Positions 1 to 64,000 of a DNA stretch of 64,000 nucleotides are shown one piece after another (position 1 is the first letter of the stretch; each line of letters starts with the position of its first letter). The stretch is taken from contig NZ_LR590470.1 in the NCBI RefSeq assembly GCF_901472535.1, positions 1,426,001-1,490,000 of the forward strand. Reading direction: 5' to 3'. Origin of the DNA: Sphingobacterium daejeonense (GTDB lineage Bacteria; Bacteroidota; Bacteroidia; Sphingobacteriales; Sphingobacteriaceae). Both the position numbers and the translations under genes were made by a program. The notes below the pieces were generated by a model, which was given only the letters and a program-made list of their open reading frames with translations, did not search any database and had not been told where the DNA came from.

Positions 1-302
1 CCATTATTCCAGAAGATAAAGCAAATGACTTAGCTAATAAGCTGCCTGAAGTCCCTGCATCTCCTTCAAATCACTTTGCAAACTTCTTGAAAGCTTGTAA
101 AGGTGAAGAAAAGACCCGATCTTCATTCGAAATAGCAGGTCCGTTGAGCCAAGTATTCTGCTTGGGAGTAATCGCACAAAGATTAAATGGTAAATTCGAC
201 TTCGATCCAGTGAAAAAAGAAATTACAAATGATAAATTTGCAAATGCCTTATTGATCGGACCTCCTCCAAGAACTGGATTCGAACAATACTATAAAGTTT
301 AA
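1..302 (+). CDS. Gfo/Idh/MocA family oxidoreductase, C-terminal end (partial)
   Basis: The reading frame is open from base 3 to the stop at 302, and the 5' part lies outside the window. The visible tail resembles the C-terminal domain of Bacteroidota Gfo/Idh/MocA NAD(P)-dependent sugar oxidoreductases: an SNHFANFLKACKG segment, then a helix with GPLSQVFCLGVIAQR, then a terminal PPPRTGFEQYY. The NAD-binding Rossmann domain is not visible. Such genes often sit beside DUF1080 genes in 3-keto-sugar and glycoside metabolism, which is what follows 26 bases downstream on the same strand. Co-transcription with the next gene is likely. The family call is fairly safe; the substrate is unknown. Confidence 0.75.
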   Translation, partial: IIPEDKANDLANKLPEVPASPSNHFANFLKACKGEEKTRSSFEIAGPLSQVFCLGVIAQRLNGKFDFDPVKKEITNDKFANALLIGPPPRTGFEQYYKV

Positions 303-328
303 TAAATAATCAATCAAATATAATTAAG

Positions 329-1350
329 ATGATCAAACAATTTGCTTACGGTTTAGCCTTTACAAGTATTCTTGGATTAGGCCTGACTTCGTGTCAAAAT
401 GGAACCCAAGAAAAAGCAGAAAATCAAGGGCAAGAAAAAAAGAAGAAGTGGAACATAACCCCGCATCGCAAACAATCCCTGAAGAATCAAAAGACCTTCT
501 GGGACGTTGGGACTTAAATGTCGACAAAAATGGCAAACAAGTGCCTTCTTGGTTAGAAATTAAATTGTCAGGATTCACTACATTGGTAGGTTACTGGGTA
601 GGTGATAGCGGAAGTAGCAGACCTGTTTCCCATATCAAACTTCAAGATGGTAAGTTCTCTTTTGCAATCCCTCCACAATGGGAAGGTGGAAATGGTGATT
701 TTGTAATCGAAGGTGAACTAGCTGGTGCCGAAATAAAAGGTACAATCACAAGCAATAACGGTGAAAAGTATACTTTTACAGGAACTAAAGCACCTTACCT
801 AAACCGTACTGGAGAACCAACTTGGGGAACAGCAGTGGAATTGTTTAATGGTAAAGATCTAACAGGTTGGAAACCATCAAATGAAAACAATAAATGGACA
901 GTTAAAGATGGTATTCTGACAAACGAAGCAGCAGGTGCTAACTTAATTACAGAACAAAACTTCGAAGACTTTAAACTTAACCTTGAATTTAAATATCCTG
1001 AAGGAAGTAACTCAGGCGTTTATTTGAGAGGTCGTTATGAAGTTCAGATCGAAGACTCTCCAAAAGATAGACACCCAGGAAATTTATATTTCGGTGCAAT
1101 CTATGGTTTCCTAACGCCTAATGCATTAGTAACAAAAGGCCCGAATGAATGGAACAATATGGAAATTACACTTGTCGGTAGATTAGTAACTATCTCTATC
1201 AACGGACAAACTGTAATCACTAAACAAGAAATCCCTGGTATTACAGGTGGCGCACTTGACAGTAAAGAAGGCGAACCAGGACCATTGTACATCCAAGGTG
1301 ACCATGGACCAATCGAATTCAGAAAAATTACAATTACACCTGCTAAGTAG
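329..1350 (+). CDS. DUF1080 (3-keto-disaccharide hydrolase-type) lipoprotein, frameshifted
   Basis: The first 35 or so codons from ATG 329 give a lipoprotein signal peptide (hydrophobic stretch ending LGLTSC), so the protein should be exported and lipid-anchored. The frame then breaks at a 7-A run (435-441) and continues in another frame to 1350. The C-terminal half is a typical DUF1080 concanavalin-like fold: ELFNGKDLTGWK, then YLRGRYEVQIEDS, then GPIEFRKITITP at the end. DUF1080 proteins hydrolyse 3-keto-glycosides or bind carbohydrate. The N-terminal half has a separate beta-rich domain. The preceding oxidoreductase supports a sugar-degradation role. The frameshift is probably a homopolymer error, because both sides are well conserved. 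Confidence 0.8.
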
Positions 1351-1402
1351 TATTTAGTATTAAGTAGTTAGTATTTAGACTTCAACCTTTCGTAAAATAG
1401 CC

Positions 1403-1432
1403 GTGGCTGGTGTCCCCACCAGCCACTTTTTT
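1403..1432. terminator. Rho-independent terminator, copy 1
   Basis: A perfect 10-bp stem (GTGGCTGGTG at 1403-1412, CACCAGCCAC at 1417-1426) has a TCCC loop and is followed by six T. It lies 53 bases after the DUF1080 stop codon and probably ends that transcript. Confidence 0.8.
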
Positions 1433-1497
1433 ATTTTCAACCATGCAAAAGTCTAATGTCTTATGTCTATTGTCTATTGTCTATGACTAATACTGCC

Positions 1498-1527
1498 GTG
1501 GCTGGTGTCCCCACCAGCCACTTTTTT
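1498..1527. terminator. Rho-independent terminator, copy 2 (direct repeat of copy 1)
   Basis: The same hairpin, loop and T-run as at 1403-1432 recurs 95 bases further on. The sequence after each copy is also repeated (TTTTCAACCA, then AAAAGTCTAATGTCT), so this is a duplicated intergenic block of about 90 bp. Between and after the copies run short degenerate tandem units of the form TGTCTAA/TGTCTAT (about 1450-1485 and 1547-1577). Confidence 0.75.
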
Positions 1528-1605
1528 ATTTTCAACCAAACAAAAGTCTAATGTCTTTTGTCTAATGTCTAATGTCTTTGATTCCCCAAATTTAATCTCC
1601 CTCTC

Positions 1606-2706
1606 ATGAAAAAAATCAGCTCATTATTTTTAATTGCACTTACGATAAATTTTAATGCTATGACACAAACCAAAAGTTCCGATTTGGAAGTAGTAGCTTC
1701 CTTTGGGAAATCACAACCAATCGGCGTTTCTGTATCCTCTGATAATCGAGTATTTGTTTCTTTTCCTAAGAAAGATCCATATCTTTTTGGGTTGACAGAA
1801 ATTGTCAATGGTGAACGAGTAGCTTATCCAAATAAGGAATGGAATGAAACTGAGGGTGACTACAAAAAACTCTTTTTAAATGTTCAAGATATCTATGTAG
1901 ATACCAAAGATCAATTGTGGGTCTTGGATTCTAAACCAGCATCATCGGGTTCAATATTTGGTTCAGATGGAAAAGACAAAAAGCAAGAAGGACAATTTAA
2001 ATTGGTTCAGATCGATCTCAAAGACAATAAGGTGATGAGTGTATTTACATTCGATGATTTGGATAAAAGTAAATCTGGACTGAATGATGTTCGCGTAGAT
2101 ACAGAAAAGGAACTGGCATACCTGTCAGACCCAGGACAAGCTGCCATCATTGTCCTTGATCTAAAAACTGGTAAAACCAGGAAAGCATTGAGCCAAACAA
2201 AATTTACATTGGCAAAGGAAGATATTGTCTTAAGTTATAATGGGCATGAGATGAGAGATAAAAATGGAAACCCTTTTAAATCCAATGTGAATGGTATTGC
2301 CTTAACTAAGGATAATAAATGGTTTTATTTTAAGCCCATAAATGAATTAAACCTTTATAGGATCGAAACCAAATTCTTAGCAGACTCAACTCTTACTCAA
2401 GATGAATTAATTGCGAAGGTTGAAAATATGGGTGAAGTAGGGGTTACTCATGGACTTGTAGCTGATAAAGAAGGAAATATTTATTTAACGACTTCTTTGG
2501 ATTATTCTGTGAGAAGACTGACGCCAGAAGGCAAGCTTGAAATCGTAGTACAAGATCCTAGACTTTTATGGCCAGATTCATTGGGTGTTGGGTCAGATGG
2601 ATATCTTTATTTTTCCTGCGCACAAATGCAATTGCTGCCACAATGGAATAATGGAAAGGATCTCGTTCAAGATCCATATCAAGTATATCGAATTAAAGTC
2701 TTATAG
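1606..2706 (+). CDS. MRJP / L-dopachrome tautomerase-related family protein
   Basis: This intact 366-residue protein has an N-terminal signal peptide (MKKISSLFLIALTINF), so it is probably periplasmic or secreted. The body is a six-bladed-propeller type resembling the major royal jelly protein/yellow family. Features include PIGVSVSSDNRVFVSFPK near the start, IYVDTKDQLWVLDS at about residue 105, LNDVRVDTEKELAYLSD, HGLVADKEGNIYLTTS and WPDSLGVGSDGYLYF near the end. Bacterial members are mostly uncharacterised and are sometimes called gluconolactonase-like. ATG 1606 is chosen because it starts the signal peptide. The stop codon overlaps that of the convergent Smr gene. Confidence 0.75.
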   Translation: MKKISSLFLIALTINFNAMTQTKSSDLEVVASFGKSQPIGVSVSSDNRVFVSFPKKDPYLFGLTEIVNGERVAYPNKEWNETEGDYKKLFLNVQDIYVDTKDQLWVLDSKPASSGSIFGSDGKDKKQEGQFKLVQIDLKDNKVMSVFTFDDLDKSKSGLNDVRVDTEKELAYLSDPGQAAIIVLDLKTGKTRKALSQTKFTLAKEDIVLSYNGHEMRDKNGNPFKSNVNGIALTKDNKWFYFKPINELNLYRIETKFLADSTLTQDELIAKVENMGEVGVTHGLVADKEGNIYLTTSLDYSVRRLTPEGKLEIVVQDPRLLWPDSLGVGSDGYLYFSCAQMQLLPQWNNGKDLVQDPYQVYRIKVL

Positions 2707-3006
2707 TCCAATTACAACAACGACAATGTCTTCGTTGGAATAGGAGGGGTGATAATGACTTATTGCCCCAGATTGTTTGTAGATCCTTAGTTCATCATAA
2801 ACGGCAGTTTTGAGGATACCTTTGCCTTTGCCATGTATAAATTTTATCTCAGGATATCCCCAATATATAGCGGCATCCAATTGATCTCGCAAATAATCTA
2901 AGGATTCTGCAACTAGTTCATCTAATTCATAGTCTTCAAGATTAGCCAAAAATGACTCAGCATGCAAATCAACAGTCTTATGGGGTTTTGGTAAATTCCG
3001 GGACAC
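2701..3006 (-). CDS. Small Smr-domain protein
   Basis: This 101-residue protein has the Smr signature: an N-terminal VDLHAE corresponding to the LDxH motif, and IHGKGKGILK at about residues 58-67 corresponding to HGxGxG. Smr domains bind or nick branched DNA or act on RNA. There is no MutS2-like or DUF2027 N-terminal part, so this is a stand-alone domain. The start is GTG (3006-3004) without a clear ribosome-binding site, and the frame stays open a little further upstream, so the start is uncertain. Its stop and that of the convergent gene share the bases TTATAG (2701-2706). The family is clear; the substrate is unknown. Confidence 0.7.
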   Translation of the reverse strand: MSRNLPKPHKTVDLHAESFLANLEDYELDELVAESLDYLRDQLDAAIYWGYPEIKFIHGKGKGILKTAVYDELRIYKQSGAISHYHPSYSNEDIVVVVIGL

Positions 3007-3064
3007 TATCTTAGTTATTTTTTATTTTCTTTCTATCTCACATCTCACATCTCACATCTACCCA

Positions 3065-3967
3065 CTATATTCCCCTTCCAATCAAATTCGGAAGTAAAGC
3101 TTTTGCTTCATCGATTTTTTGTTCTTGAAGAAGAGCGATATAGGGTTCTAATTTTTTGTAAGTCTCAGAATTTGGAGCGAAGTCTTTAAGGTAAGTATAG
3201 GCTTCTTGGAAATAAGGAGCTAATTGCTGACTTTCGATTGCAGGAGTATTGTCCATACCGATAGTAAGGGTTCCAAAATATTTATCATATTCCTTCTTAG
3301 CTTTCTCTCCAGCGGTTGTTCCTTTAGTTTTGTTAGCAAAGTCTTCATACCAAATTGTTCGTTGTACAAGCGTTTGAAAAGGAATGGAAATAGCAGCATC
3401 AGCAGCAAACCCTTCCATATTATCTCTCGCTTGTTGCTGAAGGAATATTTCTAAATTAGAAGAAATAAAAGGGTAGAAGTTTTCCTGGAAATAAATTGGA
3501 TTCGCTTCAAGGTCAAACATACCTTCAACTTCTCTTACTCTAAACCCGTTTTTATTGATCTTTTCATAAGCTTGTTCTAGATCTTCAGGAACAGCCGCCT
3601 TACCACCATCAAATTCAACATTGACCAACGGTCTGTAGTTGACATCCTCTTCAAAGGCAGAACGACTACCATACATAGAAACCTTATCTATATAATCCAT
3701 AATTAGGGCAACCCCTTTGTCATTTTGGATACTATCGCTTCTCTGATCGAATAGTTCTTTGAATTTCGCAGTAGCTTTTCCGACACTTTCGATATCTGAG
3801 GAATCAAGAGCTAATATATAATCTTCCAAGATATCCGTTTTGGAAAGGTTATATTCTTCTGGATTTTCAACTGTTGTGGAATCAGTTGCTTGTTCCTCTT
3901 TGTTATTGGAAACACAACCAGTTAATAGCAATGAAAGTAATAAGCAATTTCTAAATAGTTTCGTCAT
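3065..3967 (-). CDS. Hypothetical lipoprotein
   Basis: The protein has 300 residues and an N-terminal lipobox (LLLTGC, cysteine at about residue 18), so it should be a lipoprotein. The rest is mostly helical and acidic (KTDILEDYILALDSSDIESV, DKVSMYGSRSAFEED), with no motif I recognise. Its gene runs convergent to nothing and ends 58 bases from the Smr start; the gap holds a short CACATCT tandem. It is the last core-chromosome protein gene before the tRNA integration site. No function is proposed. Confidence 0.7.
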   Translation of the reverse strand: MTKLFRNCLLLSLLLTGCVSNNKEEQATDSTTVENPEEYNLSKTDILEDYILALDSSDIESVGKATAKFKELFDQRSDSIQNDKGVALIMDYIDKVSMYGSRSAFEEDVNYRPLVNVEFDGGKAAVPEDLEQAYEKINKNGFRVREVEGMFDLEANPIYFQENFYPFISSNLEIFLQQQARDNMEGFAADAAISIPFQTLVQRTIWYEDFANKTKGTTAGEKAKKEYDKYFGTLTIGMDNTPAIESQQLAPYFQEAYTYLKDFAPNSETYKKLEPYIALLQEQKIDEAKALLPNLIGRGI

Positions 3968-4192
3968 AATCGTTTTGAAAATTATGGATTAAGGAATGAG
4001 CTATTCCTGCCCAAATATCGTATTTTAATCCTATTTATTAGTATAAACGTTTAAAACATAGATTATGTGTCCTAACAATTGCAATTTATTAGCATAATAA
4101 TCAATATGTTAATTTATTGTTGGTTTCAACATATGTAAAATATCCTGAAAGATTGTATATTTGTGCCACACAAGACAAAGGTGATACCTTCT

Positions 4193-4266
4193 CGGGGTGT
4201 AGCGTAGCCCGGTATCGCGCCACATTTGGGATGTGGAGGTCGTAGGTTCGAATCCTGCCACCCCGA
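4193..4266 (+). tRNA. tRNA-Pro (anticodon TGG)
   Basis: A full cloverleaf can be drawn. The acceptor stem is CGGGGTG (4193-4199) with CACCCCG (4259-4265), and the discriminator base is A4266. The anticodon stem is CCACA/TGTGG with loop TTTGGGA, giving anticodon TGG at 4227-4229. The T arm contains GGTTCGAATCC. CCA is not encoded. The 3' part of this gene is the attachment site of the mobile elements downstream. Confidence 0.97.
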
Positions 4267-4268
4267 CA
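4246..4268 (+). other. Integration attachment site (attL) inside tRNA-Pro
   Basis: These 23 bases at the tRNA 3' end are repeated exactly at 53698-53720, and the last 18 (AATCCTGCCACCCCGACA) also at 26126-26143. Bacteroidota tyrosine integrases commonly use tRNA 3' ends. An integrase gene begins about 290 bases to the right. The tRNA gene itself is intact here. Confidence 0.9.
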
Positions 4269-4271
4269 GAG

Positions 4272-4387
4272 AAGCCTACAAAGGCGGTCAAAAACCCTCT
4301 AATCGTATGATTAGAGGGTTTTTTCTTTTTTTTCTACCCCAAATTGTTCAAGTAAAACCAAAGAAAAGGTGACCTATTCGGTTACCT
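4272..4387 (+). repeat. Left-end direct repeats of element 1 (candidate integrase arm sites)
   Basis: Two blocks recur at the right end of element 1. AAGCCTACAAAGGCGGT at 4272-4288 matches 26022-26038. A 23-base block at 4365-4387 (core GGTGACCTATTCGGTTACCT) matches 26045-26067 exactly. The second block contains the inverted repeat GGT(G)ACC...GGTTACC. Repeats just inside both ends of an integrated element fit arm-type integrase or excisionase sites; this role is inferred. Confidence 0.6.
4292..4321 (+). terminator. Rho-independent terminator after tRNA-Pro/att
   Basis: A 13-bp stem (AAACCCTCTAATC with GATTAGAGGGTTT) around a GTAT loop is followed by a T-rich run. A similar but not identical hairpin follows the att copy at 53698. 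Confidence 0.85.
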
Positions 4388-4553
4388 GTTTTCTATTCCT
4401 AATTTTGGGTCACCGGAACGGGCTCAAACAATTAAAAATCAGCTTGTTGTACCTGTTTATTTTATTGCTTTTTGTAGCCGTTTGATAAAGGGTTTTTGCC
4501 GATTGGTGACCCTTTTCATATCAAACCCAATCAGATAGCACCAAAATACGGAT

Positions 4554-5813
4554 ATGCAACCATTAAAATTAATTGATATGAACACACAGCATTGCACATT
4601 CGGGGTAATCTTCTACCTCAAGAAACAGAAAACGACAGCAGAGGGAAAAGCACCTATCTATGCAAGGGTAACGGTGAACGGCAAACGTACGGAAATATCC
4701 GTCAAACGTTCCATTGCCCTATCGGGATGGGATGTAAAGAAAGGTTTGGCAAAAGGAAGCCGTCAAGAGACGGCAGAGCTTAACCGCTTCCTTGACCGCT
4801 TTAAGGCAAAAATCATTGATGCCTACCAAGAATTGGTGTTGTCGGGGAGTATGGTAGACGGTGCGGTCATCCGTGAGCGTGTAACGGGGGCTTCAAAATC
4901 AGAGCCAACGCTCGGCAGTCTGATGGAGTACCATAATAATGAGCAGGGGAGCAAACTTGCACACGGTACGATGAAGAACTATTATACCACGCAAAGCTAT
5001 ATCAAACGCTTTCTGAAAGAAAAGTACCGCCGTACAGATATATCACTTTCGGAACTAAGCTATACGTTTATCTCCGATTTTGAACATTACCTGCGTACCT
5101 ATAAACCGAAAGACCACCATAGACCGTTGAACAACAACGGTATCATGAAGCACATCGAGCGTCTCCGCAAGATGGTAAACATGGCGGTCACAATGGATTG
5201 GCTTGCAAAAGACCCGTTTGCGAAGTTTAGGAAACATTTTGACAAAGTGGAACGTGAAAGCCTAACAAAGCAGGAGCTTGCCAAGCTCGAGAAGAAACGG
5301 TTTAGGGTTGAGCGTTTGCAACAGGTATTGGATATGTTCCTGTTCAGTTGCTACACGGGGCTTGCCTATATTGACCTTGCCGAACTTACGCCCGATAACA
5401 TCATCACGGGCATAGATGGTAACCTCTGGATATTTACGAGCAGGGCAAAGACCGACACGAGTGTTCGTATCCCCCTATTGCCAAAGGCAAGGGAACTGAT
5501 GGAAAAATATAGCGATGACCCAAGAGCGGTGACTAACGAAACGGTATTCCCTGTCATTTCCAATCAACGGATGAACGGCTACCTAAAGGAGATAGCAGAG
5601 ATATGCGAAATAAGCAAAGACCTTACGTTCCATATCGCACGGCACACGTTTGCCACTACGGTCACATTGAGCAACGGCGTACCCATTGAATCGGTGAGCA
5701 AGATGCTCGGACACACGAGCATCCGAACCACACAGATTTATGCCAAAGTAGTGGAAAGCAAATTGAGCGAGGATATGGGCAGGTTACAGGAGCGTATGGC
5801 ATCGGGAAGCTGA
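4554..5813 (+). CDS. int: Tyrosine recombinase/integrase of element 1
   Basis: This intact 419-residue integrase has an N-terminal Arm-binding domain (FYLKKQKTTAEGKAPIYARV), a SAM-like core-binding domain (about 110-215) and a C-terminal catalytic domain. Catalytic motifs seen are HIARHTF (HxxR), LGHTSIRTTQIYAK with the second His and the nucleophilic Tyr, and the beta-hairpin Lys region. The first Arg is replaced in CYTGLAYIDL, as is known for IntDOT-type Bacteroides integrases. An alternative start is ATG 4578. It lies next to the tRNA-Pro att site and should catalyse integration and excision of element 1. A frameshifted close relative is at 54010. Confidence 0.93.
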   Translation: MQPLKLIDMNTQHCTFGVIFYLKKQKTTAEGKAPIYARVTVNGKRTEISVKRSIALSGWDVKKGLAKGSRQETAELNRFLDRFKAKIIDAYQELVLSGSMVDGAVIRERVTGASKSEPTLGSLMEYHNNEQGSKLAHGTMKNYYTTQSYIKRFLKEKYRRTDISLSELSYTFISDFEHYLRTYKPKDHHRPLNNNGIMKHIERLRKMVNMAVTMDWLAKDPFAKFRKHFDKVERESLTKQELAKLEKKRFRVERLQQVLDMFLFSCYTGLAYIDLAELTPDNIITGIDGNLWIFTSRAKTDTSVRIPLLPKARELMEKYSDDPRAVTNETVFPVISNQRMNGYLKEIAEICEISKDLTFHIARHTFATTVTLSNGVPIESVSKMLGHTSIRTTQIYAKVVESKLSEDMGRLQERMASGS

Positions 5814-5919
5814 AAAGACCGCCATTCCCCAAAAAAACCTCAAATTCAGTATATTTGTTAGAGACGGTGCGTTTGTACTGTCTCTTTTTTAGTGTTTAAA
5901 GTATACAAAGTGATTTACC

Positions 5920-6699
5920 ATGAGAGATACTTATTTTAAAGCCCGCCGACCATTTAGTGGAAGAAAACACCTCTACGATATCGGTAATCCCATTGGTTCT
6001 TGGAAGAACTATGATGACAACCATTTCCTTGCCAGACTGTACGAAATAGGTAACGAAGAACAGGAACAATATTACCGTTATCACATGCAACATGCCGTAA
6101 ATACGGGCAAATGTTCCGAAGCAGAGTTTTATGAACACGTAAGGGAAATAGTGTCCGACCATATCGAAGCTATCAGAAAGGAATCCCCTTTTTCGAGTAA
6201 ACATGCACGTAATCGTGTCCACCTCAAATGTCTACGGACTTTCCGAGATTATCTCATATCCATAAACACTTACGGATACCGTGACCCTGTTGATATTACC
6301 ATTACACGTTATGATATGGAGATTGCTTCTCTGAAAAAGCAACTTGCAGATAAGGACGAGGAACTTGCAACGCAGAACGAAAAACTTGAAAAATTGAAGA
6401 TATACGAAAGCAAGTATAAAGTGAAAATAACAAATGGGTATTTGAGTACCTTTTTAGATCTCATACACCAATTTCGTGAAATCAGAACCCCTAACGAAAA
6501 TGGTGTGCGTATTTTGAGTGCGTCTACGGAAATGGTATGGGCAAAGATGATATGTAAATATTTCCAACACGGCGAGGATACACTCAACATTGAAACCATA
6601 AGGAGCAGATTTACTGCAGATAAAGAAAAACGAGGTGCAAAATACCGCCCGATAAGGGAAAAGGACAAGTTTTTCAAGATTGTACCCGAAGAAGATTAG
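5920..6699 (+). CDS. Hypothetical protein with coiled coil, integrase-linked
   Basis: The product has 259 residues. The N-terminal half is rich in aromatic and charged residues (SWKNYDDNHFLARLYEIGNE). The middle has a predicted coiled coil at about residues 130-160 (SLKKQLADKDEELATQNEKL). The C-terminus is basic, with YRPIREKDKFFKI. No known domain is recognised. It follows the integrase by about 100 bases on the same strand, so it is probably an element backbone gene rather than cargo. A role in excision or regulation is possible but not shown. Confidence 0.6.
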   Translation: MRDTYFKARRPFSGRKHLYDIGNPIGSWKNYDDNHFLARLYEIGNEEQEQYYRYHMQHAVNTGKCSEAEFYEHVREIVSDHIEAIRKESPFSSKHARNRVHLKCLRTFRDYLISINTYGYRDPVDITITRYDMEIASLKKQLADKDEELATQNEKLEKLKIYESKYKVKITNGYLSTFLDLIHQFREIRTPNENGVRILSASTEMVWAKMICKYFQHGEDTLNIETIRSRFTADKEKRGAKYRPIREKDKFFKIVPEED

Positions 6700-6784
6700 T
6701 GGTTTAATAGTATATTTACTATTCTCAGTATAATCAAAAAAAGGTTATAACCTTTAAAGTGGAAGCATTAAAAGTAAATGGAAT

Positions 6785-7669
6785 ATGTTGACATACAACG
6801 AGCTTATCGAATTGAGGAAAAAATTGGCTAATGAAGAGATTACGTTAGAACTTGCAAAGGAATTGTATTGGAAAGATTATAAAGAGGGAAAACGAGCGTG
6901 GCATACAAGAGATTGGAAAGAAAGAAGAATTAAAGTTATCAAAGAAAAGTGCGAAGTATGTGATAGCAGAGAAACACTAACAATACAGCATCTTTCCCAC
7001 CCAAGAAAATATGCCGAATATGAAAGAGAGGTAATCAGAAAATATGCTCAAATTTTCAAGGATTCTAACACCGCTGTCGATAAAAGTGAATTTAGGAAAC
7101 ACATAATAAAAAATTATGATTATGAGCCTGTTCCTTTGTGTCCAAATTGTGGGGATAACCGCCCTAACAAGAGAGTGAGAAAACTTCCGCAATATCGTTG
7201 TACCGAATGCCGACACGAATTTGATGAACCAATTTATAAGTCGGTAGATGAACTTATCGCAACTTTTTATGAAAATGAAGAAGCGTTTGAAGTTCGTGAT
7301 AAATGTTTCGTATCAAAAGACAAATGGAGAAATCAGCATAACTTATCGCAAGTAAAGTATTGGTTGCAAAGAGAAATGGCAAAAAACAAAGATATTGTAA
7401 TGATTGGGAAAGAAGCCTTTTTATTCTATTTAGACGACAACATAAAATATCTTTCTTTCGAGGATACAATTACTGCTTGTAAAAGATGCGCATCTAACTT
7501 TGATTTAAACAACATGGAGCTATGCCCCAAGTGTAAAGAGCATTACAAAGGTATTCAGTATCCAACATGTATTCAATGCTTGCCCGAAGAAAAGCGAAAA
7601 GTAGCATTGGAAAACATTGAATTTGGAAAAGAATGGCGAGCCATGCATAAAAGTCTTGGGATAGATTGA
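6785..7669 (+). CDS. HNH-like / multi-zinc-ribbon protein
   Basis: The 294-residue protein has several CxxC pairs. CEVCDSRETLTIQHLSHPRK at about residues 57-76 resembles an HNH core with its first Cys pair and an IQHL histidine. CPNCGDNRPNK with CTECRHEF at about 118-148 forms a zinc ribbon. CKRC...CPKC...CIQC follows near the C-terminus. HNH proteins of this kind are often nucleases of defence or mobile systems. The TTGACATACAAC context leaves ATG 6788 as the likely start in place of TTG 6785. Base composition is more AT-rich than the integrase, as expected for cargo. Nuclease activity is inferred. Confidence 0.55.
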   Translation: MLTYNELIELRKKLANEEITLELAKELYWKDYKEGKRAWHTRDWKERRIKVIKEKCEVCDSRETLTIQHLSHPRKYAEYEREVIRKYAQIFKDSNTAVDKSEFRKHIIKNYDYEPVPLCPNCGDNRPNKRVRKLPQYRCTECRHEFDEPIYKSVDELIATFYENEEAFEVRDKCFVSKDKWRNQHNLSQVKYWLQREMAKNKDIVMIGKEAFLFYLDDNIKYLSFEDTITACKRCASNFDLNNMELCPKCKEHYKGIQYPTCIQCLPEEKRKVALENIEFGKEWRAMHKSLGID

Positions 7670-7703
7670 ATAGCGTCAAGATATGACAAAAAGAATATCG
7701 TAA

Positions 7704-8357
7704 ATGAACTACTCTAATAATAAAAAGATTCTAAAATCATTTTATGACCAAAATGGGCTTTTAAGCAAGTTTGACAAAGACAGCATTTACTTAGAAGAAG
7801 CGTTCAATGATATATATAGAATTTGGCTTAATAACTTTAAACAAATCGAATCAGTAAATTATTTGATGCTTGCAGAAGCACCACTTTGGGGAATAGACAA
7901 AAAATATATCTATAATCCAAATACAAACAACTCTCAATTTTTCTATCGAAGTGATTTGGGGGATATATTAAATAAACATATAACCGACAAAAGAGAGTTC
8001 ATTACTGTTTGTAATGAAATAGGATTACTTGTTGTGGATATTTCGCCATTCCCACTTAATCCAAACTATACCGCCATAAACTATCGTAGTTTGAAAACGG
8101 CACAATATCAACAATTGGTTAACTTGACAATACCAACATTTTTTGAGGAAAAAATCAAATTGGTTGCAGACAAGAAATCAGCAAACATCAAAACTTTCTT
8201 TCGTTATGCAAGAGTTAAAAATAGCTTTGGAAGCATTGTTTCAAGGGTACTTATAGATAATAAAATTATCAAAACACAAAATGATATTGGCGACATTTCC
8301 AAAAATGGTGGAGGTATTGACAAATCAAAACTTAAACAAATAATCGAGTGGACATAG
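7704..8357 (+). CDS. Hypothetical cargo protein, partner of the HNH-like gene
   Basis: The 217-residue product is not recognised with confidence. It contains NYLMLAEAPLWGIDKKYIYN at about residues 52-71 and VDISPFPLNPNYTAINYRSL at about 110-130. That spacing faintly recalls uracil-DNA-glycosylase-like folds (GEAPG-like loop, then a second loop), but the catalytic residues cannot be placed. It begins 35 bases after the HNH-like gene on the same strand, shares its AT-rich composition, and no further gene follows for 180 bases. The two therefore look like a two-gene cargo unit. Confidence 0.5.
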   Translation: MNYSNNKKILKSFYDQNGLLSKFDKDSIYLEEAFNDIYRIWLNNFKQIESVNYLMLAEAPLWGIDKKYIYNPNTNNSQFFYRSDLGDILNKHITDKREFITVCNEIGLLVVDISPFPLNPNYTAINYRSLKTAQYQQLVNLTIPTFFEEKIKLVADKKSANIKTFFRYARVKNSFGSIVSRVLIDNKIIKTQNDIGDISKNGGGIDKSKLKQIIEWT

Positions 8358-8473
8358 ACCTAAACCATTAGTCTTCCTTTTTTTACCATATACACTCTTC
8401 CAAAATTGACCAAACGCCTATAATGGTCATCCTCTGAACAGCTTTATCCCATTCCTTTGTACCAAAAGCGGTC

Positions 8474-8494
8474 GGAAACATACCGTTTGTTTCC
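8474..8494. promoter_or_regulatory. Small hairpin upstream of the excisionase-like gene
   Basis: GGAAACA (8474-8480) pairs with TGTTTCC (8488-8494) in the gap 8358-8539, which otherwise shows no gene. An unusually strong ribosome-binding site (AAAGGAGG) sits at about 8529-8536 before ATG 8540. The hairpin could be an operator or a leader structure. Confidence 0.35.
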
Positions 8495-8539
8495 GTTAGC
8501 CTAATAACAGATTTTTAACGATAACACAAAGGAGGAAAG

Positions 8540-8818
8540 ATGAATGTAGAGCTTATCACGAGGGATGACCTCGAAAAATTCAAAAAGGAGCTGTTGGAAG
8601 AAATCAGAAAGCACAGCCCCCACCCAAGAAAACACGGACACGAGCCGAGGGCATGGCTCAAAAGCTACGAGGTACGCAAGTTGCTCGGCATATCAGCAGG
8701 CACGTTGCAGAACCTACGTGTGAACGGTACATTGCCGTTCAAGAAAATCGGCGGACTGATGTACTACAAGTACGAGGATATCCAAAAGCTGATGGAGGGG
8801 GGCGAAGATGGAGAATAG
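8540..8818 (+). CDS. Helix-turn-helix excisionase-family protein
   Basis: The product has 92 residues. It opens with a charged helix (DDLEKFKKELLEEIRKH), followed by a winged-helix MerR/excisionase-type domain: WLKSYEVRKLLGISAGTLQ for the HTH, then LRVNGTLPFKKIGGLMYYKY for the wing, then EDIQKLME. Such proteins act as excision factors or regulators of mobilisation genes. It is the first gene of the mob module and has a strong Shine-Dalgarno sequence. A close paralogue lies at 55475 in element 3, again shortly after an integrase. The family call is firm; Xis versus regulator is open. Confidence 0.8.
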   Translation: MNVELITRDDLEKFKKELLEEIRKHSPHPRKHGHEPRAWLKSYEVRKLLGISAGTLQNLRVNGTLPFKKIGGLMYYKYEDIQKLMEGGEDGE

Positions 8819-8898
8819 CACTTGCAAAGAGTGGAAAGACCACCGGAAAGACATGCAATCCGCAGTCAGTTCTCCAAAGGTAAACCTTTGTCGTCCTG

Positions 8899-8988
8899 TA
8901 GGGAGCAAGTTTATTTTTTTGCAATGCAAAAAACCGTTTCCCCACGCTCCGCAGTGTGGGGAACGGCGGATGCTCCCGATGGTCGCAG
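8899..8988 (+). other. Candidate oriT of element 1
   Basis: TAGGGAGCAAG (8899-8909) and GCTCCCGATGGTCGCAG (8972-8988) flank a strong hairpin (CCCCAC...GTGGGG within 8934-8966). The outer blocks are also partly inverted (GGGAGC/GCTCCC). The same two blocks in the same order occur upstream of the other mobC gene (35506-35449, minus strand). Conservation of only these blocks upstream of both mobC/relaxase pairs suggests the transfer origin. The nick site cannot be fixed from sequence. Confidence 0.55.
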
Positions 8989-9013
8989 TCCGTAAACTTG
9001 GGGAGGTTCGCCA

Positions 9014-9394
9014 ATGAAAAAATTGGCGAAAGAAAAGGAAACGGACGGAAAAGCACGCAAGCGTGGCCGTCCGAAAAAAGCCATCACACGGAGCGTTTCG
9101 CTCGTGGTACGGATAACCCCAACCGAACGTTTGGCGATTGCAGGGAAAGCGAGAAATGCGGGCATGCGGATAAGCGACTGGTTCCGGCAGTCCGCAAAGA
9201 CTGCCGAAATAAGACCGAGACTGTCAAAAGAAGAAACAGGACACCTACGGACATTGTCAGGCATGGCAAACAATTTAAACCAGTTGACCAAGCTTGCACA
9301 CCAGGGAGGGCTTGTGTCAATCATGGCGAATCTGCGCAGTTTACTGAACGAAGTGGAGCGGTTAATGGAAAGGATGGGCAGGGATGATAGCTAA
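9014..9394 (+). CDS. mobC: MobC-type relaxosome accessory protein
   Basis: The 126-residue protein has a basic N-terminus (KARKRGRPKKAI), a ribbon-helix-helix-like segment (VVRITPTERLAIAGKARNAG), then ISDWFRQSAK and MANNLNQLTKLAHQGG. The last is the hallmark of Bacteroidota MobC/MbpB relaxosome proteins. It should bind oriT and help load the relaxase. It overlaps the relaxase start by 11 bases (9384-9394). The candidate oriT lies directly upstream. Confidence in the family is high. Confidence 0.85.
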   Translation: MKKLAKEKETDGKARKRGRPKKAITRSVSLVVRITPTERLAIAGKARNAGMRISDWFRQSAKTAEIRPRLSKEETGHLRTLSGMANNLNQLTKLAHQGGLVSIMANLRSLLNEVERLMERMGRDDS

Positions 9395-10334
9395 GGTAAT
9401 CACGGGCAAGAGTTTCGGCGGTTGTGTCCGCTACCTGTTGGAACGGAGAAGTCCTTTGTTCTGGATTCGGCAGGCGTTAGGGATTATGACATTAAAGCCA
9501 CCATTGCCGATTTGAATGCACAGCGCAAGATGCGCCCACAGCTTGGCAATGCCGTGGGGCATACCGTGCTAAGTTGGAGCAACGAGGACGGGAATAAACT
9601 TACCTTAGAGAAAATGGCACAGCACGCACGGGAATACATGGAGAAGATGGGCATCAAGAATACCCAATACGTTACCGTACTTCATTCAGACAAGAAGCAC
9701 CCGCACTTGCATATTGTGTACAACCGTGTAGATAATGAGGGGGAAGACCATTGGCAACTATAACCATTGGCACAAAAGCCGAAAGATATGCAGGGAAATA
9801 ACAGAGCGATACGGCTACCATCTTGGCAAGGGCAAGGCAAAGGTTAACAGGCAGGCACTTCGGGGCAACGACAAACTTCGTTATGCCATACACGATTCGC
9901 TTAAATCCGTGATGGCGAAAGCCACCACATGGAAACAGGTGGAAACGATGCTTGCAAGGCAGGGCATCGACATCCATTACAAATATCGAAGCGGAACAAA
10001 TGAAGTGCAGGGCATTTCCTTTGAAAAGGATAACGTAAAGTTCAAAGGCTCGGCAATCGACCGCAAATTCAGTTTTGCAGGCATGGAGAAACAGCTAAGC
10101 GAAAACCGAGCAATGGGCATAACGCATTCCGCTACGGAAACCCCTACACTTGCCGACCAGATAAGGAAGGTACTTGGACAACAGGAACAGCACTCGGAAG
10201 CATACGAAACTGGAATGGGCTTGCTCGGTGACCTATTGAATATGCCCGCCTCGATAGAACCCGAACCCGACCCAACGTGGCGCAGGAAAAAAAAGAAACC
10301 GGAGGAAGAAAAATCAAGGGGAATAAGCAGATAA
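9384..10334 (+). CDS. Mobilisation relaxase, two frameshifts
   Basis: Reconstructed from ATG 9384: MIAKVITGKSFGGCVRYLLE in the first frame, a shift near 9441, then a second frame with the relaxase motifs, then a shift back at a GGGGG run (9739-9743), ending at 10334. The His cluster LHSDKKHPHLHIVYNRV is the metal-binding motif III, and NAVGHTVLSWS precedes it. The C-terminus has YRSGTNEVQGISF and a basic tail (RRKKKKPEEEK). Relaxases nick oriT and pilot the strand during conjugation. One missing and one extra base restore a full-length protein of about 316 residues, so errors are likelier than decay. A homologue is at 34178-35090. Confidence 0.85.
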
Positions 10335-10346
10335 AACACTAAAGAA

Positions 10347-10980
10347 ATGAACGAACAGGAATTACAGACCGCTGTTAAAGACCAACAGGAGATAGCGGTA
10401 CTAATGGACAAACGTGTGCAACAACTCGAAAAACAGAAATGCGAAACCAAAGACTATTCGGAAGAATTGGCACAAATAAACAAAAAATTGGAGCATATCG
10501 TAAAGGATGAAACGCTTGTCGGACTGAAAGCATCCATCCTAAAGCATATCGAGGCAACGGGTCATCTGGTGACGGCACTGGATGAACAAAAGAAACTGAT
10601 AGGTGAAATGCCACAGAAAACAAAGATGACCGTAGAGCATCGCATTACAGGACGGCAACGACCGTATATCATTACGGGTGCTGTATTGATGCTTGTGTCA
10701 GTGCTTTCTCTTTTTGTCAGCTTTCAGCTTTGGCGGTCAAACTCCGCTCTGCACGACAGCGACATCAAAATCCGCATGGTGAGGTTATTTTATCCACAGG
10801 TATCATTGGATATTGATTCCATCTACTACAACAATCCCAAACAATTAAAAATTTGGGTTAAGCAAGAGGAAGAAAGGGTTGCTTGCCATTAGAAAAGCCG
10901 AAGAAAGTGCAAGACAATCCACGGAGCAGGCAGAACGGGCAAAGCGAGAATTGGAAGATCTGAAAGAGCAGAAAAAGTAG
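10347..10980 (+). CDS. Mob-module membrane protein with coiled coil, frameshifted near its end
   Basis: The product starts with a long coiled coil (about residues 1-95: DQQEIAVLMDKRVQQLEKQ). One transmembrane helix follows at about 110-130 (ITGAVLMLVSVLSLFVSF), and the C-terminal part is helical. The frame stops at 10892, but the other frame continues with ARQSTEQAERAKRELEDLK to a stop at 10980, so one base is off near 10889. It follows the relaxase by 12 bases. A protein of the same layout follows the other relaxase (33497-34172), so it is a conserved part of this mob module. The function is unknown. Confidence 0.6.
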
Positions 10981-11004
10981 AGATCTACATACGAAATCTA
11001 ATTA

Positions 11005-11931
11005 TTACAATTTCTCCAAAGGAATATCATACTTTTTCAATTCTTCCAAGAGCGGTTCGCTCATCTTCGACGGTGTTTTTGTAGTAGACTTTTTTGATGT
11101 AACTCCTATCAAAAGTTGGACGTAGCGGTGAGGTCGTATTAAATTTGTCGTATAGGAGCATGTTTACGACGTTTTCTATCCGATCTTTACGGGAAATGAT
11201 TTGCCGGACTGGGTTATAATTTCATCTGTACACAGAATACGATATTCACCCTCTCTGGCGAACGGATCGCTCTTCTTCACAAAAATAAGGTTGGAAAGCC
11301 AAGAATACGATGTTAATCTGATTGGATATTTTATCAGTTTGTCAACATAGCAAACAGGATTTCCAATCAAGTCGTATTTTTTGTTATCTGAGAATTTTAT
11401 TAGTTTATCCCTAAATAAATTAGTGTCATATTCAATGCATATTCCAGTAGGATTATCTTTCCATAATTCTTGATTCAAATGTGTTTTTGCTAAGCACAGC
11501 ACCTTATTCCGTTTTGTCAGATTGAGTATGTGATGATGCAGAAGATAGATGAAAACATCCTTTTTGTCAAAATAGCTACGACTCGGATGCTGACGAACGA
11601 TTTCCTTGTACATTTCTTCTAATGATAAATTGTCAATATACAGTCTATCAAACCAAAATTCTGTTTTATCGGCTAGTTTTTCAAGTTTCCAAAAACCAAG
11701 CGGATCTGAAAATTGGATATTACTATGTATTATAGATGTCAATCCTCCTTTTAAATCAATGTACTTGTACAGTTTATTCGGAATTTGCTGGAATGGTTCG
11801 TTATAGTCAATATGAGGCAGTTGATCGTTGTCTAATTTCTGCTGGTTAGCATAGGTCTCTGCAATTCCATCAAAGAAAAAAGAAAACATATTTTCGTGAC
11901 TCAATAATAACCGTAATTCATGTTTTGTCAT
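11005..11931 (-). CDS. DUF2971 protein, frameshifted
   Basis: The main frame (11176-11931) carries the DUF2971 pattern: KLYKYIDLKGGLTSIIHSN, then IQFSDPLGFW, then LCLAKTHLNQELWKDNPTGI, then CIEYD and VCYVDKLIKYP. After 11176 other frames continue coherently (RIENVVNMLLYDKFNTT, then PLLEELKKYDIPLEKL) to a stop at 11005, so two indels are present near the C-terminus. DUF2971 proteins are frequent mobile-element and defence-island cargo of unknown biochemistry. It reads against the mob genes, which suggests separate acquisition. The next gene upstream lies 27 bases away. Confidence 0.7.
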
Positions 11932-11958
11932 TGTAGAACAAGGATTTTGGAACTTTAT

Positions 11959-12270
11959 TTACAGAACTCTGTAAAACTCCTCCAAGACAAAATGCAAGTA
12001 TTTTTCAAGGGTTTTATTTCGAGTTTTCCCTACGGTCTGCATAAATGAACTAATCTCATGATTTCTGAACGACATGCCTTCATGCTTATTCAACTCCTGC
12101 CAGATTTCTTCCCATCTATTTCTGATGTTTGTATCTTCAATATCTTTAGACGCTAAATAGACTGTGTCAAATTGTTTTTCAAGTTGTTGGAATTTTTCCC
12201 GACCTGATAATGGTGACAGAAATAGCGCATCGTGTAATTTGAGGATTTTCTCTCTGTAATATGTGGACAT
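11959..12270 (-). CDS. Hypothetical helical protein
   Basis: The 103-residue, all-helical protein has no recognised domain. It contains LSGREKFQQLEKQFDTVYLA and ends KTLEKYLHFVLEEFYRVL. It sits 27 bases upstream of the DUF2971 gene on the same strand and probably shares its transcript. It may be a partner of the DUF2971 protein. Confidence 0.5.
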   Translation of the reverse strand: MSTYYREKILKLHDALFLSPLSGREKFQQLEKQFDTVYLASKDIEDTNIRNRWEEIWQELNKHEGMSFRNHEISSFMQTVGKTRNKTLEKYLHFVLEEFYRVL

Positions 12271-12364
12271 AAAAATACTTCGATAATATTGTTTTTTTAA
12301 GTGCTAATATTTTACTTTTTAGCATCTCGTAAGCAGTACCAAAGTTCTTGTCATTATTACAATC

Positions 12365-12781
12365 TTACCTATCCTTCAGCAACCTCTCCAGATACTCTAT
12401 CTTAGATTTTTCGGCTTCTAGAAGACGCTCGTAAAGATTTTTATTTTCCTCGTGAGCTTCGAGCAGTTTATCAATTGGGTTAAAGTTAAACGTTGGATTT
12501 GAGCTCCAAGCACCATTATTAGAACTGTTGTCGTTGAAGTTATTTATAATATTGAACACAGCCTCCTCACTAAATTCTCAATCGCTTCTGGAGTAACACC
12601 TAATATTTCGGCTACTTGTGCCAATAAATCCTGCTTCGATAGCTGCACTTTTCTCAATATTGGATACCGTCTGCTGACTTACGCCCAATTCAATAGCTAA
12701 AGCTTCCTGCTTCATCCCCCGCAGTTCGCGGATACGGCTGATTTTTCTTCCTATATGGTTTGTCGTGTTGGTTGTACTCAT
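12365..12781 (-). CDS. XRE-family transcriptional regulator, frameshifted
   Basis: The N-terminus is a clear HTH_3 domain: IGRKISRIRELRGMKQEALA, then ELGVSQQTVSNIE. The frame then shifts twice by one base: near 12643 into QLSKQDLLAQVAEILGVTPE, and near 12573 into the third part, which starts FNIINNFNDNSSNN and ends with a coiled coil (YERLLEAEKSKIEYLERLLK). It has the same layout (HTH, Asn-rich linker, coiled coil) as the XRE protein at 50772. It likely represses the divergent gene at 12951 and itself from the 170-base gap between them. Two small deletions in T/A runs explain the break. Confidence 0.75.
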
Positions 12782-12950
12782 AAGTCCAAAGTTAACAAAT
12801 ATTCAGCGTTCAAGATACGAAATATCTTCAGATCGTAAAACACAAGAAAATTCTAGTAGAATACCAATGGTTGTGGTTTTATACAAGCTGTTTTGGTTCG
12901 GTACGTGAATGATGCTGTGTTCATTTGCGTAGAAACAAATCCATAACACT

Positions 12951-14057
12951 ATGCATCACGTAGAATATGAAAGTAGTTACATCACACTACTGACGGAAGA
13001 AGAGATACTAAATCCGTATACCGTATTGGAAGAGACATTCAAGGAGTTTTCGTCACCAACGCATATTCAGGATGAATTATTTGAAATCTTGACATTGGCT
13101 GTACGCCGGAATTATTGGATGACTTATAATTCGCCTCTGATTGTCTATCGAAAATACAAAAAACTAGTGCGCCTGTTCGAAGCAGGTTGGCTAATCGAGA
13201 AGATAAGACCTAATCTTGATCTATTTGAAAAGTTCAGCACACCCTATAAAAAGATTCGGGTCGATAAGCCGAAAAGGGAAAGATTTAAAACCAATTCCGA
13301 CTCTATTACCAATTGCTATCAAGCACTGGTCGGAATATACAGTTCAGATCCTCTATATTCTTTACGAAGTGACCTTTTCAACCTGTTATTTGAAGGATTA
13401 ATGCCTACGTGTGTTTACTATTCATACGAATTCGAAGGGTATATGGTGAAAGCAGTTCAGCAAATGAATACTTTGATCAGCACGTTACACACCATAGATC
13501 ACCATGAACAGAGCAACGTATTATCTCCCCGAGATGTCGAAATATTGACGAAGGAAAGAGATGAATTTAAGTCAAGAGATACCTTATATGATTATGACAA
13601 TGACATGTATGATTTGTACAGGAATTCGAAAAAGGAAGATCTGACAAAAGCTTTACGTATTTCAAAGGAAATTTTGTTTACAAAAAACTTCTGGAAGTTA
13701 CACGGCAATCCGGCCAATATACTCCACTACTACCATGATTTTCTTTTTATTCTAGACTGCTATTGGGGTCATTATCAATATATCCTTGAACAAGGAATGG
13801 ATATTAATACCAAATGGAAATACCCTAAGGATAAAAAGCAAGAGCTATACGGCAAGGGGTACAAATGGATTAAAAGGCCTTGGAAATATCTCCATGATCA
13901 ATTTAAAAAGAAGCCTATCCAAGAATGGCGCAGTCTGCTGGAACTATGTCTGGAAGACGTATTGAGCAACCAACAAATCGGATATAGAATTGACCGTGAT
14001 AACGATGAAATACTGGATTTCATTGATGGGATACTCTTTTTTGGAGGGACTATCTAA
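12951..14057 (+). CDS. Hypothetical 368-residue protein
   Basis: The intact protein has no recognised domain. It is rich in aromatic residues and helices, for example VRRNYWMTYNSPLIVYRKYK (about 60-80) and ILHYYHDFLFILDCYWGHYQ (about 260-280). It begins 169 bases from the divergent XRE gene and ends 25 bases before the HEPN gene. The layout regulator, unknown protein, HEPN protein suggests a small regulated cargo operon. Defence or stress roles are possible but not shown by sequence. Confidence 0.6.
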   Translation: MHHVEYESSYITLLTEEEILNPYTVLEETFKEFSSPTHIQDELFEILTLAVRRNYWMTYNSPLIVYRKYKKLVRLFEAGWLIEKIRPNLDLFEKFSTPYKKIRVDKPKRERFKTNSDSITNCYQALVGIYSSDPLYSLRSDLFNLLFEGLMPTCVYYSYEFEGYMVKAVQQMNTLISTLHTIDHHEQSNVLSPRDVEILTKERDEFKSRDTLYDYDNDMYDLYRNSKKEDLTKALRISKEILFTKNFWKLHGNPANILHYYHDFLFILDCYWGHYQYILEQGMDINTKWKYPKDKKQELYGKGYKWIKRPWKYLHDQFKKKPIQEWRSLLELCLEDVLSNQQIGYRIDRDNDEILDFIDGILFFGGTI

Positions 14058-14082
14058 GTATGAACCAGAAATATATTAGCGT

Positions 14083-15767
14083 ATGGAACAACTAAAAAAT
14101 CAAGAAAATTTGGAAAAAATTATCTCCCAAATAACTTCTAAATACAACATCGAGCAAATCTATCTCAATACCTACAATCGTGATAACTTGCCTCCACGAA
14201 CTGATCATCCTCGTATCCAACAAGTATGTCAAGGCTTTAGGCGATCTGGTTCCAAAGATTGTTAATACTATCAAGGAATATCCGCAATATAAAGTGATAT
14301 GCTATGTGGCTTTTCAGGCAAAGGATAAGATCAGAGAAGGGAATCTATTTCTGTTTACGTCCTGTCAACCCCAAAAACTCATTTACACAAAGGAGAATTC
14401 TGAGTTTGTGCCGATCCCCGAAAATTTTGATTTCACCAAAATGCAGGGGGCTTGCTATCGATTTTAAGAATCGGGAACAGCAAAAAATCGACGAGTTTAA
14501 AGAGGGTTATTATCATTTCAATGAAAAGGGGAAATATTCTTTGGCTTCTTTCATGTTGCATCAAGCTATTGAGCTTACTTATCGCTATCTCGAACTTTTA
14601 CTTATTGCCAAAGAACGGGTTACGCATTCGATCCGATGCCACCATCTGTATATGAAGGAAATCAGTTCTATTTATGCTAATGTTTTCGATGAAGACGATC
14701 ACGATGATATCGTTTTACTCCAAGTTTTGGAAGATATATACCGCTCAACCGTTACGAAGATCATTTTGAGATCGCCCCTGAGATGTTAAAGCGATTAGAA
14801 GCGAAGATGGAGGCATTACATTTAAATGCGGAACAGATTTTTAGTCATGTTCTGCAATCTTTTGAACAACCTTATACCGAAAATCATCATCTAATTGACC
14901 AAGAACATTATTTACCCCGAGAAATAACAATAAGTAAGCTAGATGATAACGCATGTTTGAAGGATGCTGTCGAGCAATTAAAACTAAGCATATCAGAGCC
15001 TATTGCGGTTTATTTGTTTGGGCATCGTGCGCGGTCATTTTTTATCGAAGGGATCAATGAGCGTGAAACCATTGGTATCTGTGACTATTATTTCGATTTG
15101 TTGATAGTTAGCGAAACGGATATAAGGGAGCAGTTAAGCAGTTTACAACCTTTAATAAACGAGCGTATAGGCATTTCTTTATTTCTATTGTCCTTTACAA
15201 AAGTCCAGATACAAAAGGAGCTCGATAAAAACAGCCCATTCTTTCACCGAGTGCTGTGTGAAAATGAAGCGTTGCTTCACGCAGGATTAGAAGTTAGCGA
15301 TTGGCATTTTCATGAAAGTAAAGGGATGCGCACAAAGCAAGAGGTTGAGACGGCAAGAACAAAGTGGTACCAGCGAAAGGATAACGCCAATGGGTTCTTG
15401 CATGGTGGTAATGCTATAGATAATTCAGAGGAAGTCGTGATTAAGGTTCTTTTATATAATCAGGCTATGGAGCAAGCCTGTCTTGGGTTGCTCGAGTTCT
15501 TTTATGGCTATACTCCCTATCAGCATAACCTTCATCATCTGTATAATTTATGCTGCAGCTTTTGGTACTTTCCAAATGATATATTTCCAAGGGCTACTAA
15601 AGAGGACAAAAGACTTTTTAAGGAATTTGTCCACGTAGTTAAAGAATGTTCGCTATAAAGGGCTGTCTTATATTGATTGGGATGAAGCATACCGGTACGA
15701 AGCACGATGTGAACGATTTCTTGAAGAATGTATCAAACTCGTCCAAGGAACTTTCTCTAATGAATAG
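14083..15767 (+). CDS. HEPN-domain protein (double nucleotidyltransferase-like/HEPN module), multiply frameshifted
   Basis: Joining successive frames gives one protein of about 560 residues. It starts MEQLKNQENLEKIISQITSK and shifts near 14200. It then shifts at a GGGGG run (14447-14451) into FKEGYYHFNEKGKYSLASF, a HEPN-type helix pair with HQAIELTYRYLELLL. It shifts again near 14745 into the 14783-15658 part (YLFGHRARSFF, then DYYFDLLIVSET, reminiscent of a nucleotidyltransferase core). The end lies in another frame (YKGLSYIDWDEAYRYEARCE, stop at 15767). HEPN proteins are often RNases or toxin components. All breaks are single-base indels. Confidence 0.6.
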
Positions 15768-15893
15768 ATTTAATAGGGTCGTTAGCCGTAAGACCAACGA
15801 CGCCCACTCTTGCTTTGGCTGTTTAATATAAAAAACTCATTTGCCATATGAGGTAATATCAGACATCTGTTGATTACTATTTAAAATCTTTAG

Positions 15894-16103
15894 CATAATA
15901 CATCCAAGAAGAGAGTAAGCAAACGACAAGAGGTCAGAAGATTAAAAATCCAACCAAAAATCAAGTTTAACCGTTTCAGTGAAACTAAAGTTCGTGTAAT
16001 CAAATTAAGCGGACTATGGCTCGACAGATTGGGATTTTCTCCCCAAAAACGAGTAACAGTGACGACAATGGACAAACTGCTCATTATTCGATTAGACGAA
16101 TAA
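15894..16103 (+). CDS. SymE-family toxin-like small protein (start not found)
   Basis: The frame is open from 15894 after a TAG and ends with TAA at 16101-16103. It encodes KIQPKIKFNRFSETKVRVIK followed by LSGLWLDRLGFSPQKRVTV and LLIIRLDE. The LSGxWLxxxGF segment and the beta-rich end are typical of SymE-like toxins (AbrB-like fold, RNA cleavage or nucleoid effect in E. coli SymE). No ATG, GTG or TTG occurs before this block in frame, so the start is either lost or shifted by an upstream indel. It lies between the HEPN and Drm genes in the defence-rich part of element 1. Confidence 0.6.
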   Translation, partial: HNTSKKRVSKRQEVRRLKIQPKIKFNRFSETKVRVIKLSGLWLDRLGFSPQKRVTVTTMDKLLIIRLDE

Positions 16104-16375
16104 TGATAATAACAAAGCCGTCAGTTCAAATCGAATTGGACGATTTTTTTTATTCTTCTAATTCTACCTTTTACTTCCGATTGGATAGCAGTCTAAATAA
16201 GGCATAAAATGATTAGATTTGTATAAGGCTTAATATCGCCGTTATAAAACCAAAGAAAATAAGAGACGAGCAAGGAAGTGGTGGTGCCCGAAAGGGATAA
16301 CTATAATACGTCGATAATCTATATTAAATATAATAGCCAGTTGAAAAATTAGGTTTGAAAGAGAATGATATGTAA

Positions 16376-18822
16376 ATGAAGAACCAAATTAAAAGTTATT
16401 TAGAGCAGGTTTACGTAGAGGTTTCAAGTAGCATTTCAAAGCAATTTGATATGCGAAAGAATGATTTATCAAAGTTTTGCACTTTTGATTTGGTTAATTT
16501 TCATTTGATTAGCCAATATATTTTAGATGAAAATAAAAAAGATTTTTCATTAACATTCCACAGAGTGAATACAGACCCAATTTTTTTACTTCAATTTTTC
16601 ATTCAATAGTTCTAATCAAACTCTACCAAAATTATTTTAGTCACGAAAACGTGGTGCCTATATTGGATAAAGGAGATTTGATATATGCGAAGCGTAAATA
16701 AAGAATATAGAGTTTTTGTTGTCAAAAATTTACTACCAGAGCAAATAAAAAATAAACTTTAGGTTTCCAAGAAAGAATGAAATTGGAATCAATGATTTTC
16801 CACTAAAAAAGCAATTTCTTACGAAACTGAATCCAAATTTAGTAGATACCAGAAATTCAACGAAGAATGTAAACTCCTATCGTGAATTTTTATCCTCTAA
16901 TTTTAATGAAGATTTCCCATTTATAACAGATTTTAAGAATAGAACATTGGTAATTGCCGAAAAGCAATTTTTCATTGAAAGTAAAGTTTACCCATCAGAT
17001 ACACGAGTAAGAAAGGAAAAATAAGTAATGATTTACCGTTTTTAAGTTATTTGGTTGAATGTTGCAATGACTTTAATTCTGCAAAAGAATTTGTGTTGAA
17101 CAGTAGTCAATGTTTTGATGAAATAATTGTCATTGGAGATTCTAAATATCGAGACATTTTTGACTTTATCCTTCAAGAAAAACACAGGGGTAGGTACGAA
17201 AATATTGTTCTTATTGGTGCAGAAAAACCAAATACAGAAAATCAGTTTTTAGAATGGTCTTGGTCTCATGATGAGTTGAAGATAGCAAATAATGAAAGGG
17301 TAAACAGACTTACAAAAGTTGTATTAAAGGACGACAGTCTGTATTCGTTATTTATAGAATTAAAGTCTGAAGTTGAAAAAATAAAAGAAGAAAGCAAGGT
17401 TAATCTTGCGTTTATATTGAAATATGCTAATTTCTTTTCGAGAATGATTTTGGTAAATACCAATTTGTCAAAGGGAATTTTTCGGGAATATTTAGAGAGG
17501 CTGAACCATTATTTTCAAAGCGAGACATTTGCTGAAGAAGTTAATAGCCTTTTCTATGGAAAAGATATTTACAATCCTGATGTAATTGAGCATTATACGA
17601 ATCGGATTTTTGATAAATTCTCTGGAATTTCAACGTATTTGGAAACTGAAAATTTAAAATGGGATTACATAAAACAAAAAGCTAACTCTAATCAAGCAAA
17701 AACTGTCTGTTTAATTGTAGAAAAGAAAAATTACGATGCTATAAATAATCAACTACTAAATGAAAGTATCAATACTATTCGTTTGATAAGTGATAAAAGA
17801 ATAGACCATTCAAAACTTTATTTGGATAAATGGCTGAATGATGAACAAAATTCTCAAGACAAATTAGTCATTATCCCATATTTGAATAATATGGAACTAT
17901 ATACAAAGATTACATCTGTAAAAGGTTGTTGTGAAGTGCTTTGTTATGAAAATATAGATGAAATTTCATTTGACAATGTAGAACGGAGTTACCAAAGCCA
18001 AGAAAAGTTAAAATTAACACATAATGACAGAGCAAAATTTATAAAGACTAATTTCCGTTCAGATAGTCGAATTTAAAAAAAGAGATTTAGATGATGTTTT
18101 TACTTTCGATTTGAATGGTGAGAATTTTAAGAATAACCCTTACGAATATATTGATTTACCAAAGGAAAAGGCTTTTTATGAGGTTATGTTTGATGATGGA
18201 ACAACAGAAAAATTTGAGTCATCAAAAGGAATTTTCCTGATTGAGAATGGGGGAGCAGATAAAAACTACGATTGGAGAACTATATGATAATTCTACCATT
18301 AGGTTCTATCAAAACAATAGCCCAAAAGAATTTAGGGAAATTTTAAAAATATTTGACACTGAAAACTTATTAGATTCATTTGATGAATATTCAATGAGTT
18401 GGAAGCAGACATTAATCAACCTATCATCAAAATTTGGGGGAATTGAGAATCTATACAATCGGATTTTCACAACTTATAAAATAAACTATAATACATTTCG
18501 ATTATATTTTGATAAAAATTCTCAAACACGATTTCCAAGAGTGAAAACATTAGAAGCTATTCGAATATTTTGTTTGAATAATGGTTATACAGACGAGCTT
18601 ATTGTAAGTGAATTTGAGAAGTTCAAAGTTTATTCAAAAAGAGACCATTCCATAAGACAACAAGCAGGAAAAATATTAGGTAACGATTTGTTGGATTATA
18701 TTGCTTCGGATAAAACAGAAGTAAGTGATTCGTTGGGAAAATTATCCAAAAACATCCTGGATAAATTAACTGACACCATTCAAGAAAAAATTGTGATAAG
18801 AAAGACTTTATTAGATGAATAA
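16376..18822 (+). CDS. drmE: DrmE-like DISARM component, multiply frameshifted
   Basis: One protein of about 800 residues can be followed through several frames. It runs from MKNQIKSYLEQVYVEV at 16376 through KLYQNYFSHENVVPILDKGD (about 16620-16680), NEIGINDFPLKKQFL (about 16777) and VECCNDFNSAKEF (17054 on). It then passes through DLDDVFTFDLNGENFKN (about 18085) and a shift at GGGGG (18247-18251), ending KTLLDE at 18822. I identify it as DrmE mainly from its place directly before drmA, with which it overlaps by 8 bases, and from its size; it has no strong motif. DrmE is the class 2 DISARM protein of unknown biochemistry. Alternatively it is another drmA-linked protein. The breaks sit in A/T/G runs. 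Confidence 0.55.
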
Positions 18823-21800
18823 ATACATAGAAGAACCAAGATTAATATTCCGAGATACGATTCAAAAAAACTTGATTGGTCCCGGCTCCGATGTTTTTGT
18901 GTCAGACAGTGAAAACGAAATAATATCTGATTATCCATTAAGTAGATATTATTCAGGGATTTTGTTTCCTGAACGAGATACTGAAACTTCTATTGGTGAA
19001 AAAGAAATGATTGATGCTAATGCAGAAATAGAGGATGACAATCTTGAAGAGAATCTAATACTGTTAGACAAAGGTGAAGAAGATTTTGACGAAGATGTAG
19101 ATATAAGCAAAAATGTAGAGCCTGAAAAAGAATATTCAGAAGCTAATCAGTACTTTCCGACAAATTTTGGGTTAACTTTTTGTGTCCCCAAAGATACAAA
19201 AAGTTTAAAAGTGGCTTTTAAGTACGCAAAGTATGAACAAATTAAACCTACAAATGCAGTAATAGAAATTGATGAAAAAGATTATAGATGGTTCGTAGAA
19301 CATCCATATAATTATATTAACAGATATTTCAAGTATGAGAACGGACTAATGTCCTTAAACAAAGATGAGTTTGACAAAGGGGGATTGTCCGTTCGTAATT
19401 ATAGGGATAGATTTAAGGAAGATGAGCGTCAAAGAGAATTGTTGGATAGCGTTGGATATAAAAAAGGAGAGCTATTGTTAGGGCGACTTTGGAAAAGAGT
19501 GCAACGAGAACCGATAGTTGTCGAACTAAATCTAACAGAAATTAATGCAGATGAATCAAAAGAATATCCATTGGACGAAAACCAAGAGGATAAATCGGTT
19601 ATAACTTGTTATTACAAAAAGATTTATGAGACTCATTATGGTAAGTTCATAAAAATTCTTTTGGCAAACAGATTAAATCACCCGAAAAATAAATTTTCAT
19701 TTGGTAATGAGTTACTAAATAAGAAAGCGATTTTTCAAGGTGAAATATCAATAACAGGAACTGAATTCCTACCATACAAACAACTCACAGAAACTAATCC
19801 ATTTGACGAAGAATTAAACTTAATCAATTTTCAATACAGAGAAGAGCATTCTTTTGCTATTGGACACGGTTGTGCTGTTACTTGGAATAATGGTAAAACA
19901 CCCACGGAATTAAAAACAACTTTTTTTGCCCGAAGTTGACATTAAAAATTACAGTAATGCCTTTAAAGACACTTTTCCAAAAGAGTTAAAGGAAATAACT
20001 GAATTAAAACAACTTTCGATTTGGACAGATTTAGATAAGTCTACCATTATCCAGAAATTAAAACTCTTTGCTCAAGAATATAAGAATTGGACAACAACAA
20101 AGCAGGAAACTACTATTGCAGAGGAAAATTACAGAAAATCTTTAAACACTGTTTTAGAAAAACAGAACAAAACTTATGATAGGCTAATCAAAAACATAGA
20201 TTTTCTTAATTCAGATGAAATTGCTTTTAAATCTTTTTTGTTGGCAAATACAGCAATGTATATTCAGATGTTGATTTCCAATAAAGATTTGTTTGGTAAG
20301 AAGGGAATTGAGTTAAATGAGATTGATAGCAATTTGAATTATAATGATTTGTATTTCTTTAAAAATCATTCATTCAAACCAAATTACAGACCATTCCAAT
20401 TAGCGTTTTTTCTTTTGAATCTTGAATCAACAATCAATGAAAATTCTAATGATAGAAATAATGTTGTCGATTTGCTTTGGTTTCCCACGGGGGGAGGTAA
20501 AACGGAAGCATATTTAGCAATTACAGCTTTCACGATGATTAGCAGAAGAATTTTACACGGCAAAGATTCAGAGGGGGTTTCTGTAATAATGCGATATACC
20601 TTGCGATTATTGGACAGCACAAACAATTTGAAAGAGCAACGAAATTGATTCTGTCATTGGATTTTTTGAGAAGAAATTTTAAATCAGATAATGATTACTT
20701 TTTTGGAAATGATAAAGTGTCAATCGGGATGTGGGTTGGAGCTTCTACCACACCAAACTCATACAAAGATGCTCAAAAAATATACAAAAAAGTCTTTGAA
20801 GAAATTACCAAACTAAATAATGGAAAAACTGGAGATTATCGCAAAGTCAATACGTTTCCTATAACAAACTGTTCTTGGTGTGGCTGTAACTCTGTTTCAA
20901 AAAATCAATTTGGGAAATATGATTTAGGTTACACAGCTACTGATAAATCATTTTCCACACATTGCCTTAATTCAGATTGTGCATTTAGTGAAGAGCTCCC
21001 TATTTACTTTGTAGATGATAAGATTTATCAACATCCACCTACATTGCTTTTTGCAACTGTAGATAAATTCGCAATGCTTTCACATAGAGAAGAAGGACAT
21101 AAATTATTTAATTCCCAAGAAGAAAGTAAATTACCCCCTGATTTGATTATTCAGGATGAATTACATTTATTGAGCGGGCCTTTAGGTTCAATCACAGGTT
21201 TGTATGAATCCATCGTAGAAATGCTTTCAACAAAGGGAAACAGAAAGCCTAAAATTATCACATCAACAGCGACAACAAGAAATACGGAACAGCAAGTTGC
21301 CATGCTCTATGGTAACAGGGCATTGAATATATTTCCGCCAATGGGTGTAACGTATGATGATAATTTCTTTTCTTTTGTTTCCGATGATAGTAAAAGAAAA
21401 CATATTGGTTTTATGCCAACAGGAAAAACAGCCCTAAATTCACAAATAAGGATTTTAGGTAATCTGCTTTTGTCTCGTATTGAGCTATTCAAGTATTATA
21501 GGGAAAAAGAGCAATTAACACGAGAGGATGCAATTGATAGAGAAAATAATTTTTGGACAATAGTTTCATTCTACAATAGTTTGCGTGATGTCGGAAAAGT
21601 TTATAACAAGGTTCCTGCGGAAATATCAGATTTCTTGAAACTGTTACATAACCGTTATCAGTTGAACAAACAGATTTATGGGTTCAATTATTTTGGGCTT
21701 TCCGGAAGAACGAAGGAATTAACGAGTAGAGTCGAAAGCAATTCTATCAAAAAACTCTTAAACGAATTGGAAGAACCATTTAATTTAGTTGTAAAGGATG

Positions 21801-22410
21801 AATGGAATTTTGTACAGAATACTGTTGATTTGGTTTTGGCTTCCAATATGTTTTCTGTAGGAATAGATATTGAACGATTGAATGTAATGTTAATGAATGG
21901 GCAACCTAAAAATGTAGCAGAATATATTCAGGCATCAAGTCGTGTGGGAAGAAAAGACAAAGGAATAGTTATCAATTTATTAGATGCCAACCGCTCAAGA
22001 GATAAATCCTATTTTGAAAACTATGTTCCATTTAACAACGCATACTACAAATTTGTTGAACCTTTAAGTGTTACACCATTTACAGAAATTGCTTTGGACA
22101 AAGTCTTAGCGAGTTTATTGGTTTGTTTTGTGAGACATAAGCAAGGTTTATACCTTGACAAAAGAGCGAAAGATTTGTTGGAAATTATGAAGACCTTAAG
22201 AAATTCATTTCAGATAGAATAAGAAATAAAAAGCAATTGGATTACGCTTTGGAAAAACTACAACTTTTAGTTGATAAATGGACTACAAAGGAAGGCGATT
22301 TGACTTATAAAATTCTGATTAAAAAGATGTCAGATTTAGATGATTGGAGTCTGATGATGTCAATGAGAGAAATAGACACAAATAGCATAGTAAAAATAAT
22401 AAACAGATAA
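18815..22410 (+). CDS. drmA: DrmA helicase (DISARM), frameshifted
   Basis: The reconstructed protein has about 1200 residues. The N-terminal part from ATG 18815 has an acidic stretch. A shift occurs in a 7-T run (19922-19928). Walker A WFPTGGGKTEAY is at about 20480, with a second shift near 20610-20640. A four-cysteine metal site follows (CSWCGC...C...C). Then come the DExH box IIQDELHLLSGPLGS (about 21145), the STATTRN motif, and the C-terminal helicase motif AEYIQASSRVGR (about 21920). The frame shifts once more near 22210 and ends at TAA 22408-22410. DrmA is the shared helicase of all DISARM systems and acts with DrmB on incoming DNA. Overlap with drmE and a TAATG junction with drmB show a tight operon. 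Confidence 0.85.
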
Positions 22411-24370
22411 TGGGGGCAATTTGAACAAATACAAACAAGAAAGGCTATTAGTTCTTATGGCGGTGTCGGTTCTATTATAGAAACAAGAGATGGCTCTATA
22501 TTGATTGACAATTTTGATGAATGGCCATTTTTCCAAGTTGTGAATGGAAAGTTTGAAGAGCATAATTTTGTCATTGATAAAAGGTTTAAGAATCGTTTAA
22601 GTAAATATTTTCAAGAATTAGAGTATTTGATAAAAATTCCTGTTAATGATTTAAAACAAGGTTATCAACCTGAAAATCCATTTGCTTTTTTATCGGCTCA
22701 GTATTTCCCTGAATGGTTTTATTGCAATAATTGTCATCGTTTTGATAGAATTGACAATTGGAAACGAAATTGGGATAACAATGTAGAGAGTCACCATAAG
22801 ACCACTAACACAGAACGAAGCTATTTTTATCCGCCAAAATGTTATTGTTGTTATGTAAATAACAGAGACAAAAAACGGAAATTTTTCAATTTGGAACAAG
22901 TAAGATTTATTTTAACCTCACCTAATGGGGAAATAGCAGATATTCCTTGGGATAAATGGGCGATGTTTTTGGATACAAAGAAGAAAGGAAATAAAGAAAA
23001 ATCTGAAAATACAACGGACGAAGAAGAAATCATTACTCTTTCAAATGTTCAAGTTCCAGAAGATGTAATTTTTGAATATAAAACATCTGACAAATTAGAT
23101 GATTTGAAAGGTATTTGGATAATAGCAAAAAGAAAAAATGGTGAACAAATAAGTTTTGCAACATTGTCAGGCTTATTCGATTTAAGGATAAAAATTCAAG
23201 AGTTATTACCCAATACTAAAGAAACGGATATTTTGTTTAAACCTGTTATTCGTTCAAGTAATAGCGTTTATTATCCGAATATTTTATCAAGTATTTTTAT
23301 TCCTGCTAATGATGAATTAAATGATTATACGATCAACCTGATTAAAGAAGAATTTGAAGAAGGAAGTAATGTAAATCAAATTTCAAAAAATCTAAAACGA
23401 TATAAAAATATAGATATTGAATCTCAGGCTATTCAAACTCTTATAGACAATAATTTTAGTGAACGAGAAGCTGAAATTGCAAAAACAGAAAACCAATACC
23501 GATACGATGAATATAAATTCATTACGGGAAAAGATAATGAAAGAGTTGAAGACAGATTAATTTTTTCCAAAATAGATAGTTCATATTTTCATAGCGATTT
23601 GATAAAATCCATTTACAAAATGGATAAGATAAAAATAACATCTGTACAAACATCCTATACAAGGCAGGAACCGATTTCTAAAAATTATTTTTTAGATGAT
23701 GAGGACTTAGAGAAAGCAACAAAAGAAAGTATCACTAAAAAATTTACTTCCACTAATGGTAAGAATGCGAAATATTTGCCAGCGGTTGAGAGTTTTGGAG
23801 AAGGTGTTTTTTTTTGAATTTGACAATGATATTTTAAATAAGTGGATTGCAGATAATCTAAAGGTACAAGAACGAATTTCCATTATAACCGGTAACCACA
23901 GTCAATTGGAATCAAATTTTAATGATGACTTAATTTTAAGTCCAAAATACATTCTCATTCATACATTTTCTCATTTAATTATTAAAGAATTAGAATATTT
24001 GTGTGGTTATCCATCAACTTCTATTCAAGAAAGGTTATATATAGATGAGAGTTTAACAATGAATGGAGTTTTAATTTATACTATTGCTGGGTCAGAGGGA
24101 AGTTATGGCGGGATTACATCCATCTGCGATGATGACCGAATAGGAAAATTGATAGAATCTGCAATGATTCGTGCTACTGATTGTGCAACAGACCCAATTT
24201 GTTATCATACACATGGACAAGGTGTTGCAAATCTTAATCTTTCTGCCTGTTTCAGTTGTACTTTGCTTCCTGAAACATCTTGTGAAATGTTTAACTGCTA
24301 TCTTGACAGAAGAATTTTAGTAGATAAAGATTATGGATATTTTAAAAACCTTTTCAATACGAAGAAATAA
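22410..24370 (+). CDS. drmB: DrmB (DUF1998) DISARM protein, frameshifted
   Basis: The start ATG (22410-22412) overlaps the drmA stop. A GGGGG run (22412-22416) must lose one G to give MGQFEQIQTRKAISSYGGVG, the usual DrmB opening with a conserved GxG. The middle has a zinc-binding CNNCHRF with a later CYCC. A 9-T run (23807-23815) with one T too many separates the end: LIHTFSHLIIKELEYLCGYP, then AGSEGSYGG and CATDPICYHTHGQG with CFSC. The last part is the DUF1998 signature. DrmAB is the core of DISARM phage defence. No DrmC phospholipase-like gene or methyltransferase follows. Confidence 0.85.
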
Positions 24371-24422
24371 GCAATATTAATTTTTGAAAAGGTTAAATAA
24401 TTCTGAAAATTAATAAAATAGG

Positions 24423-25734
24423 ATGCCTGAACAACAAAATATAGAATATAAACAGAGTTGGCACGAAGAATATCTTAAGTGGGTTTGTGGTTTTGCAAAT
24501 GCACAAGGTGGGCTGATTTACATCGGGAAAGACGATAATGGGGATGTCGTTGGTTTGGAAGATTATAAAAGGCTAATGGACGATATTCCCAACAAGATTC
24601 GTAACGCAATGGGGATAACTGTTGAGGTGAATTTACACGAGGAAGCAGGGAAACATTTCATTGAAATCGTTACGCATTCTTATTCCGTGCCTATTTCATT
24701 GCGTGGTAGATATTACTACCGTAGCGGAAGCACCAAGCAGGAATTGACAGGGGGCATCACTCAACGAGTTTTTGTTGAAGAAGTCGGGCAAGACGTGGGA
24801 TGATGTGATTGAACCAAGAGCGACATTTGATGATATCGATGAAAATACTTTTTCCGCATTTCTAAAAATGTCAGAAGAAAAAGGTCGGATGCCCGAAACA
24901 ATTGGTTTAACCATTCCACAGATATTTGATAAACTTCTGTTGACTGAAAATGGACAGTTGAAAAGAAGTGCTATTATTCTGTTTGGGAAAAATCCTGCAA
25001 AGTTTTATCCGAATACGTTTGTGAAAATCGGACGTTTCAGAGAGAACGATATTTTATTTCACGATGTAGCAGAGGGCAATTTGATTACACTTTTGCGAGA
25101 AGTTACGAATCAACTCAATCATAAGTATCTCACACAAAAAATTCATTTTGAGGGTTTGTATCGTATTGAAACAGGCGAATACCCTACACCTGCAATCAGA
25201 GAAATGTTATTGAACGCTTTGATACACCGTAATTATATGGGTGCAATGACACAAATCCGTGTGTATGACGATAGTATCAATGTGTGGAATGATGGAACAT
25301 TGCCAGCAGGTATTAATTCAGAATCTTTGAAAAGACCGCATCGGTCAAATCCACGCAATCCGATTATTGCAGATGTTTGTTTCAAAGGAGGTTTGATTGA
25401 TTCGTGGGGAAGCGGAACGATAAAAATCATTGACACTTGTAAACAAGCCGAACTACCCGAACCCGAACTTATTGAACAAGAGGGAGGTTTCTCGGTAACC
25501 CTTTTCAAAAATAAGTTGACAGTAGAACAGCTAACGAAACTTGGCTTGAATGACCGTCAATTAAAAGCCGTTGAGTATGTGAAAGAGAAAGGGAAGATTA
25601 CGAATAAAGAGTATCAAGAGCTGTTTGAAGTTGCAAGAATGACAGCGACAAGGGATTTAACAGAATTAGTTGAAAAAGCCGTATTTAAGTCGTCAGAGGT
25701 CAAAGGAGCGGGTGCTTTTTATGAACTTTTGTGA
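24423..25734 (+). CDS. AlbA_2 (Schlafen-type) ATP-binding/RNA-binding domain protein, one frameshift
   Basis: The N-terminal AlbA_2 domain is clear: EYKQSWHEEYLKWVCGFANA, then GGLIYIGKDDNGDVVGLEDY. A shift at a GGGGG run (24750-24754) leads into SLNEFLLKKSGKTWDDVIEP. The C-terminal half is the RecG-related HATPase_c_4 region (PAIREMLLNALIHRNYM, then GTLPAGI and GSGTIKIIDTCK) and a winged-helix end. These proteins are widespread and poorly understood; several are defence or regulatory factors. It follows drmB by 52 bases, in the place where drmC might be expected, and is the last gene of element 1. About 437 residues after removing one G. Confidence 0.8.
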
Positions 25735-25787
25735 ATTGCACCATAATTGCACCAATTGCATCATAATAGCATCACGATTGCATCATT
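25735..25787 (+). repeat. Five short tandem repeats after the AlbA_2 gene
   Basis: Five degenerate units starting ATTGCACCA/ATTGCATCA/ATAGCATCA lie end to end with 9-11 base spacing (25735, 25746, 25755, 25766, 25777). This is close to one helical turn. They begin right after the stop codon. They could be binding sites for a DNA-binding protein such as the integrase, an excisionase or the AlbA_2 protein itself. Confidence 0.6.
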
Positions 25788-26125
25788 TAAGCATAACCAA
25801 AGTGTAAAGAGAGTTGGTAACCGACTTGATTTCCCCCGCTCATTAGTGGCTTGCGAAACCCCACTGCTCTTGCCCTGCGCTGTTCTCGCTTTGGCTGTTT
25901 ACGGAATTGGTTTGATGATTAAATACCACAAAAAAGGATTGTTATTATCAGGATACTTTCGTATCTTTATGATAACAAAGTACATTGACTGATTGGAAAA
26001 GGTTCTATCGGGAGAACACAAAAGCCTACAAAGGCGGTGATATTAAAGGTGACCTATTCGGTTACCTCTCTTGATAGTTTACTTGTTAACATTAATATAA
26101 TCAACGCATTAGAGGTGTGGTGGAA
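25788..26125. other. Right end of element 1, no gene seen
   Basis: This noncoding stretch holds the right-end copies of the element-1 end repeats: 26022-26038 (match to 4272-4288) and 26045-26067 (match to 4365-4387). Short open frames here have no support. Confidence 0.6.
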
Positions 26126-26143
26126 AATCCTGCCACCCCGACA
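26126..26143 (+). other. Second att copy (junction of elements 1 and 2)
   Basis: AATCCTGCCACCCCGACA is identical to the last 18 bases of the tRNA-Pro att core. The rest of the tRNA is absent, so this is the junction left by integration. A terminator hairpin follows at once. Confidence 0.88.
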
Positions 26144-26171
26144 AAAGCCATTGATTATCAGTGGCTTTTTC
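26143..26171. terminator. Terminator hairpin after the second att copy
   Basis: AAAAGCCATTGA pairs with TCAGTGGCTTTT (one G-T pair), followed by T's. Each of the three att copies is followed by a hairpin of this kind but with different stem sequences. Confidence 0.7.
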
Positions 26172-26196
26172 TTTTTTCGGACACATTTCGGACAAA
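26172..26196 (+). repeat. Left-end direct repeat of element 2
   Basis: TTCGGACACATTTCGGACA with its leading T-run recurs with one mismatch at 53556-53578, just inside the other end of element 2. Each copy is itself two TTTCGGACA units. This fits arm sites of the element-2 integrase (52223-53554). Confidence 0.55.
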
Positions 26197-26323
26197 TTAT
26201 ATCTGAATATTGATTATTCAATAACCTAAGCAAAGTTAAGTTAAGCTAGAAGAATAACCCTTCTTAAAGAATGATTGGAGCATAATGCTTGTTTCTATAG
26301 AGCGTGAAAAGTTCATCTTATTC

Positions 26324-27163
26324 TTATAATAAATCAAGAGGGCTAGGAGTCTTTTGCTTGTCTATGTCAGTGATATGAGTGTAGATCATAGTCGTTTTTA
26401 TATTTTCATGACCCAATAACTCTTTTACAATTCGGATATCGATACCTGATTGGATTAAATGTGTGGCATAAGAATGTCGCAATGTATGTACAGAGCCTTC
26501 CGACTGAACATTTGCTTTGATCAATGCTTTTTTCAGAATCAACTGTACACTTCGTTCGCTATACTTGCCACCCTTCTCACCTTCGAAGAGGTACTCCTTT
26601 GGCTTGAATGCTTGATAATAATGTCTCAAAGTCGCCAGCAATTTGTCTGGTAATGATACAATCCGATCTTTATTACCTTTGCTTTGATGGATTCTGATAA
26701 TTCCATCGGAAGATTTTATGTCTTTGATTTTGAGATTCAACAGTTCGCTAAGACGTAGTCCACAACTATAGATTGTCATCAGAATAGCCTTGTGTTTTAG
26801 ATTTTGAGTGTTATCGAGAATATTTCTTACTTCTTCTTTTGAAAAGAATTTAGGTAATTTAGAAAATGAGCGTTTCGGGTATAAGTAATCCAGTTGGATT
26901 TTTTTGTCCAATATCAGTTCGTACATCTTCTTGATTGCGCCCACTAATCCTTTTTGATAGGAAACACTAATTTTCCCATTTTGAACTTTTTCGTTTATAA
27001 ACGCCTCAATATCTGACAGTGGAATTTCTTCAAGGGAGGGATATTTGCTAACATGTTTAAGAAATATACTAGCGTAATCCTTTTACGATCTAATGGTATT
27101 GCCAGCATATCTCTGCATCAGCAATCTCTTTTCGAAGGTTTCAAGTATGATTTCGCTATTCAT
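26324..27163 (-). CDS. Integron-integrase-like tyrosine recombinase with one in-frame stop
   Basis: From ATG 27163 the frame runs 280 codons to 26324, interrupted only by TAA at codon 27 (27085-27083). It has a SAM-like N-terminal domain (DYASIFLKHVSKYPSLEEIP), catalytic SCGLRLSELLNL (Arg I), HTLRHSYATHLIQSG (HxxR), LLGHENIKTTMIYTH (His and Tyr) and the C-terminal PSPLDLL, which recalls the RSPLDxL end of IntI integrases. The IntI-specific extra helix before the HxxR motif is absent. It is transcribed away from an array of attC-like palindromes, the classic integron layout. Alternatively it is a generic XerD-like recombinase. The stop could be a single-base error. Confidence 0.75.
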
Positions 27164-27333
27164 ATCAGGGAAATAGTATTTTATAATATTTTGTTTCGCT
27201 ATTTGTGCGTTTTTATTTTTTAAATACAAATATATCAATATCTTATGTAGAAAGAAAAGTCAAATAACGAAACACGTATATAGGGTTGGTTAAGCGAAAT
27301 TTTCCGTATATTCGTTTCGTTAAAACAGATGTT

Positions 27334-27659
27334 GTTAGCAATCCGCTGCGCTCCTTGCTAACAATGGCTCGGCGACTTACGTCGCTTGCCGTAAGCCGCC
27401 GCTTCGCGGACTGCTTACAACAAGCGACTTGGCTAAATAGCTCCGCTTTTGTATCTTCGATACAGCTTCGCTACTTCGCCAAGTCGCCGAGCCATTGTTA
27501 GCAATCCGCTGCGCTCCTTGCTAACAATGGCTCGGCGACTTACGTCGCTTGCCGTAAGCCGCCGCTTCGCGGACTGCTTACAACAAGCGACTTGGCTAAA
27601 TAGCTCCGCTTTTGTATCTTCGATACAGCTTCGCTACTTCGCCAAGTCGCCGAGCCATT
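27334..27659. repeat. Two identical 163-bp tandem repeats rich in palindromes
   Basis: Copies at 27334-27496 and 27497-27659 are identical base for base. Each has a hairpin GTTAGCAA...TTGCTAAC at its start, an outer 16-bp perfect inverted repeat (AATGGCTCGGCGACTT with AAGTCGCCGAGCCATT), inner pairs GTCGCTTG/CAAGCGAC and GTAAGC/GCTTAC, and a small GTATC-TTC-GATAC hairpin. Such large branched palindromes resemble attC sites, or empty cassettes, of an integron. They start 170 bases from the recombinase start codon. Confidence 0.8.
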
Positions 27660-27724
27660 AGCTGCAACCCTAACCGACAACTCCTCATTTCGGCATCACA
27701 ATAAATCAATACTACCTTTGAAAT

Positions 27725-28456
27725 ATGAAAAATAAAAATTTAGACCAAGACTTTGGCACATTGTCAGAAACCATTAATCGACTTGTTAAGTTAGGTTACA
27801 CCCACGACTTTAATATAATGGACGAATGTATTGTATGCCATAAGGAAAATATTACATTATCACCAGACGATTTTCAAATTGACCACGTCTATCGCTTTGA
27901 GGGCGACTCAGACCCTGAATACCAGTCCATACTTTACGCCATTTCATCTACAAAGTTTGACGTTAGAGGAACTTTAGTAAATGGTTACGGCACTTCATCA
28001 GACGAAGTGACAACAAAACTGATAGAAAAATTAAACACTCATAACAACCAAAATAAAATGGAAAGTAAATCAAATGACGAAACACCACAACGGCCAGATA
28101 GTGAACGCTTATTAAATGCACCGTTTGTAGAAATGAATTTACAAGAGGTTATTAAACAAATAAAAAGTGAAACTACTTGGATTGACAGCGACCGAAATGC
28201 CGTTACACTTTTCAAATCGGAAACTATGAGAATTGTGCTTATAGGACTACACAAAAACGCAGAACTAAAACCGCACAAGGCTAACGGAGTAATAAGTGTT
28301 CAAGTAATTGAAGGCAACATAGAATTTACAGCAGAAGATCAAATTACTTCTCTGGAAAAAAGACAAATGATAGCATTACAAGAAAATATTATTCATAGTG
28401 TTAAAGCGTTGACAGAAAGTTTTTTTCTATTAACACTTGCAATGAACAACAAATAG
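27725..28456 (+). CDS. Two-domain protein: PRPP-synthetase-annotated small domain fused to a cupin
   Basis: Residues 1-105 match a small Bacteroidota family often mislabelled phosphoribosylpyrophosphate synthetase: LSETINRLVKLGYTHDFNI, then DDFQIDHVYRFEGDSDPEYQ and GTLVNGYGTSSDE. Residues 150-243 form a cupin-like beta fold: MRIVLIGLHKNAELKPHKAN, then GVISVQVIEGNIEF and ENIIHSVKAL. The linker is rich in Asn, Gln and Lys. The gene is the only one between the 163-bp repeats and the next attC-like site and lacks an obvious promoter of its own, as expected for a cassette gene. A role in stress or small-molecule sensing is possible. Confidence 0.7.
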   Translation: MKNKNLDQDFGTLSETINRLVKLGYTHDFNIMDECIVCHKENITLSPDDFQIDHVYRFEGDSDPEYQSILYAISSTKFDVRGTLVNGYGTSSDEVTTKLIEKLNTHNNQNKMESKSNDETPQRPDSERLLNAPFVEMNLQEVIKQIKSETTWIDSDRNAVTLFKSETMRIVLIGLHKNAELKPHKANGVISVQVIEGNIEFTAEDQITSLEKRQMIALQENIIHSVKALTESFFLLTLAMNNK

Positions 28457-28487
28457 ACACGAGAAGAGAAGGGCAGCAGCTAACAGG

Positions 28488-28745
28488 CGTTTGGCAAAAA
28501 AGCGGGTTCAGTGGTTATTTGAACATTCTACCTCGTATCAACTTTTGTGCTGGGCTGAAAGTTTAGTGCTTCGAAATCCGCTTCTTCGCCAAGCTGAAAA
28601 ACGTTGAGAGGAAATCCCTCCGGGCTTCCCTCTCAACGGATCAGGCGCTTGCCGGAGTACAGCCCTTCGAGACTGTCCTCTAACACGCGCTTGGAGCAAT
28701 GCTCCAGCACGTGCGCCAAGCGCCTGATCCGTTATAGGCAAGCCT
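28488..28745. repeat. attC-like composite palindrome after the cupin-fusion gene
   Basis: CTAACAGGCGTTTGGC at the left pairs with GCCAAGCGCC...GTTATAGG at the right. Inside lie GGATCAGGCGCTTG/CAAGCGCCTGATCC (14-bp perfect), GTTGAGAGG/CCTCTCAAC, and AAAAGCGGGTT with AATCCGCTTCTTC. The RYYYAAC-like left end and GTTA-like right end, with imperfect arms between, match the layout of attC sites. It may be two sites nested by recombination. Confidence 0.6.
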
Positions 28746-28881
28746 AACTAACCGTACTACACAACGCGACAGAAACCGAAAGAACAACCAGGCTCAACCC
28801 TCCAACCAAACTTACGGAAACGTTTCACTTGTGTAACGACAATTCTTTTCTACTTTTACACTATATTTAAAAGCTTAATTT

Positions 28882-29256
28882 ATGGAGTTTATATACATCA
28901 TTTCAAAAATACTGATAGCAATAGTCGCTATTGAACACCTATTCATTTTATGGATGGAAATGTTTGCTTGGGAAACAACAGGCAAAAAAGTTTTCAAAGG
29001 AGCATTGCCAGAAGAACTATTTAAACCGACAAAAGGGTTAGCCTCCAATCAAGGTTTATATAATGGTTTTTTGTCGGCAGGACTTATTTGGAGTTTCTTT
29101 ATTTCCGACCCAATTTGGCAAAAAAACGTTGCCCTGTTCTTCTTAGGTTGTGTTATTACAGCAGGTGTTTACGGAGCTATCGTTTCATCTAAAAAAATAT
29201 TTTTCACACAAGCATTACCTGCCATTATCGCCTTGACATTTACGTTATTGAGTTAG
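28882..29256 (+). CDS. DUF1304 family membrane protein
   Basis: The intact 124-residue protein has four predicted membrane helices (IISKILIAIVAIEHLFILW at the start, then GFLSAGLIWSFF, VALFFLGCVITAGVYGAIV, and ALPAIIALTFTLL at the end). The pattern HLFILWMEMFAWETTGKKVF with GLASNQGLYNGFL is typical of DUF1304 (YwdK-like) inner-membrane proteins. Their function is unknown. The gene is alone between two attC-like palindromes, so it looks like a single-gene cassette in the same orientation as its neighbour. Confidence 0.85.
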   Translation: MEFIYIISKILIAIVAIEHLFILWMEMFAWETTGKKVFKGALPEELFKPTKGLASNQGLYNGFLSAGLIWSFFISDPIWQKNVALFFLGCVITAGVYGAIVSSKKIFFTQALPAIIALTFTLLS

Positions 29257-29287
29257 AAAGCGAGTATTGACAGAAAGCCCAGCCTAT

Positions 29288-29385
29288 AACAAGGGTTTTG
29301 CAAGAGAGCGGGTTAAGTGCTTCGGTTCAGTGTTAGTGCATAAAATCCGCTCCCTCGCAAAGCCCCGAACCGTTACAGGCAATGT
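29288..29385. repeat. attC-like palindrome after the DUF1304 gene
   Basis: CTATAACAAGGGTTTTGC with AAGAGAGCGGGTT on the left pairs with AATCCGCTCCCTCGC and AAAGCCCCGAACCGTTACA on the right, giving arms of about 22 bp with small bulges around a loop of about 30 bases. Length (about 98 bases), RYYYAAC-like start and GTTA-containing end all fit an attC site. Confidence 0.7.
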
Positions 29386-29449
29386 TACACAACCGCACTA
29401 CCAACTCAATAAAAGAGCTACTTGAGAACATAATAAAAATTTAATCAAT

Positions 29450-29660
29450 ATGGCAAAAACAATATTGAACAAAGTAGAAACAAGAGGACACGTAAGACAC
29501 GGCTAGTTATAATCCTGTCACATGTTTAGTTTTACAAAATTATCGCAATCCCGAACGTATGCACTTTGGTGCATTGCGGGCGTTGAATGATGATAGAGTT
29601 GATGCATGAAAGGAATGGGCTTTGGTTCTCGTAATGGAAGTACCAATGGAATTTTAATTA
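29450..29660 (+). pseudogene. Pirin-family remnant
   Basis: ATG 29450 starts MAKTILNKVETRGHVRHG, the usual pirin opening, then meets stops. Traces continue in other frames: CHMFSFT, then NPERMHFGALRALNDDRVDA, then GMGFGSRNG. These match the metal-binding N-terminal cupin of pirins in order. The rest (about 170 residues) is missing and the histidine motif is broken. It is a decayed fragment, not a working gene, lying between an attC-like site and the lut operon. Confidence 0.7.
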
Positions 29661-29749
29661 AAAACCGATAATCATTCCAAATTGCTAATGAATGAAATTT
29701 AAGACTGAAAATATTGTAAATTTGATTTAAAAAATTTTTCAAAAATATT

Positions 29750-30499
29750 ATGAAAGTAGCGCTTTTTGTCCCTTGTTATATCGACCTTATCTATCCCGAA
29801 GTTTCAATTGCCACGTTGGAATTATTAGAAAAACACAACATAGAAGTTGTCGTTCCACTTAATCAAACCTGTTGCGGACAGCCGACTGCCAATGAAGGAG
29901 ATCAGAAAAATTCGGCAAAGATGGAAAAAGTTTTTGCTCAAAACTTTCAGGATTTGAACGTAGATTATATCGTTGGTCCTGCCGGAAGTTGCGTGAAACA
30001 AATAAAACTTCATTTCGATGCCATCGAGCAAACTGAAAAAGTAACGGCAATGCGGGCAAAAACAATTGAGCTAGTGGAGTTTTTCACAGATGTCCTGAAA
30101 ATCACGGATTTTTCTGACTTATCATTTCCGCATACAGTCGCCATTCACAACAGTTGCAGTTCTATCAGAGGATTGCACATCAGTTCTCGCTCCGAATGGC
30201 AGGAACCTCGCTTCAATAAAACAGAAGAACTTTTGAAAACCATTCAGAATATCAATATCAAACACATCAACAGACCCGATGAATGTTGTGGTTTTGGCGG
30301 AACGTTTTGTGTAACTGATGAAGCAGTAAGTGCCAAAATGGGACAAGACAAAGTTTCGGATTATGTCGGTAACGAAATTGAATACGTTGTTTCGCCAGAT
30401 ATGTCTTGCCTGATGCACCAAAAAGGCGTTTCGGACAAAGAAAAAACTGGATTGAAATTTCTACACGTGGCTCAGGTGTTGAATAACGGACCGTTTTGA
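29750..30499 (+). CDS. lutA: LutA-type (Fe-S)-binding lactate utilisation protein
   Basis: The intact 249-residue protein has two cysteine-rich CCG domains: VPCYIDLIYPEVSIATLELL with TCCGQPTANEG near the start, and NSCSSIRGLH with DECCGFGGTF near the end. This matches LutA/YkgE, a subunit of the L-lactate oxidation complex that links lactate to the quinone pool with LutB and LutC. It is followed by lutB after 42 bases and then lutC, so the operon is complete. The proteins are cytoplasmic or membrane-peripheral. Confidence 0.92.
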   Translation: MKVALFVPCYIDLIYPEVSIATLELLEKHNIEVVVPLNQTCCGQPTANEGDQKNSAKMEKVFAQNFQDLNVDYIVGPAGSCVKQIKLHFDAIEQTEKVTAMRAKTIELVEFFTDVLKITDFSDLSFPHTVAIHNSCSSIRGLHISSRSEWQEPRFNKTEELLKTIQNINIKHINRPDECCGFGGTFCVTDEAVSAKMGQDKVSDYVGNEIEYVVSPDMSCLMHQKGVSDKEKTGLKFLHVAQVLNNGPF

Positions 30500-30541
30500 T
30501 AAAGAAGACACGAAGTTAATTGACAAAAAAAGAAATAGAAA

Positions 30542-31930
30542 ATGAAAAAAGTCAATATAGAAAAAAACGCAGCGGCATTCATCTATCAGGACGATGTTCA
30601 CGTAACGGAACACGACAAAAACCTGTGGAATGCAAGAGTAAAAAGAGATAAAGCCGCTTCCGAAATTCCCGAATGGGAAGAATTGCGAAATCTCGCTTCT
30701 GCCATCAAAGAGCATACACTTACACATTTAGACAAATACATTGAGCAGTTTGTAGAGAATGCCGAAAAAAGAGGTATCAAAGTTCATTTTGCAAAAGACG
30801 CCATTGAGCATAATGCCATTGCCTACGAAATTTTGAGCAGCCATAATGTAAAGAACATCATCAAAAGTAAGTCGATGTTGCAAGAAGAATGCGGAATGAC
30901 ACCTTTTCTGGAAGAAAAAGGAATAAATGTTTTAGAAACCGATTTGGGAGAACGGATACAACAGTTGTCGGGTCAGCTTCCCAGTCATATTGTAATGCCG
31001 GCCATTCATCAAACCAAAGAAGATGTAGCAAAATTGTTCGCAAAAAAAATTGGAACAGATCCTAACGATACCGACCCAAGCTCATTAAATACCGCTATGC
31101 GGAACAATGCCCGACCAAAATTTTTGGTTGCCGATGCGGGAATGACGGGAGGAAATTTTGCTATTGCCGAAACCGGAACTTTTGTTGTTTGTACCAATGA
31201 AGGAAATGCCGACCTCACCGCAAGTTTACCGCCTTTACACATTGCCAGTATCGGTATTGAAAAAATATTGCCCAAAGTAGAAGATTTGGGTGTTTTTATA
31301 CGCATATTATCCAGAAGTGCTTTGGGAACTCCGGCTACGCAATACACTTCGCATTTTTCGGGACCGAGAGCAGGTTCGACAATGCACATTATTTTAACCG
31401 ACAACGGACGGAGCAAACGTTTGGCGATGGACGAATTTTGGACTTCGCTGAAATGTATTCGTTGCGGTGCTTGTATGAATACCTGTCCTGTATATAGACG
31501 AAGCAGCGGTTTGGCGTACAGTGCTACTTATTCCGGACCGATTGGTATTATTATTGACCCCACTTTTGACCCAAAAAAATATTCCGAATTGCCATATCAT
31601 TCCTCTTTATGCGGTTCGTGTACCGAAGTTTGCCCAGTACACATCAACATTGCCGAACAGATTATGGACTGGCGTAAAGTGATGATGAAAAACAAGGAAG
31701 TCGATTTCAGCCGGAGAATGGCGTTTAAAGCAGCAGGCGTAGTATTGAGCAATCCGAAGTTGTTCCGTGTAGTAGAAAAAGTAGCATATAATGCTATCAA
31801 TATTTTACCCGAAGCCATCACCGAAAACAAAACCCTCGACCCTTGGGCGGCACACCGCAAACTGCCCGATGTAAAGAAAGAAACTTTTAGGGATTGGTAT
31901 ATTAAAAACAGAAAAAGCAATGAGCAATAA
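30542..31930 (+). CDS. lutB: LutB-type iron-sulfur lactate utilisation protein
   Basis: The 462-residue protein has an N-terminal LUD domain and a C-terminal ferredoxin-like part with two 4Fe-4S motifs: CIRCGACMNTCPVYRR at about residue 306 and CGSCTEVCPVHINIAEQI at about residue 358. This is the standard LutB layout. It overlaps lutC by 11 bases (31920-31930). It functions with LutA and LutC in L-lactate oxidation. Confidence 0.94.
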   Translation: MKKVNIEKNAAAFIYQDDVHVTEHDKNLWNARVKRDKAASEIPEWEELRNLASAIKEHTLTHLDKYIEQFVENAEKRGIKVHFAKDAIEHNAIAYEILSSHNVKNIIKSKSMLQEECGMTPFLEEKGINVLETDLGERIQQLSGQLPSHIVMPAIHQTKEDVAKLFAKKIGTDPNDTDPSSLNTAMRNNARPKFLVADAGMTGGNFAIAETGTFVVCTNEGNADLTASLPPLHIASIGIEKILPKVEDLGVFIRILSRSALGTPATQYTSHFSGPRAGSTMHIILTDNGRSKRLAMDEFWTSLKCIRCGACMNTCPVYRRSSGLAYSATYSGPIGIIIDPTFDPKKYSELPYHSSLCGSCTEVCPVHINIAEQIMDWRKVMMKNKEVDFSRRMAFKAAGVVLSNPKLFRVVEKVAYNAINILPEAITENKTLDPWAAHRKLPDVKKETFRDWYIKNRKSNEQ

Positions 31931-32512
31931 AACAAGAATTTTTACAATCGGTACGGGAAAGTTTGAAAAAACGCACCCAAAATCGAATACCCCAAAATCC
32001 CGACTTACGAAAAGGAGAATGTGGATTTGAAATCCCTTTTTGAAATAAATCTGAAATTGGCAGCGGTAGATTTTTACGATGTTTCTTCTGTGGAAGAAGC
32101 TCAAAAAATAATGCAGGAAAAACTGCCTGACACAAAAGTTGTTTGTTCAGCTACCGATGAGTGGAAAGGAAATAAAGACATCAACAAAATCGCTCGTCCG
32201 CAAGATTTGGCAGATGTGGATTTGGGAATTTTCCGGGCTGAATTTGGCGTTGCAGAAATGGGAATGGTTTGGGTAACGGAAAAATCGCTGAAAGTGAATG
32301 CTATCGGGTTTTTGTCGCAGCATTTAGCCGTGCTATTAGACCCTGCCAATATTACCGAAAATATGCACACTGCTTACAATATTCCCGGTTTATTCGATGT
32401 GAACTACGGCTGTTTTGTAATGGGACCATCAGCAACTGCCGACATCGGAGCGGTTTTGGTTCGTGGTGCACAAGGAGCAAAATCTTTGACTTTGTTTTTT
32501 TTGAAGAAATAA
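31920..32512 (+). CDS. lutC: LutC-type LUD-domain protein, frameshifted near the start
   Basis: The start ATG (31920) lies inside the end of lutB. The first 20 or so codons (MSNKTRIF...) lead to an early stop unless one A is added to the run near 31979-31982; then IEYPKIPTYEKENVDLKSLF continues in the long frame to 32512. The body is a LUD domain: VVCSATDEWKGNKDINKIAR, then DLGIFRAEFGVAEMGMVWV, then GFLSQHLAVLLDP and GPSATADIGAVLVRGAQGAK. It completes the lut operon. The shift is best explained as a missing A. Confidence 0.88.
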
Positions 32513-32515
32513 AAA

Positions 32516-32557
32516 ACCTGCGGAAAATCCATATTTATAGAATTTTCAGCAGGAATA
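32516..32557 (+). terminator. Terminator hairpin after lutC
   Basis: CCTGC-GGAAAAT pairs with ATTTTC-A-GCAGG around an A/T-rich loop, right after the lutC stop. The T-run is weak. Confidence 0.5.
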
Positions 32558-32600
32558 CTATTTTTACTATAATTGTATTTTAAAAATGTTTCAATAAAAA

Positions 32601-32635
32601 AAGGCTGTTCTCTGACTTGAGAATAGCCTTTTTGA
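32601..32635. terminator. Bidirectional terminator between lutC and dps
   Basis: AAGGCTGTTCTC pairs with GAGAATAGCCTT (one G-T pair) around TGACTT. It has A's before and T's after, so it can serve both convergent genes. Confidence 0.85.
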
Positions 32636-32645
32636 TGATGATATA

Positions 32646-33125
32646 TTATTTTAAATGCGAACGTAGCATCCAAGCTGTAGTTTCGTGCTGCTCCATTAAC
32701 GTGGTAAGATAGTCGCTTGTTCCGTAAGCAAATTCTACTTCATTACCAATTTTTACAATACATTCCCGAAGATAGACGATAATTGCATCGTGGTCTGCCA
32801 AAAGATTTTTCATATAGCTCAAACTATCATTTTTTCCATCTCCTTGTTCCGATAAATGCGTTAAACCAAGATATTGCTTCATCGTTGCAGGTGCATAATG
32901 TCCCAATTTTCTTAATCTTTCAGCAACATCATCTACTACGTTTTCCAATTCCGTATAAAGTTGTTCAAAATACACGTGTACCGTATGAAAATCCGATCCT
33001 TCCACATTCCAATGTGCATTACGGGTTTTAAGGTACAGTAAAAATTCATCAGCCAATAAAGGCTCTAACATTTCTGCAAGGATTTCTGTTTGTTTTGGTG
33101 TAAGACCAATATCTGCTTTTGCCAT
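32646..33125 (-). CDS. dps: Dps family DNA-binding ferritin-like protein
   Basis: The intact 159-residue protein has the Dps signature TRNAHWNVEGSDFHTVHVYF with the ferroxidase His and Asp residues, then YTELENVVDDVAERLRKLG. Dps forms 12-mers that oxidise and store iron and protect DNA under oxidative stress. The gene is convergent with the lut operon and shares its terminator. Its promoter lies in 33126-33290, just before an attC-like palindrome. Confidence 0.95.
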   Translation of the reverse strand: MAKADIGLTPKQTEILAEMLEPLLADEFLLYLKTRNAHWNVEGSDFHTVHVYFEQLYTELENVVDDVAERLRKLGHYAPATMKQYLGLTHLSEQGDGKNDSLSYMKNLLADHDAIIVYLRECIVKIGNEVEFAYGTSDYLTTLMEQHETTAWMLRSHLK

Positions 33126-33310
33126 AATTTTGTTTTTTATTTGTTTAACAATTATTAATTTAGAATATAATACATCGCTTAGTGAAGTCTAAAACCAGTC
33201 TTGCAAATTTACAATTCTTATTGTTTTAAAAGCAACCTACTATTTGTTTTTTTTATTTAAAAATCAACAAGATAAAACTTACAGCAGCAGACTAGAATGA
33301 AACACTTGCC

Positions 33311-33503
33311 TGTAACAAGGGGTTTGCAAAATGGCGGGGTTAAGTCTAAATTGAAACTTTCTGCTTCGTAAACCGCAAAAGCCAATTTTATTGGCTTTTT
33401 TCATAAATTAGCAAATAGAAATTGGCTTTTGCTACGTGTCGTCTAAATCGAAACTTCCATCTTCGATTTTCCGCCACTTCGCAAAGCCCCTACCCGTTAT
33501 TCA
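33311..33503. repeat. attC-like palindrome at the far side of the lut/dps block
   Basis: TGTAACAAGGGGTTTGC with AAAATGGCGGGG pairs with TTCCGCCACTTCGC and AAAGCCCCTACCCGTTATT. The long loop holds a further hairpin AAAAGCCAATTTTATTGGCTTTT-like and repeated GAAACTTTC/GAAACTTCC. The right edge (GTTATTCAACC) covers the stop codon of the neighbouring mob-module gene, whose TAA is 33499-33497. Confidence 0.6.
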
Positions 33504-34172
33504 ACCTCTTTTAGCTTTTTGATTTCTTCTCGCCTCCTATCTATACTGTATAATAGTTTGTTTTCCTCTTCTCTTTTAATCACCAAATCGTGGAATTTAT
33601 CAGAGTTTAGAGAGTATGCGGAATCGATGTGCGCAGTAATATCTGGCATTTCCAAAGTCATCATCCGGTAACGAAGTTCATACGATGTCTTATCACCGAT
33701 CTGTCGATCCTTTTCCAGTAACATACCTAATCCCAATGAAAGAATGATCGAAAAACAATATCATGATAATGACCACGGGCGTGGATTTCAGGTCAACGCC
33801 GTAAAGATGCCTTATCTTCACGCTGTCGGGTATCTGAGATACTTTGGCAACTATTTCATTTTCCTTTTCAGTCAATATTGAAAGGTGTTTGCTTGTTGTC
33901 TCGGAACTCCTGTTGGCTACATCTTCCAGAGAACCGTAGTCTTTGATAATCTTGGATAAGATGTCGTGTTCCTGTTTGATAAAGGCTTTTATCTGGGTTA
34001 GATGTTCCTGATCCTTTGCACGCATATCGTGAAATTCCTGCATCGCTTTTTCATTTGCCGAGAGCAACGATACAATGGTCGGCATGATGCGTACAATATC
34101 TTCCGTAATGAGGTCTGTGTTCTCCTGTAGGGAATCGACCTGCTGTTTGATGTTTTCCAATTCTGTCTGCAT
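33497..34172 (-). CDS. Mob-module membrane protein with coiled coil, one frameshift
   Basis: A long N-terminal coiled coil (NIKQQVDSLQENTDLITEDI) is followed by one transmembrane segment (VVIIMILFF, continuing as LGLGMLL in the next frame, shift near 33735) and a helical tail (VIKREEENKLLYSIDRRREE). Layout and position after the relaxase match the protein at 10347-10980 in element 1. Only 5 bases separate it from the relaxase gene. Function unknown; a membrane link for the relaxosome is possible. Confidence 0.6.
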
Positions 34173-34177
34173 AATTT

Positions 34178-35090
34178 CTAACGTTTTAATTTCCAGTTCT
34201 TTTTCTTTTTTCGTTTTTTGATAAAGGGGTCTTCCTGCTCCGGTGTAATTTCAGGGATCGAAAATAAAGCGGATGCTATATCTCCGATAGTTTCGCCGAT
34301 ACTGGTATCTGTCAGGTGACCTGTCGAAACGTTGCTTTCCACCTTGTGGAATTGTTCCTGTACGTTATCGATCCCGTTCAATGCCTTGTCGATCTGTCCG
34401 AAGCTCAACGAACGGTCAACGGCAGAACCCTGAAATACCTGTCCGTTCTTGGAAAATGAAACGCCCTGTATTTCATCTGTTCCCGACCGGTACTTAAACT
34501 GGATTTCCACACCCCTGTACCGTATATAGTTTTCCAGTTCAGCCCAGTTTTTGCTGTGGCGTTATACCTGCCTTGACAGTATCGTAAATCTGGTATCTTG
34601 TCCTGTCGTTACCTTTGAGCCGTCCCCTGTTGACATTCTCTTTGCCCTCGGACTGCTTGAAGCCATACATGGCATTGAGTTCCTTACAGGCTTTAAAGCT
34701 CTTGTACCTCCCATTGCTGTTGGAGATCGTCTTGCCATAATCGTTCACACGGTTGTAAATGATGTGGATGTGATCGTGTTTGCGGTCATGATGTCTGACC
34801 ATCAGACACTGTGTATCCTTGATCCCCATTTTGGAGAGATACCGCTTGGCGGATGACACCATGATGTCATTGTTCAGCATGTTCTTGTCATCGGTATTCC
34901 ATGAGAGAATAATATGCCCGACTGCATTGCCCAATCTGGGGTTCAGCATCCGCTGAAAATTAAAATCCTGTGCAATGGTCTTAGCCGAATCCGTCCGCAG
35001 TCCGTTAGCGTGGATGATCTCACTGTCTTTTTTCAGCACATACCCCACACATCCGCCGAATGATTTCCCCTCAATTATCTTCGCTATCAT
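34178..35090 (-). CDS. Mobilisation relaxase of element 2, one frameshift
   Basis: Start ATG 35090 gives MIAKIIEGKSFGGCVGYVLK, the same opening as the element-1 relaxase. The upstream in-frame extension is not used because it overlaps mobC too far. The His motif is VRHHDRKHDHIHIIYNRV, after NAVGHIILSW. One shift near 34530 leads into FKYRSGTDEIQGVSFSKNG and a basic tail (FIKKRKKKKNWKLKR). About 304 residues. It overlaps mobC by 20 bases and should nick the oriT upstream of mobC. Confidence 0.87.
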
Positions 35091-35433
35091 GGCGCAGTAG
35101 TTTATCGATACAATGGTTGATGTGGCTGATCGTATTCCGGCACTCCGTTGCCACGTCAAGCAATCCTGTTTGGTGGGCTTTCTTTGTCAACTGGTTGAGG
35201 TTGTTCGAAGCTCCTGTGATTGCCCTGAACGCTTTCAACTGTTCTTGTGTAAACCTCGGCACGATCTTGCGAAGGATCGCACTTTTACGTACCCATTCTG
35301 ATTTGCTCATGCCTGCGGTTTCTGCATTATGCAGAACCTTTTTATGTTCCGTTTCATCGAAACGGACATTGATCCTAAACCGCTTTTTATTTTCCAGTGC
35401 GGGTCTACCGCCTTTGTTCTTGGTGTCTGTCAT
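35071..35433 (-). CDS. mobC: MobC-type relaxosome accessory protein of element 2
   Basis: ATG 35433 gives MTDTKNKGGRPALENKKRF, a basic start, then INVRFDETEHKKVLHNAETA and MSKSEWVRKSAILRK. The MobC hallmark ASNNLNQLTKKAHQTG is near the C-terminus. The protein has about 120 residues, similar to the one at 9014. It overlaps the relaxase start. The candidate oriT lies just upstream. Confidence 0.86.
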   Translation of the reverse strand: MTDTKNKGGRPALENKKRFRINVRFDETEHKKVLHNAETAGMSKSEWVRKSAILRKIVPRFTQEQLKAFRAITGASNNLNQLTKKAHQTGLLDVATECRNTISHINHCIDKLLRHDSEDN

Positions 35434-35448
35434 GATGTTCTTTTTTCG

Positions 35449-35506
35449 CTGCGACCATCGGGAGCTTATCGGTTTTGGGGTCACCAAAACACAACCTTGC
35501 TCCCTA
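35449..35506 (-). other. Candidate oriT of element 2
   Basis: On the minus strand TAGGGAGCAAG (35506-35496) and GCTCCCGATGGTCGCAG (35465-35449) flank the hairpin GTTTTGG/CCAAAAC. The outer blocks are the same as in 8899-8988 although the hairpin between differs, which points to functional conservation as a transfer origin. Confidence 0.55.
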
Positions 35507-36458
35507 CCTATTCGATAGCTTTCTCCCCGATGGGATATTTTGGGACTGTCCTTGTGAGGAGGTTAAGATCAGGTAGTCATTGACATCCTTGATCCGTTTG
35601 CCCGGTCCCTGTAGTTGCTTGGTTCCATTTTTTACGGTGTGCGTTTTTCTCAAATTGACCCAGTAAAATCTGGTAAGATTTTTTCCCGCTCGCGTCATTG
35701 TCCAGATAACTCGTTATACCATTATGCCGCTGAAAGAATGGAAATGCTTTTTGCAGATTGGCGGTCGTATTCAGGACGCAGTAATTGGCATCTAGATAGG
35801 CCTTACCTGCATTCTTTTTTAATGTCATAAAGGACAGCAAGTCCATGAAGCTCTCAAACAGTACAACATCTTTGTTGTCGTTATCGATCGTAGTAATACC
35901 CTTTGTCAAAAGCGAGCGTTTGTCATAACTGTAACGGAGTTCGTATCCACCTGCATCATTCCTAAAACACACGGCAAAGAAGCCCTGTCCTTTTGCCGTA
36001 CGGTAATAGATTTCCTGACAGTATGCCTCGGCAATTTCAAGATCTATTTTGCGCACATCGCTCAGGTAGTCTGTCAGCGCTCTGTTGCCGAGCGGTTTTA
36101 TTGAAATTATGGTGTACGCCGGTTCATTATCAAGTCGCATAGCTGGCGCTTTGTCCCATACGGTCTGCTGGTGAAAAGAAAGGATATTTTTTCTTTCACC
36201 AGCCCAGTCCAGTACCCTGGACAGGTTGTCCGTTTCCAGGAACTTCAACAAAAAATCGATGTTGTTCCCTCCCAAACCTTCCGAATGGGAATACCAGATG
36301 TTCCTTTGGATATCCACTTTTGTGGAAGCCGTTTTTTCGTTCCCGCTCTTGAATGGATTCCTGAACCATGCTTCACGGCTGTTCATCCTGGCGCACGGAA
36401 TCTCAAGATATTCCAATATGGATATGAGCGGTATTCGCTTTAATTCTTCACATGTCAT
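35504..36458 (-). CDS. Toprim primase-like protein, frameshifted at its end
   Basis: The N-terminus resembles a degenerate CHC2-type region (IPLISILEYLEIPCARMNSR, then NIWYSHSEGLGGNNIDF). A Toprim domain follows: DVVLFESFMDLLSFM with the acidic Glu, and TSYLDNDASGKKSYQ with the DxD-like pair. A shift near 35625 leads from KKSYQILLGQFEKNAH into VKNGTKQLQGPGKRIKDVND and a stop at 35504. Such proteins occur with RepA-like ATPases in Bacteroidota mobilizable elements and support replication of the excised form. Start ATG 36458. Confidence 0.8.
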
Positions 36459-36527
36459 GTTCTTAATTTATAGAGAGGTTTAGTTTAGTCTATTACTATA
36501 TAGGGCAGACTAAACTAAACCTGTTTT

Positions 36528-37574
36528 TTAATAGTAAAATGCAGGATTGAACCGATAGGTCCTATCTTTCTTGATGATCATCCGCTTGTTCTCCAAAAAG
36601 GTCTTTAACTGCTTGGCTTTATTGATCCCAAAATTGAAGCCTTTTGCCAGATAGGCCTCCTTTAGTCTCTTGACAAAATCATCATAACTGCAGGTGATCT
36701 CTGAATCGTTTAACAGTTCCTGAAATACCTCTCGGAGGTTCTCTTCCGAGAGTTCCTGAAAGCTGAACCCTTTTTTTGCTTTGGGACCTGTTAGGTCAAA
36801 ATTTTCATCCAGTACGGGCAGACCATCGTCAATAAAAAAGGTGAACGGTTCAAATTCGACATCCCTGATGAATTTAGGTGTTACGGTGCTGTAGTTTGAT
36901 TCCAGGTCGTTTTTGGTGACCTGCAGGATAGATTCCGCCTTATTGTTCAGTTCTGTGCCCAGATGGCCCCGTGTGTTGTCATCTCCCTTGTTCAGGTGCA
37001 GTACGGTGTGGATATGGATATTCAGCTCCTGCGACCACTTCATCAGCCTGTTCGTAATTTCGGTTGCTTCGGTGGCGTTATTGATGTCGTACACAAGATC
37101 CCTGATCCCATCTATGATGAGCAGACTGATCCTATCGGTATATTTGTACAGGGCATATTCAATGATGTTGATGCGTTTCTTGGTCGGGTACACCCTTAAG
37201 GAAATGAACCGTAGGTTATCATGGACTTCCGTTGGCGGATAATCGATGAGCCTGTAAACCCTTGAAAGTAACCTGTGGCAATGGAACTTGCTCTGTTCGG
37301 TATCGCAGTACAATACCAACGGACGGTTTACGGGAACCTTTACCTTGTACTGTAGCACCTGTTTTCCGCACAATGCAGCAGCGACCATTGAGATCACGTT
37401 GAATGTCTTCCTGCTCTTTGCCTTTCCCGTGGATGCGCTGAAATTCCCAAGGGTTCCGATGACGGAATCCGAATTATCGATGGTTATCATGATTGGAGGT
37501 TCTAAGAATTCATCTGTTATCTTGACCATGGCCCTGTCCAGGGCGATGGCTGTTTCCTGCTTAAGTGGAATCAT
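36528..37574 (-). CDS. RepA-like RecA-fold ATPase (element replication/mobilisation)
   Basis: The intact 348-residue protein has a P-loop NFSASTGKAKSRKTF at about residues 43-57 and Walker B ISLLIIDGIRDLVYDI at about 154-169. A helicase-like HTVLHLNKGDDNTRGHLGTE lies at about 193-212. A C-terminal winged-helix region includes FNFGINKAKQLKTFLENKRM. It matches RepA/BmgC-like hexameric ATPases of small mobile elements. Its ATG overlaps the stop of the HTH gene (TAATG), and the primase gene follows, so HTH, RepA-like and primase form one operon. Confidence 0.8.
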   Translation of the reverse strand: MIPLKQETAIALDRAMVKITDEFLEPPIMITIDNSDSVIGTLGNFSASTGKAKSRKTFNVISMVAAALCGKQVLQYKVKVPVNRPLVLYCDTEQSKFHCHRLLSRVYRLIDYPPTEVHDNLRFISLRVYPTKKRINIIEYALYKYTDRISLLIIDGIRDLVYDINNATEATEITNRLMKWSQELNIHIHTVLHLNKGDDNTRGHLGTELNNKAESILQVTKNDLESNYSTVTPKFIRDVEFEPFTFFIDDGLPVLDENFDLTGPKAKKGFSFQELSEENLREVFQELLNDSEITCSYDDFVKRLKEAYLAKGFNFGINKAKQLKTFLENKRMIIKKDRTYRFNPAFYY

Positions 37575-37873
37575 TATCTATCTCCTCTTGTCCGGTTGAA
37601 GCCGGCCATTGAGGCCACTACCTCCTGTTTTTTGAAGTAGATCCTTTTTCCCATCCGCATGTACGGTATACGTCCCTGTTTCATCCAATCGGTCAGGCTG
37701 ACCAGGGAAATGTCCAGTTCGGCCGCCATTTCCTTTTTGGTCAGGAGTTTTTCTGTCGGCTGTCTCTCCGGATTACCGGCAGCCTTTCGAAAGCCAGAAA
37801 TGAATAGCTGCATTTCTTCCCTTACGGCATCCTTGATGCAATCTCTAAGGGCTTTTTGGTCAAATTGAATCAT
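37574..37873 (-). CDS. Helix-turn-helix excisionase-like protein
   Basis: The 99-residue protein ends with a MerR/Xis-type winged helix: LLTKKEMAAELDISLVSLTD for the HTH, then WMKQGRIPYMRMGKRIYFKK for the wing. The N-terminal half is helical. It is the first gene of the RepA-like/primase operon and probably regulates it or assists excision. ATG 37873 is the natural start. Confidence 0.8.
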   Translation of the reverse strand: MIQFDQKALRDCIKDAVREEMQLFISGFRKAAGNPERQPTEKLLTKKEMAAELDISLVSLTDWMKQGRIPYMRMGKRIYFKKQEVVASMAGFNRTRGDR

Positions 37874-37957
37874 GCTTTGCTCATGTTTGCAAGTTTAAAA
37901 TGTCCGAAGTCGTGGCCACTTTCTTCGAGTGAATTAACATGGGCAAAGTTGGGGAAT

Positions 37958-38083
37958 ATGGAAATGAAAATCCCCCATAGACTTTCGTTCTATGGGGGAT
38001 TGTGGATAGGAATATCAGTTGTACTGTTGTTTTTTTTCAGATGCAAAAAGGACCGGCCCGAATATGTCCTGCATGAAAAATAG
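37958..38083 (+). CDS. Possible 41-residue single-membrane-helix protein
   Basis: ATG 37958 begins MEMKIPHRLSFYGGLWIGIS followed by VVLLFFFRCKKDRPEYVLHE. This is a short amphipathic start, one membrane helix and a basic tail, preceded by a purine-rich TTGGGGA. A 13-bp perfect hairpin (AATCCCCCATAGA at 37969-37981 with TCTATGGGGGATT at 37989-38001) lies inside its first codons and would cover the start region. Either it is a real microprotein with a structured leader, or the hairpin is the functional element and the frame is chance. Confidence 0.35.
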   Translation: MEMKIPHRLSFYGGLWIGISVVLLFFFRCKKDRPEYVLHEK

Positions 38084-38115
38084 GGTATAGGCCCATCATG
38101 GACCCCATTTATTGA

Positions 38116-38130
38116 CCAGGCTGTGCCTGG
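38116..38130. other. Small hairpin downstream of the TnpB-like gene
   Basis: CCAGGC-TGT-GCCTGG lies about 75 bases beyond the TnpB-like stop. It could be part of a terminator or of a guide RNA, since the guide RNA of TnpB proteins usually starts inside the gene's 3' end and runs into this region. Confidence 0.3.
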
Positions 38131-38203
38131 ATTGTTTTTACGAGATTGCCGGACTGTTCAGTATATATAAATTATCTACGTGTTTAACGCCATTTTGTTC
38201 CGG

Positions 38204-39298
38204 TCATTCGAGGATTACGTTTATACCGGCCATGTTTGCCTTGTACCGGATCATCTCTATCAGGCCAAAATAACTCCAATTCCGAAGAAGGAACCCATCT
38301 TCTTTGGCGACCTCTTCCTTGGAGGACTGGTTGACCAATAGCAGGGTGCCGGCCTGTGACTTTACACAGATGTCAATCAGGCGCCGGCTATAGAGATGCA
38401 GCCGACTTTCCACATAGGCACGTTCCTTCTGCTTGAAGCGATCCAGGCTCTGTAGCTTCTTCTTCCTTCCATGTCCACCTCTGTTGAAGGCCGCAGCTTT
38501 TTGCAATCGGTGCCTTGCGGCCTGTATGGCCAGGCGCCGATAAAGGAATTCCTCTTTGTCGCCTATCTGGAAATTGTCCCTGTCAATGGTTACCGTGATC
38601 GGGTACTCGACAGATAGCGAGGCTTCAGCGATGACATGTTCCTTGAGTTCATGTCTGTCCTTGGGGAGTTCCAGTGCCAATAGCAGGAATATCTTGCCTT
38701 TCACTATTTTAATGGAACTCGTGCATATCTTGATCTGGCCGACCAGGGCCCTCTGCAAGAGTACCCTTTTATCCGATCGGTCCTTTCCCAGGTAAGTACG
38801 GAATGGAATCTTGAAGAGTGTCAGTTTGAAATCCCGACCTTTCTCGTCACTGGCCAGTTTTACCTGATCTCCACCGAATGGGATGGGCATATCTTTCCTG
38901 TAGTTTCTCAATGACTTTTCTCCTTTCCAATAAGCTGACCGATCGGTACTGTAGGCCTTGTTCAAGGTCATGTTCATGGCCGAAATAATCCGGGAAGGCA
39001 ACCTGTCCTTAAAATAACGTGACAGAATCCGGTATGTCGTGTTCATTTTCGAAGAGGTGAAAATACCATCGGGATCTTTTTTGAAATCTGCCAGTTTTAC
39101 CTTGACATCTTCCCTGAGATAGATCAGTTCCTTTATCTGTTCCTGTACATATTGGTGCGTCATCACAATATTGGCGCCACGGTAGACCATATCCTGCCAC
39201 TCAAACAGTTGCTTGAAATATGCCGATCGCTGCTCCTTGTCGTCACAGTCCAGGGAGATCTGGATCTTTCTGGTTAATATGATGGTATCCTTTTCCAT
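38204..39298 (-). CDS. TnpB/Cas12f-like RuvC-fold protein, probably nuclease-dead
   Basis: The intact 364-residue protein has a helical N-terminal half (WQDMVYRGANIVMTHQYVQE, then GIFTSSKMNTTYRILSRYFK) and a RuvC-like C-terminal half laid out as in TnpB/Cas12f. The parts are ITVTIDRDNFQIG (strand of RuvC-I, about 234-246), a bridge-helix-like RRLAIQAARHRLQKAAAFN, RLHLYSRRLIDICVKSQAG, and GTLLLVNQSS where TnpB has its RuvC-II Glu (here Asn323). The end is NWSYFGLIEMIRYKANMAGI, and the protein stops there, so the zinc ribbon and RuvC-III Asp are absent. It follows the sigma gene by 12 bases with a good ribosome-binding site (AGGAGAAAGAT). Guide-dependent DNA binding is inferred. Confidence 0.7.
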   Translation of the reverse strand: MEKDTIILTRKIQISLDCDDKEQRSAYFKQLFEWQDMVYRGANIVMTHQYVQEQIKELIYLREDVKVKLADFKKDPDGIFTSSKMNTTYRILSRYFKDRLPSRIISAMNMTLNKAYSTDRSAYWKGEKSLRNYRKDMPIPFGGDQVKLASDEKGRDFKLTLFKIPFRTYLGKDRSDKRVLLQRALVGQIKICTSSIKIVKGKIFLLLALELPKDRHELKEHVIAEASLSVEYPITVTIDRDNFQIGDKEEFLYRRLAIQAARHRLQKAAAFNRGGHGRKKKLQSLDRFKQKERAYVESRLHLYSRRLIDICVKSQAGTLLLVNQSSKEEVAKEDGFLLRNWSYFGLIEMIRYKANMAGINVILE

Positions 39299-39310
39299 AT
39301 CTTTCTCCTA

Positions 39311-40123
39311 TTATGCTGTTTTCTTTCCTGTTTTTATTCTGGCATGTGCCTGTACAAAGAGCTTTTTGACAGCTGCTGGGCTGAGGTTCAGCTCTTTTGA
39401 GATCTGTTCGAAGGATAATTGCAGTTCATAGCGCATGTGAAAGATCTCTGCCTGCTGTCCGTCAAATTCCCCCTGCAGCACGATCTTGGCAGGGCCGTTC
39501 ATCAGCTCCATCTTTTGGGAACTGTTAAGTATGGCACGCAGGGTATCGATGGTTTTTTCCACTTGCCTGCTGACCTCATAGTCCGATATTCCCCCGAGAT
39601 AATATGCGATCCGCCCGTAGTTGAAACTGTACTTTAAGCAGAGCTCGATGAACAATTGCTGCTTCTGGTTGAGGTTTGGCAGGAGGTTCCTGAGCTTATC
39701 CAAGCGTTGCTTTTTTTCTTCATCTATTTCATCCAGATAAATCACGTCCATCGCCACCTCGTCCTCCATGGCATAGCTGTGCAAAAACTCTTGATAATCC
39801 TCGATGCCATCCAACCTCAACAGGCTTCGGTGGAACCTGTTGTTTGATTTGGTGTAGAAATCGCGGATAGCCGATCTTACCTGAGTTTTTAGGAAGGTCA
39901 GTATATCTTCAATGCCATTGACCTTTGCACGGAACAGCCATAAACGAAACAAGGCTTCCTGAGCAATGCTTTGTGAGGCGCAGTCATCTTTTGTGGCGCG
40001 GAATGCCCTTGCGAAAAGATATCCGTATAACCTATGGTAGAAGAAGTCCAACCCTCTTTCGTCCCCTTGCCGTAATAGGCTCGTATATTTCTGTGTCTGT
40101 TGCTCTTGTAAGGTTTTTTTCAT
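39311..40123 (-). CDS. ECF-like sigma factor with two region-4-type HTH domains
   Basis: ATG 40123 gives a 270-residue protein (a TTG six bases upstream is less likely; the duplicate copy at 49617 also starts at this ATG). Residues 21-90 match sigma region 2: FFYHRLYGYLFARAFRATKD, then QSIAQEALFRLWLFR and FLKTQVRSAIRDFY. Residues 145-197 form a first helical HTH-like region (LPNLNQKQQLFIELCLKYSF). Residues 217-265 form a second one (IFHMRYELQLSFEQISKELN, then LSPAAVKKLFVQAHARIK). A doubled region 4 is unusual for ECF factors. The TnpB-like gene follows 12 bases downstream, so the two are co-translated. Confidence 0.75.
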   Translation of the reverse strand: MKKTLQEQQTQKYTSLLRQGDERGLDFFYHRLYGYLFARAFRATKDDCASQSIAQEALFRLWLFRAKVNGIEDILTFLKTQVRSAIRDFYTKSNNRFHRSLLRLDGIEDYQEFLHSYAMEDEVAMDVIYLDEIDEEKKQRLDKLRNLLPNLNQKQQLFIELCLKYSFNYGRIAYYLGGISDYEVSRQVEKTIDTLRAILNSSQKMELMNGPAKIVLQGEFDGQQAEIFHMRYELQLSFEQISKELNLSPAAVKKLFVQAHARIKTGKKTA

Positions 40124-40717
40124 GATCAAAGTTTTGGTCTACCCTCCCTATACAGATCCCGGCCGGCCTTAACGGATTTCTTGGAAACCGGGATGCTGTG
40201 ATAGAATTATATCAAAGCTGATTAAATCATTGACGTTATCGGTATTGATTGATTTTTGATGGACTTGGCAGCAAGACGTTGTGAAATATGTTCTCATTTA
40301 AGCTTTTATTGACTGATAGCCTGACCACATTTAATGTGGATACTTAATTATTCTTTTACTTTTGATGGTTTTTAGAAATAAGCTGAAATAATTGAAGGTG
40401 GTAGGATATACTTATAGGGGACGGCCCAACGTTGTGAATAATCTATTTTACGCTAATCAAAAGCCGACCTCCATTTTTTTATACTTTTAAATGTTTTCAA
40501 CTGAAACGGAGAGAGCCCATTTGAGTATATCTACTACTCATCAAGTGAAATCCCATTTAACTGCATATATTGTAATGTTATTGAGAGCGTGAGAAACCCG
40601 TTGCGTATAGCTAAGGGATTTAAAGCAGCCCAGTGTGTAATATCACGGAGTCTTCATTAAGTCCCACTCTTCATATATACGAATGCATTAGCCTACCGTC
40701 TTTTGCAAATAAATAGT

Positions 40718-40766
40718 ATTTAGCGAGTGACTATTGTCCTCACTCTACGGCGTCACAAGCCACCTC
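40718..40766 (+). ncRNA. Structured repeat R1 (candidate guide RNA scaffold)
   Basis: It contains GAGTGACTATTGTCCTCACT and ACGGCGTCACAAGCCACCTC. CGAG/CTCA-type pairing closes a hairpin, and GTGAC can pair with GTCAC further on, giving a possible pseudoknot. Strand is given as the strand on which the copies are described; transcription is not proven. Confidence 0.5.
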
Positions 40767-40912
40767 AATGCTGTTTATCAAATAAGCTTATTAAGAGGAT
40801 TTGCTATAATCTCAATTTTAAAAAGAGCCACCTAAGTACTTCTTTTTGCTGTCACAGACGGACCACAAAATCTATGTGGAACCGTCAAGAACGTTGTATA
40901 TTTCGTTAAAGA

Positions 40913-40961
40913 ATTTAGTGAGTGACTATTGTCCTCACTCTACGGCGTCACAAGCAGCCTC
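40913..40961 (+). ncRNA. Structured repeat R2
   Basis: This is the best-preserved copy: ATTTAGTGAGTGACTATTGT, then CCTCACTCTACGGCGTCACA and AGCAGCCTC. GTGAG pairs with CTCAC and GTGAC with GTCAC. It is preceded by CGTTGTATATTTCGTTAAAG, shared in pattern with R3 and R6. Confidence 0.5.
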
Positions 40962-41344
40962 TTAATATTTATTATCGCAATCAAATCCTGTTTTGCTTTT
41001 GTTATAATATACTAAAAGACTCGATAAGTGATTGTGAATAATCATCATCCGGATACGGTCGCATATCCCAGACATCTTCTTTTAAAACAAGGATGAGTGT
41101 ACTTCCAGAAATAACAAATGCCCAATATTCAATCGCTATGTATATCCTAATTTTCAAAGTTCTTCAAAATCAGAGAGAAAGTCCTCCTTTGTGTTTTTTT
41201 GTTAAAGCTGACAGGGAACGCTTTGAATATTCTCTGCTGTAATAAGCTGATTCAAAAAACTTACATGAGCCAACCTATATCCTTATTATTTCGATCCACG
41301 GAATCTTCGTGATACCGCTAGGACGTTGTGTTTTGCTATAAAGA

Positions 41345-41372
41345 ATTTAGTGAGCGACTGTTGTCCTCACTC
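41345..41372 (+). ncRNA. Structured repeat R3 (3' half missing)
   Basis: ATTTAGTGAGCGACTGTTGT and CCTCACTC match R2; then the sequence departs into a T-run. The hairpin part is kept and the GGCGTCACAAGCAGCCTC part is lost. Confidence 0.45.
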
Positions 41373-41478
41373 TTTTTTTAAGTTTACGTGAGTATTGCCT
41401 TTGTACAATAGGGTTTTCAATTAACTGATTTCAATAATTGTAAATCGCTTAGAAACAATGCATATCACAATAAAAATT

Positions 41479-41528
41479 ATTTGGTGAGTAATTATTATCC
41501 TCACCCCTACGGCGTCACAAGCAGCCTC
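41479..41528 (+). ncRNA. Structured repeat R4
   Basis: ATTTGGTGAGTAATTATTAT, then CCTCACCCCTACGGCGTCAC and AAGCAGCCTC. The GTGAG/CTCAC stem is kept. It is followed by unique sequence and then the 57-base block shared with 50596-50652. Confidence 0.5.
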
Positions 41529-41583
41529 GTTATGTTTTCTTAATGTTTTTTAATTTTCCATTTTGACTTTTTAATTTCAATAC

Positions 41584-41701
41584 CAATACGTCAAAGAAAA
41601 TCCAGCTGTTGCTGATGGTTACAATAATCCGTAACTTTAGATCAAAGTTATTTCATTACATATTATTTTCGCGTATGGTATTCTACCGATTTACCGGTAA
41701 A
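41584..41701. promoter_or_regulatory. Regulatory block duplicated from the XRE gene upstream region
   Basis: The 57-base block 41584-41640 differs at about four positions from 50596-50652 and contains GTTAC-N8-GTAAC. TTTACCGGTAAA at 41690-41701 equals 50702-50713. At 50 kb this region leads into the XRE regulator gene; here that gene has been replaced by unrelated sequence, so the operators are orphaned. Confidence 0.55.
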
Positions 41702-41951
41702 AAACCATTCCATAATTTTCATTAATTATGAATACTACTTAAAAAAAATACGAAACCATTAATTATAGCTTTTCTATATTCAAACCTTTTACAAAATAAT
41801 TTATTTCCAGTTTTCGTGAACTCCTATTAAAGAATTGAATGATATTTAATGTTAAAATTTTACGCTAACTTTGATTTGATATACAATTACCAATAGTAAA
41901 AAGGATTAATACTTTTTTAACCTTATGAGTTAACTTCTTACAGTTGCCAGC

Positions 41952-42430
41952 ATGCTCAATTCATTGCTATGTATTATGAAATCTAGAAACGAGCCCATTT
42001 CTTATGCTTATGACGTTTTGCTATCCAAAACAATTGGTCTTGGAGATGAAATCGATTCTCAAATAGAAGGTTTTGATTTACGTCTTACCTACAATAAGGA
42101 TAGATCGAGGTACTCTTGTATTGAATGTAATCATCAGTTAGTGGTTGTAAACAGCGCTAGGGATAATATTTATTTTAGACATCTGCCAAATTCTAGCTAT
42201 TGCATTCTTAAGTATGCTGGTTTCAATGATGATTTATCGGATGCCTATAAAAGGCAGGCATTTGCGAGGGAGGGTTAATACATAAACAACTTAAAAACAG
42301 CATTGGCGAAGCACTAAGAAAAGATCTATCTGTAAATATTGCCTCGGTGGATATAGATTCTAATTTTATTCTAATGGAATTAGGTAATCGGCGAAGGCAC
42401 AGATTAATAACAGCATTAGAGCAAGTTTAA
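41952..42430 (+). pseudogene. CoiA-like / DUF6035-type protein, truncated and frameshifted
   Basis: The first frame has a zinc-finger-like YSCIECNHQLVVVN and IYFRHLPNSSYCILK, the N-terminal pattern of competence CoiA-like nucleases in Bacteroidota. A shift near 42275 leads into LIHKQLKNSIGEALRKDLSV and NIASVDIDSNFILMELG, then the frame ends at 42430 beside an IS5 remnant. The expected nuclease domain is missing, so it is a fragment cut by the IS insertion. Confidence 0.5.
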
Positions 42431-42459
42431 CAGAATGATAGGAAAGGAACCTAAAACGG

Positions 42460-42815
42460 TGAGTGTGAATCTGGGTTTCCACAGGGAATACCCAGATTGG
42501 TGCCATCCAAGTGCAGATCTCCAAACCATTCAATGACAAAAAGCAGACAAATACCAACAGAAAAAGCTCAAAAAAGCACATCGAAAAAGAGCAGCAATAG
42601 AGTCTGTAATTGGACATTTAAAAACCGACCATCGGTTGGGAAGAAACTTTTACAAAGGAGTTGTTGGCGACAATATCAATATTATGCTAAGCTGCAGCTG
42701 ATTTCAATTTCAAGCGAATGATGAATAAATGGAAATCATCATTTTTTGTCTTTATTCAAAACCTGATTATCCAATTCAATCTTTGGGTATTAAATTGTAT
42801 AACCAGATCAAAAAT
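42460..42815 (+). pseudogene. IS5-family transposase remnant (C-terminal end)
   Basis: Across two frames the sequence reads HRKRAAIESVIGHLKTDHRL, then GRNFYKGVVGDNINIML, then DFNFKRMMNKWKSSFFVF. This is the conserved C-terminal end of IS5-type transposases (IGHLK...RN...GD.IN..L.A...N). The catalytic N-terminal part is absent. Confidence 0.75.
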
Positions 42816-43318
42816 CGCTTTTTAAGGTTTGACTTGTTAAGGTCCCTGCACCTCCCTGGAGTAGGGATTTTTTGTTTTTCTGACATCATTTTGCATGCCA
42901 AGAATATAGAGGTTTTGTCTCTAAATGTTACAAAAAGCAGAAAAGAATTGTATTCTTATGCAATTATTTTAAAATTGTGACAAACTAAACGGCGTAAAAT
43001 AAGCCGCTATAAAAGATTCTAGACCCAAAACATATATTACCATTATGTATTAATGTTAACAACACTAACAATGTTTAAATGTGGAAATCTGGAAAGCTAG
43101 TGTAAAAGTGTTCATTCTGTGATTAAAAGTGTACAAACGTTATAGTAAGTTAATACTATGTTGTCATTTGTATGGTTATAAATATATTACTATGTTTGGT
43201 TAGGATGTGAATGTATTTACAAAATAAATGTCATTATCCAAAATTATTTTGACATGAGTTTTACGCAGTTAGATTAAACGTATTGTGTGATATTTAGTTT
43301 AAATAATACTAATAATAA
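42816..43318. other. AT-rich gap, nothing recognised
   Basis: No coherent coding frame, hairpin terminator or repeat of note is seen here. It may contain the promoter of the small gene that follows. Confidence 0.4.
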
Positions 43319-43515
43319 ATGTATAATAAAACTTCTATGAGCAAAACAGATAAAAAAGAAAATTTTGTTGTAGCAACAAAAGAAGGCCGTCTATATATTA
43401 AAATTCTGATTTTTTTAAACAAACGAAAATTAAAGAAACAATTGAAAAGTTAAAAAATTCTAAGATTTTCAAAAAAATTGAAGAAGAAAATAACAAGCTC
43501 GCCGGAGCGCAATGA
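43319..43515 (+). CDS. Small hypothetical protein, one frameshift
   Basis: ATG 43319 (or 43337) gives MSKTDKKENFVVATKEGRLY. With one more A in the run near 43402 the frame continues IKNSDFFKQTKIKETIEKLK, then NSKIFKKIEEENNKLAGAQ, to the TGA at 43513-43515. It is a charged helical protein of about 65 residues. Its stop overlaps the ATG of the next gene (ATGA), so the two are coupled. Confidence 0.5.
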
Positions 43516-44195
43516 TATTAAACTTACTCGTCCTTCCTTTAGCAGCAGGCTATTATATCCTCACTAGATCATATAGATTTAAGTTTCGAACGCAAAGGTT
43601 AGATAGGAACTCTTTGTTTTTTGAGACAGTTATCTGTGGCCGTATTTATATTGTTGGGTGCATTTCTGTTAAAATCATTTGTATATGATCAGTTCTTTAC
43701 AAATATCTTTAAAGATTCTTTTAAAGAGTTAAATCCATTAAAAACCACACCACTTTCTGGAATGGTTGGTGTAAGTTTTCTTTAGTGGTACTAATAACTT
43801 ATGTAAGTAACTTCTTGCTAAATCGAGAACAAGAAATTCATGGTGCAATTAAAGCGATTGGCAATGAGTTTGAATTAATAGTTTCAAAGGCAATTAAAGA
43901 AGAAAAACTTATACTTTTATCATTAAAAAATGACAAATTTTACATTGGATGGGTTAAAGAAATACCAATCCCTTCTCAATCAAATTACTTAAGGATTATT
44001 CCAGTATTCAGCGGTTATCGGGACAAAGAAAAAAGGCTAAAATTTACTTCGCAATATATTGAAGCTTATTCTCTCCTTATCCAAGATGGTAAAGGAAGTA
44101 ACTTCGAAGATTTTAATTCGGATGTAGTTATGCCCATATCTGAAATAATAACAATATCTTTTTATGACCAAGAGATATATGATATTTTAAACTAA
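43512..44195 (+). CDS. Hypothetical membrane protein, frameshifted
   Basis: ATG 43512 gives MILNLLVLPLAAGYYILTRS, a first membrane helix. A shift near 43620 leads into VAVFILLGAFLLKSFVYDQF, and another near 43780 into VLITYVSNFLLNREQEIHGA with a third helix. A soluble beta-rich domain then follows (LILLSLKNDKFYIGWVKEIP, IPVFSGYRDKEKRLKFT). About 225 residues. Translationally coupled to the small gene before it. Unknown function; a membrane-anchored effector with its regulator is one possibility. Confidence 0.5.
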
Positions 44196-44289
44196 TCATC
44201 CATTTTATCCGGAGGGGACTATTGTTTTACAATTTCCACTTAACAGATTGTTTATTTTACTATCTTAGTTAAAACTAAATCAATTTTTT

Positions 44290-44537
44290 ATGGCTAAATA
44301 TTTTTCAATTAAGCCGGTTGCAACAGCTGCTAGATCTAATTTTTATGTTGTAGAATCTATTCAATCTATCGAATCTGCGGATAATTACACACTTATCACT
44401 TTAGGATCAGGTAAAAAACTTGCTGTACAGGAGTTTCTGAAGAAGTTTTTGAAAGAATAACAGGAATGCAAGATAATGATGTTACGGATTTTATAGAATA
44501 TACACAAGATCGAACTGTTAATTTGGACTTTATTTAA
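44290..44537 (+). CDS. Small hypothetical protein, one frameshift
   Basis: The frame from ATG 44290 reads MAKYFSIKPVATAARSNFYV with SADNYTLITLGSGKKLAVQE, then shifts near 44435 into EEVFERITGMQDNDVTDFIE and ends at 44537 (about 82 residues). The pattern of a short beta-rich start and helical end is not assigned to a family. Confidence 0.4.
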
Positions 44538-44605
44538 TTATTGAATCATTTTAAACTCGTAAGCCTCTTCCTTAACAGGTAGTGACTTGATTTTTATTTG
44601 TTAAA

Positions 44606-45600
44606 ACCCGTTGTGCATTTTAAAGAATGCTGATTTTTAAATTATTGATATTCCTGTTGAATATATTTTTGTTGATGTATTGAATGACTGTCATTGCCGT
44701 AATCTTTGTGAGAATTCTGGTCCTAAAACCGTCAAAAGATTTGGCGTAATTGCGTCTAACCATAAATTGGTCGCACATCTGCGAGAATAATGTCTCGATC
44801 CTTTTCCTCGATTTTCTGAACAAGCTGAATTGAGGTTTGTAGCTCTTTTGATTGTTTCTCTTGGGCGTATCCAGCCTGATGTTGGAGTACTCGAAAAGAT
44901 TCAGGCTGTATCTCCGCTGACAGATATCCTTTGTCTCCCCAGCAGGGTGCAGTTGGAGAGCTGATTACCCAGATCACCCAGGTAATGAATGTCATGCACA
45001 TTTGCCGCGGTAAGGTCAACCGACTGAAAGACACCTTTTAAGGAGCATACAGCGTGGAGTTTATAGCCATAATAGTACATCTTTTGCGAGGCACAGTACC
45101 TTTTGGCCGGCATGCTATAGAGTTCCTCTTTACATATTTTTGACCGCGAACTGCGGGCAATTTTGCAGATTTCCAAAGGCATGCTGTCCACAATAAATAC
45201 ATCTTCCGACTCATTGAACGATTCGGCAAGCTTCATACGGATCGCATCCCTGATAGGGCATCAACCTGCGCTTTCTCCTATTGTACACCGTGCGGTCGAT
45301 CTTATTGCCTAAACAGCTCGGGAGCTTTCGGAAAAGATCGTTCTCGCTGTCAATACCCATGTACTCTGCTGTCAGACTCAGACTGATGACCTCAAGGTCA
45401 CTCATCGCTGGACGCCTGCGCTGCATGGATAATTGCCTGTCTGTCGATATTTTCCTTAAAACTTCCAATATTCTTTCGTAATTTGCTCTTAAGTTGTTCA
45501 TTCTAAATCGTTTTGTCGTTAAAACAATTTACTGATTATCAGTGTAATGAACAACTTTTTTCAACCTTTTTTTATCCCGAAATCATAATGCACAACGGGT
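44606..45600 (-). mobile_element. IS982-family insertion sequence
   Basis: The terminal inverted repeats are ACCCGTTGTGCATT at 44606 and AATGCACAACGGGT ending at 45600, giving an element of 995 bp with one transposase gene on the minus strand. No clear target-site duplication is seen. A solitary copy of the right end lies at about 47181-47200. Confidence 0.9.
44620..45501 (-). CDS. IS982 transposase, frameshifted
   Basis: The parts in order are MNNLRANYERILEVLRKIST with SDLEVISLSLTAEYMGIDSE; DVFIVDSMPLEICKIARSSR with YYYGYKLHAVCSLKGVFQ; WGDKGYLSAEIQPE; and RKRIETLFSQMCDQFMVRRN. These are the DDE motifs of IS982 transposases (VDSMP, GDKGY, IETLF). At least three frame changes split the gene, so transposition would need their correction. 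Confidence 0.85.
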
Positions 45601-45674
45601 GACAACCTTATTTTATTTTATGGAATGGTCAATTTCTTGTTGTATGCTCTTGATTTTATCTTTTAGCTCATTTC

Positions 45675-46244
45675 CTATTTTGTGGGGTAGTTTTGGATTT
45701 TCTTCAGGTCAAAAGCCAGCACAACGGAGGCAATGCCTACGAAGATAAAAGAAGACGCTGTCAGTACAACTAAGGAAAGACCGGAGAAGATCGGATTTGC
45801 CAACAACATAAAGGATAAAAGGATGCCTAATACGCTCAGGATCGCTAAATTACCCCAACTGATGATACCCGTATCCTTTAAATCCAATGAAAAGCCCAAC
45901 AATTGGAAGGATCGAAAAAGCAGCGTAAATCCAGCTACAAAAGGAAGTATAACCATGGATATTTGCGGATAGCTCACCAGATAAATACCCATCACCAACG
46001 AGAAGATACCACTGACGAGATACCACCCCCATCCGTTTACTACCTTGGAATTCTGGATCGAAAAGAAAATATCCGATAATCCAGAAATAATGAAGGATAT
46101 GCTGAATACTAGAGACAATGCCAAGTACGTCTCCAGAGGAGTGGTATACACGTAAATACCACATAAAATAAAGATGACCCCGAGGATCAATGGTAGATAC
46201 CAATGTTTAATAGAATTGGTAAAAGATTTTAAAAGGTTTGCCAT
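45675..46244 (-). CDS. HdeD / DUF308 family membrane protein
   Basis: The intact 189-residue protein has six predicted membrane helices, for example WYLPLILGVIFILCGIYVYT, then LALSLVFSISFIISGLSDIF and ISWGNLAILSVLGILLSF. The family is named after the E. coli acid-resistance protein HdeD. It likely sits in the inner membrane. It is followed on the same strand by a coiled-coil gene in the upstream direction, and both fit a stress-response cargo. Confidence 0.85.
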   Translation of the reverse strand: MANLLKSFTNSIKHWYLPLILGVIFILCGIYVYTTPLETYLALSLVFSISFIISGLSDIFFSIQNSKVVNGWGWYLVSGIFSLVMGIYLVSYPQISMVILPFVAGFTLLFRSFQLLGFSLDLKDTGIISWGNLAILSVLGILLSFMLLANPIFSGLSLVVLTASSFIFVGIASVVLAFDLKKIQNYPTK

Positions 46245-46313
46245 GATGTTTTGTTTTAGATGAAAATATTGCCTACTCTAACCGTGGTTTTCGGCTTCTC
46301 CACCAAGGATTGA

Positions 46314-46733
46314 TTAATACTTGTTTGCCTCCTTACGCGCCTTGATCGCTTTGATGATATCCTGTTCGGCGTCGGCCAAAGCACTCAATGCAAAATAAAC
46401 ACTTGTTTCGGCATCTTCTTCAGCCCATTCAGCCTTGAAGTCGGCTTTAGCAGCTTTTAAATCGTACTGTGCTTCCTTAAATTCCTGTTTAAGGTTGCCT
46501 ACTCCTTTTTCGAAAGCAGTTTTTACAGACTCCCAATGTGCTTTTGTGTCACTTTTTAAAGTTTTCGTTTTTTCTTCGAAGGCTTCTCTTTCTTCTTTTA
46601 GTCTGGTTTTAGCACCTTCTTCCCATTCTTGTAACTGTTCATGGGTGTCGGTGTCGGCTTGGGCAATTTTGTCCTCCAGTTGTTTTGCTTTTTGGGATAA
46701 TTCTGCAAGCAATTCTGATAATTTCTTTGCCAT
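46314..46733 (-). CDS. Coiled-coil hypothetical protein
   Basis: ATG 46733 gives MAKKLSELLAELSQKAKQLE, followed by an almost continuous charged coiled coil (WEEGAKTRLKEEREAFEEKT, then EFKEAQYDLKAAKADFKAEW) of about 139 residues. The longer frame upstream of this ATG is unlikely to be translated. Similar proteins are found beside HdeD/DUF308 genes and stress genes. Function unknown. Confidence 0.65.
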   Translation of the reverse strand: MAKKLSELLAELSQKAKQLEDKIAQADTDTHEQLQEWEEGAKTRLKEEREAFEEKTKTLKSDTKAHWESVKTAFEKGVGNLKQEFKEAQYDLKAAKADFKAEWAEEDAETSVYFALSALADAEQDIIKAIKARKEANKY

Positions 46734-47200
46734 GGTTTTAAAAAATTTAATGCCTACTTTGTAAAACGGTGTTCGGCCGGTCCGGTATAAATGAGATGAC
46801 ACCATTTCCAGATCGGGTTCGGATAGATAGAAATGGAAGTCAGATAATTAGTAACAAAAAGAGTGCCGTATTTATACGGGTTTGACTTAAAATATATGAA
46901 TTAGCATCTTCTTTGCGAATTGTTATGATGACCCTGTGAAAGATGGGCAATTTATAGAATGAAATTTGTGATTGGAAATTTGTTTCCTTACTTTTGGTTT
47001 ATAATGGCCAGTGGCTAAACCCTATTCCGTTGGAAAAGGCTGTTTTGAATCCTAACCTGAAGTGAAACCCTATATGGGATCAATACCATTGCAATCACAG
47101 CTTTCTTGGGGCGAAGGGGCGCAAATTGTTTGCAAATGATGCTTCGACCGACTCAACATGACTTAGGGAACATTTTTATTCATAATGCACAACGAGTTTG
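46734..47200. other. Gap with a solitary IS982 end
   Basis: No gene is seen. CATAATGCACAACGAGT at about 47184-47200 matches the right end of the IS982 copy with one mismatch, and is followed by TTTGTTAAA, which also flanks the left end of that IS. It looks like a scar of a lost second copy. Confidence 0.5.
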
Positions 47201-48016
47201 TTAAATAAAATATTCATCATAAGAATACACAACCTTTTTAGATATTCCTTCTAACCCTGGATAAACTGTATCGTATGATACACCTAATTGAAATAGATCT
47301 CTTTTAATTTTTCTGAAATGTTTATGGGGAATTACAATTTTTGATAAAAATTTATCCACAAAAGGATGGTTTAATAACCCATTTCGATCATGTCCATGTA
47401 AAGTAAAACAAGATCCTTGATTTTTCATTCTGGTATCTAAATAATGAGGCTTTATAGCTATAGGGTATTTTGTATTATCAGACTTTACACTTAAGTAATC
47501 TATATTAAAATAATTTTCTATTTCTTCAGAAGGATTAAGAGATGTGTAAATTTTTAACTCATCGTTATCAATTCTTTTTGAGTATTTGGTGGTGGAGGCA
47601 TTAAGTATGAGTGGATCTAAGTTCCATATTATTCCATCATACTTGCATTTAATATTTTCAACAGCAAAAAACAAGGCAATGAGTGCATTGTCCGACCAAT
47701 CTAATAACCTAGTTTGAGCACCATAATGTTGCATAATAAAATTCGTTGTTAAATTGTTTTCAAGCAGCATAGAATTGGTCATATAAGGGTATGCTTCTAT
47801 TTTAAAACTTCCCCGAGTGCTGGATTCTTTAATATAAAATTCTTGAACAGTACTCGGTCCTAATATGTATTCTCTAAATAATCCTGGTATTAATTGAGTT
47901 TTTATAAACAGCTCATTTTCTGCTCTATACCATTTAAGGTTTCCTGACATATAGTTTGAATGATTTTCTATAACATTCAAATAATCATTTATGGATTCAA
48001 TAATTATATTTTCCAT
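47201..48016 (-). CDS. FRG-domain protein
   Basis: ATG 48016 gives a protein of about 271 residues. The FRG signature is clear: LKWYRAENELF at about residue 28, then NFIMQHYGAQTRLLDWSDNA and LIALFFAVEN at about 95-125. FRG proteins are often found in phage-defence and mobile loci; the biochemical activity is unknown. The gene cuts off an integrase remnant directly upstream, so it arrived by a separate event. Confidence 0.85.
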   Translation of the reverse strand: MENIIIESINDYLNVIENHSNYMSGNLKWYRAENELFIKTQLIPGLFREYILGPSTVQEFYIKESSTRGSFKIEAYPYMTNSMLLENNLTTNFIMQHYGAQTRLLDWSDNALIALFFAVENIKCKYDGIIWNLDPLILNASTTKYSKRIDNDELKIYTSLNPSEEIENYFNIDYLSVKSDNTKYPIAIKPHYLDTRMKNQGSCFTLHGHDRNGLLNHPFVDKFLSKIVIPHKHFRKIKRDLFQLGVSYDTVYPGLEGISKKVVYSYDEYFI

Positions 48017-48060
48017 TGGTATAACTAGGTTTTTGTAAAAATACAAAATATATAAAGTGT

Positions 48061-48350
48061 ATTCTTTCCTATCTATCTTATTTAATTTAGTTTGAACCTT
48101 ATCTATTCGACCGCGTATGTTGTCTAATTTTTTATTTACTCTTGTTGCTTCGGCACTTTTTTCCTAAATCTCTGCCGATCTTTAAATCCCAAATATCTGC
48201 ATTAATTTCTAACTTTGTTCCGAAAGTTTTAGGATTTCCATCCATGGTAATACGTGGCATTATCGGAGCATTACCTTTCTTTTTTGGTTTGTTCTTTTTC
48301 AGGTAAAAAAGCAATTTAAACCTTGACCTTTTTGTCTGTTCCATAACCAC
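48061..48350 (-). pseudogene. Tyrosine integrase N-terminal remnant
   Basis: The frame from 48350 reads RSRFKLLFYLKKNKPKKKGN, then APIMPRITMDGNPKTFGTKL and INADIWDLKIGR. This is the Arm-binding domain of a Bacteroidota integrase. Another frame continues KSAEATRVNKKLDNIRGRID before the sequence is lost near 48061. The catalytic domain is absent. Confidence 0.75.
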
Positions 48351-48620
48351 AATGTTTAATGTTTAAAATTAAATTACATTGAGTTGCAAGGGAACATAAA
48401 AAGGAGTGCAAAAAACTGAAATATAAAAGTAAGTCTTCATTAGTTGCTTGATTGAATTGGTAAAGATTTAGGAATATAACTTTGCATTTTAAGCCCAAAA
48501 TCTATCGGAAAACGATTTCCAAAAAAAAGATTACGCTTTTATAAAGGGTTATATAATAACGGGTTTAACTGTTTTACATATCTTTGCTTTTACTAATCTT
48601 TTTTTTCAAAAAAGCAAGAA

Positions 48621-48937
48621 ATGAAAGTAGAGACAGAAATATTAAAAAATTAAATGAACTTTAAGAAAGTGGAGAGCAAACGGTCTCCATATCGGAATTT
48701 TTGGACTTTATCCACGGACGAAATGAAGAGCTGTTGTATGGTGTAGAACTTTCTAATGAACGGTTTTCCTTAAACCCACAATTAGTAACTCTGTTAACTG
48801 ACCATGGAATAAATTCAGTAGGTGATTTATGCAGTAAATCCTTATGCGATCTATTGAGAATAAAATATTTTGGTAAAAGGAGGTGTTACCAAATTTACGA
48901 TTTTTTGACCCAATTTAATCTAAAATTGATTCCCTGA
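48621..48937 (+). CDS. Small protein with RNA-polymerase alpha-CTD-like HhH domain, frameshifted start
   Basis: From 48701 the frame reads VELSNERFSLNPQLVTLLTD, then HGINSVGDLCSKSLCDLLRI and KYFGKRRCYQIYDFLTQFNL. This is the helix-hairpin-helix pattern of the alpha C-terminal domain of RNA polymerase. Upstream, MKVETEILK and ESGEQTVSISEFLDF belong to the same protein if one A is added near 48650 and a stop at about 48661 is corrected. About 105 residues. Stand-alone alpha-CTD-like proteins occur in Bacteroidota mobile elements; the role is unknown. Confidence 0.6.
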
Positions 48938-49108
48938 TAAAATCTCCATTAGGGAAATGAGGTTAACTTCATTATGTTCAAAAAAGTTCACGAATCAGGC
49001 GAGGATAACCAACAATTGAATACTTCTAAAAGCTCATTTCAGAAAATCCGATTTCCCTTACCGCATTAGAATGAAAATTCTGTGGTCAATTATTTCTAGG
49101 TCTGTTCA

Positions 49109-49494
49109 TTAATTATTCTTAGCCAATAAATAGGCTAGGGAAGGTGTATCGGATATGTGCCGTATCCCATGGAATGCCAAATCCTCAATATCCTTCTTTA
49201 TCTGATTGAAGTTTATGGCCACCTGTTCAGGGCTGACTAGAGGGACCATTGGAATCTTTGTATATCCTTTAATTTCTTTTTCCAATTTAAGATGATCATT
49301 AATAATGGAACAATGGGAAGCTTTGAGCTTGATCCTATTATTTGGATTGTCAGCAACCATCCGCACAAATTCTCCGGAACTCAGCGAAGAGATTTTAGAC
49401 GCCGGGATAGCAAATTCGAGCTGCTTAGAACGACTGATCGAGGTGTCGGCACTGTTTATGAGTATTCCCTATCCGTTAATATCTTTCCGTTCCC
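49109..49494 (-). pseudogene. Conjugation coupling protein TraG C-terminal remnant
   Basis: The minus frame reads SISRSKQLEFAIPASKISSL, then SSGEFVRMVADNPNNRIKLK, then INDHLKLEKEIKGYTKIPMV and NFNQIKKDIEDLAFHGI. This matches the C-terminal end of Bacteroidota TraG/MobC-type coupling ATPases. The ATPase domain is absent; the fragment joins a sigma-factor remnant near 49495. It is evidence that a conjugative element once lay here. Confidence 0.6.
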
Positions 49495-49617
49495 CTAGGA
49501 AAGTTGCTTTGCGGTATCGCCGCTTACCTGGGATAGAAAGTCCAACCATCTTTTGTACCCTTGCCGTAATAGGTTCGTATACCTCTGTGTTTGTTGCTCT
49601 TGTAATGTTTTTTTCAT
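49495..49617 (-). pseudogene. N-terminal remnant of a second sigma factor copy
   Basis: MKKTLQEQQTQRYTNLLRQG at 49617 is nearly identical to the start of the sigma factor at 40123 (QKYTSLLRQG there). Similarity stops after about 25 codons (KRWLDF), where the TraG fragment begins. The sequence before the start codon is also homologous to that before 40123. Confidence 0.85.
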
Positions 49618-50019
49618 GGTCAAAGTTTTGGTATGCTCCCTATACGGATCCCGGCAGGCACTATCGGATTTCTTGGGGACCGGGATGCTGTGATAGGTTA
49701 ATATCAATGCTAAAAAATTAAGGTATCGGTGCTGTATGGTTCCTTCCAGTGATATTGTTCTTGCAGTGCTGTGGTGAGCGTGAGAAACTAATTGTGTATC
49801 TATCAGAAAATTTCTGTAGTCCAACATATTTGGAAGGCAAAAAAGGATTTCTGTCAAAATGTACACATGCTACCGAAAGCTCTGTAGATGACAAACCTAT
49901 ACACCGGGGATTGTGTATGTCCGAATTATTGGATTTAGATCCGCTGATAATTTCTAGGCTGAGGTTCAAGGTTTACATATACTAATGCATTGAACTACCG
50001 ACTGAACCAAATAAATAGG

Positions 50020-50068
50020 ATTTAGTAAGTGACCTTTGTCCTCACCCAACGGCGTAACAAGCAGCCTC
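50020..50068 (+). ncRNA. Structured repeat R5
   Basis: ATTTAGTAAGTGACCTTTGT, then CCTCACCCAACGGCGTAACA and AGCAGCCTC. The preceding ATACTAATGCATTGAACTAC resembles the sequence before R1, so R5 is the counterpart of R1 in the second copy of the locus. Confidence 0.5.
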
Positions 50069-50500
50069 ATTTTTATATCTTGAGAGATTTATAGTTTTTT
50101 TATTTCACTTAGGGACTTGGAATTAATAGTCTGTCACATTGCATCGAGCTAATGATGGAATGTCAATGTCGTTGGTTAGGGACTCGAAAAAAATGTGGTA
50201 CCATTAAGAATGTTGCATTTCTAATAAGCATTTGATGTGAGATGCTCTCATCAATGCAGCTGAAATGGCCCACAATATTTTATTAAATGGGATGTGTTGT
50301 CCCTCCCAGCGAAGCCAGCGAATGAGTTTGAAAATAAAAAAGTTCCCATTTGCTTTATTTCTTTTATATCATTTCTAACAATAGATTTTCCAATATCCTT
50401 CACTCCATAAAGGGCCATGCCCTTTACAGGTGTGATCGTTACCAGTTGATGGCATTCCTCAAGAGGGATTCGGCCTGAAAGTTGTTAATTCGATAAAAGA

Positions 50501-50549
50501 ATTTGGTGAGTAACCATTGTTCTCACCCTACGGCGTCACAAGAAGCCTC
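50501..50549 (+). ncRNA. Structured repeat R6
   Basis: ATTTGGTGAGTAACCATTGT, then TCTCACCCTACGGCGTCACA and AGAAGCCTC. GTGAG pairs with CTCAC. It is followed by unique sequence and the 57-base block that also follows R4, so R6 is the counterpart of R4. Confidence 0.5.
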
Positions 50550-50595
50550 GATATGTCGATTGAACCAATGGGGAAAAATGGAAGTCCATACTTGC

Positions 50596-50713
50596 CAATA
50601 CGTCAAAGAAAACACAGCTATTGCTGATGGTTACAATAATCCGTAACTTTAGACCTAAGTTAAATGTTTACTTTTCAATATCGTGAGTGGTTTCTTACCG
50701 ATTTACCGGTAAA
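50596..50713. promoter_or_regulatory. Promoter/operator region of the XRE gene
   Basis: A 57-base conserved block (50596-50652, with GTTAC-N8-GTAAC) and the palindrome TTTACCGGTAAA (50702-50713) lie directly upstream of the XRE regulator. Both also occur at 41584-41701. They are likely operators bound by the XRE protein, controlling its own gene and the adjacent repeat/sigma region. Confidence 0.55.
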
Positions 50714-50771
50714 GCACCGATCCATTATTTTGATGATTATGAATACTAATTTTAAGGATAAAAAACAAACC

Positions 50772-51209
50772 ATGCATATCGGCCACAACATCAAGCGTAT
50801 CCGTGAGATCCAGGGGATCAAACAGGAGGCATTCGGCCAACTCTGTCGGAACAGGTATTCTCAACAAAGGATTTCAGACTTTGAGAATATGGTCGATCTG
50901 GATGAAGCCCTTTTGGAAGAACTTGCAACGGCATTGAGAGTTACACCTGAATTTGTTAAGTCCTTTAAGGATGAAAATGTAATTTATAATATTCAAAATA
51001 ACAATAATACATTTAATGACAATTCAGTCGATCAGAGTCATAGCCAACATACACAACCAACAATCCATAATGATGGGTCAGATAAGCTGGTTGCCCTGCT
51101 CGAAAAATTTATTGAGGAAGATCGCGTAAAGACGCAGTCCATTGCAGAGCTCAGCAAAGCTGTTCTTGACCTGATGAATGAAATAAAAAACCTCAAGGGT
51201 AGCAACTAG
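50772..51209 (+). CDS. XRE-family regulator of the sigma/repeat locus
   Basis: The intact protein starts at ATG 50772 (MHIGHNIKRIREIQGIKQEA), with ATG 50739 as an alternative. The HTH_3 domain spans about residues 1-60 (FGQLCRNRYSQQRISDFENM). An Asn/Gln-rich linker follows (YNIQNNNNTFNDNSVDQSHS), then a coiled-coil end (LLEKFIEEDRVKTQSIAELS). It is the intact relative of the broken XRE gene at 12365. It reads away from the structured repeats, with conserved operator-like sequences before it. Confidence 0.8.
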   Translation: MHIGHNIKRIREIQGIKQEAFGQLCRNRYSQQRISDFENMVDLDEALLEELATALRVTPEFVKSFKDENVIYNIQNNNNTFNDNSVDQSHSQHTQPTIHNDGSDKLVALLEKFIEEDRVKTQSIAELSKAVLDLMNEIKNLKGSN

Positions 51210-51354
51210 GCGCCATCAGATATTGATGGCCCAAACTGTGCCGCAGTAAATGACAGAAAGGATGGACTTGGGTTGTGAAGCAGTCCTTAGCCCAACTATT
51301 TAGTTCTTTTATAATCTCGGGTTGATTCCTTGATGTGGAAGTATTTTTTTTCTG

Positions 51355-51808
51355 TTATGGGGGTTTCAGCATTTCCGCACCACTATAGCCCAAAAAATAA
51401 TCTCGGACAGAATTCCAGTTGATATTTCGCTCTTTTTTGTCGGTTGGTATATTTTTCTCACCATATTCGAAGTAATTGGCAAGCAATGATGCCCCAGACA
51501 TCAGGGGGGAGCAAAGAGATAGCCTCTTTCCGTTGTCGGATTCTTTAGGTCCTTTAACTGGAGGAAAAGGTCCAGTAATGGCTTATGGTCTCCACTGACT
51601 ATCTGTATCTTTGATCTGGGCGATATGGCCCTAAGCTTCTTTTTTTATTTCGTGCAGTTCAGAAACCTTGGCCCTCCAATTCATCCTTTAAGCGATCCCT
51701 GTCTTCGATGATGTTCTTGTATTCAATGAAAAACCTTTCCGAACCAACTTCATCAAAAAGTAGTTTGGAAAGTACGTTCCTTGTGTCGTTAATGTTTTGC
51801 CAATCCAT
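51355..51808 (-). CDS. Hypothetical protein, frameshifted
   Basis: ATG 51808 gives MDWQNINDTRNVLSKLLFDE with FIEYKNIIEDRDRLKDELEG. Other frames continue ELHEIKKEA, IQIVSGDHKPLLDLFLQLKD, LKNPTTERGYLFAPP, ASLLANYFEYGEKNIPTDKK and WNSVRDYFLGYSGAEML, ending at TAA 51357-51355. About 150 residues. The order of features vaguely recalls the C-terminal half of RteC-type regulators of Bacteroides elements, but this is weak. It overlaps the preceding gene by 20 bases. Confidence 0.45.
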
Positions 51809-52138
51809 GATTTTCCTGCACGTAAGAAACAGATTTTTTGATCCGGTCCTCATTGGTTAGGGTCACTTCCCATTTGTCCACCTGTTTCAGCGCTTCCCTG
51901 ATTTGGTCAGTTTATGTATCCTGGTCTTGGTTAATCTTTGGTAATAGTGCGTAGTTTCCCTTGATCGGATGTCCTTGTCTACGTACTGAATCACCCTTGT
52001 TAGGAATGTTTGCTCATTGCCAAGGGGATTGTTTTCAAAGTAATACCGTAGGTGGTAACGGTAAAAGGGCAGGTACTCATTTTCTTTCAGACTGAAAATG
52101 CACATTACCAGATAGCCTGGGATATGGGTAAGGGTCAT
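51789..52138 (-). CDS. Hypothetical protein, one frameshift
   Basis: ATG 52138 gives MTLTHIPGYLVMCIFSLKEN with YRYHLRYYFENNPLGNEQTF and LTRVIQYVDKDIRSRETTHY. A shift near 51895 leads into IREALKQVDKWEVTLTNEDR and a stop at 51791-51789 (about 117 residues). It is followed by an overlapping gene. Both lie just inside the integrase of element 2 and are probably backbone genes. Confidence 0.45.
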
Positions 52139-52222
52139 TTTTCAGAAATCCACCTAGATCAAATTTGTTTTTTCGAAGTCTCCAGGTTTTTTCTCAACTT
52201 AAAGAAATTTTCTTCCATGATC

Positions 52223-53554
52223 TTAAAATCTATTCAGTGCATCGATTAATGAATCCGTGCTTGCAGATTCGTATTTCATTAAAGTCCTTATATCGGAATG
52301 TGCCGTTAGTTTCTGCACAAGGGTAATAGGAATGTTCCTGCTCAATAGGTTCGTTACCATTGATCTCCTTCCGACATGACTGGAAAGAAAATCATGTTTC
52401 TTTTTTTCTATCACCAGTTTTTGTTTTCCCGAATATCTGGTGATCTTGATCGTTTCGTCCAGTCCTGCAAGTTTTCCGACCGTTTTTATATATTCATTGA
52501 ATTTCTGGTTAGATATCTTGGGTACATTGTAGCCGATACGCTCCAAGATATCCCTTGCCGGGGATATGTAACCCTCGAACGGTACGATCACCCTTTTCTT
52601 GACCTTTATCGAAATAAAGTCCCAAGCATTGTTTTTTATGTCCTTGCGATCAAAGTTGATCAGGTCCTCGAACCGCTGCCCCGTGTAGCACAACAGACAG
52701 AATAGGTCACGCACCTTTCCAGGCTGGGTTTGGCCGAAAGGTCATGGTTCATCAGTTTCTCTATCTCGGCTTCGGACAGGGCAATGACCTCATTGTAGGC
52801 TTTCTTCTTAAAGTTTGTTTTCTGGGTCTTGAAAACATCGGGATGCACCAGGTGATCATTGTCATTGCACCACTTCAAGAACACCTTTAAGGTTGAAATG
52901 TACTTGTGTATGGTGTCGTTCAGTAAACCGGTCTTATCATCATCGTTGGTGTTCTTCTTTCGGCTTAGGAATACTTCGAACTGATCGAGAAATTTGCTGT
53001 CCATTTCCCTGAGCACAAGATTTGAGCCTTTCTGTTTTTCAAAGTCTTCCAGTCCTTTAAATACGGTCCTGTATTCCTTTAAGGTGCCTTCTTTGACAAA
53101 ATTGGATTTATAGGACAGGAATTGTGTTTTCAGGTGGGAAATGGATATTTCTCTGCTTACTGCATTGTCCCTGTCGATACAGCCCTGTATGACCTGTTTA
53201 TAATCTTCCTTGGATAAAAACTGATTTTTGTCTTTCTTGGTCATCGCATCCCGTATGCAGAGATTGGCCAGGTTGTTCAGTTCGACGTTGAGTTCCAGCG
53301 CTCCGCTTGCACTTGGTTTCAGTCTTTCCTTCTCAAAATCCCAACTTTTGGGAAAGATCTTGTAGTTTGTCCTGTATTTGATCCTGCATGATTTAATCAG
53401 GTGAAAAGAAAAGGTACAGCGCAGTGGGCGATGGGTTCCAGAATTTCTCTGGAAGGTTTTTCTTTTTTCCTCCTACTTTGGATAGTTCCCGTTTGACCTT
53501 CTCAGGTACAATTTCTGGGTTATAGGGCTTGTCTAAATAAAAATTTACTTTCAT
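52223..53554 (-). CDS. int: Tyrosine integrase of element 2, frameshifted
   Basis: ATG 53554 gives MKVNFYLDKPYNPEIVPEKV. A shift near 53430 leads into KIFPKSWDFEKERLKPSASG, then FLSYKSNFVKEGTLKEYRTV and TIHKYISTLKVFLKWCNDND. A second shift near 52700 leads into CYTGQRFEDLINFDRKDIKN (with Arg I), SSHVGRRSMVTNLLSRNIPI (HxxR) and LTAHSDIRTLMKYES (His, Tyr). About 440 residues, SAM-like and catalytic domains complete. It reads toward the element interior and starts about 145 bases from the att copy at 53698. Two single-base changes restore it. Confidence 0.85.
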
Positions 53555-53555
53555 G

Positions 53556-53578
53556 TTTTTTCGGACATATTTCGGACA
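53556..53578 (+). repeat. Right-end direct repeat of element 2
   Basis: The T-run followed by TCGGACATATTTCGGACA matches 26172-26196 with one mismatch. The copy lies right at the start codon of the integrase, so integrase binding here could also regulate its own expression. Confidence 0.55.
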
Positions 53579-53697
53579 GAAATGCTTAATAATACCATAT
53601 TTTACCTTGATAAGGTTGGATAAAGATAGGTAATATAATTTATAAAAGCTTAATAATCAGGTTAAAGTATGAAAAATAAAATTAATGCAAATTAACA

Positions 53698-53720
53698 GTT
53701 CGAATCCTGCCACCCCGACA
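53698..53720 (+). other. Third att copy (junction of elements 2 and 3)
   Basis: All 23 bases equal the tRNA-Pro 3' end at 4246-4268. The upstream part of the tRNA is absent. Element 3 with its own integrase (54010) starts to the right. Confidence 0.92.
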
Positions 53721-53741
53721 ACACTTACACTAAGTAAGGTC

Positions 53742-53776
53742 AAAAACCCTCAAATTCTATGAATTTGAGGGTTTTT
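53742..53776 (+). terminator. Terminator hairpin after the third att copy
   Basis: AAAACCCTCAAATTC pairs with GAATTTGAGGGTTTT around TAT, with T's after. The context GGTCAAAAACCCTC is shared with the terminator behind the tRNA (4287-4300), although the stems differ. Confidence 0.85.
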
Positions 53777-54009
53777 TGTTTTATATTATATCAGGAAACC
53801 CCAATAAATATCAATCTAAATGTGAGTTAAACGGTGAGTCTTTTTAAGTTTTATATTTACTCACCGGATAGCTTATAAATAATTGTAAATCATTTATTTA
53901 CAACATTTATTTTGATGCTATTTATTATTGTTTGACTTCTTTACTGCATCATATCCAATAGTTGGATTGAGAGAACTGCACTAAAGTGTATCAGTTGAAC
54001 ATAAAATAA

Positions 54010-55254
54010 ATGGATATGAAGAGTAAAAACACTTTTGGGATTCAATTCCTGTTACGGTTGCCCAAGAACAAGAAAGACGAAATGGCCACTGTTTATGCAA
54101 GGATTACAGTAAACGGCCGTAGAACTGAAATTTCCCTAAAAAGCAAAGTATCGATCAACAATTGGGACGAAGTAAAAGGAAGAGCAAAAGGAAAACGCCA
54201 AGAAATCGTAAAGCTGAACAGCCACATGGAGCAGGTACGCTCCCTTATTTTCGATTGTTATCACCAGTTGGTGCAGCAAAATAAAACCGTTACCATTGAA
54301 GCGGTTAAATCTGTCTACCTAGGCGAGGACATAGAGGAAACAATGACTCTTCTAAAGCTAGTGGAATACCATAAACAAGTGGCAGTAAGTAAACTTGCCC
54401 CCGGTTACCATGAAAAATTATTATACCACCGAAACCTATATTCAAAAATTTATAAAACAAAAATATGGAAAAAAAGACATACCGTTGGATGAACTGAACT
54501 ATCGGTTCATTTTGGATTTTGAAAACTTCCTTAATGACTACAAACCTAAAGATCATCATAAGCCCATAAATAATAATGGGGTGATGAAAACATATGGAAC
54601 GTTTGCGGAAGATGGTCAATTTGGCTGTTACGATGGATTGGCTGGTTAGGGATCCATTTGCCAAATACAAACTTCGGTTTGAAAAAGGTAGAAAGAGGCC
54701 ATTTGTCAAAAGAGGAGCTAACTGTTTTGCTTAATAAATCCTTTTCAATAGAGCGTCTGCAATCCGTGTCGGACATGTTCATTTTTAGTTGCTATACAGG
54801 TCTTGCTTACATCGACATTTTTAACCTGACCCCCGAAAATATTTCAAAAGGAATCGACGGAAAAGATTGGTTGACGACAAAAAGACAAAAGACCGATACA
54901 ACGGTTCGAGTTCCTTTGCTGCCCGAGGCTTCAGATCTTCTTAAGAAGTACAGAGGGCATCCGGTAGCTGAGGCGAATGGAACGATCTTCCCTGTCATAT
55001 CCAACCAGCGAATGAACGGTTATTTAAAAGAGATCGCAGAAATTTGCGGCATCAATAAAAATTTAACGTTCCATCTCGCAAGGCATACTTTTGCTACAAC
55101 GGTGACATTAAGCAATGGGGTGCCAATTGAATCGGTGAGTAAAATGCTTGGCCATACATCTATACGTACCACCCAAATTTATGCTAAGGTGTTGGAACAT
55201 AAGCTAAGTGAGGATATGCACAAGTTAGAGGTTAGAATGGCTTCCCAGGATTAG
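54010..55254 (+). CDS. int: Tyrosine integrase of element 3, frameshifted
   Basis: The first frame has the Arm-binding domain (FGIQFLLRLPKNKKDEMATV, then YARITVNGRRTEISLKSK). A shift near 54395 leads into MKNYYTTETYIQKFIKQKYG, another near 54590 into RKMVNLAVTMDWLVRDPFAK, and one near 54660 into the catalytic part. That part contains CYTGLAYIDI (Arg replaced, as in the 4554 integrase), HLARHTFATTVTLSNGV and LGHTSIRTTQIYAK. The last 100 residues are nearly identical to the element-1 integrase. About 415 residues. Same position relative to an att copy as in element 1. Confidence 0.87.
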
Positions 55255-55474
55255 ATACTTCTAGATCATTATTGAAATGAAACGAGGTAAGGTTGTAATT
55301 TTAATGGATGCAATACTATATGTGTGCCTTTGGACGCCAAATGCAAACCACTGACTGCCATGTTGATCAAATTTGTAGATACTTTTGGTTCATTTGTATC
55401 CGTAAAGACAGAAAAGACCATAAATCAATTCTGTTCTAGAGGAGAGAATTTAGAAACATTAAAAAGCAGCGCAA

Positions 55475-55750
55475 ATGAAAGTAGAACTTATCACTAAAGA
55501 AGACTTAGATAGCTTTAAAAAGGAACTTCTTGAAGAAATCAGGAGAAATAGACCACATCCGAGAAAAGCCGAAAAGGAGCCTCGGGAATGGCTCAAGAGT
55601 TACGAGATCCGAGAATTATTGGGGATTTCAGCGGGGACACTCCAAAACCTTCGGCTAAACGGAACGTTACCGTTCACGAAAATCGGTGGATTGATGTATT
55701 ATCGGTATGAAGATATCCGGAAACTAATGGATGGTGTTGATGGGAGTTAG
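55475..55750 (+). CDS. Helix-turn-helix excisionase-family protein
   Basis: The 91-residue protein is a close paralogue of 8540-8818: KEDLDSFKKELLEEIRRNRP, then WLKSYEIRELLGISAGTLQN and LRLNGTLPFTKIGGLMYYRY. It follows the integrase by 220 bases, as its paralogue follows the element-1 integrase at greater distance. It likely assists excision or regulates the element. Confidence 0.82.
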   Translation: MKVELITKEDLDSFKKELLEEIRRNRPHPRKAEKEPREWLKSYEIRELLGISAGTLQNLRLNGTLPFTKIGGLMYYRYEDIRKLMDGVDGS

Positions 55751-55781
55751 GGATTAAAATATTAAAAAATAAATGATATCA

Positions 55782-55811
55782 AGCAGGATTTGACGATCCT
55801 GCTTTTTTTTT
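55782..55811 (+). terminator. Rho-independent terminator
   Basis: AGCAGGAT pairs with ATCCTGCT around TTGACG, followed by a long T-run. It ends the excisionase-like gene. Confidence 0.9.
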
Positions 55812-56410
55812 GCCGGTACTTTTTGCAGCCAAAGCACATTTACCTCCCATAGCAATATCCTCGCAGTAAAAGAGCTTTCCGGCTATTTCTGAAACAGAAA
55901 TTTTTAAAAAAAACCTCTCCGCTATTCCCATTTTCAGATATTTTTAAAATCCCTGTTCTGTGGTTTTGAGAACCACACCTTAAGAAAACATTTATCAATC
56001 CGACGAATTGGAAGTATTATTTCAATTCAAAACAGACCATTTTCTAATGCAATTTTCTCGGCTTCCACATTTCTTTTATTCAAAGAAGCCTGTATGCACT
56101 ATTGTCCCATTTCAAGAGCAAAGGTATTTCCGTGTTCTTAACACCGCCAAAAGGTCAAGCAAGTTTGAAAAAAAATCTCCACCCGCTGGGTAGTATTTAT
56201 TTTTCAAAACCTTGTGTCGGCTAAACACGAACCTTTTATGCTCGTGAAACGAAACATAGCATACTCCGGCTCTTTGGACGAATAAAAAAAATGTCAGTTA
56301 TGAAAATTATAAGCATTAAAAATGGTAATGAAACGAAACAGCACCTCCTCTCATTACCGAATAAATCAGAAAAATTAAATCAAATATCAATCACTAAAAA
56401 ATCAGCGAAA
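55812..56410. other. Intergenic region before the SSB gene
   Basis: No gene is supported. A small hairpin GTGGTT-TTGAG-AACCAC occurs at about 55960-55976. The short frame from ATG 56291 (MSVMKIISIKNGNETKQHLL) is in frame with the SSB but does not belong to the SSB family; it may be a leader. Confidence 0.4.
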
Positions 56411-56804
56411 ATGAACATCACAGGCAGACTGACAAGAAATGCGGAAGTACGCACATTGTCGAACGAAAAACAGGTGGTAAACTTTTCAGTAGCGGTAAAC
56501 GACAGCTACCGTAACAAACCAGGGCGAACGAGTAGAGCAAACCACCTACTTCGATTGTGCCTACTGGATAACTCCAAACGTGGCAAGGCTACTGACAAAA
56601 GGCACTTTGGTAGAACTCACAGGGCGTGTAAGTCCGAGAGCGTGGGTAAACAAAGACGGAGAACCAAGAGCAGGACTTAATTTCCATACCTCACAAATCA
56701 AATTGCACGGAGGTAGCAATAGAGCCGAAACCGTACAGGTTACTGCAAAAGCAGAAAACAACAGCATTGCAGGAATATCAACCGAGGACGACCTCCCATT
56801 TTAA
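56411..56804 (+). CDS. ssb: Single-stranded DNA-binding protein, one frameshift
   Basis: ATG 56411 gives the classic SSB start MNITGRLTRNAEVRTLSNEK with VVNFSVAVNDSYRNK. A shift near 56522 leads through TTYFDCAYWI into NVARLLTKGTLVELTGRVSP, then RAWVNKDGEPRAGLNFHTSQ, and the acidic tail STEDDLPF. About 131 residues. Such element-borne SSBs are typical of Bacteroidota conjugative elements and head the PRTRC gene block. Confidence 0.88.
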
Positions 56805-56847
56805 CAACGAATATTCAATCGTTTTTCAACATCAAAATTTTAGCATT

Positions 56848-57924
56848 ATGGCACATAACATCAATTACAACGAGAAAACAGGACGTTATTCATTCTTTAG
56901 CGTTCAGCAAAAAGCGTGGCACGGTCTGGGGCAAATCGTAGAGCAGTACCCCACAAGCGAGGAAGCTATCCGACACGCAGGGTTAGATTACGAGGTAGTC
57001 AAATCCCCTCTGTTTACCAAAGGTTCGGGCATTACCGAAACCGCAGACGGTATCGAGATAGGCAGTAACGAACTGGAAGTACCTAACTGTTTCGCCAACA
57101 TACGCACCGATAACAATGCCGTATTGGGCGTAGTGGGTAAAGATTACCACATCGTACAAAACCGTGAAGCGTTCAGTTTCTTTGATGCTATCGTAGGAGG
57201 TGGCGAGGGTATTCTGTACGAAACCGCAGGGGCATTGGGCAAAGGCGAACGCATTTTTATCACAGCCAAATTGCCCGACTATATCCGTGTAGGCAATGGC
57301 GATGATGTTACGGAAAAATACATCTTCCTTACCACAAGCCACGACGGAAGCGGAAGTATTACCGCAGCGTTTACGCCTATCCGTATCGTTTGCCAAAACA
57401 CCCTTAACGCTTCATTGCGGGAATATGACCAATGTAGTCCGTATCAAGCACACATCGGGAGCAAAAACAGCGTATCGAGAATGCACATAGGATAATGGGG
57501 TTAGCCAACACATTGAGTGACCAGCTACAGGGTATTTTCAATGACTGGACAACGATAAGGGCAACAGACCAAGAGGTCAGAAAGCTAATCCAATTGGCAC
57601 TATGCCCGAACAAAGAAACCCTTGAGCTCATCAAAAAAGGTGCTGAAGACGAAATATCAACAATGTTTAAAAATGCCGTGAACGATGCGTTTGCCTATGC
57701 AATGACGAGTGATACGCAACAAATGGACACTACAAAAGGCACATTGTTCGGAGCATACAATGCTGTTACAGGCTACTTCCAAAAATGTACGCAATTACAG
57801 GGATGACGAAGCCAAGTTACAGAGTATTGTATTGGGTGGAACGGCTCAAATGAAAGGACAAAAAGCATTTGACCTATGTACAGCCTTTGCGACAGACGGT
57901 GCGGAAATCCTAAACCTCAATTAG
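56848..57924 (+). CDS. DUF932 protein, frameshifted
   Basis: The frame from ATG 56848 has the phage/plasmid-like DUF932 pattern: QQKAWHGLGQIVEQYPTSEE, then LGVVGKDYHIVQNREAFSFF, then IRIVCQNTLNASL. Shifts near 57420, 57475 and 57785 lead through MGLANTLSDQLQGIFNDWTT and FGAYNAVTGYFQ into DDEAKLQSIVLGGTAQMKG, ending at 57924. About 357 residues. It is a standard member of the PRTRC-type block. Its role is unknown. Confidence 0.85.
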
Positions 57925-57976
57925 ATAATCACAGGCTACCGCCACAATCGGTTGTAGCCTGTTAAAAATAAGTTTT

Positions 57977-58174
57977 ATGAAAGCGATAACAATAGAGGAA
58001 GCCAAAAATTTGGCGAGAGCCAAGAGCCTTGAAAAGAAGCACAAAGGCGAAAGCGTATTTATCATTTACTGCAATCGTACAGAGCATTTCTATATAGACA
58101 CGAACGGTTTAGTACGCCTTTGGGAAAAATTACACGGCTACTATGTAAATGGGGTTTATGCCACCGAAGATTAA
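57977..58174 (+). CDS. Small hypothetical protein of the PRTRC block
   Basis: The 65-residue protein (ITIEEAKNLARAKSLEKKHK, then YCNRTEHFYIDTNGLVRLWE) is intact. It is a common small gene between DUF932 and PRTRC genes in Bacteroidota elements. No function is known. Confidence 0.65.
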   Translation: MKAITIEEAKNLARAKSLEKKHKGESVFIIYCNRTEHFYIDTNGLVRLWEKLHGYYVNGVYATED

Positions 58175-58199
58175 CGCATAACATTCAAAAGCAGTTACA

Positions 58200-58538
58200 A
58201 TGGAAACGAACGCCATAGCGATAAAATTTGTCAGCCACGAAGTACCCGAATTGGAAACGCTGAAAACCTCAAAGGTCTATCAGCTAAGGGAAAAACTGAA
58301 CAAGGGCGAGAAGCTAAGCCGAGCCGAGAAAAATTGGATTGCGGAAGCGGTAAACCGAAACGCCTTTTTTAACGGGGCAGTTCCCCTAATGGGTTATCGG
58401 TTTGGGTTTGATGATATTCTAAAAACCTATGTAGTGAAGCAGTACGACAGTTGGCAGGAATACAGCGCACCCGACAAAACGAGCCTACGGAGTATAATCT
58501 ATGGCAGGATTGACCAAATAGCAGAAATCAGTCATTAA
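58200..58538 (+). CDS. Hypothetical protein of the PRTRC block
   Basis: The 112-residue protein includes VYQLREKLNKGEKLSRAEKN and VPLMGYRFGFDDILKTYVVK. It has no recognised domain. It is intact, on the same strand as its neighbours, and 25 bases after the gene before it, so it is part of the operon. Confidence 0.65.
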   Translation: METNAIAIKFVSHEVPELETLKTSKVYQLREKLNKGEKLSRAEKNWIAEAVNRNAFFNGAVPLMGYRFGFDDILKTYVVKQYDSWQEYSAPDKTSLRSIIYGRIDQIAEISH

Positions 58539-58556
58539 CACTTAAAGCAATCAAAG

Positions 58557-58781
58557 ATGGAAACAACAGATAGAATTACCAAAGAAACAGACCTTGAAAA
58601 GTTTTGCAGGGAGCGATTTAAGCACTTGACCAATGCACAGCTTGTGGCAAGGGTAAACGGTCTTCCCGATTTTGGTTGGGATGATGAGGGCGTGGAACTG
58701 CGAAGAAGGCATAGGGTATCAAACGGTGCGTTTGACTATGCCTTTAATCATAACACGATGGTAATCCTAAAAGACGATTAA
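58557..58781 (+). CDS. Small hypothetical protein of the PRTRC block
   Basis: The 74-residue protein reads LEKFCRERFKHLTNAQLVAR, then VNGLPDFGWDDEGVELRRRH. No known domain. Its stop overlaps the start of the next small gene (TAATG). Confidence 0.6.
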   Translation: METTDRITKETDLEKFCRERFKHLTNAQLVARVNGLPDFGWDDEGVELRRRHRVSNGAFDYAFNHNTMVILKDD

Positions 58782-58980
58782 TGATGTACGTAACAGATTT
58801 AAAACGGTTTGCCAAATCGAAGTAACGGATTTAAAGGAAGCCATAAAAATAGCAGGGCGGTACAAAGAATACCGCCACGAGGACGAGCGTTTTTCCGAGT
58901 TCGACAAGAGGCAAAAAGCCTATTGGGCGGATATGTACGAGAAACTTACAGCCATCAAAGAACAAGTAACAACACATTAA
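58781..58980 (+). CDS. Small hypothetical protein of the PRTRC block, frameshifted
   Basis: It starts at ATG 58781 (MMYVTDLKRF) and changes frame near 58805. It continues CQIEVTDLKEAIKIAGRYKE, then YRHEDERFSEFDKRQKAYWA, to TAA 58978-58980. About 66 residues. Not assigned to a family. Confidence 0.5.
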
Positions 58981-58991
58981 AACTCACAGCA

Positions 58992-59599
58992 ATGAACACA
59001 AATTTTTTCAATCAAGTACAGCAGTTGGATTTTACAGGAATATTGCAACTGAACATTTCTAAGGGGATAGAAAACAAACTAATCGTAACAGTATTGCTCA
59101 ACAATGAGCAATGCGGAGATAGTGCGAAAAACCTCATTCCCCCATTGATTTTTAACGCCACTTCGCAGGAGTTTGACGAGGGATTTTTTGAGCAGATAAA
59201 CGCACAATTAAAGCCATATCGGGTTTAATGGTGGATATGGAAGCCTTTATGAAGCAAATGGAAACCGTCAAACTGCAATCCGAAATGGAGAAGCAGAAAA
59301 CCGAGAAAGCCAAAAAGGAAAAAGAAACCAAAGACAAGAAGTACAAAGACGGTATGGCAAAGGTGGACGAGTTGGAGAAAGAGGGCAAGTTCCGTGAAGC
59401 GTGGATGAAAGTACCCGACATTACGGAGTTTCCCGAAAAAGCGGACGAGATACGCAAACGCAAAACGTCATTGTCCGACAAGTTCGGGACACCGAGCCTT
59501 TTTGGTGGAGTAACGGAGGAGCAACCCGAACCGCCAAAAACGGAGGAGGTTGCTACCTATTGCCCAATAAATACAACAAACGAAGAAGTAGAATATTAA
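58992..59599 (+). CDS. PRTRC system protein E, one frameshift
   Basis: ATG 58992 gives MNTNFFNQVQQLDFTGILQL, then LIPPLIFNATSQEFDEGFFE. The frame stops at 59228, but one base change near 59220 continues ISGLMVDMEAFMKQMETVKL, a charged coiled coil, and DELEKEGKFREAWMKVPDIT. About 202 residues, as usual for PRTRC E in Bacteroidota. PRTRC genes form a ParB/ThiF-linked set on mobile elements whose joint function is not established. Confidence 0.85.
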
Positions 59600-59617
59600 C
59601 AATTAAAAACGAACATT

Positions 59618-59836
59618 ATGTTATTAGCAACAGTATTACCGAGAATTTTCATACTCAAAGATAAAGGACAGGATATTCCATTGACTGACCCCGAACCACG
59701 TTGGAGCGTGGAAGCCGTAATGAATTTCTATGCAAATTCTTATCCGATACTGACCACTGCCAAAGTATCTGCCCCTGTTATCCGTGACGATACAATACAG
59801 TACCGATTTGAGAGTGTAATGGGAACGAAAGGTTAA
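59618..59836 (+). CDS. PRTRC system protein C
   Basis: The intact 72-residue protein has the family pattern LPRIFILKDKGQDIPLTDPE, then PRWSVEAVMNFYANSYPILT and the C-terminal RFESVMGTKG. It follows protein E by 18 bases. Function unknown; it is a marker gene of the PRTRC set. Confidence 0.88.
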   Translation: MLLATVLPRIFILKDKGQDIPLTDPEPRWSVEAVMNFYANSYPILTTAKVSAPVIRDDTIQYRFESVMGTKG

Positions 59837-59853
59837 ATCAAAAATCAAAAAAA

Positions 59854-61007
59854 ATGAATTATGCAACGCAATATCATATCGGGCATCATCAAAACCCTAC
59901 AGCAACCGAAACAGAAGACTTTGCACAAACAGTTGGGCGAGTTCGCAGATTGGATGCAAAGACCAAAGAACGCAGACGAAATAAGAAAAGACAAAATGAA
60001 ATCGGTACCGATAACGGTACTACCAATGGTTTTCTAAAATGCTCATTTCTGCCTAAACTGCAAGAAGCACAAACCGTACAGGCTTGTGGAAAATCGGAAA
60101 AGACGGAAAGGGATTTTTATCAGTCCCTTTCCAAATTGGCAGGGCATTACGGTATACAACCTATGCAGTCCAGGCAGTACGGCTATCCCTACAATATCGC
60201 TTTAGCTTTGGATTCCACAGAGGAACAGTTAAGAAAGAAGTTTCGTGATTGGGAAGAACTCCGTTTGATACAGGATAGTAAGAAAACGTATTTCGTAAGT
60301 GAAGAACGGTACAGTACAGGTGCAACCTGTATTACATTCCCGTAGTGCCATTGTACCGACTATCTAAGCATCCCAATCGCAAGCAAGCCGTACAGCTATT
60401 GCAATCCGTGTGTGCGTACCTATACCACATTGCAGATGTTCCTTACTATCGACAGGAAAACAGTTATCTGTATTGGATGTATGAAATGGTAACAGAGTGG
60501 ATTGTAAGCGATGACGAGAATGAGGACACGACAACGTATTTAAGCGAGATTAGGCAATCAGAACAGATAGGCGAACGTATGGAGCAGAAAATTTACAACA
60601 AGCACAATTTGAGCCGATTTGCAGTCCGTTTAAACTCCTTTAAAATCAAAGACAGCTTTGACCAAGATTGCTACAAACTGGCAAGTGAAGCCTTTGCCTT
60701 GTATGAACAATACCCGAATGCTACCATAAACCGTAATGCCCTGCCAAGCGGAGAAGCAAGCGAAGAAGATATGGAAAATAGTATAGGTGTGGAAAAGTAC
60801 GTTTCGTTCTGTGCCGATGCAAAAGGTATTTTGTTTCAAACACTTTTTGAGAGCGTGAACACCGAGTTGCAAGAATACGGACAAATGGAAGAACCCACCA
60901 TTGTGAAAAGGTTTGATGGTAGTGATATTACTGCAAATACCCTTGAATTTGAAAACCGTGTTTTTGCCTTAATTGAGGAATTGATATACATACTGAATAA
61001 CTTTTAG
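59854..61007 (+). CDS. PRTRC system protein F-like, one frameshift
   Basis: ATG 59854 gives MNYATQYHIGHHQNPTATET with QSLSKLAGHYGIQPMQSRQY and GYPYNIALALDS. A shift near 60325 leads into VPLYRLSKHPNRKQAVQLLQ, then SVCAYLYHIADVPYYRQENS, SFDQDCYKLASEAFALYEQY and ILFQTLFESVNTELQEYGQM, ending at 61007. About 384 residues. It lies between PRTRC C and B, the normal place of this gene. Function unknown. Confidence 0.8.
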
Positions 61008-61017
61008 ATACTCTAAA

Positions 61018-61732
61018 ATGAAAGATATAACACAAAACTTTGGAACGCTTTACCACCCTTTATCGGCTTTTGGTTTTTTACCAAACCAAAGGAAGTAATA
61101 GAACCACCTATGTAGAGCATTTTGATATGGATAGGAACGGTAATCCAATCAACGCCCATCCTTTGACCGAGAGAGAAGCTAAAGAATTGGCAAAAGCACT
61201 CAATACGGAAAAGGAAAAGAGCAAGGCATTTTTAAAATCTAACGGCATTCTGCCTACCAACGTCCTGCACATTAATCCGAGTGAAAACGGTACGGTACTT
61301 TGGTACACCAAAGCACGAAAAGTCAAAATGTTCTTTACTGAAAGTCTTGAAATACCAAACGGTACGGCGAAAGTACCTGCAATGCTTTGGTATGCAAGCA
61401 AACAGAGCCTTATTGTTTTCGCCCTAGAAAAAGACCGAAGACCTACCGAGAATACCGTATTATTTCACGCACCATTTTTCAATATTTACGAGGACGGACA
61501 CGTATGTATGGGAACTGTAGATATCAATATCAAAAATTCTGCTTCGGTTGAAGAATTTATGCAAGCGTGGGAAAGCTACTTTTTTAACAGCTATTTCAGT
61601 CACTTGGTAAACGAACACAACCCCATAAAAGGAAATTGTGTAAGCCTTTGGAAAGACCTCATCGGCACAGACAAAGCCTTTCCTAAAGATATATTGAAAA
61701 AGACAAACAAGACCATAAAAACGATATTGTAA
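61018..61732 (+). CDS. PRTRC system protein B, frameshifted near the start
   Basis: ATG 61018 gives MKDITQNFGTLYHPLSA, then the frame breaks in a T-run (about 61074-61079) and continues LVFYQTKGSNRTTYVEHFDM. Family motifs follow: GILPTNVLHINPSENGTVLW, then HAPFFNIYEDGHVCMGTVDI and YFFNSYFSHLVNEHNPIKGN. About 238 residues. Its stop overlaps the start of the ThiF gene. Confidence 0.87.
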
Positions 61733-62537
61733 TGAGCAAAGAAATTTTAAAAGTCCATTTTACGGACAGCGATTTGATAAATCCTACCAATCCCATAACG
61801 GTAAACGTAATCGGTGCAGGTGGTACAGGCTCAAAAGTAATGACTGCCTTGCTTGAGATGAACCACAGCCTAAACGAGTTAGGACACGCAGGGTTGTTTA
61901 TTCGTCTTTGGGATGATGATGTAATTACCCAAGCCAATTTAGGAAGACAGCGTTTTGCAGAAAGTGAGGTCGGTTTGTACAAATCTGTTGCTATCATTAA
62001 CCGTATAAATCGCTTCTCAGGTACGAACTGGAAAGCGGAAGCAAGGAAATTTGAAAAAGACAATAGCGACAGTTTCCCCGAAAATGCAGGAGGAAGTATT
62101 TATATTTCCTGTGTGGATAGCGTAAAAGCAAGATTTGAAATTGCGGAAATATTAAGTGAATTGAGCAGTGGAAGACCCTATTCCAACGCCCACGTTATTG
62201 GTTGGACTTCGGCAACAGTCAACATACAGGACAAGTTTTACTATCTACCATAGGAAAAATTCGCCAACCCAATTCAGAGAAATATGAAACGGTGGCAAGC
62301 CTGCCAATGGTTACGGATGAATTTGGCGAACTGCTTAAACAATCCGAACTGGAAGACGATACACCGAGCTGTTCCCTTGCCGAAGCGTTGGAAAAGCAGG
62401 ACTTGTATATCAATTCCTCATTGGTTCAGATGGGTTGTTCACTGTTATGGGGTATGTTTAAAAATGGTTTGACACCATACAGGGGATTTTTTCACAACCT
62501 GAAAGATTTCCGAACCCATCCTATAAAAGTCGCCTGA
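61732..62537 (+). CDS. PRTRC system ThiF-family protein, one frameshift
   Basis: The protein has the ThiF/E1-like nucleotide-binding fold: ITVNVIGAGGTGSKVMTALL, then FIRLWDDDVITQANLGRQRF and SIYISCVDSVKARFEIAEIL. A shift near 62195 leads into WLDFGNSQHTGQVLLSTIGK, then SLVQMGCSLLWGMFKNGLTP and FFHNLKDFRTHPIKV. About 268 residues. ThiF-like proteins adenylate the C-terminus of a partner; the partner in PRTRC systems is not known. It is the last gene of the block here. Confidence 0.88.
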
Positions 62538-62554
62538 TTGGAAAATCGGGCGGC

Positions 62555-62593
62555 AAAAAGACACTCCCTCCCGATGGTCGGGACAGTCTTTTT
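62555..62593 (+). terminator. Terminator after the PRTRC block
   Basis: AAAAAGAC...GTCTTTTT encloses TCCCGA-TGG-TCGGGA. It lies 18 bases after the ThiF stop. The inner CTCCCGATGGTCG also resembles part of the oriT-like blocks at 8972 and 35449, though without the partner block. Confidence 0.75.
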
Positions 62594-62801
62594 GCATAAA
62601 TCGGAGCAACCTCTTTGGCAAAATGGGATGCCTACCCACCATTCATTCCGGCACATTTTACCAAACAGGTTGCGACATTATTTGAGGGATGTTCATTATC
62701 CCTTTTGTTGTTTTAGGGAACTTCTTTTCTTGCCACATTGGCGACCAAAGAAAAGATTCTGTGTTATAAAACAAATATTTTTAGATTTATTTTGTATTAA
62801 A

Positions 62802-62832
62802 TTGTATAAAATAATTATAAATTGTACTTTTG
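62802..62832 (+). promoter_or_regulatory. Bacteroidota-type promoter for the SulP gene
   Basis: TTG at 62802-62804 and TACTTTTG (62825-62832, matching TAnnTTTG) are 20 bases apart, close to the Bacteroidota -33/-7 consensus. Transcription would start near 62840, giving a leader of about 170 bases with a possible 14-codon frame (62842-62886). Confidence 0.6.
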
Positions 62833-62937
62833 CACCACTCAATGAAAAGAACAGTACAAATATCATCCCAAGTTACTCCGCCCTGAGCGTAGGCTAAACT
62901 GTTGTTTTTTCCAATTTTAATTTATTGGCTTTTTTAT

Positions 62938-62966
62938 GGTACCCAAAGGTTTTACTTTGGTACACC
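62938..62966 (+). other. Hairpin in the SulP leader
   Basis: GGTACCCAAAGG pairs with CTTTGGTACACC around TTTTA, about 40 bases before the SulP start. It could affect transcription or translation of the transporter; no riboswitch family is recognised. Confidence 0.4.
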
Positions 62967-63007
62967 CTCTTTTTTATTTACATTTTTCATATTAAACATA
63001 ATCTTTT

Positions 63008-64000
63008 ATGCAGAAAGTTATTAATCTGTTTGATTTCAGACAGAAAATTAATTACAAGAATGAAATTCTTGCAGGTCTGGCAGTAGCTATGACCATGATC
63101 CCAGAGTCTTTATCGTTTGCTATTTTAGCTGGTCTCTCACCATTAACAGGTCTATATGCAGCTTTTTTAATGGGTATTGTAACCGCAATCCTAGGAGGCA
63201 GACCCGGAATGGTTTCCGGAGGTGCCGGAGCGACTGTTGTCGTGCTTATTGCACTGGCAGCATCACATGGGGTGGAATATCTTTTTGCCGCTGTTATAAT
63301 GGCAGGTATAATGCAATTTTTAGTAGGAGTTTTCAAACTTGGTAAATTTGTGCGTTTAATCCCACAACCGGTAATGTATGGTTTTTTGAACGGTCTTGCA
63401 GTAATCATTTTCATGGCACAGGTAGCTCAATTTAAAGTCGTAGAAAACGGGATTGAAGGTTGGATGCAGGGTTCTGCACTCTATTTAATGGTAGGATTGA
63501 CATTGTTAACCATAGCAATTGTATTTATATTACCTAAGTTTACCAAGGCTGTTCCTGCGTCCTTAGTTGCGATAATAGTTGTATTCGCTATCGTATACTT
63601 TTTCGGCATCGATACTAAAAAAGTAATTGATATAGCTTCTGTAGGTGGTTCACTACCATCATTTCATATTCCGGGAATTCCATTTAATCTGGAAACCCTG
63701 AAAATTATTTTCCCGTATGCCTTAGTAATGGCAGGTGTTGGACTGATTGAAAGCTTATTAACACTGAATATGGTTGATGAAATAACCGGTACAAAAGGAC
63801 AATCCAACCGTGAGGCTGCCGCACAGGGCATAGCCAATATCACAAATGGCTTCTTTGGAGGAATGGGTGGATGTGCAATGGTTGCTCAAACATTGGTTAA
63901 TATCGGAGCTGGAGGAAGAGCCCGACTTTCTGCAATAGTGGGAGCGCTTGCGATCTTATTGATCATTTTAGTGGCAGGCCCTGTAATCGAACAAATACCT
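63008..64000 (+). CDS. SulP-family inorganic anion transporter (partial, runs off the end)
   Basis: The frame is open from ATG 63008 to the window edge (331 codons). The SulP pattern is clear: ILAGLAVAMTMIPESLSFAI, then AGLSPLTGLYAAFLMGIVTA, then GGRPGMVSGGAGATVVVLIA and RLIPQPVMYGFLNGLAVIIF, and later GLIESLLTLNMVDEITGTKG. At least nine membrane helices are visible. It is an inner-membrane exchanger or symporter for sulfate, bicarbonate or similar anions. The C-terminal STAS domain, if any, lies beyond the window. It is likely cargo of element 3, with its own promoter. Confidence 0.93.
   Translation, partial: MQKVINLFDFRQKINYKNEILAGLAVAMTMIPESLSFAILAGLSPLTGLYAAFLMGIVTAILGGRPGMVSGGAGATVVVLIALAASHGVEYLFAAVIMAGIMQFLVGVFKLGKFVRLIPQPVMYGFLNGLAVIIFMAQVAQFKVVENGIEGWMQGSALYLMVGLTLLTIAIVFILPKFTKAVPASLVAIIVVFAIVYFFGIDTKKVIDIASVGGSLPSFHIPGIPFNLETLKIIFPYALVMAGVGLIESLLTLNMVDEITGTKGQSNREAAAQGIANITNGFFGGMGGCAMVAQTLVNIGAGGRARLSAIVGALAILLIILVAGPVIEQIP

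Follow-up and report, generated by a model that had tools for sequence, protein, structure and literature searches.

The question raised by this locus is whether a gene for an ECF-type sigma factor and the adjoining gene for a nuclease-dead, Cas12f-like protein form an RNA-guided transcription system and, if so, which sites such a system would address. Both genes lie in a window of 64,000 nucleotides, the whole stretch of DNA that was analysed (G000:C1:1426001-1490000), in a genome (G000, referred to as the own genome) that consists of a single 4.73-Mb contig.

The sigma factor and its dead Cas12f partner

The sigma factor gene (39311..40123, minus strand, ATG at 40123, stop at 39311) encodes a protein of 270 amino acids and is followed on the same strand, after a gap of 12 bases, by the gene for the nuclease-dead Cas12f protein (dCas12f) of 364 amino acids (38204..39298, ATG at 39298, stop at 38204). 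The sigma protein exceeds the Pfam cut-off for sigma region 4, stays below that for sigma region 2 (20.2 versus 24 bits) and passes the NCBIfam model sigma70-ECF. Its sole match in the PDB at E 0.001 or better is chain C of 9n9q, named 'RpoE' (E 1.2e-30). The dCas12f protein matches 9n9c, 'Nuclease-deactivated Cas12f', over residues 2-363 (E 1.7e-119); a Pfam scan of this protein gave no match, and the NCBIfam model guided_TnpB remained under its cut-off (62.6 versus 100 bits, E 3.9e-17). Because the two proteins match chains of a single solved system (9n9c and 9n9q), the pair belongs to the system for which these structures were solved, and judged from these similarities it is a member of the dCas12f-sigma family of RNA-guided transcription systems, i.e., of a known kind and not of a new class. 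A structure prediction based on 15 sequences was poor (mean pLDDT 53.5).

All three RuvC motifs of the window protein are altered or missing. In the alignment with the solved Cas12f 9nzo, the RuvC-I aspartate is replaced by S227, and the 41 full-length family members, which exclude the broken copy L075 (G193:C32) with its internal stop codons, carry S (37), A (2), T (1) or D (1) at this position. The RuvC-II glutamate is absent, the corresponding residues being V322/N323; position 323 is N in 39 and D in two of the 41 members, none of which has a glutamate at 322 or 323. In the window protein and its relatives, the chain stops before RuvC-III and the zinc ribbon. The family proteins comprise 359-391 residues as called (41 members), full-length frames are present in 41 of 42 loci, and 54 residues are invariant in the alignment. 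L088 is the only one of the 41 proteins with an aspartate at RuvC-I (AEADLS), and it still lacks the glutamate and RuvC-III; upstream of its sigma gene, ORFs resembling SusD and SusC were observed.

The first-pass annotation had described two reading frames of these lengths, positions and spacing, which is confirmed, as are the Asn at RuvC-II and a protein that ends before the zinc ribbon and RuvC-III. Its assignment to TnpB/Cas12f-like proteins is supported by the match to 9n9c, with guided_TnpB below the cut-off. Sigma region 2, which it called clear, is visible, but only region 4 reaches the Pfam cut-off. The loss of the RuvC-I aspartate and the guide-RNA units described below were absent from it.

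Matches to dCas12f at E 1e-30 were found in 72 of 301 genomes sampled within the family, and matches at E 1e-40 in six of 395 genomes sampled within the class, two of them outside the family. Among 28 named loci, 25 come from Sphingobacterium, and the rest are a Parapedobacter locus, a metagenome-assembled Neobacillus genome and a weak Lactobacillus match. Forty-two loci were compared, namely the window, a second copy in the own genome (copy 2, L005) and 40 relatives picked from the family search at E 1e-30. The sigma and TnpB-like genes form a conserved pair, which the earlier reading had proposed to look for: a sigma match lies beside dCas12f in 37 of the 42 loci and in both outgroups (G605, G585), although it is split over two frames in three of the 37 (L005, L078, L083). 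Five loci (L081, L082, L084, L086, L087) have no sigma gene, nor any sigma remnant at E 0.01, and have kept dCas12f, the guide units and an HTH gene. These sigma-less loci are not one clade, as their distribution takes four label changes on the tree, at least three of which are forced by well-supported branches. Copy 2, which lies outside the window, has a dCas12f that is 85% identical and an interrupted sigma gene, and a C-terminal fragment of dCas12f (L003) is found elsewhere in the own genome.

Guide-RNA units, arrays and neighbouring genes

Upstream of the sigma gene, the window contains a repeat of ~50 nt. On the operon strand, the units built on it read GAGGCTGCTTGTGACGCCGTAGGGTGAGG-loop-CACTCACTAAATACC, followed by a variable stretch, a repeat end near GGTATACACAAC and variable sequence, and their scaffold presumably resembles a Cas12f tracrRNA. 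Five full units and one truncated unit are present in the window, all on the minus strand. Unit w1 (40680..40766) has its scaffold from 40766, a candidate guide at 40701-40680 and a degenerate repeat end; w2 (40872..40961) has its scaffold from 40961 and a candidate guide at 40892-40872; and w4 (41436..41528) has its scaffold from 41528, a candidate guide at 41456-41436 and again a degenerate repeat end. In the truncated unit w3 (41305..41372), the 5' part of the scaffold is missing, and the guide (41324-41305) matches a SusCD leader of the own genome. Two further units, w5 (49982..50068, candidate guide 50003-49982, degenerate repeat end) and w6 (50460..50549, candidate guide 50480-50460), lie beside a decayed second copy.

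In the own genome, nine unit matches reach E 2.2e-7 or better, all of them at the three copy sites, and the next best has E 0.03; a pattern for the scaffold core was found seven times in forward and never in reverse orientation, with none in the control. Full units number 82 in 41 of the 42 loci, every one on the operon strand, and L092 is the sole locus in which no full unit was found. Each of the two outgroups has one unit, located directly downstream of the dCas12f gene. Because of this outgroup arrangement and the repeat arrays, the guide RNA is placed on the operon strand with the AT-rich part upstream of it, which is probably its promoter. The opposite reading, in which the AT-rich sequence next to GCCTC would be the guide, was rejected after local and genome searches had found no target, and the group L106/L110/L123 was dropped, as it looked like a tRNA terminator.

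The upper stem of the scaffold hairpin, which includes a bulged A and comprises the three base pairs on top of GUGAG/CUCAC, covaries: in the 82 of 84 units that were parsed, and in a bulged register chosen after looking, 221 of 246 cells are paired, compared to a mean of 170 and a maximum of 183 in 2000 shuffles that ignore relatedness. Eighteen stem types occur among the 60 fully paired units, and when identical hairpins are counted once, 179 of 204 cells are paired against a shuffle maximum of 149. The register of hairpin 2 without the bulge gave no excess pairing (460, shuffle mean 461). The lower hairpin is paired in 349 of 420 cells (maximum of 1000 shuffles, 325). Folded singly, w2 and w4 did not clearly stand out from shuffles, with z of -1.5 and -0.8. 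The units are predicted to be transcribed and bound by dCas12f.

In 13 of the 42 loci, a custom pattern detected repeat ends in series with a spacing of 58-72 nt (72 ends in total). The repeats of these CRISPR-like arrays have a length of 36 nt, e.g., GGTGTTACTAACCACATTTTGAAAGGTATACACAAC, and are separated by spacers of ~30 nt; the array of L085 has a tandem period of 66. In the window, and likewise in the loci most closely related to it, arrays are degenerate and the units carry their own repeat end at ~64-72 nt in those cases in which the pattern found one, and a window-type unit with its own repeat end is like a natural single guide RNA. One of five searched spacers of L062 is identical to its own chromosome over 31 of 31 bases (30 spacer bases and one shared with the repeat end) on the sense strand inside era (L230). 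This match is preceded by C, with a G one base further out, and, located inside a gene, it looks accidental. No match to plasmids was found for the L062 array, and the L085 array gave only weak matches to phages (E 0.1-0.5).

An HTH gene, usually on the opposite strand beside the guide units, is present in 30 of the 42 loci (family F2 in 19, F3 in 12, both in L080), among them all five sigma-less ones, and an HTH_3 domain was detected in one F3 member. The F3 gene of the window, an HTH_3 regulator gene (50664..51209, plus strand), is divergent from w5 and w6, and such divergent HTH genes may control the guide units. The decayed copy also includes a 5' fragment of a second sigma gene with its leader (49538..49711, minus strand), which is 86% identical to 40044-40219. 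At 41560..41760 (plus strand), the window resembles the leader that precedes the HTH gene in copy 2; the gene itself is missing here, and the similarity stops at the gene start. A conserved sequence similar to TCAATACCAATAnGTCAAAGAA was observed beside the HTH-proximal unit in L069, L071, L073, L074, L077, L078 and L081 and at ~41583-41606 of the window, and is perhaps an HTH binding site or the promoter of the unit.

On its other side, dCas12f of the window adjoins a mobilisation-type module (33693-37873) with HTH_17, AAA_25, Toprim_2 and a MobA/VirD2-like relaxase; an ORF within it (35071-35487) looks MobC-like. The system had initially been placed on a mobile element, for which the comparison of loci gives no general support: the neighbouring HTH_17 gene family (F31) occurs in only two of the 42 loci, the window included. 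A stretch similar to the HTH_17 end of the module was seen beside a C-terminal dCas12f fragment (L004 4607-4989; G000:C1:1063226).

Candidate sites in SusCD leaders and upstream of sigma genes

Some guides taken from relatives have matches in the structured leaders at the 5' end of SusCD operons, the site being mostly preceded by a G. Guide B (GTTCTTGRCGGTACCAC) has 61 places with up to three mismatches in five genomes, compared to 63 for its reversed control, and guide C (AGACGGTAGGYTAATGCA) has 19 in four genomes, compared to 26, so that neither is in excess. The sole match of guide B with at most one mismatch outside guide loci lies in a SusCD leader of G247, and a related intergenic element in G163 shows three mismatches to the guide. 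For guide C, the best non-guide matches, with two mismatches each, are in G093, in a SusCD leader, and in G247, not near SusCD. The G093 site lies in a conserved non-coding element, element 1, which is also present in G163, G102 and G193 (alignment A1). In a search of 15 genomes, the own genome yielded no copy of element 1, and none was detected in plasmids, in phages or, with one exact pattern, in viral contigs. Two weak matches in G107 and G045 were rejected, L296 lying in a coding frame and L297 being without such a site.

A second guide family also fits element 1, with 16 of 18 positions for L060 and 14 of 18 for L085; none of the shuffled guides reached 16, and about two per set reached 14. 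Unit w1 of the window fits at 15 of 18. At the first site of element 1, the base in front is A in three of four genomes, and at the second it is G in all four; across six distinct same-genome sites the preceding base is G in five and C in G585. A 5'-G target motif is reportedly used by the dCas12f-sigmaE system.

The six copies of the element (L298-L303) each precede SusC- and SusD-like genes, as judged by mutual similarity; where Pfam was scanned, SusC was identified in L300 and L302 and SusD in L299, L300 and L303. A redoxin-like ORF is located before SusC in L299, L300 and L303, SusC of L301 lies in two frames, and Pfam identified MauE in L299, ORFs resembling it being present in L298, L302 and L303. 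No Rfam match overlapped element 1 or the leaders in L201 and L198. Folding of the leaders gave z of -3.5 (L309) and -5.9 (L302), with the sites inside the hairpin, and the leader matches are putative targets of the system. Conserved structured leaders upstream of SusCD operons were observed at L292-L295, L201 and L198; beside these leaders lies a divergent ORF, with a weak, sub-cut-off HTH_3 match in L277 and a similar one in L299.

A search for SusC in the own genome returned four loci at E 1e-50, one of which, L309 (SusC at G000:C1:237128), bears a leader of the guide-B type. The guide of w3 matches this leader exactly over its first 12 nt and at 16 of 18 positions in total, with a G before the site. 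In shuffled sets of nine guides, which left out the candidate guides wA and wD, 7 of 400 sets reached 16 of 18 over 56 kb and 22 of 400 gave an exact 12-nt prefix; within the 1-kb leader, which was picked after the w3 match had been seen, the corresponding figures are 0 and 2 of 2000. On the related leaders, w3 scores 16 of 18 in the own genome, 7 in G247 and 6 in G163, and the guide of G247 scores 16 on its own leader and 8 on that of G000. Between G000 and G247, a change in the guide is thus accompanied by one in the site. The guides of G163 reach only 13 and 8 of 18 on their own leader. However, w3 is the unit whose scaffold is missing its 5' part, and both SusC and SusD of L309 look interrupted. 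For the other eight own guides, the four SusCD loci yielded no target (13-14 of 18 at most), the intact own locus L308 had no own-guide match, and no promoter or terminator consensus beyond shuffles was detected in the L309 leader.

In the outgroups, the matching sites lie upstream of the sigma gene itself. The single guide of G605 (L189/L190) matches at 15 of 16 positions, after a G, 210 bp upstream of its own sigma gene, and that of G585 (L191/L192) at 13 of 16, after a C, 170 bp upstream, both scores being given without a shuffle control. These matches suggest that the system may feed back on its own sigma operon in G605 and G585, i.e., autoregulation. Among 60 candidate positions in the family loci, no own-guide site was found upstream of sigma, the top matches being repeat sequence.

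Predicted mechanism, alternatives and known systems

We consider it likely that the pair, as a member of the dCas12f-sigma family, would act as an RNA-guided sigma factor with guide RNAs from the linked scaffold units. The first-pass annotation had proposed a dead Cas12f/TnpB protein and a sigma factor aimed by a guide RNA; this is supported by the homology to the solved dCas12f-RpoE system, the linkage, the guide units and the candidate sites, and the reading as a candidate RNA-guided transcription system stands, though as a known kind rather than a new class. In the proposed mechanism, the guide RNA from a linked unit would tether dead Cas12f to a leader where the DNA matches, and the bound sigma factor would recruit RNA polymerase, with transcription likely starting just downstream of the site. 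Such a start would bypass or complement the leader hairpin. Binding of dCas12f-sigma would thereby activate operons for TonB-dependent uptake (SusCD) and, in the two outgroup loci, their own sigma operon. Binding, the direction of its effect and its inputs are what we infer from sequence.

An RNA-guided repressor, in which dCas12f and its guide obstruct transcription at the leaders in the manner of TldR and the sigma factor is an accessory or a separate regulator, is unlikely. It would account for the five of 42 loci in which dCas12f, units and HTH gene persist although no trace of sigma is left at E 0.01, and for the four tree changes (at least three forced) behind the sigma-less label; the candidate sites inside structured leaders also fit a repressor, and TldR repressors have been published (PMC13418256). 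Against this stand the sigma gene adjacent in 37 of 42 loci and the match of both proteins to one solved dCas12f-RpoE system. The same linkage, in 37 of 42 loci and both outgroups, together with one system as the nearest solved relative of both proteins, makes it extremely improbable that an ordinary ECF sigma factor merely adjoins a TnpB-like gene by chance, even though ECF sigma genes are numerous in Bacteroidota; this explanation is disfavoured.

Decay is visible at several points: the repeats of the window are degenerate, the w3 scaffold is truncated, the sigma gene runs in two frames in L005, L078 and L083, dCas12f of L075 has stop codons, and L003 is a C-terminal fragment. That arrays and operon are nothing more than functionless leftovers of a CRISPR-Cas12f system is nevertheless very unlikely in view of a dCas12f frame that is full-length in 41 of 42 loci and has 54 invariant residues, a scaffold hairpin preserved by compensatory change, and a guide and site that differ jointly between G000 and G247.

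With the RNA-guided sigma factor as the preferred reading, a broader scenario can be put forward tentatively, and it is as a whole somewhat doubtful. A retired CRISPR immunity system would have become a reprogrammable transcription switchboard, in which tracr-like units and arrays, including a spacer from the own chromosome, serve as an address list that sends dCas12f-sigma to the hairpin leaders of SusCD operons. Guides and leaders would co-evolve, distant branches would switch on their own sigma operon, and the sigma-less lineages would act as repressors. In Bacteroidota, which have numerous sigma factors and SusCD operons, it is difficult to foresee which factor goes with which operon; if this pairing is made by guides, regulon membership would be readable from DNA. 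Concrete guide-leader pairs are the G247 guide with L302, w3 of G000 with L309 and the G605 guide with the leader of its own sigma gene. Sigma-less loci and arrays may represent natural intermediates that link CRISPR immunity with RNA-guided activation and repression.

Three known systems invite comparison. The locus resembles CRISPR-Cas12f (type V-F) in the homology to Cas12f structures such as 9nzo and in the tracr-like unit beside 36-nt repeats and ~30-nt spacers in relatives. Type V-F is defined by an active RuvC nuclease with a zinc ribbon; here, in contrast, catalytic residues and zinc ribbon are absent, and at least one spacer has its match in the own chromosome. TldR proteins are described as TnpB-like, nuclease-dead repressors, i.e., transcription factors that use a guide RNA (PMC13418256), and to that extent a dead RuvC relative with a guide RNA acting as transcription factor is common to both. 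Whereas TldR denotes a dead TnpB without sigma that represses, a sigma gene is adjacent here, both in the window and across the compared loci (37 of 42), the closest PDB relative is Cas12f, and activation rather than repression is expected. The closest likeness is to dCas12f-sigmaE (PDB 9n9c, 9n9m, 9n9o, 9n9q), whose dead Cas12f of 365 and RpoE of 261 amino acids align nearly over their whole length with the proteins of the window. The system of 9n9c and 9n9q is, we assume, that of Flagellimonas taeanensis reported in 2025. Adjacent genes and a guide-RNA scaffold are shared with it, and the G before most sites may be a further common trait, as that system reportedly has it as well. In apparent contrast to dCas12f-sigmaE, the loci described here have several separate guide units upstream of sigma (w1-w4, with w5-w6 beside the decayed copy), a divergent HTH gene, arrays in 13 of 42 loci and a repeated loss of the sigma factor.
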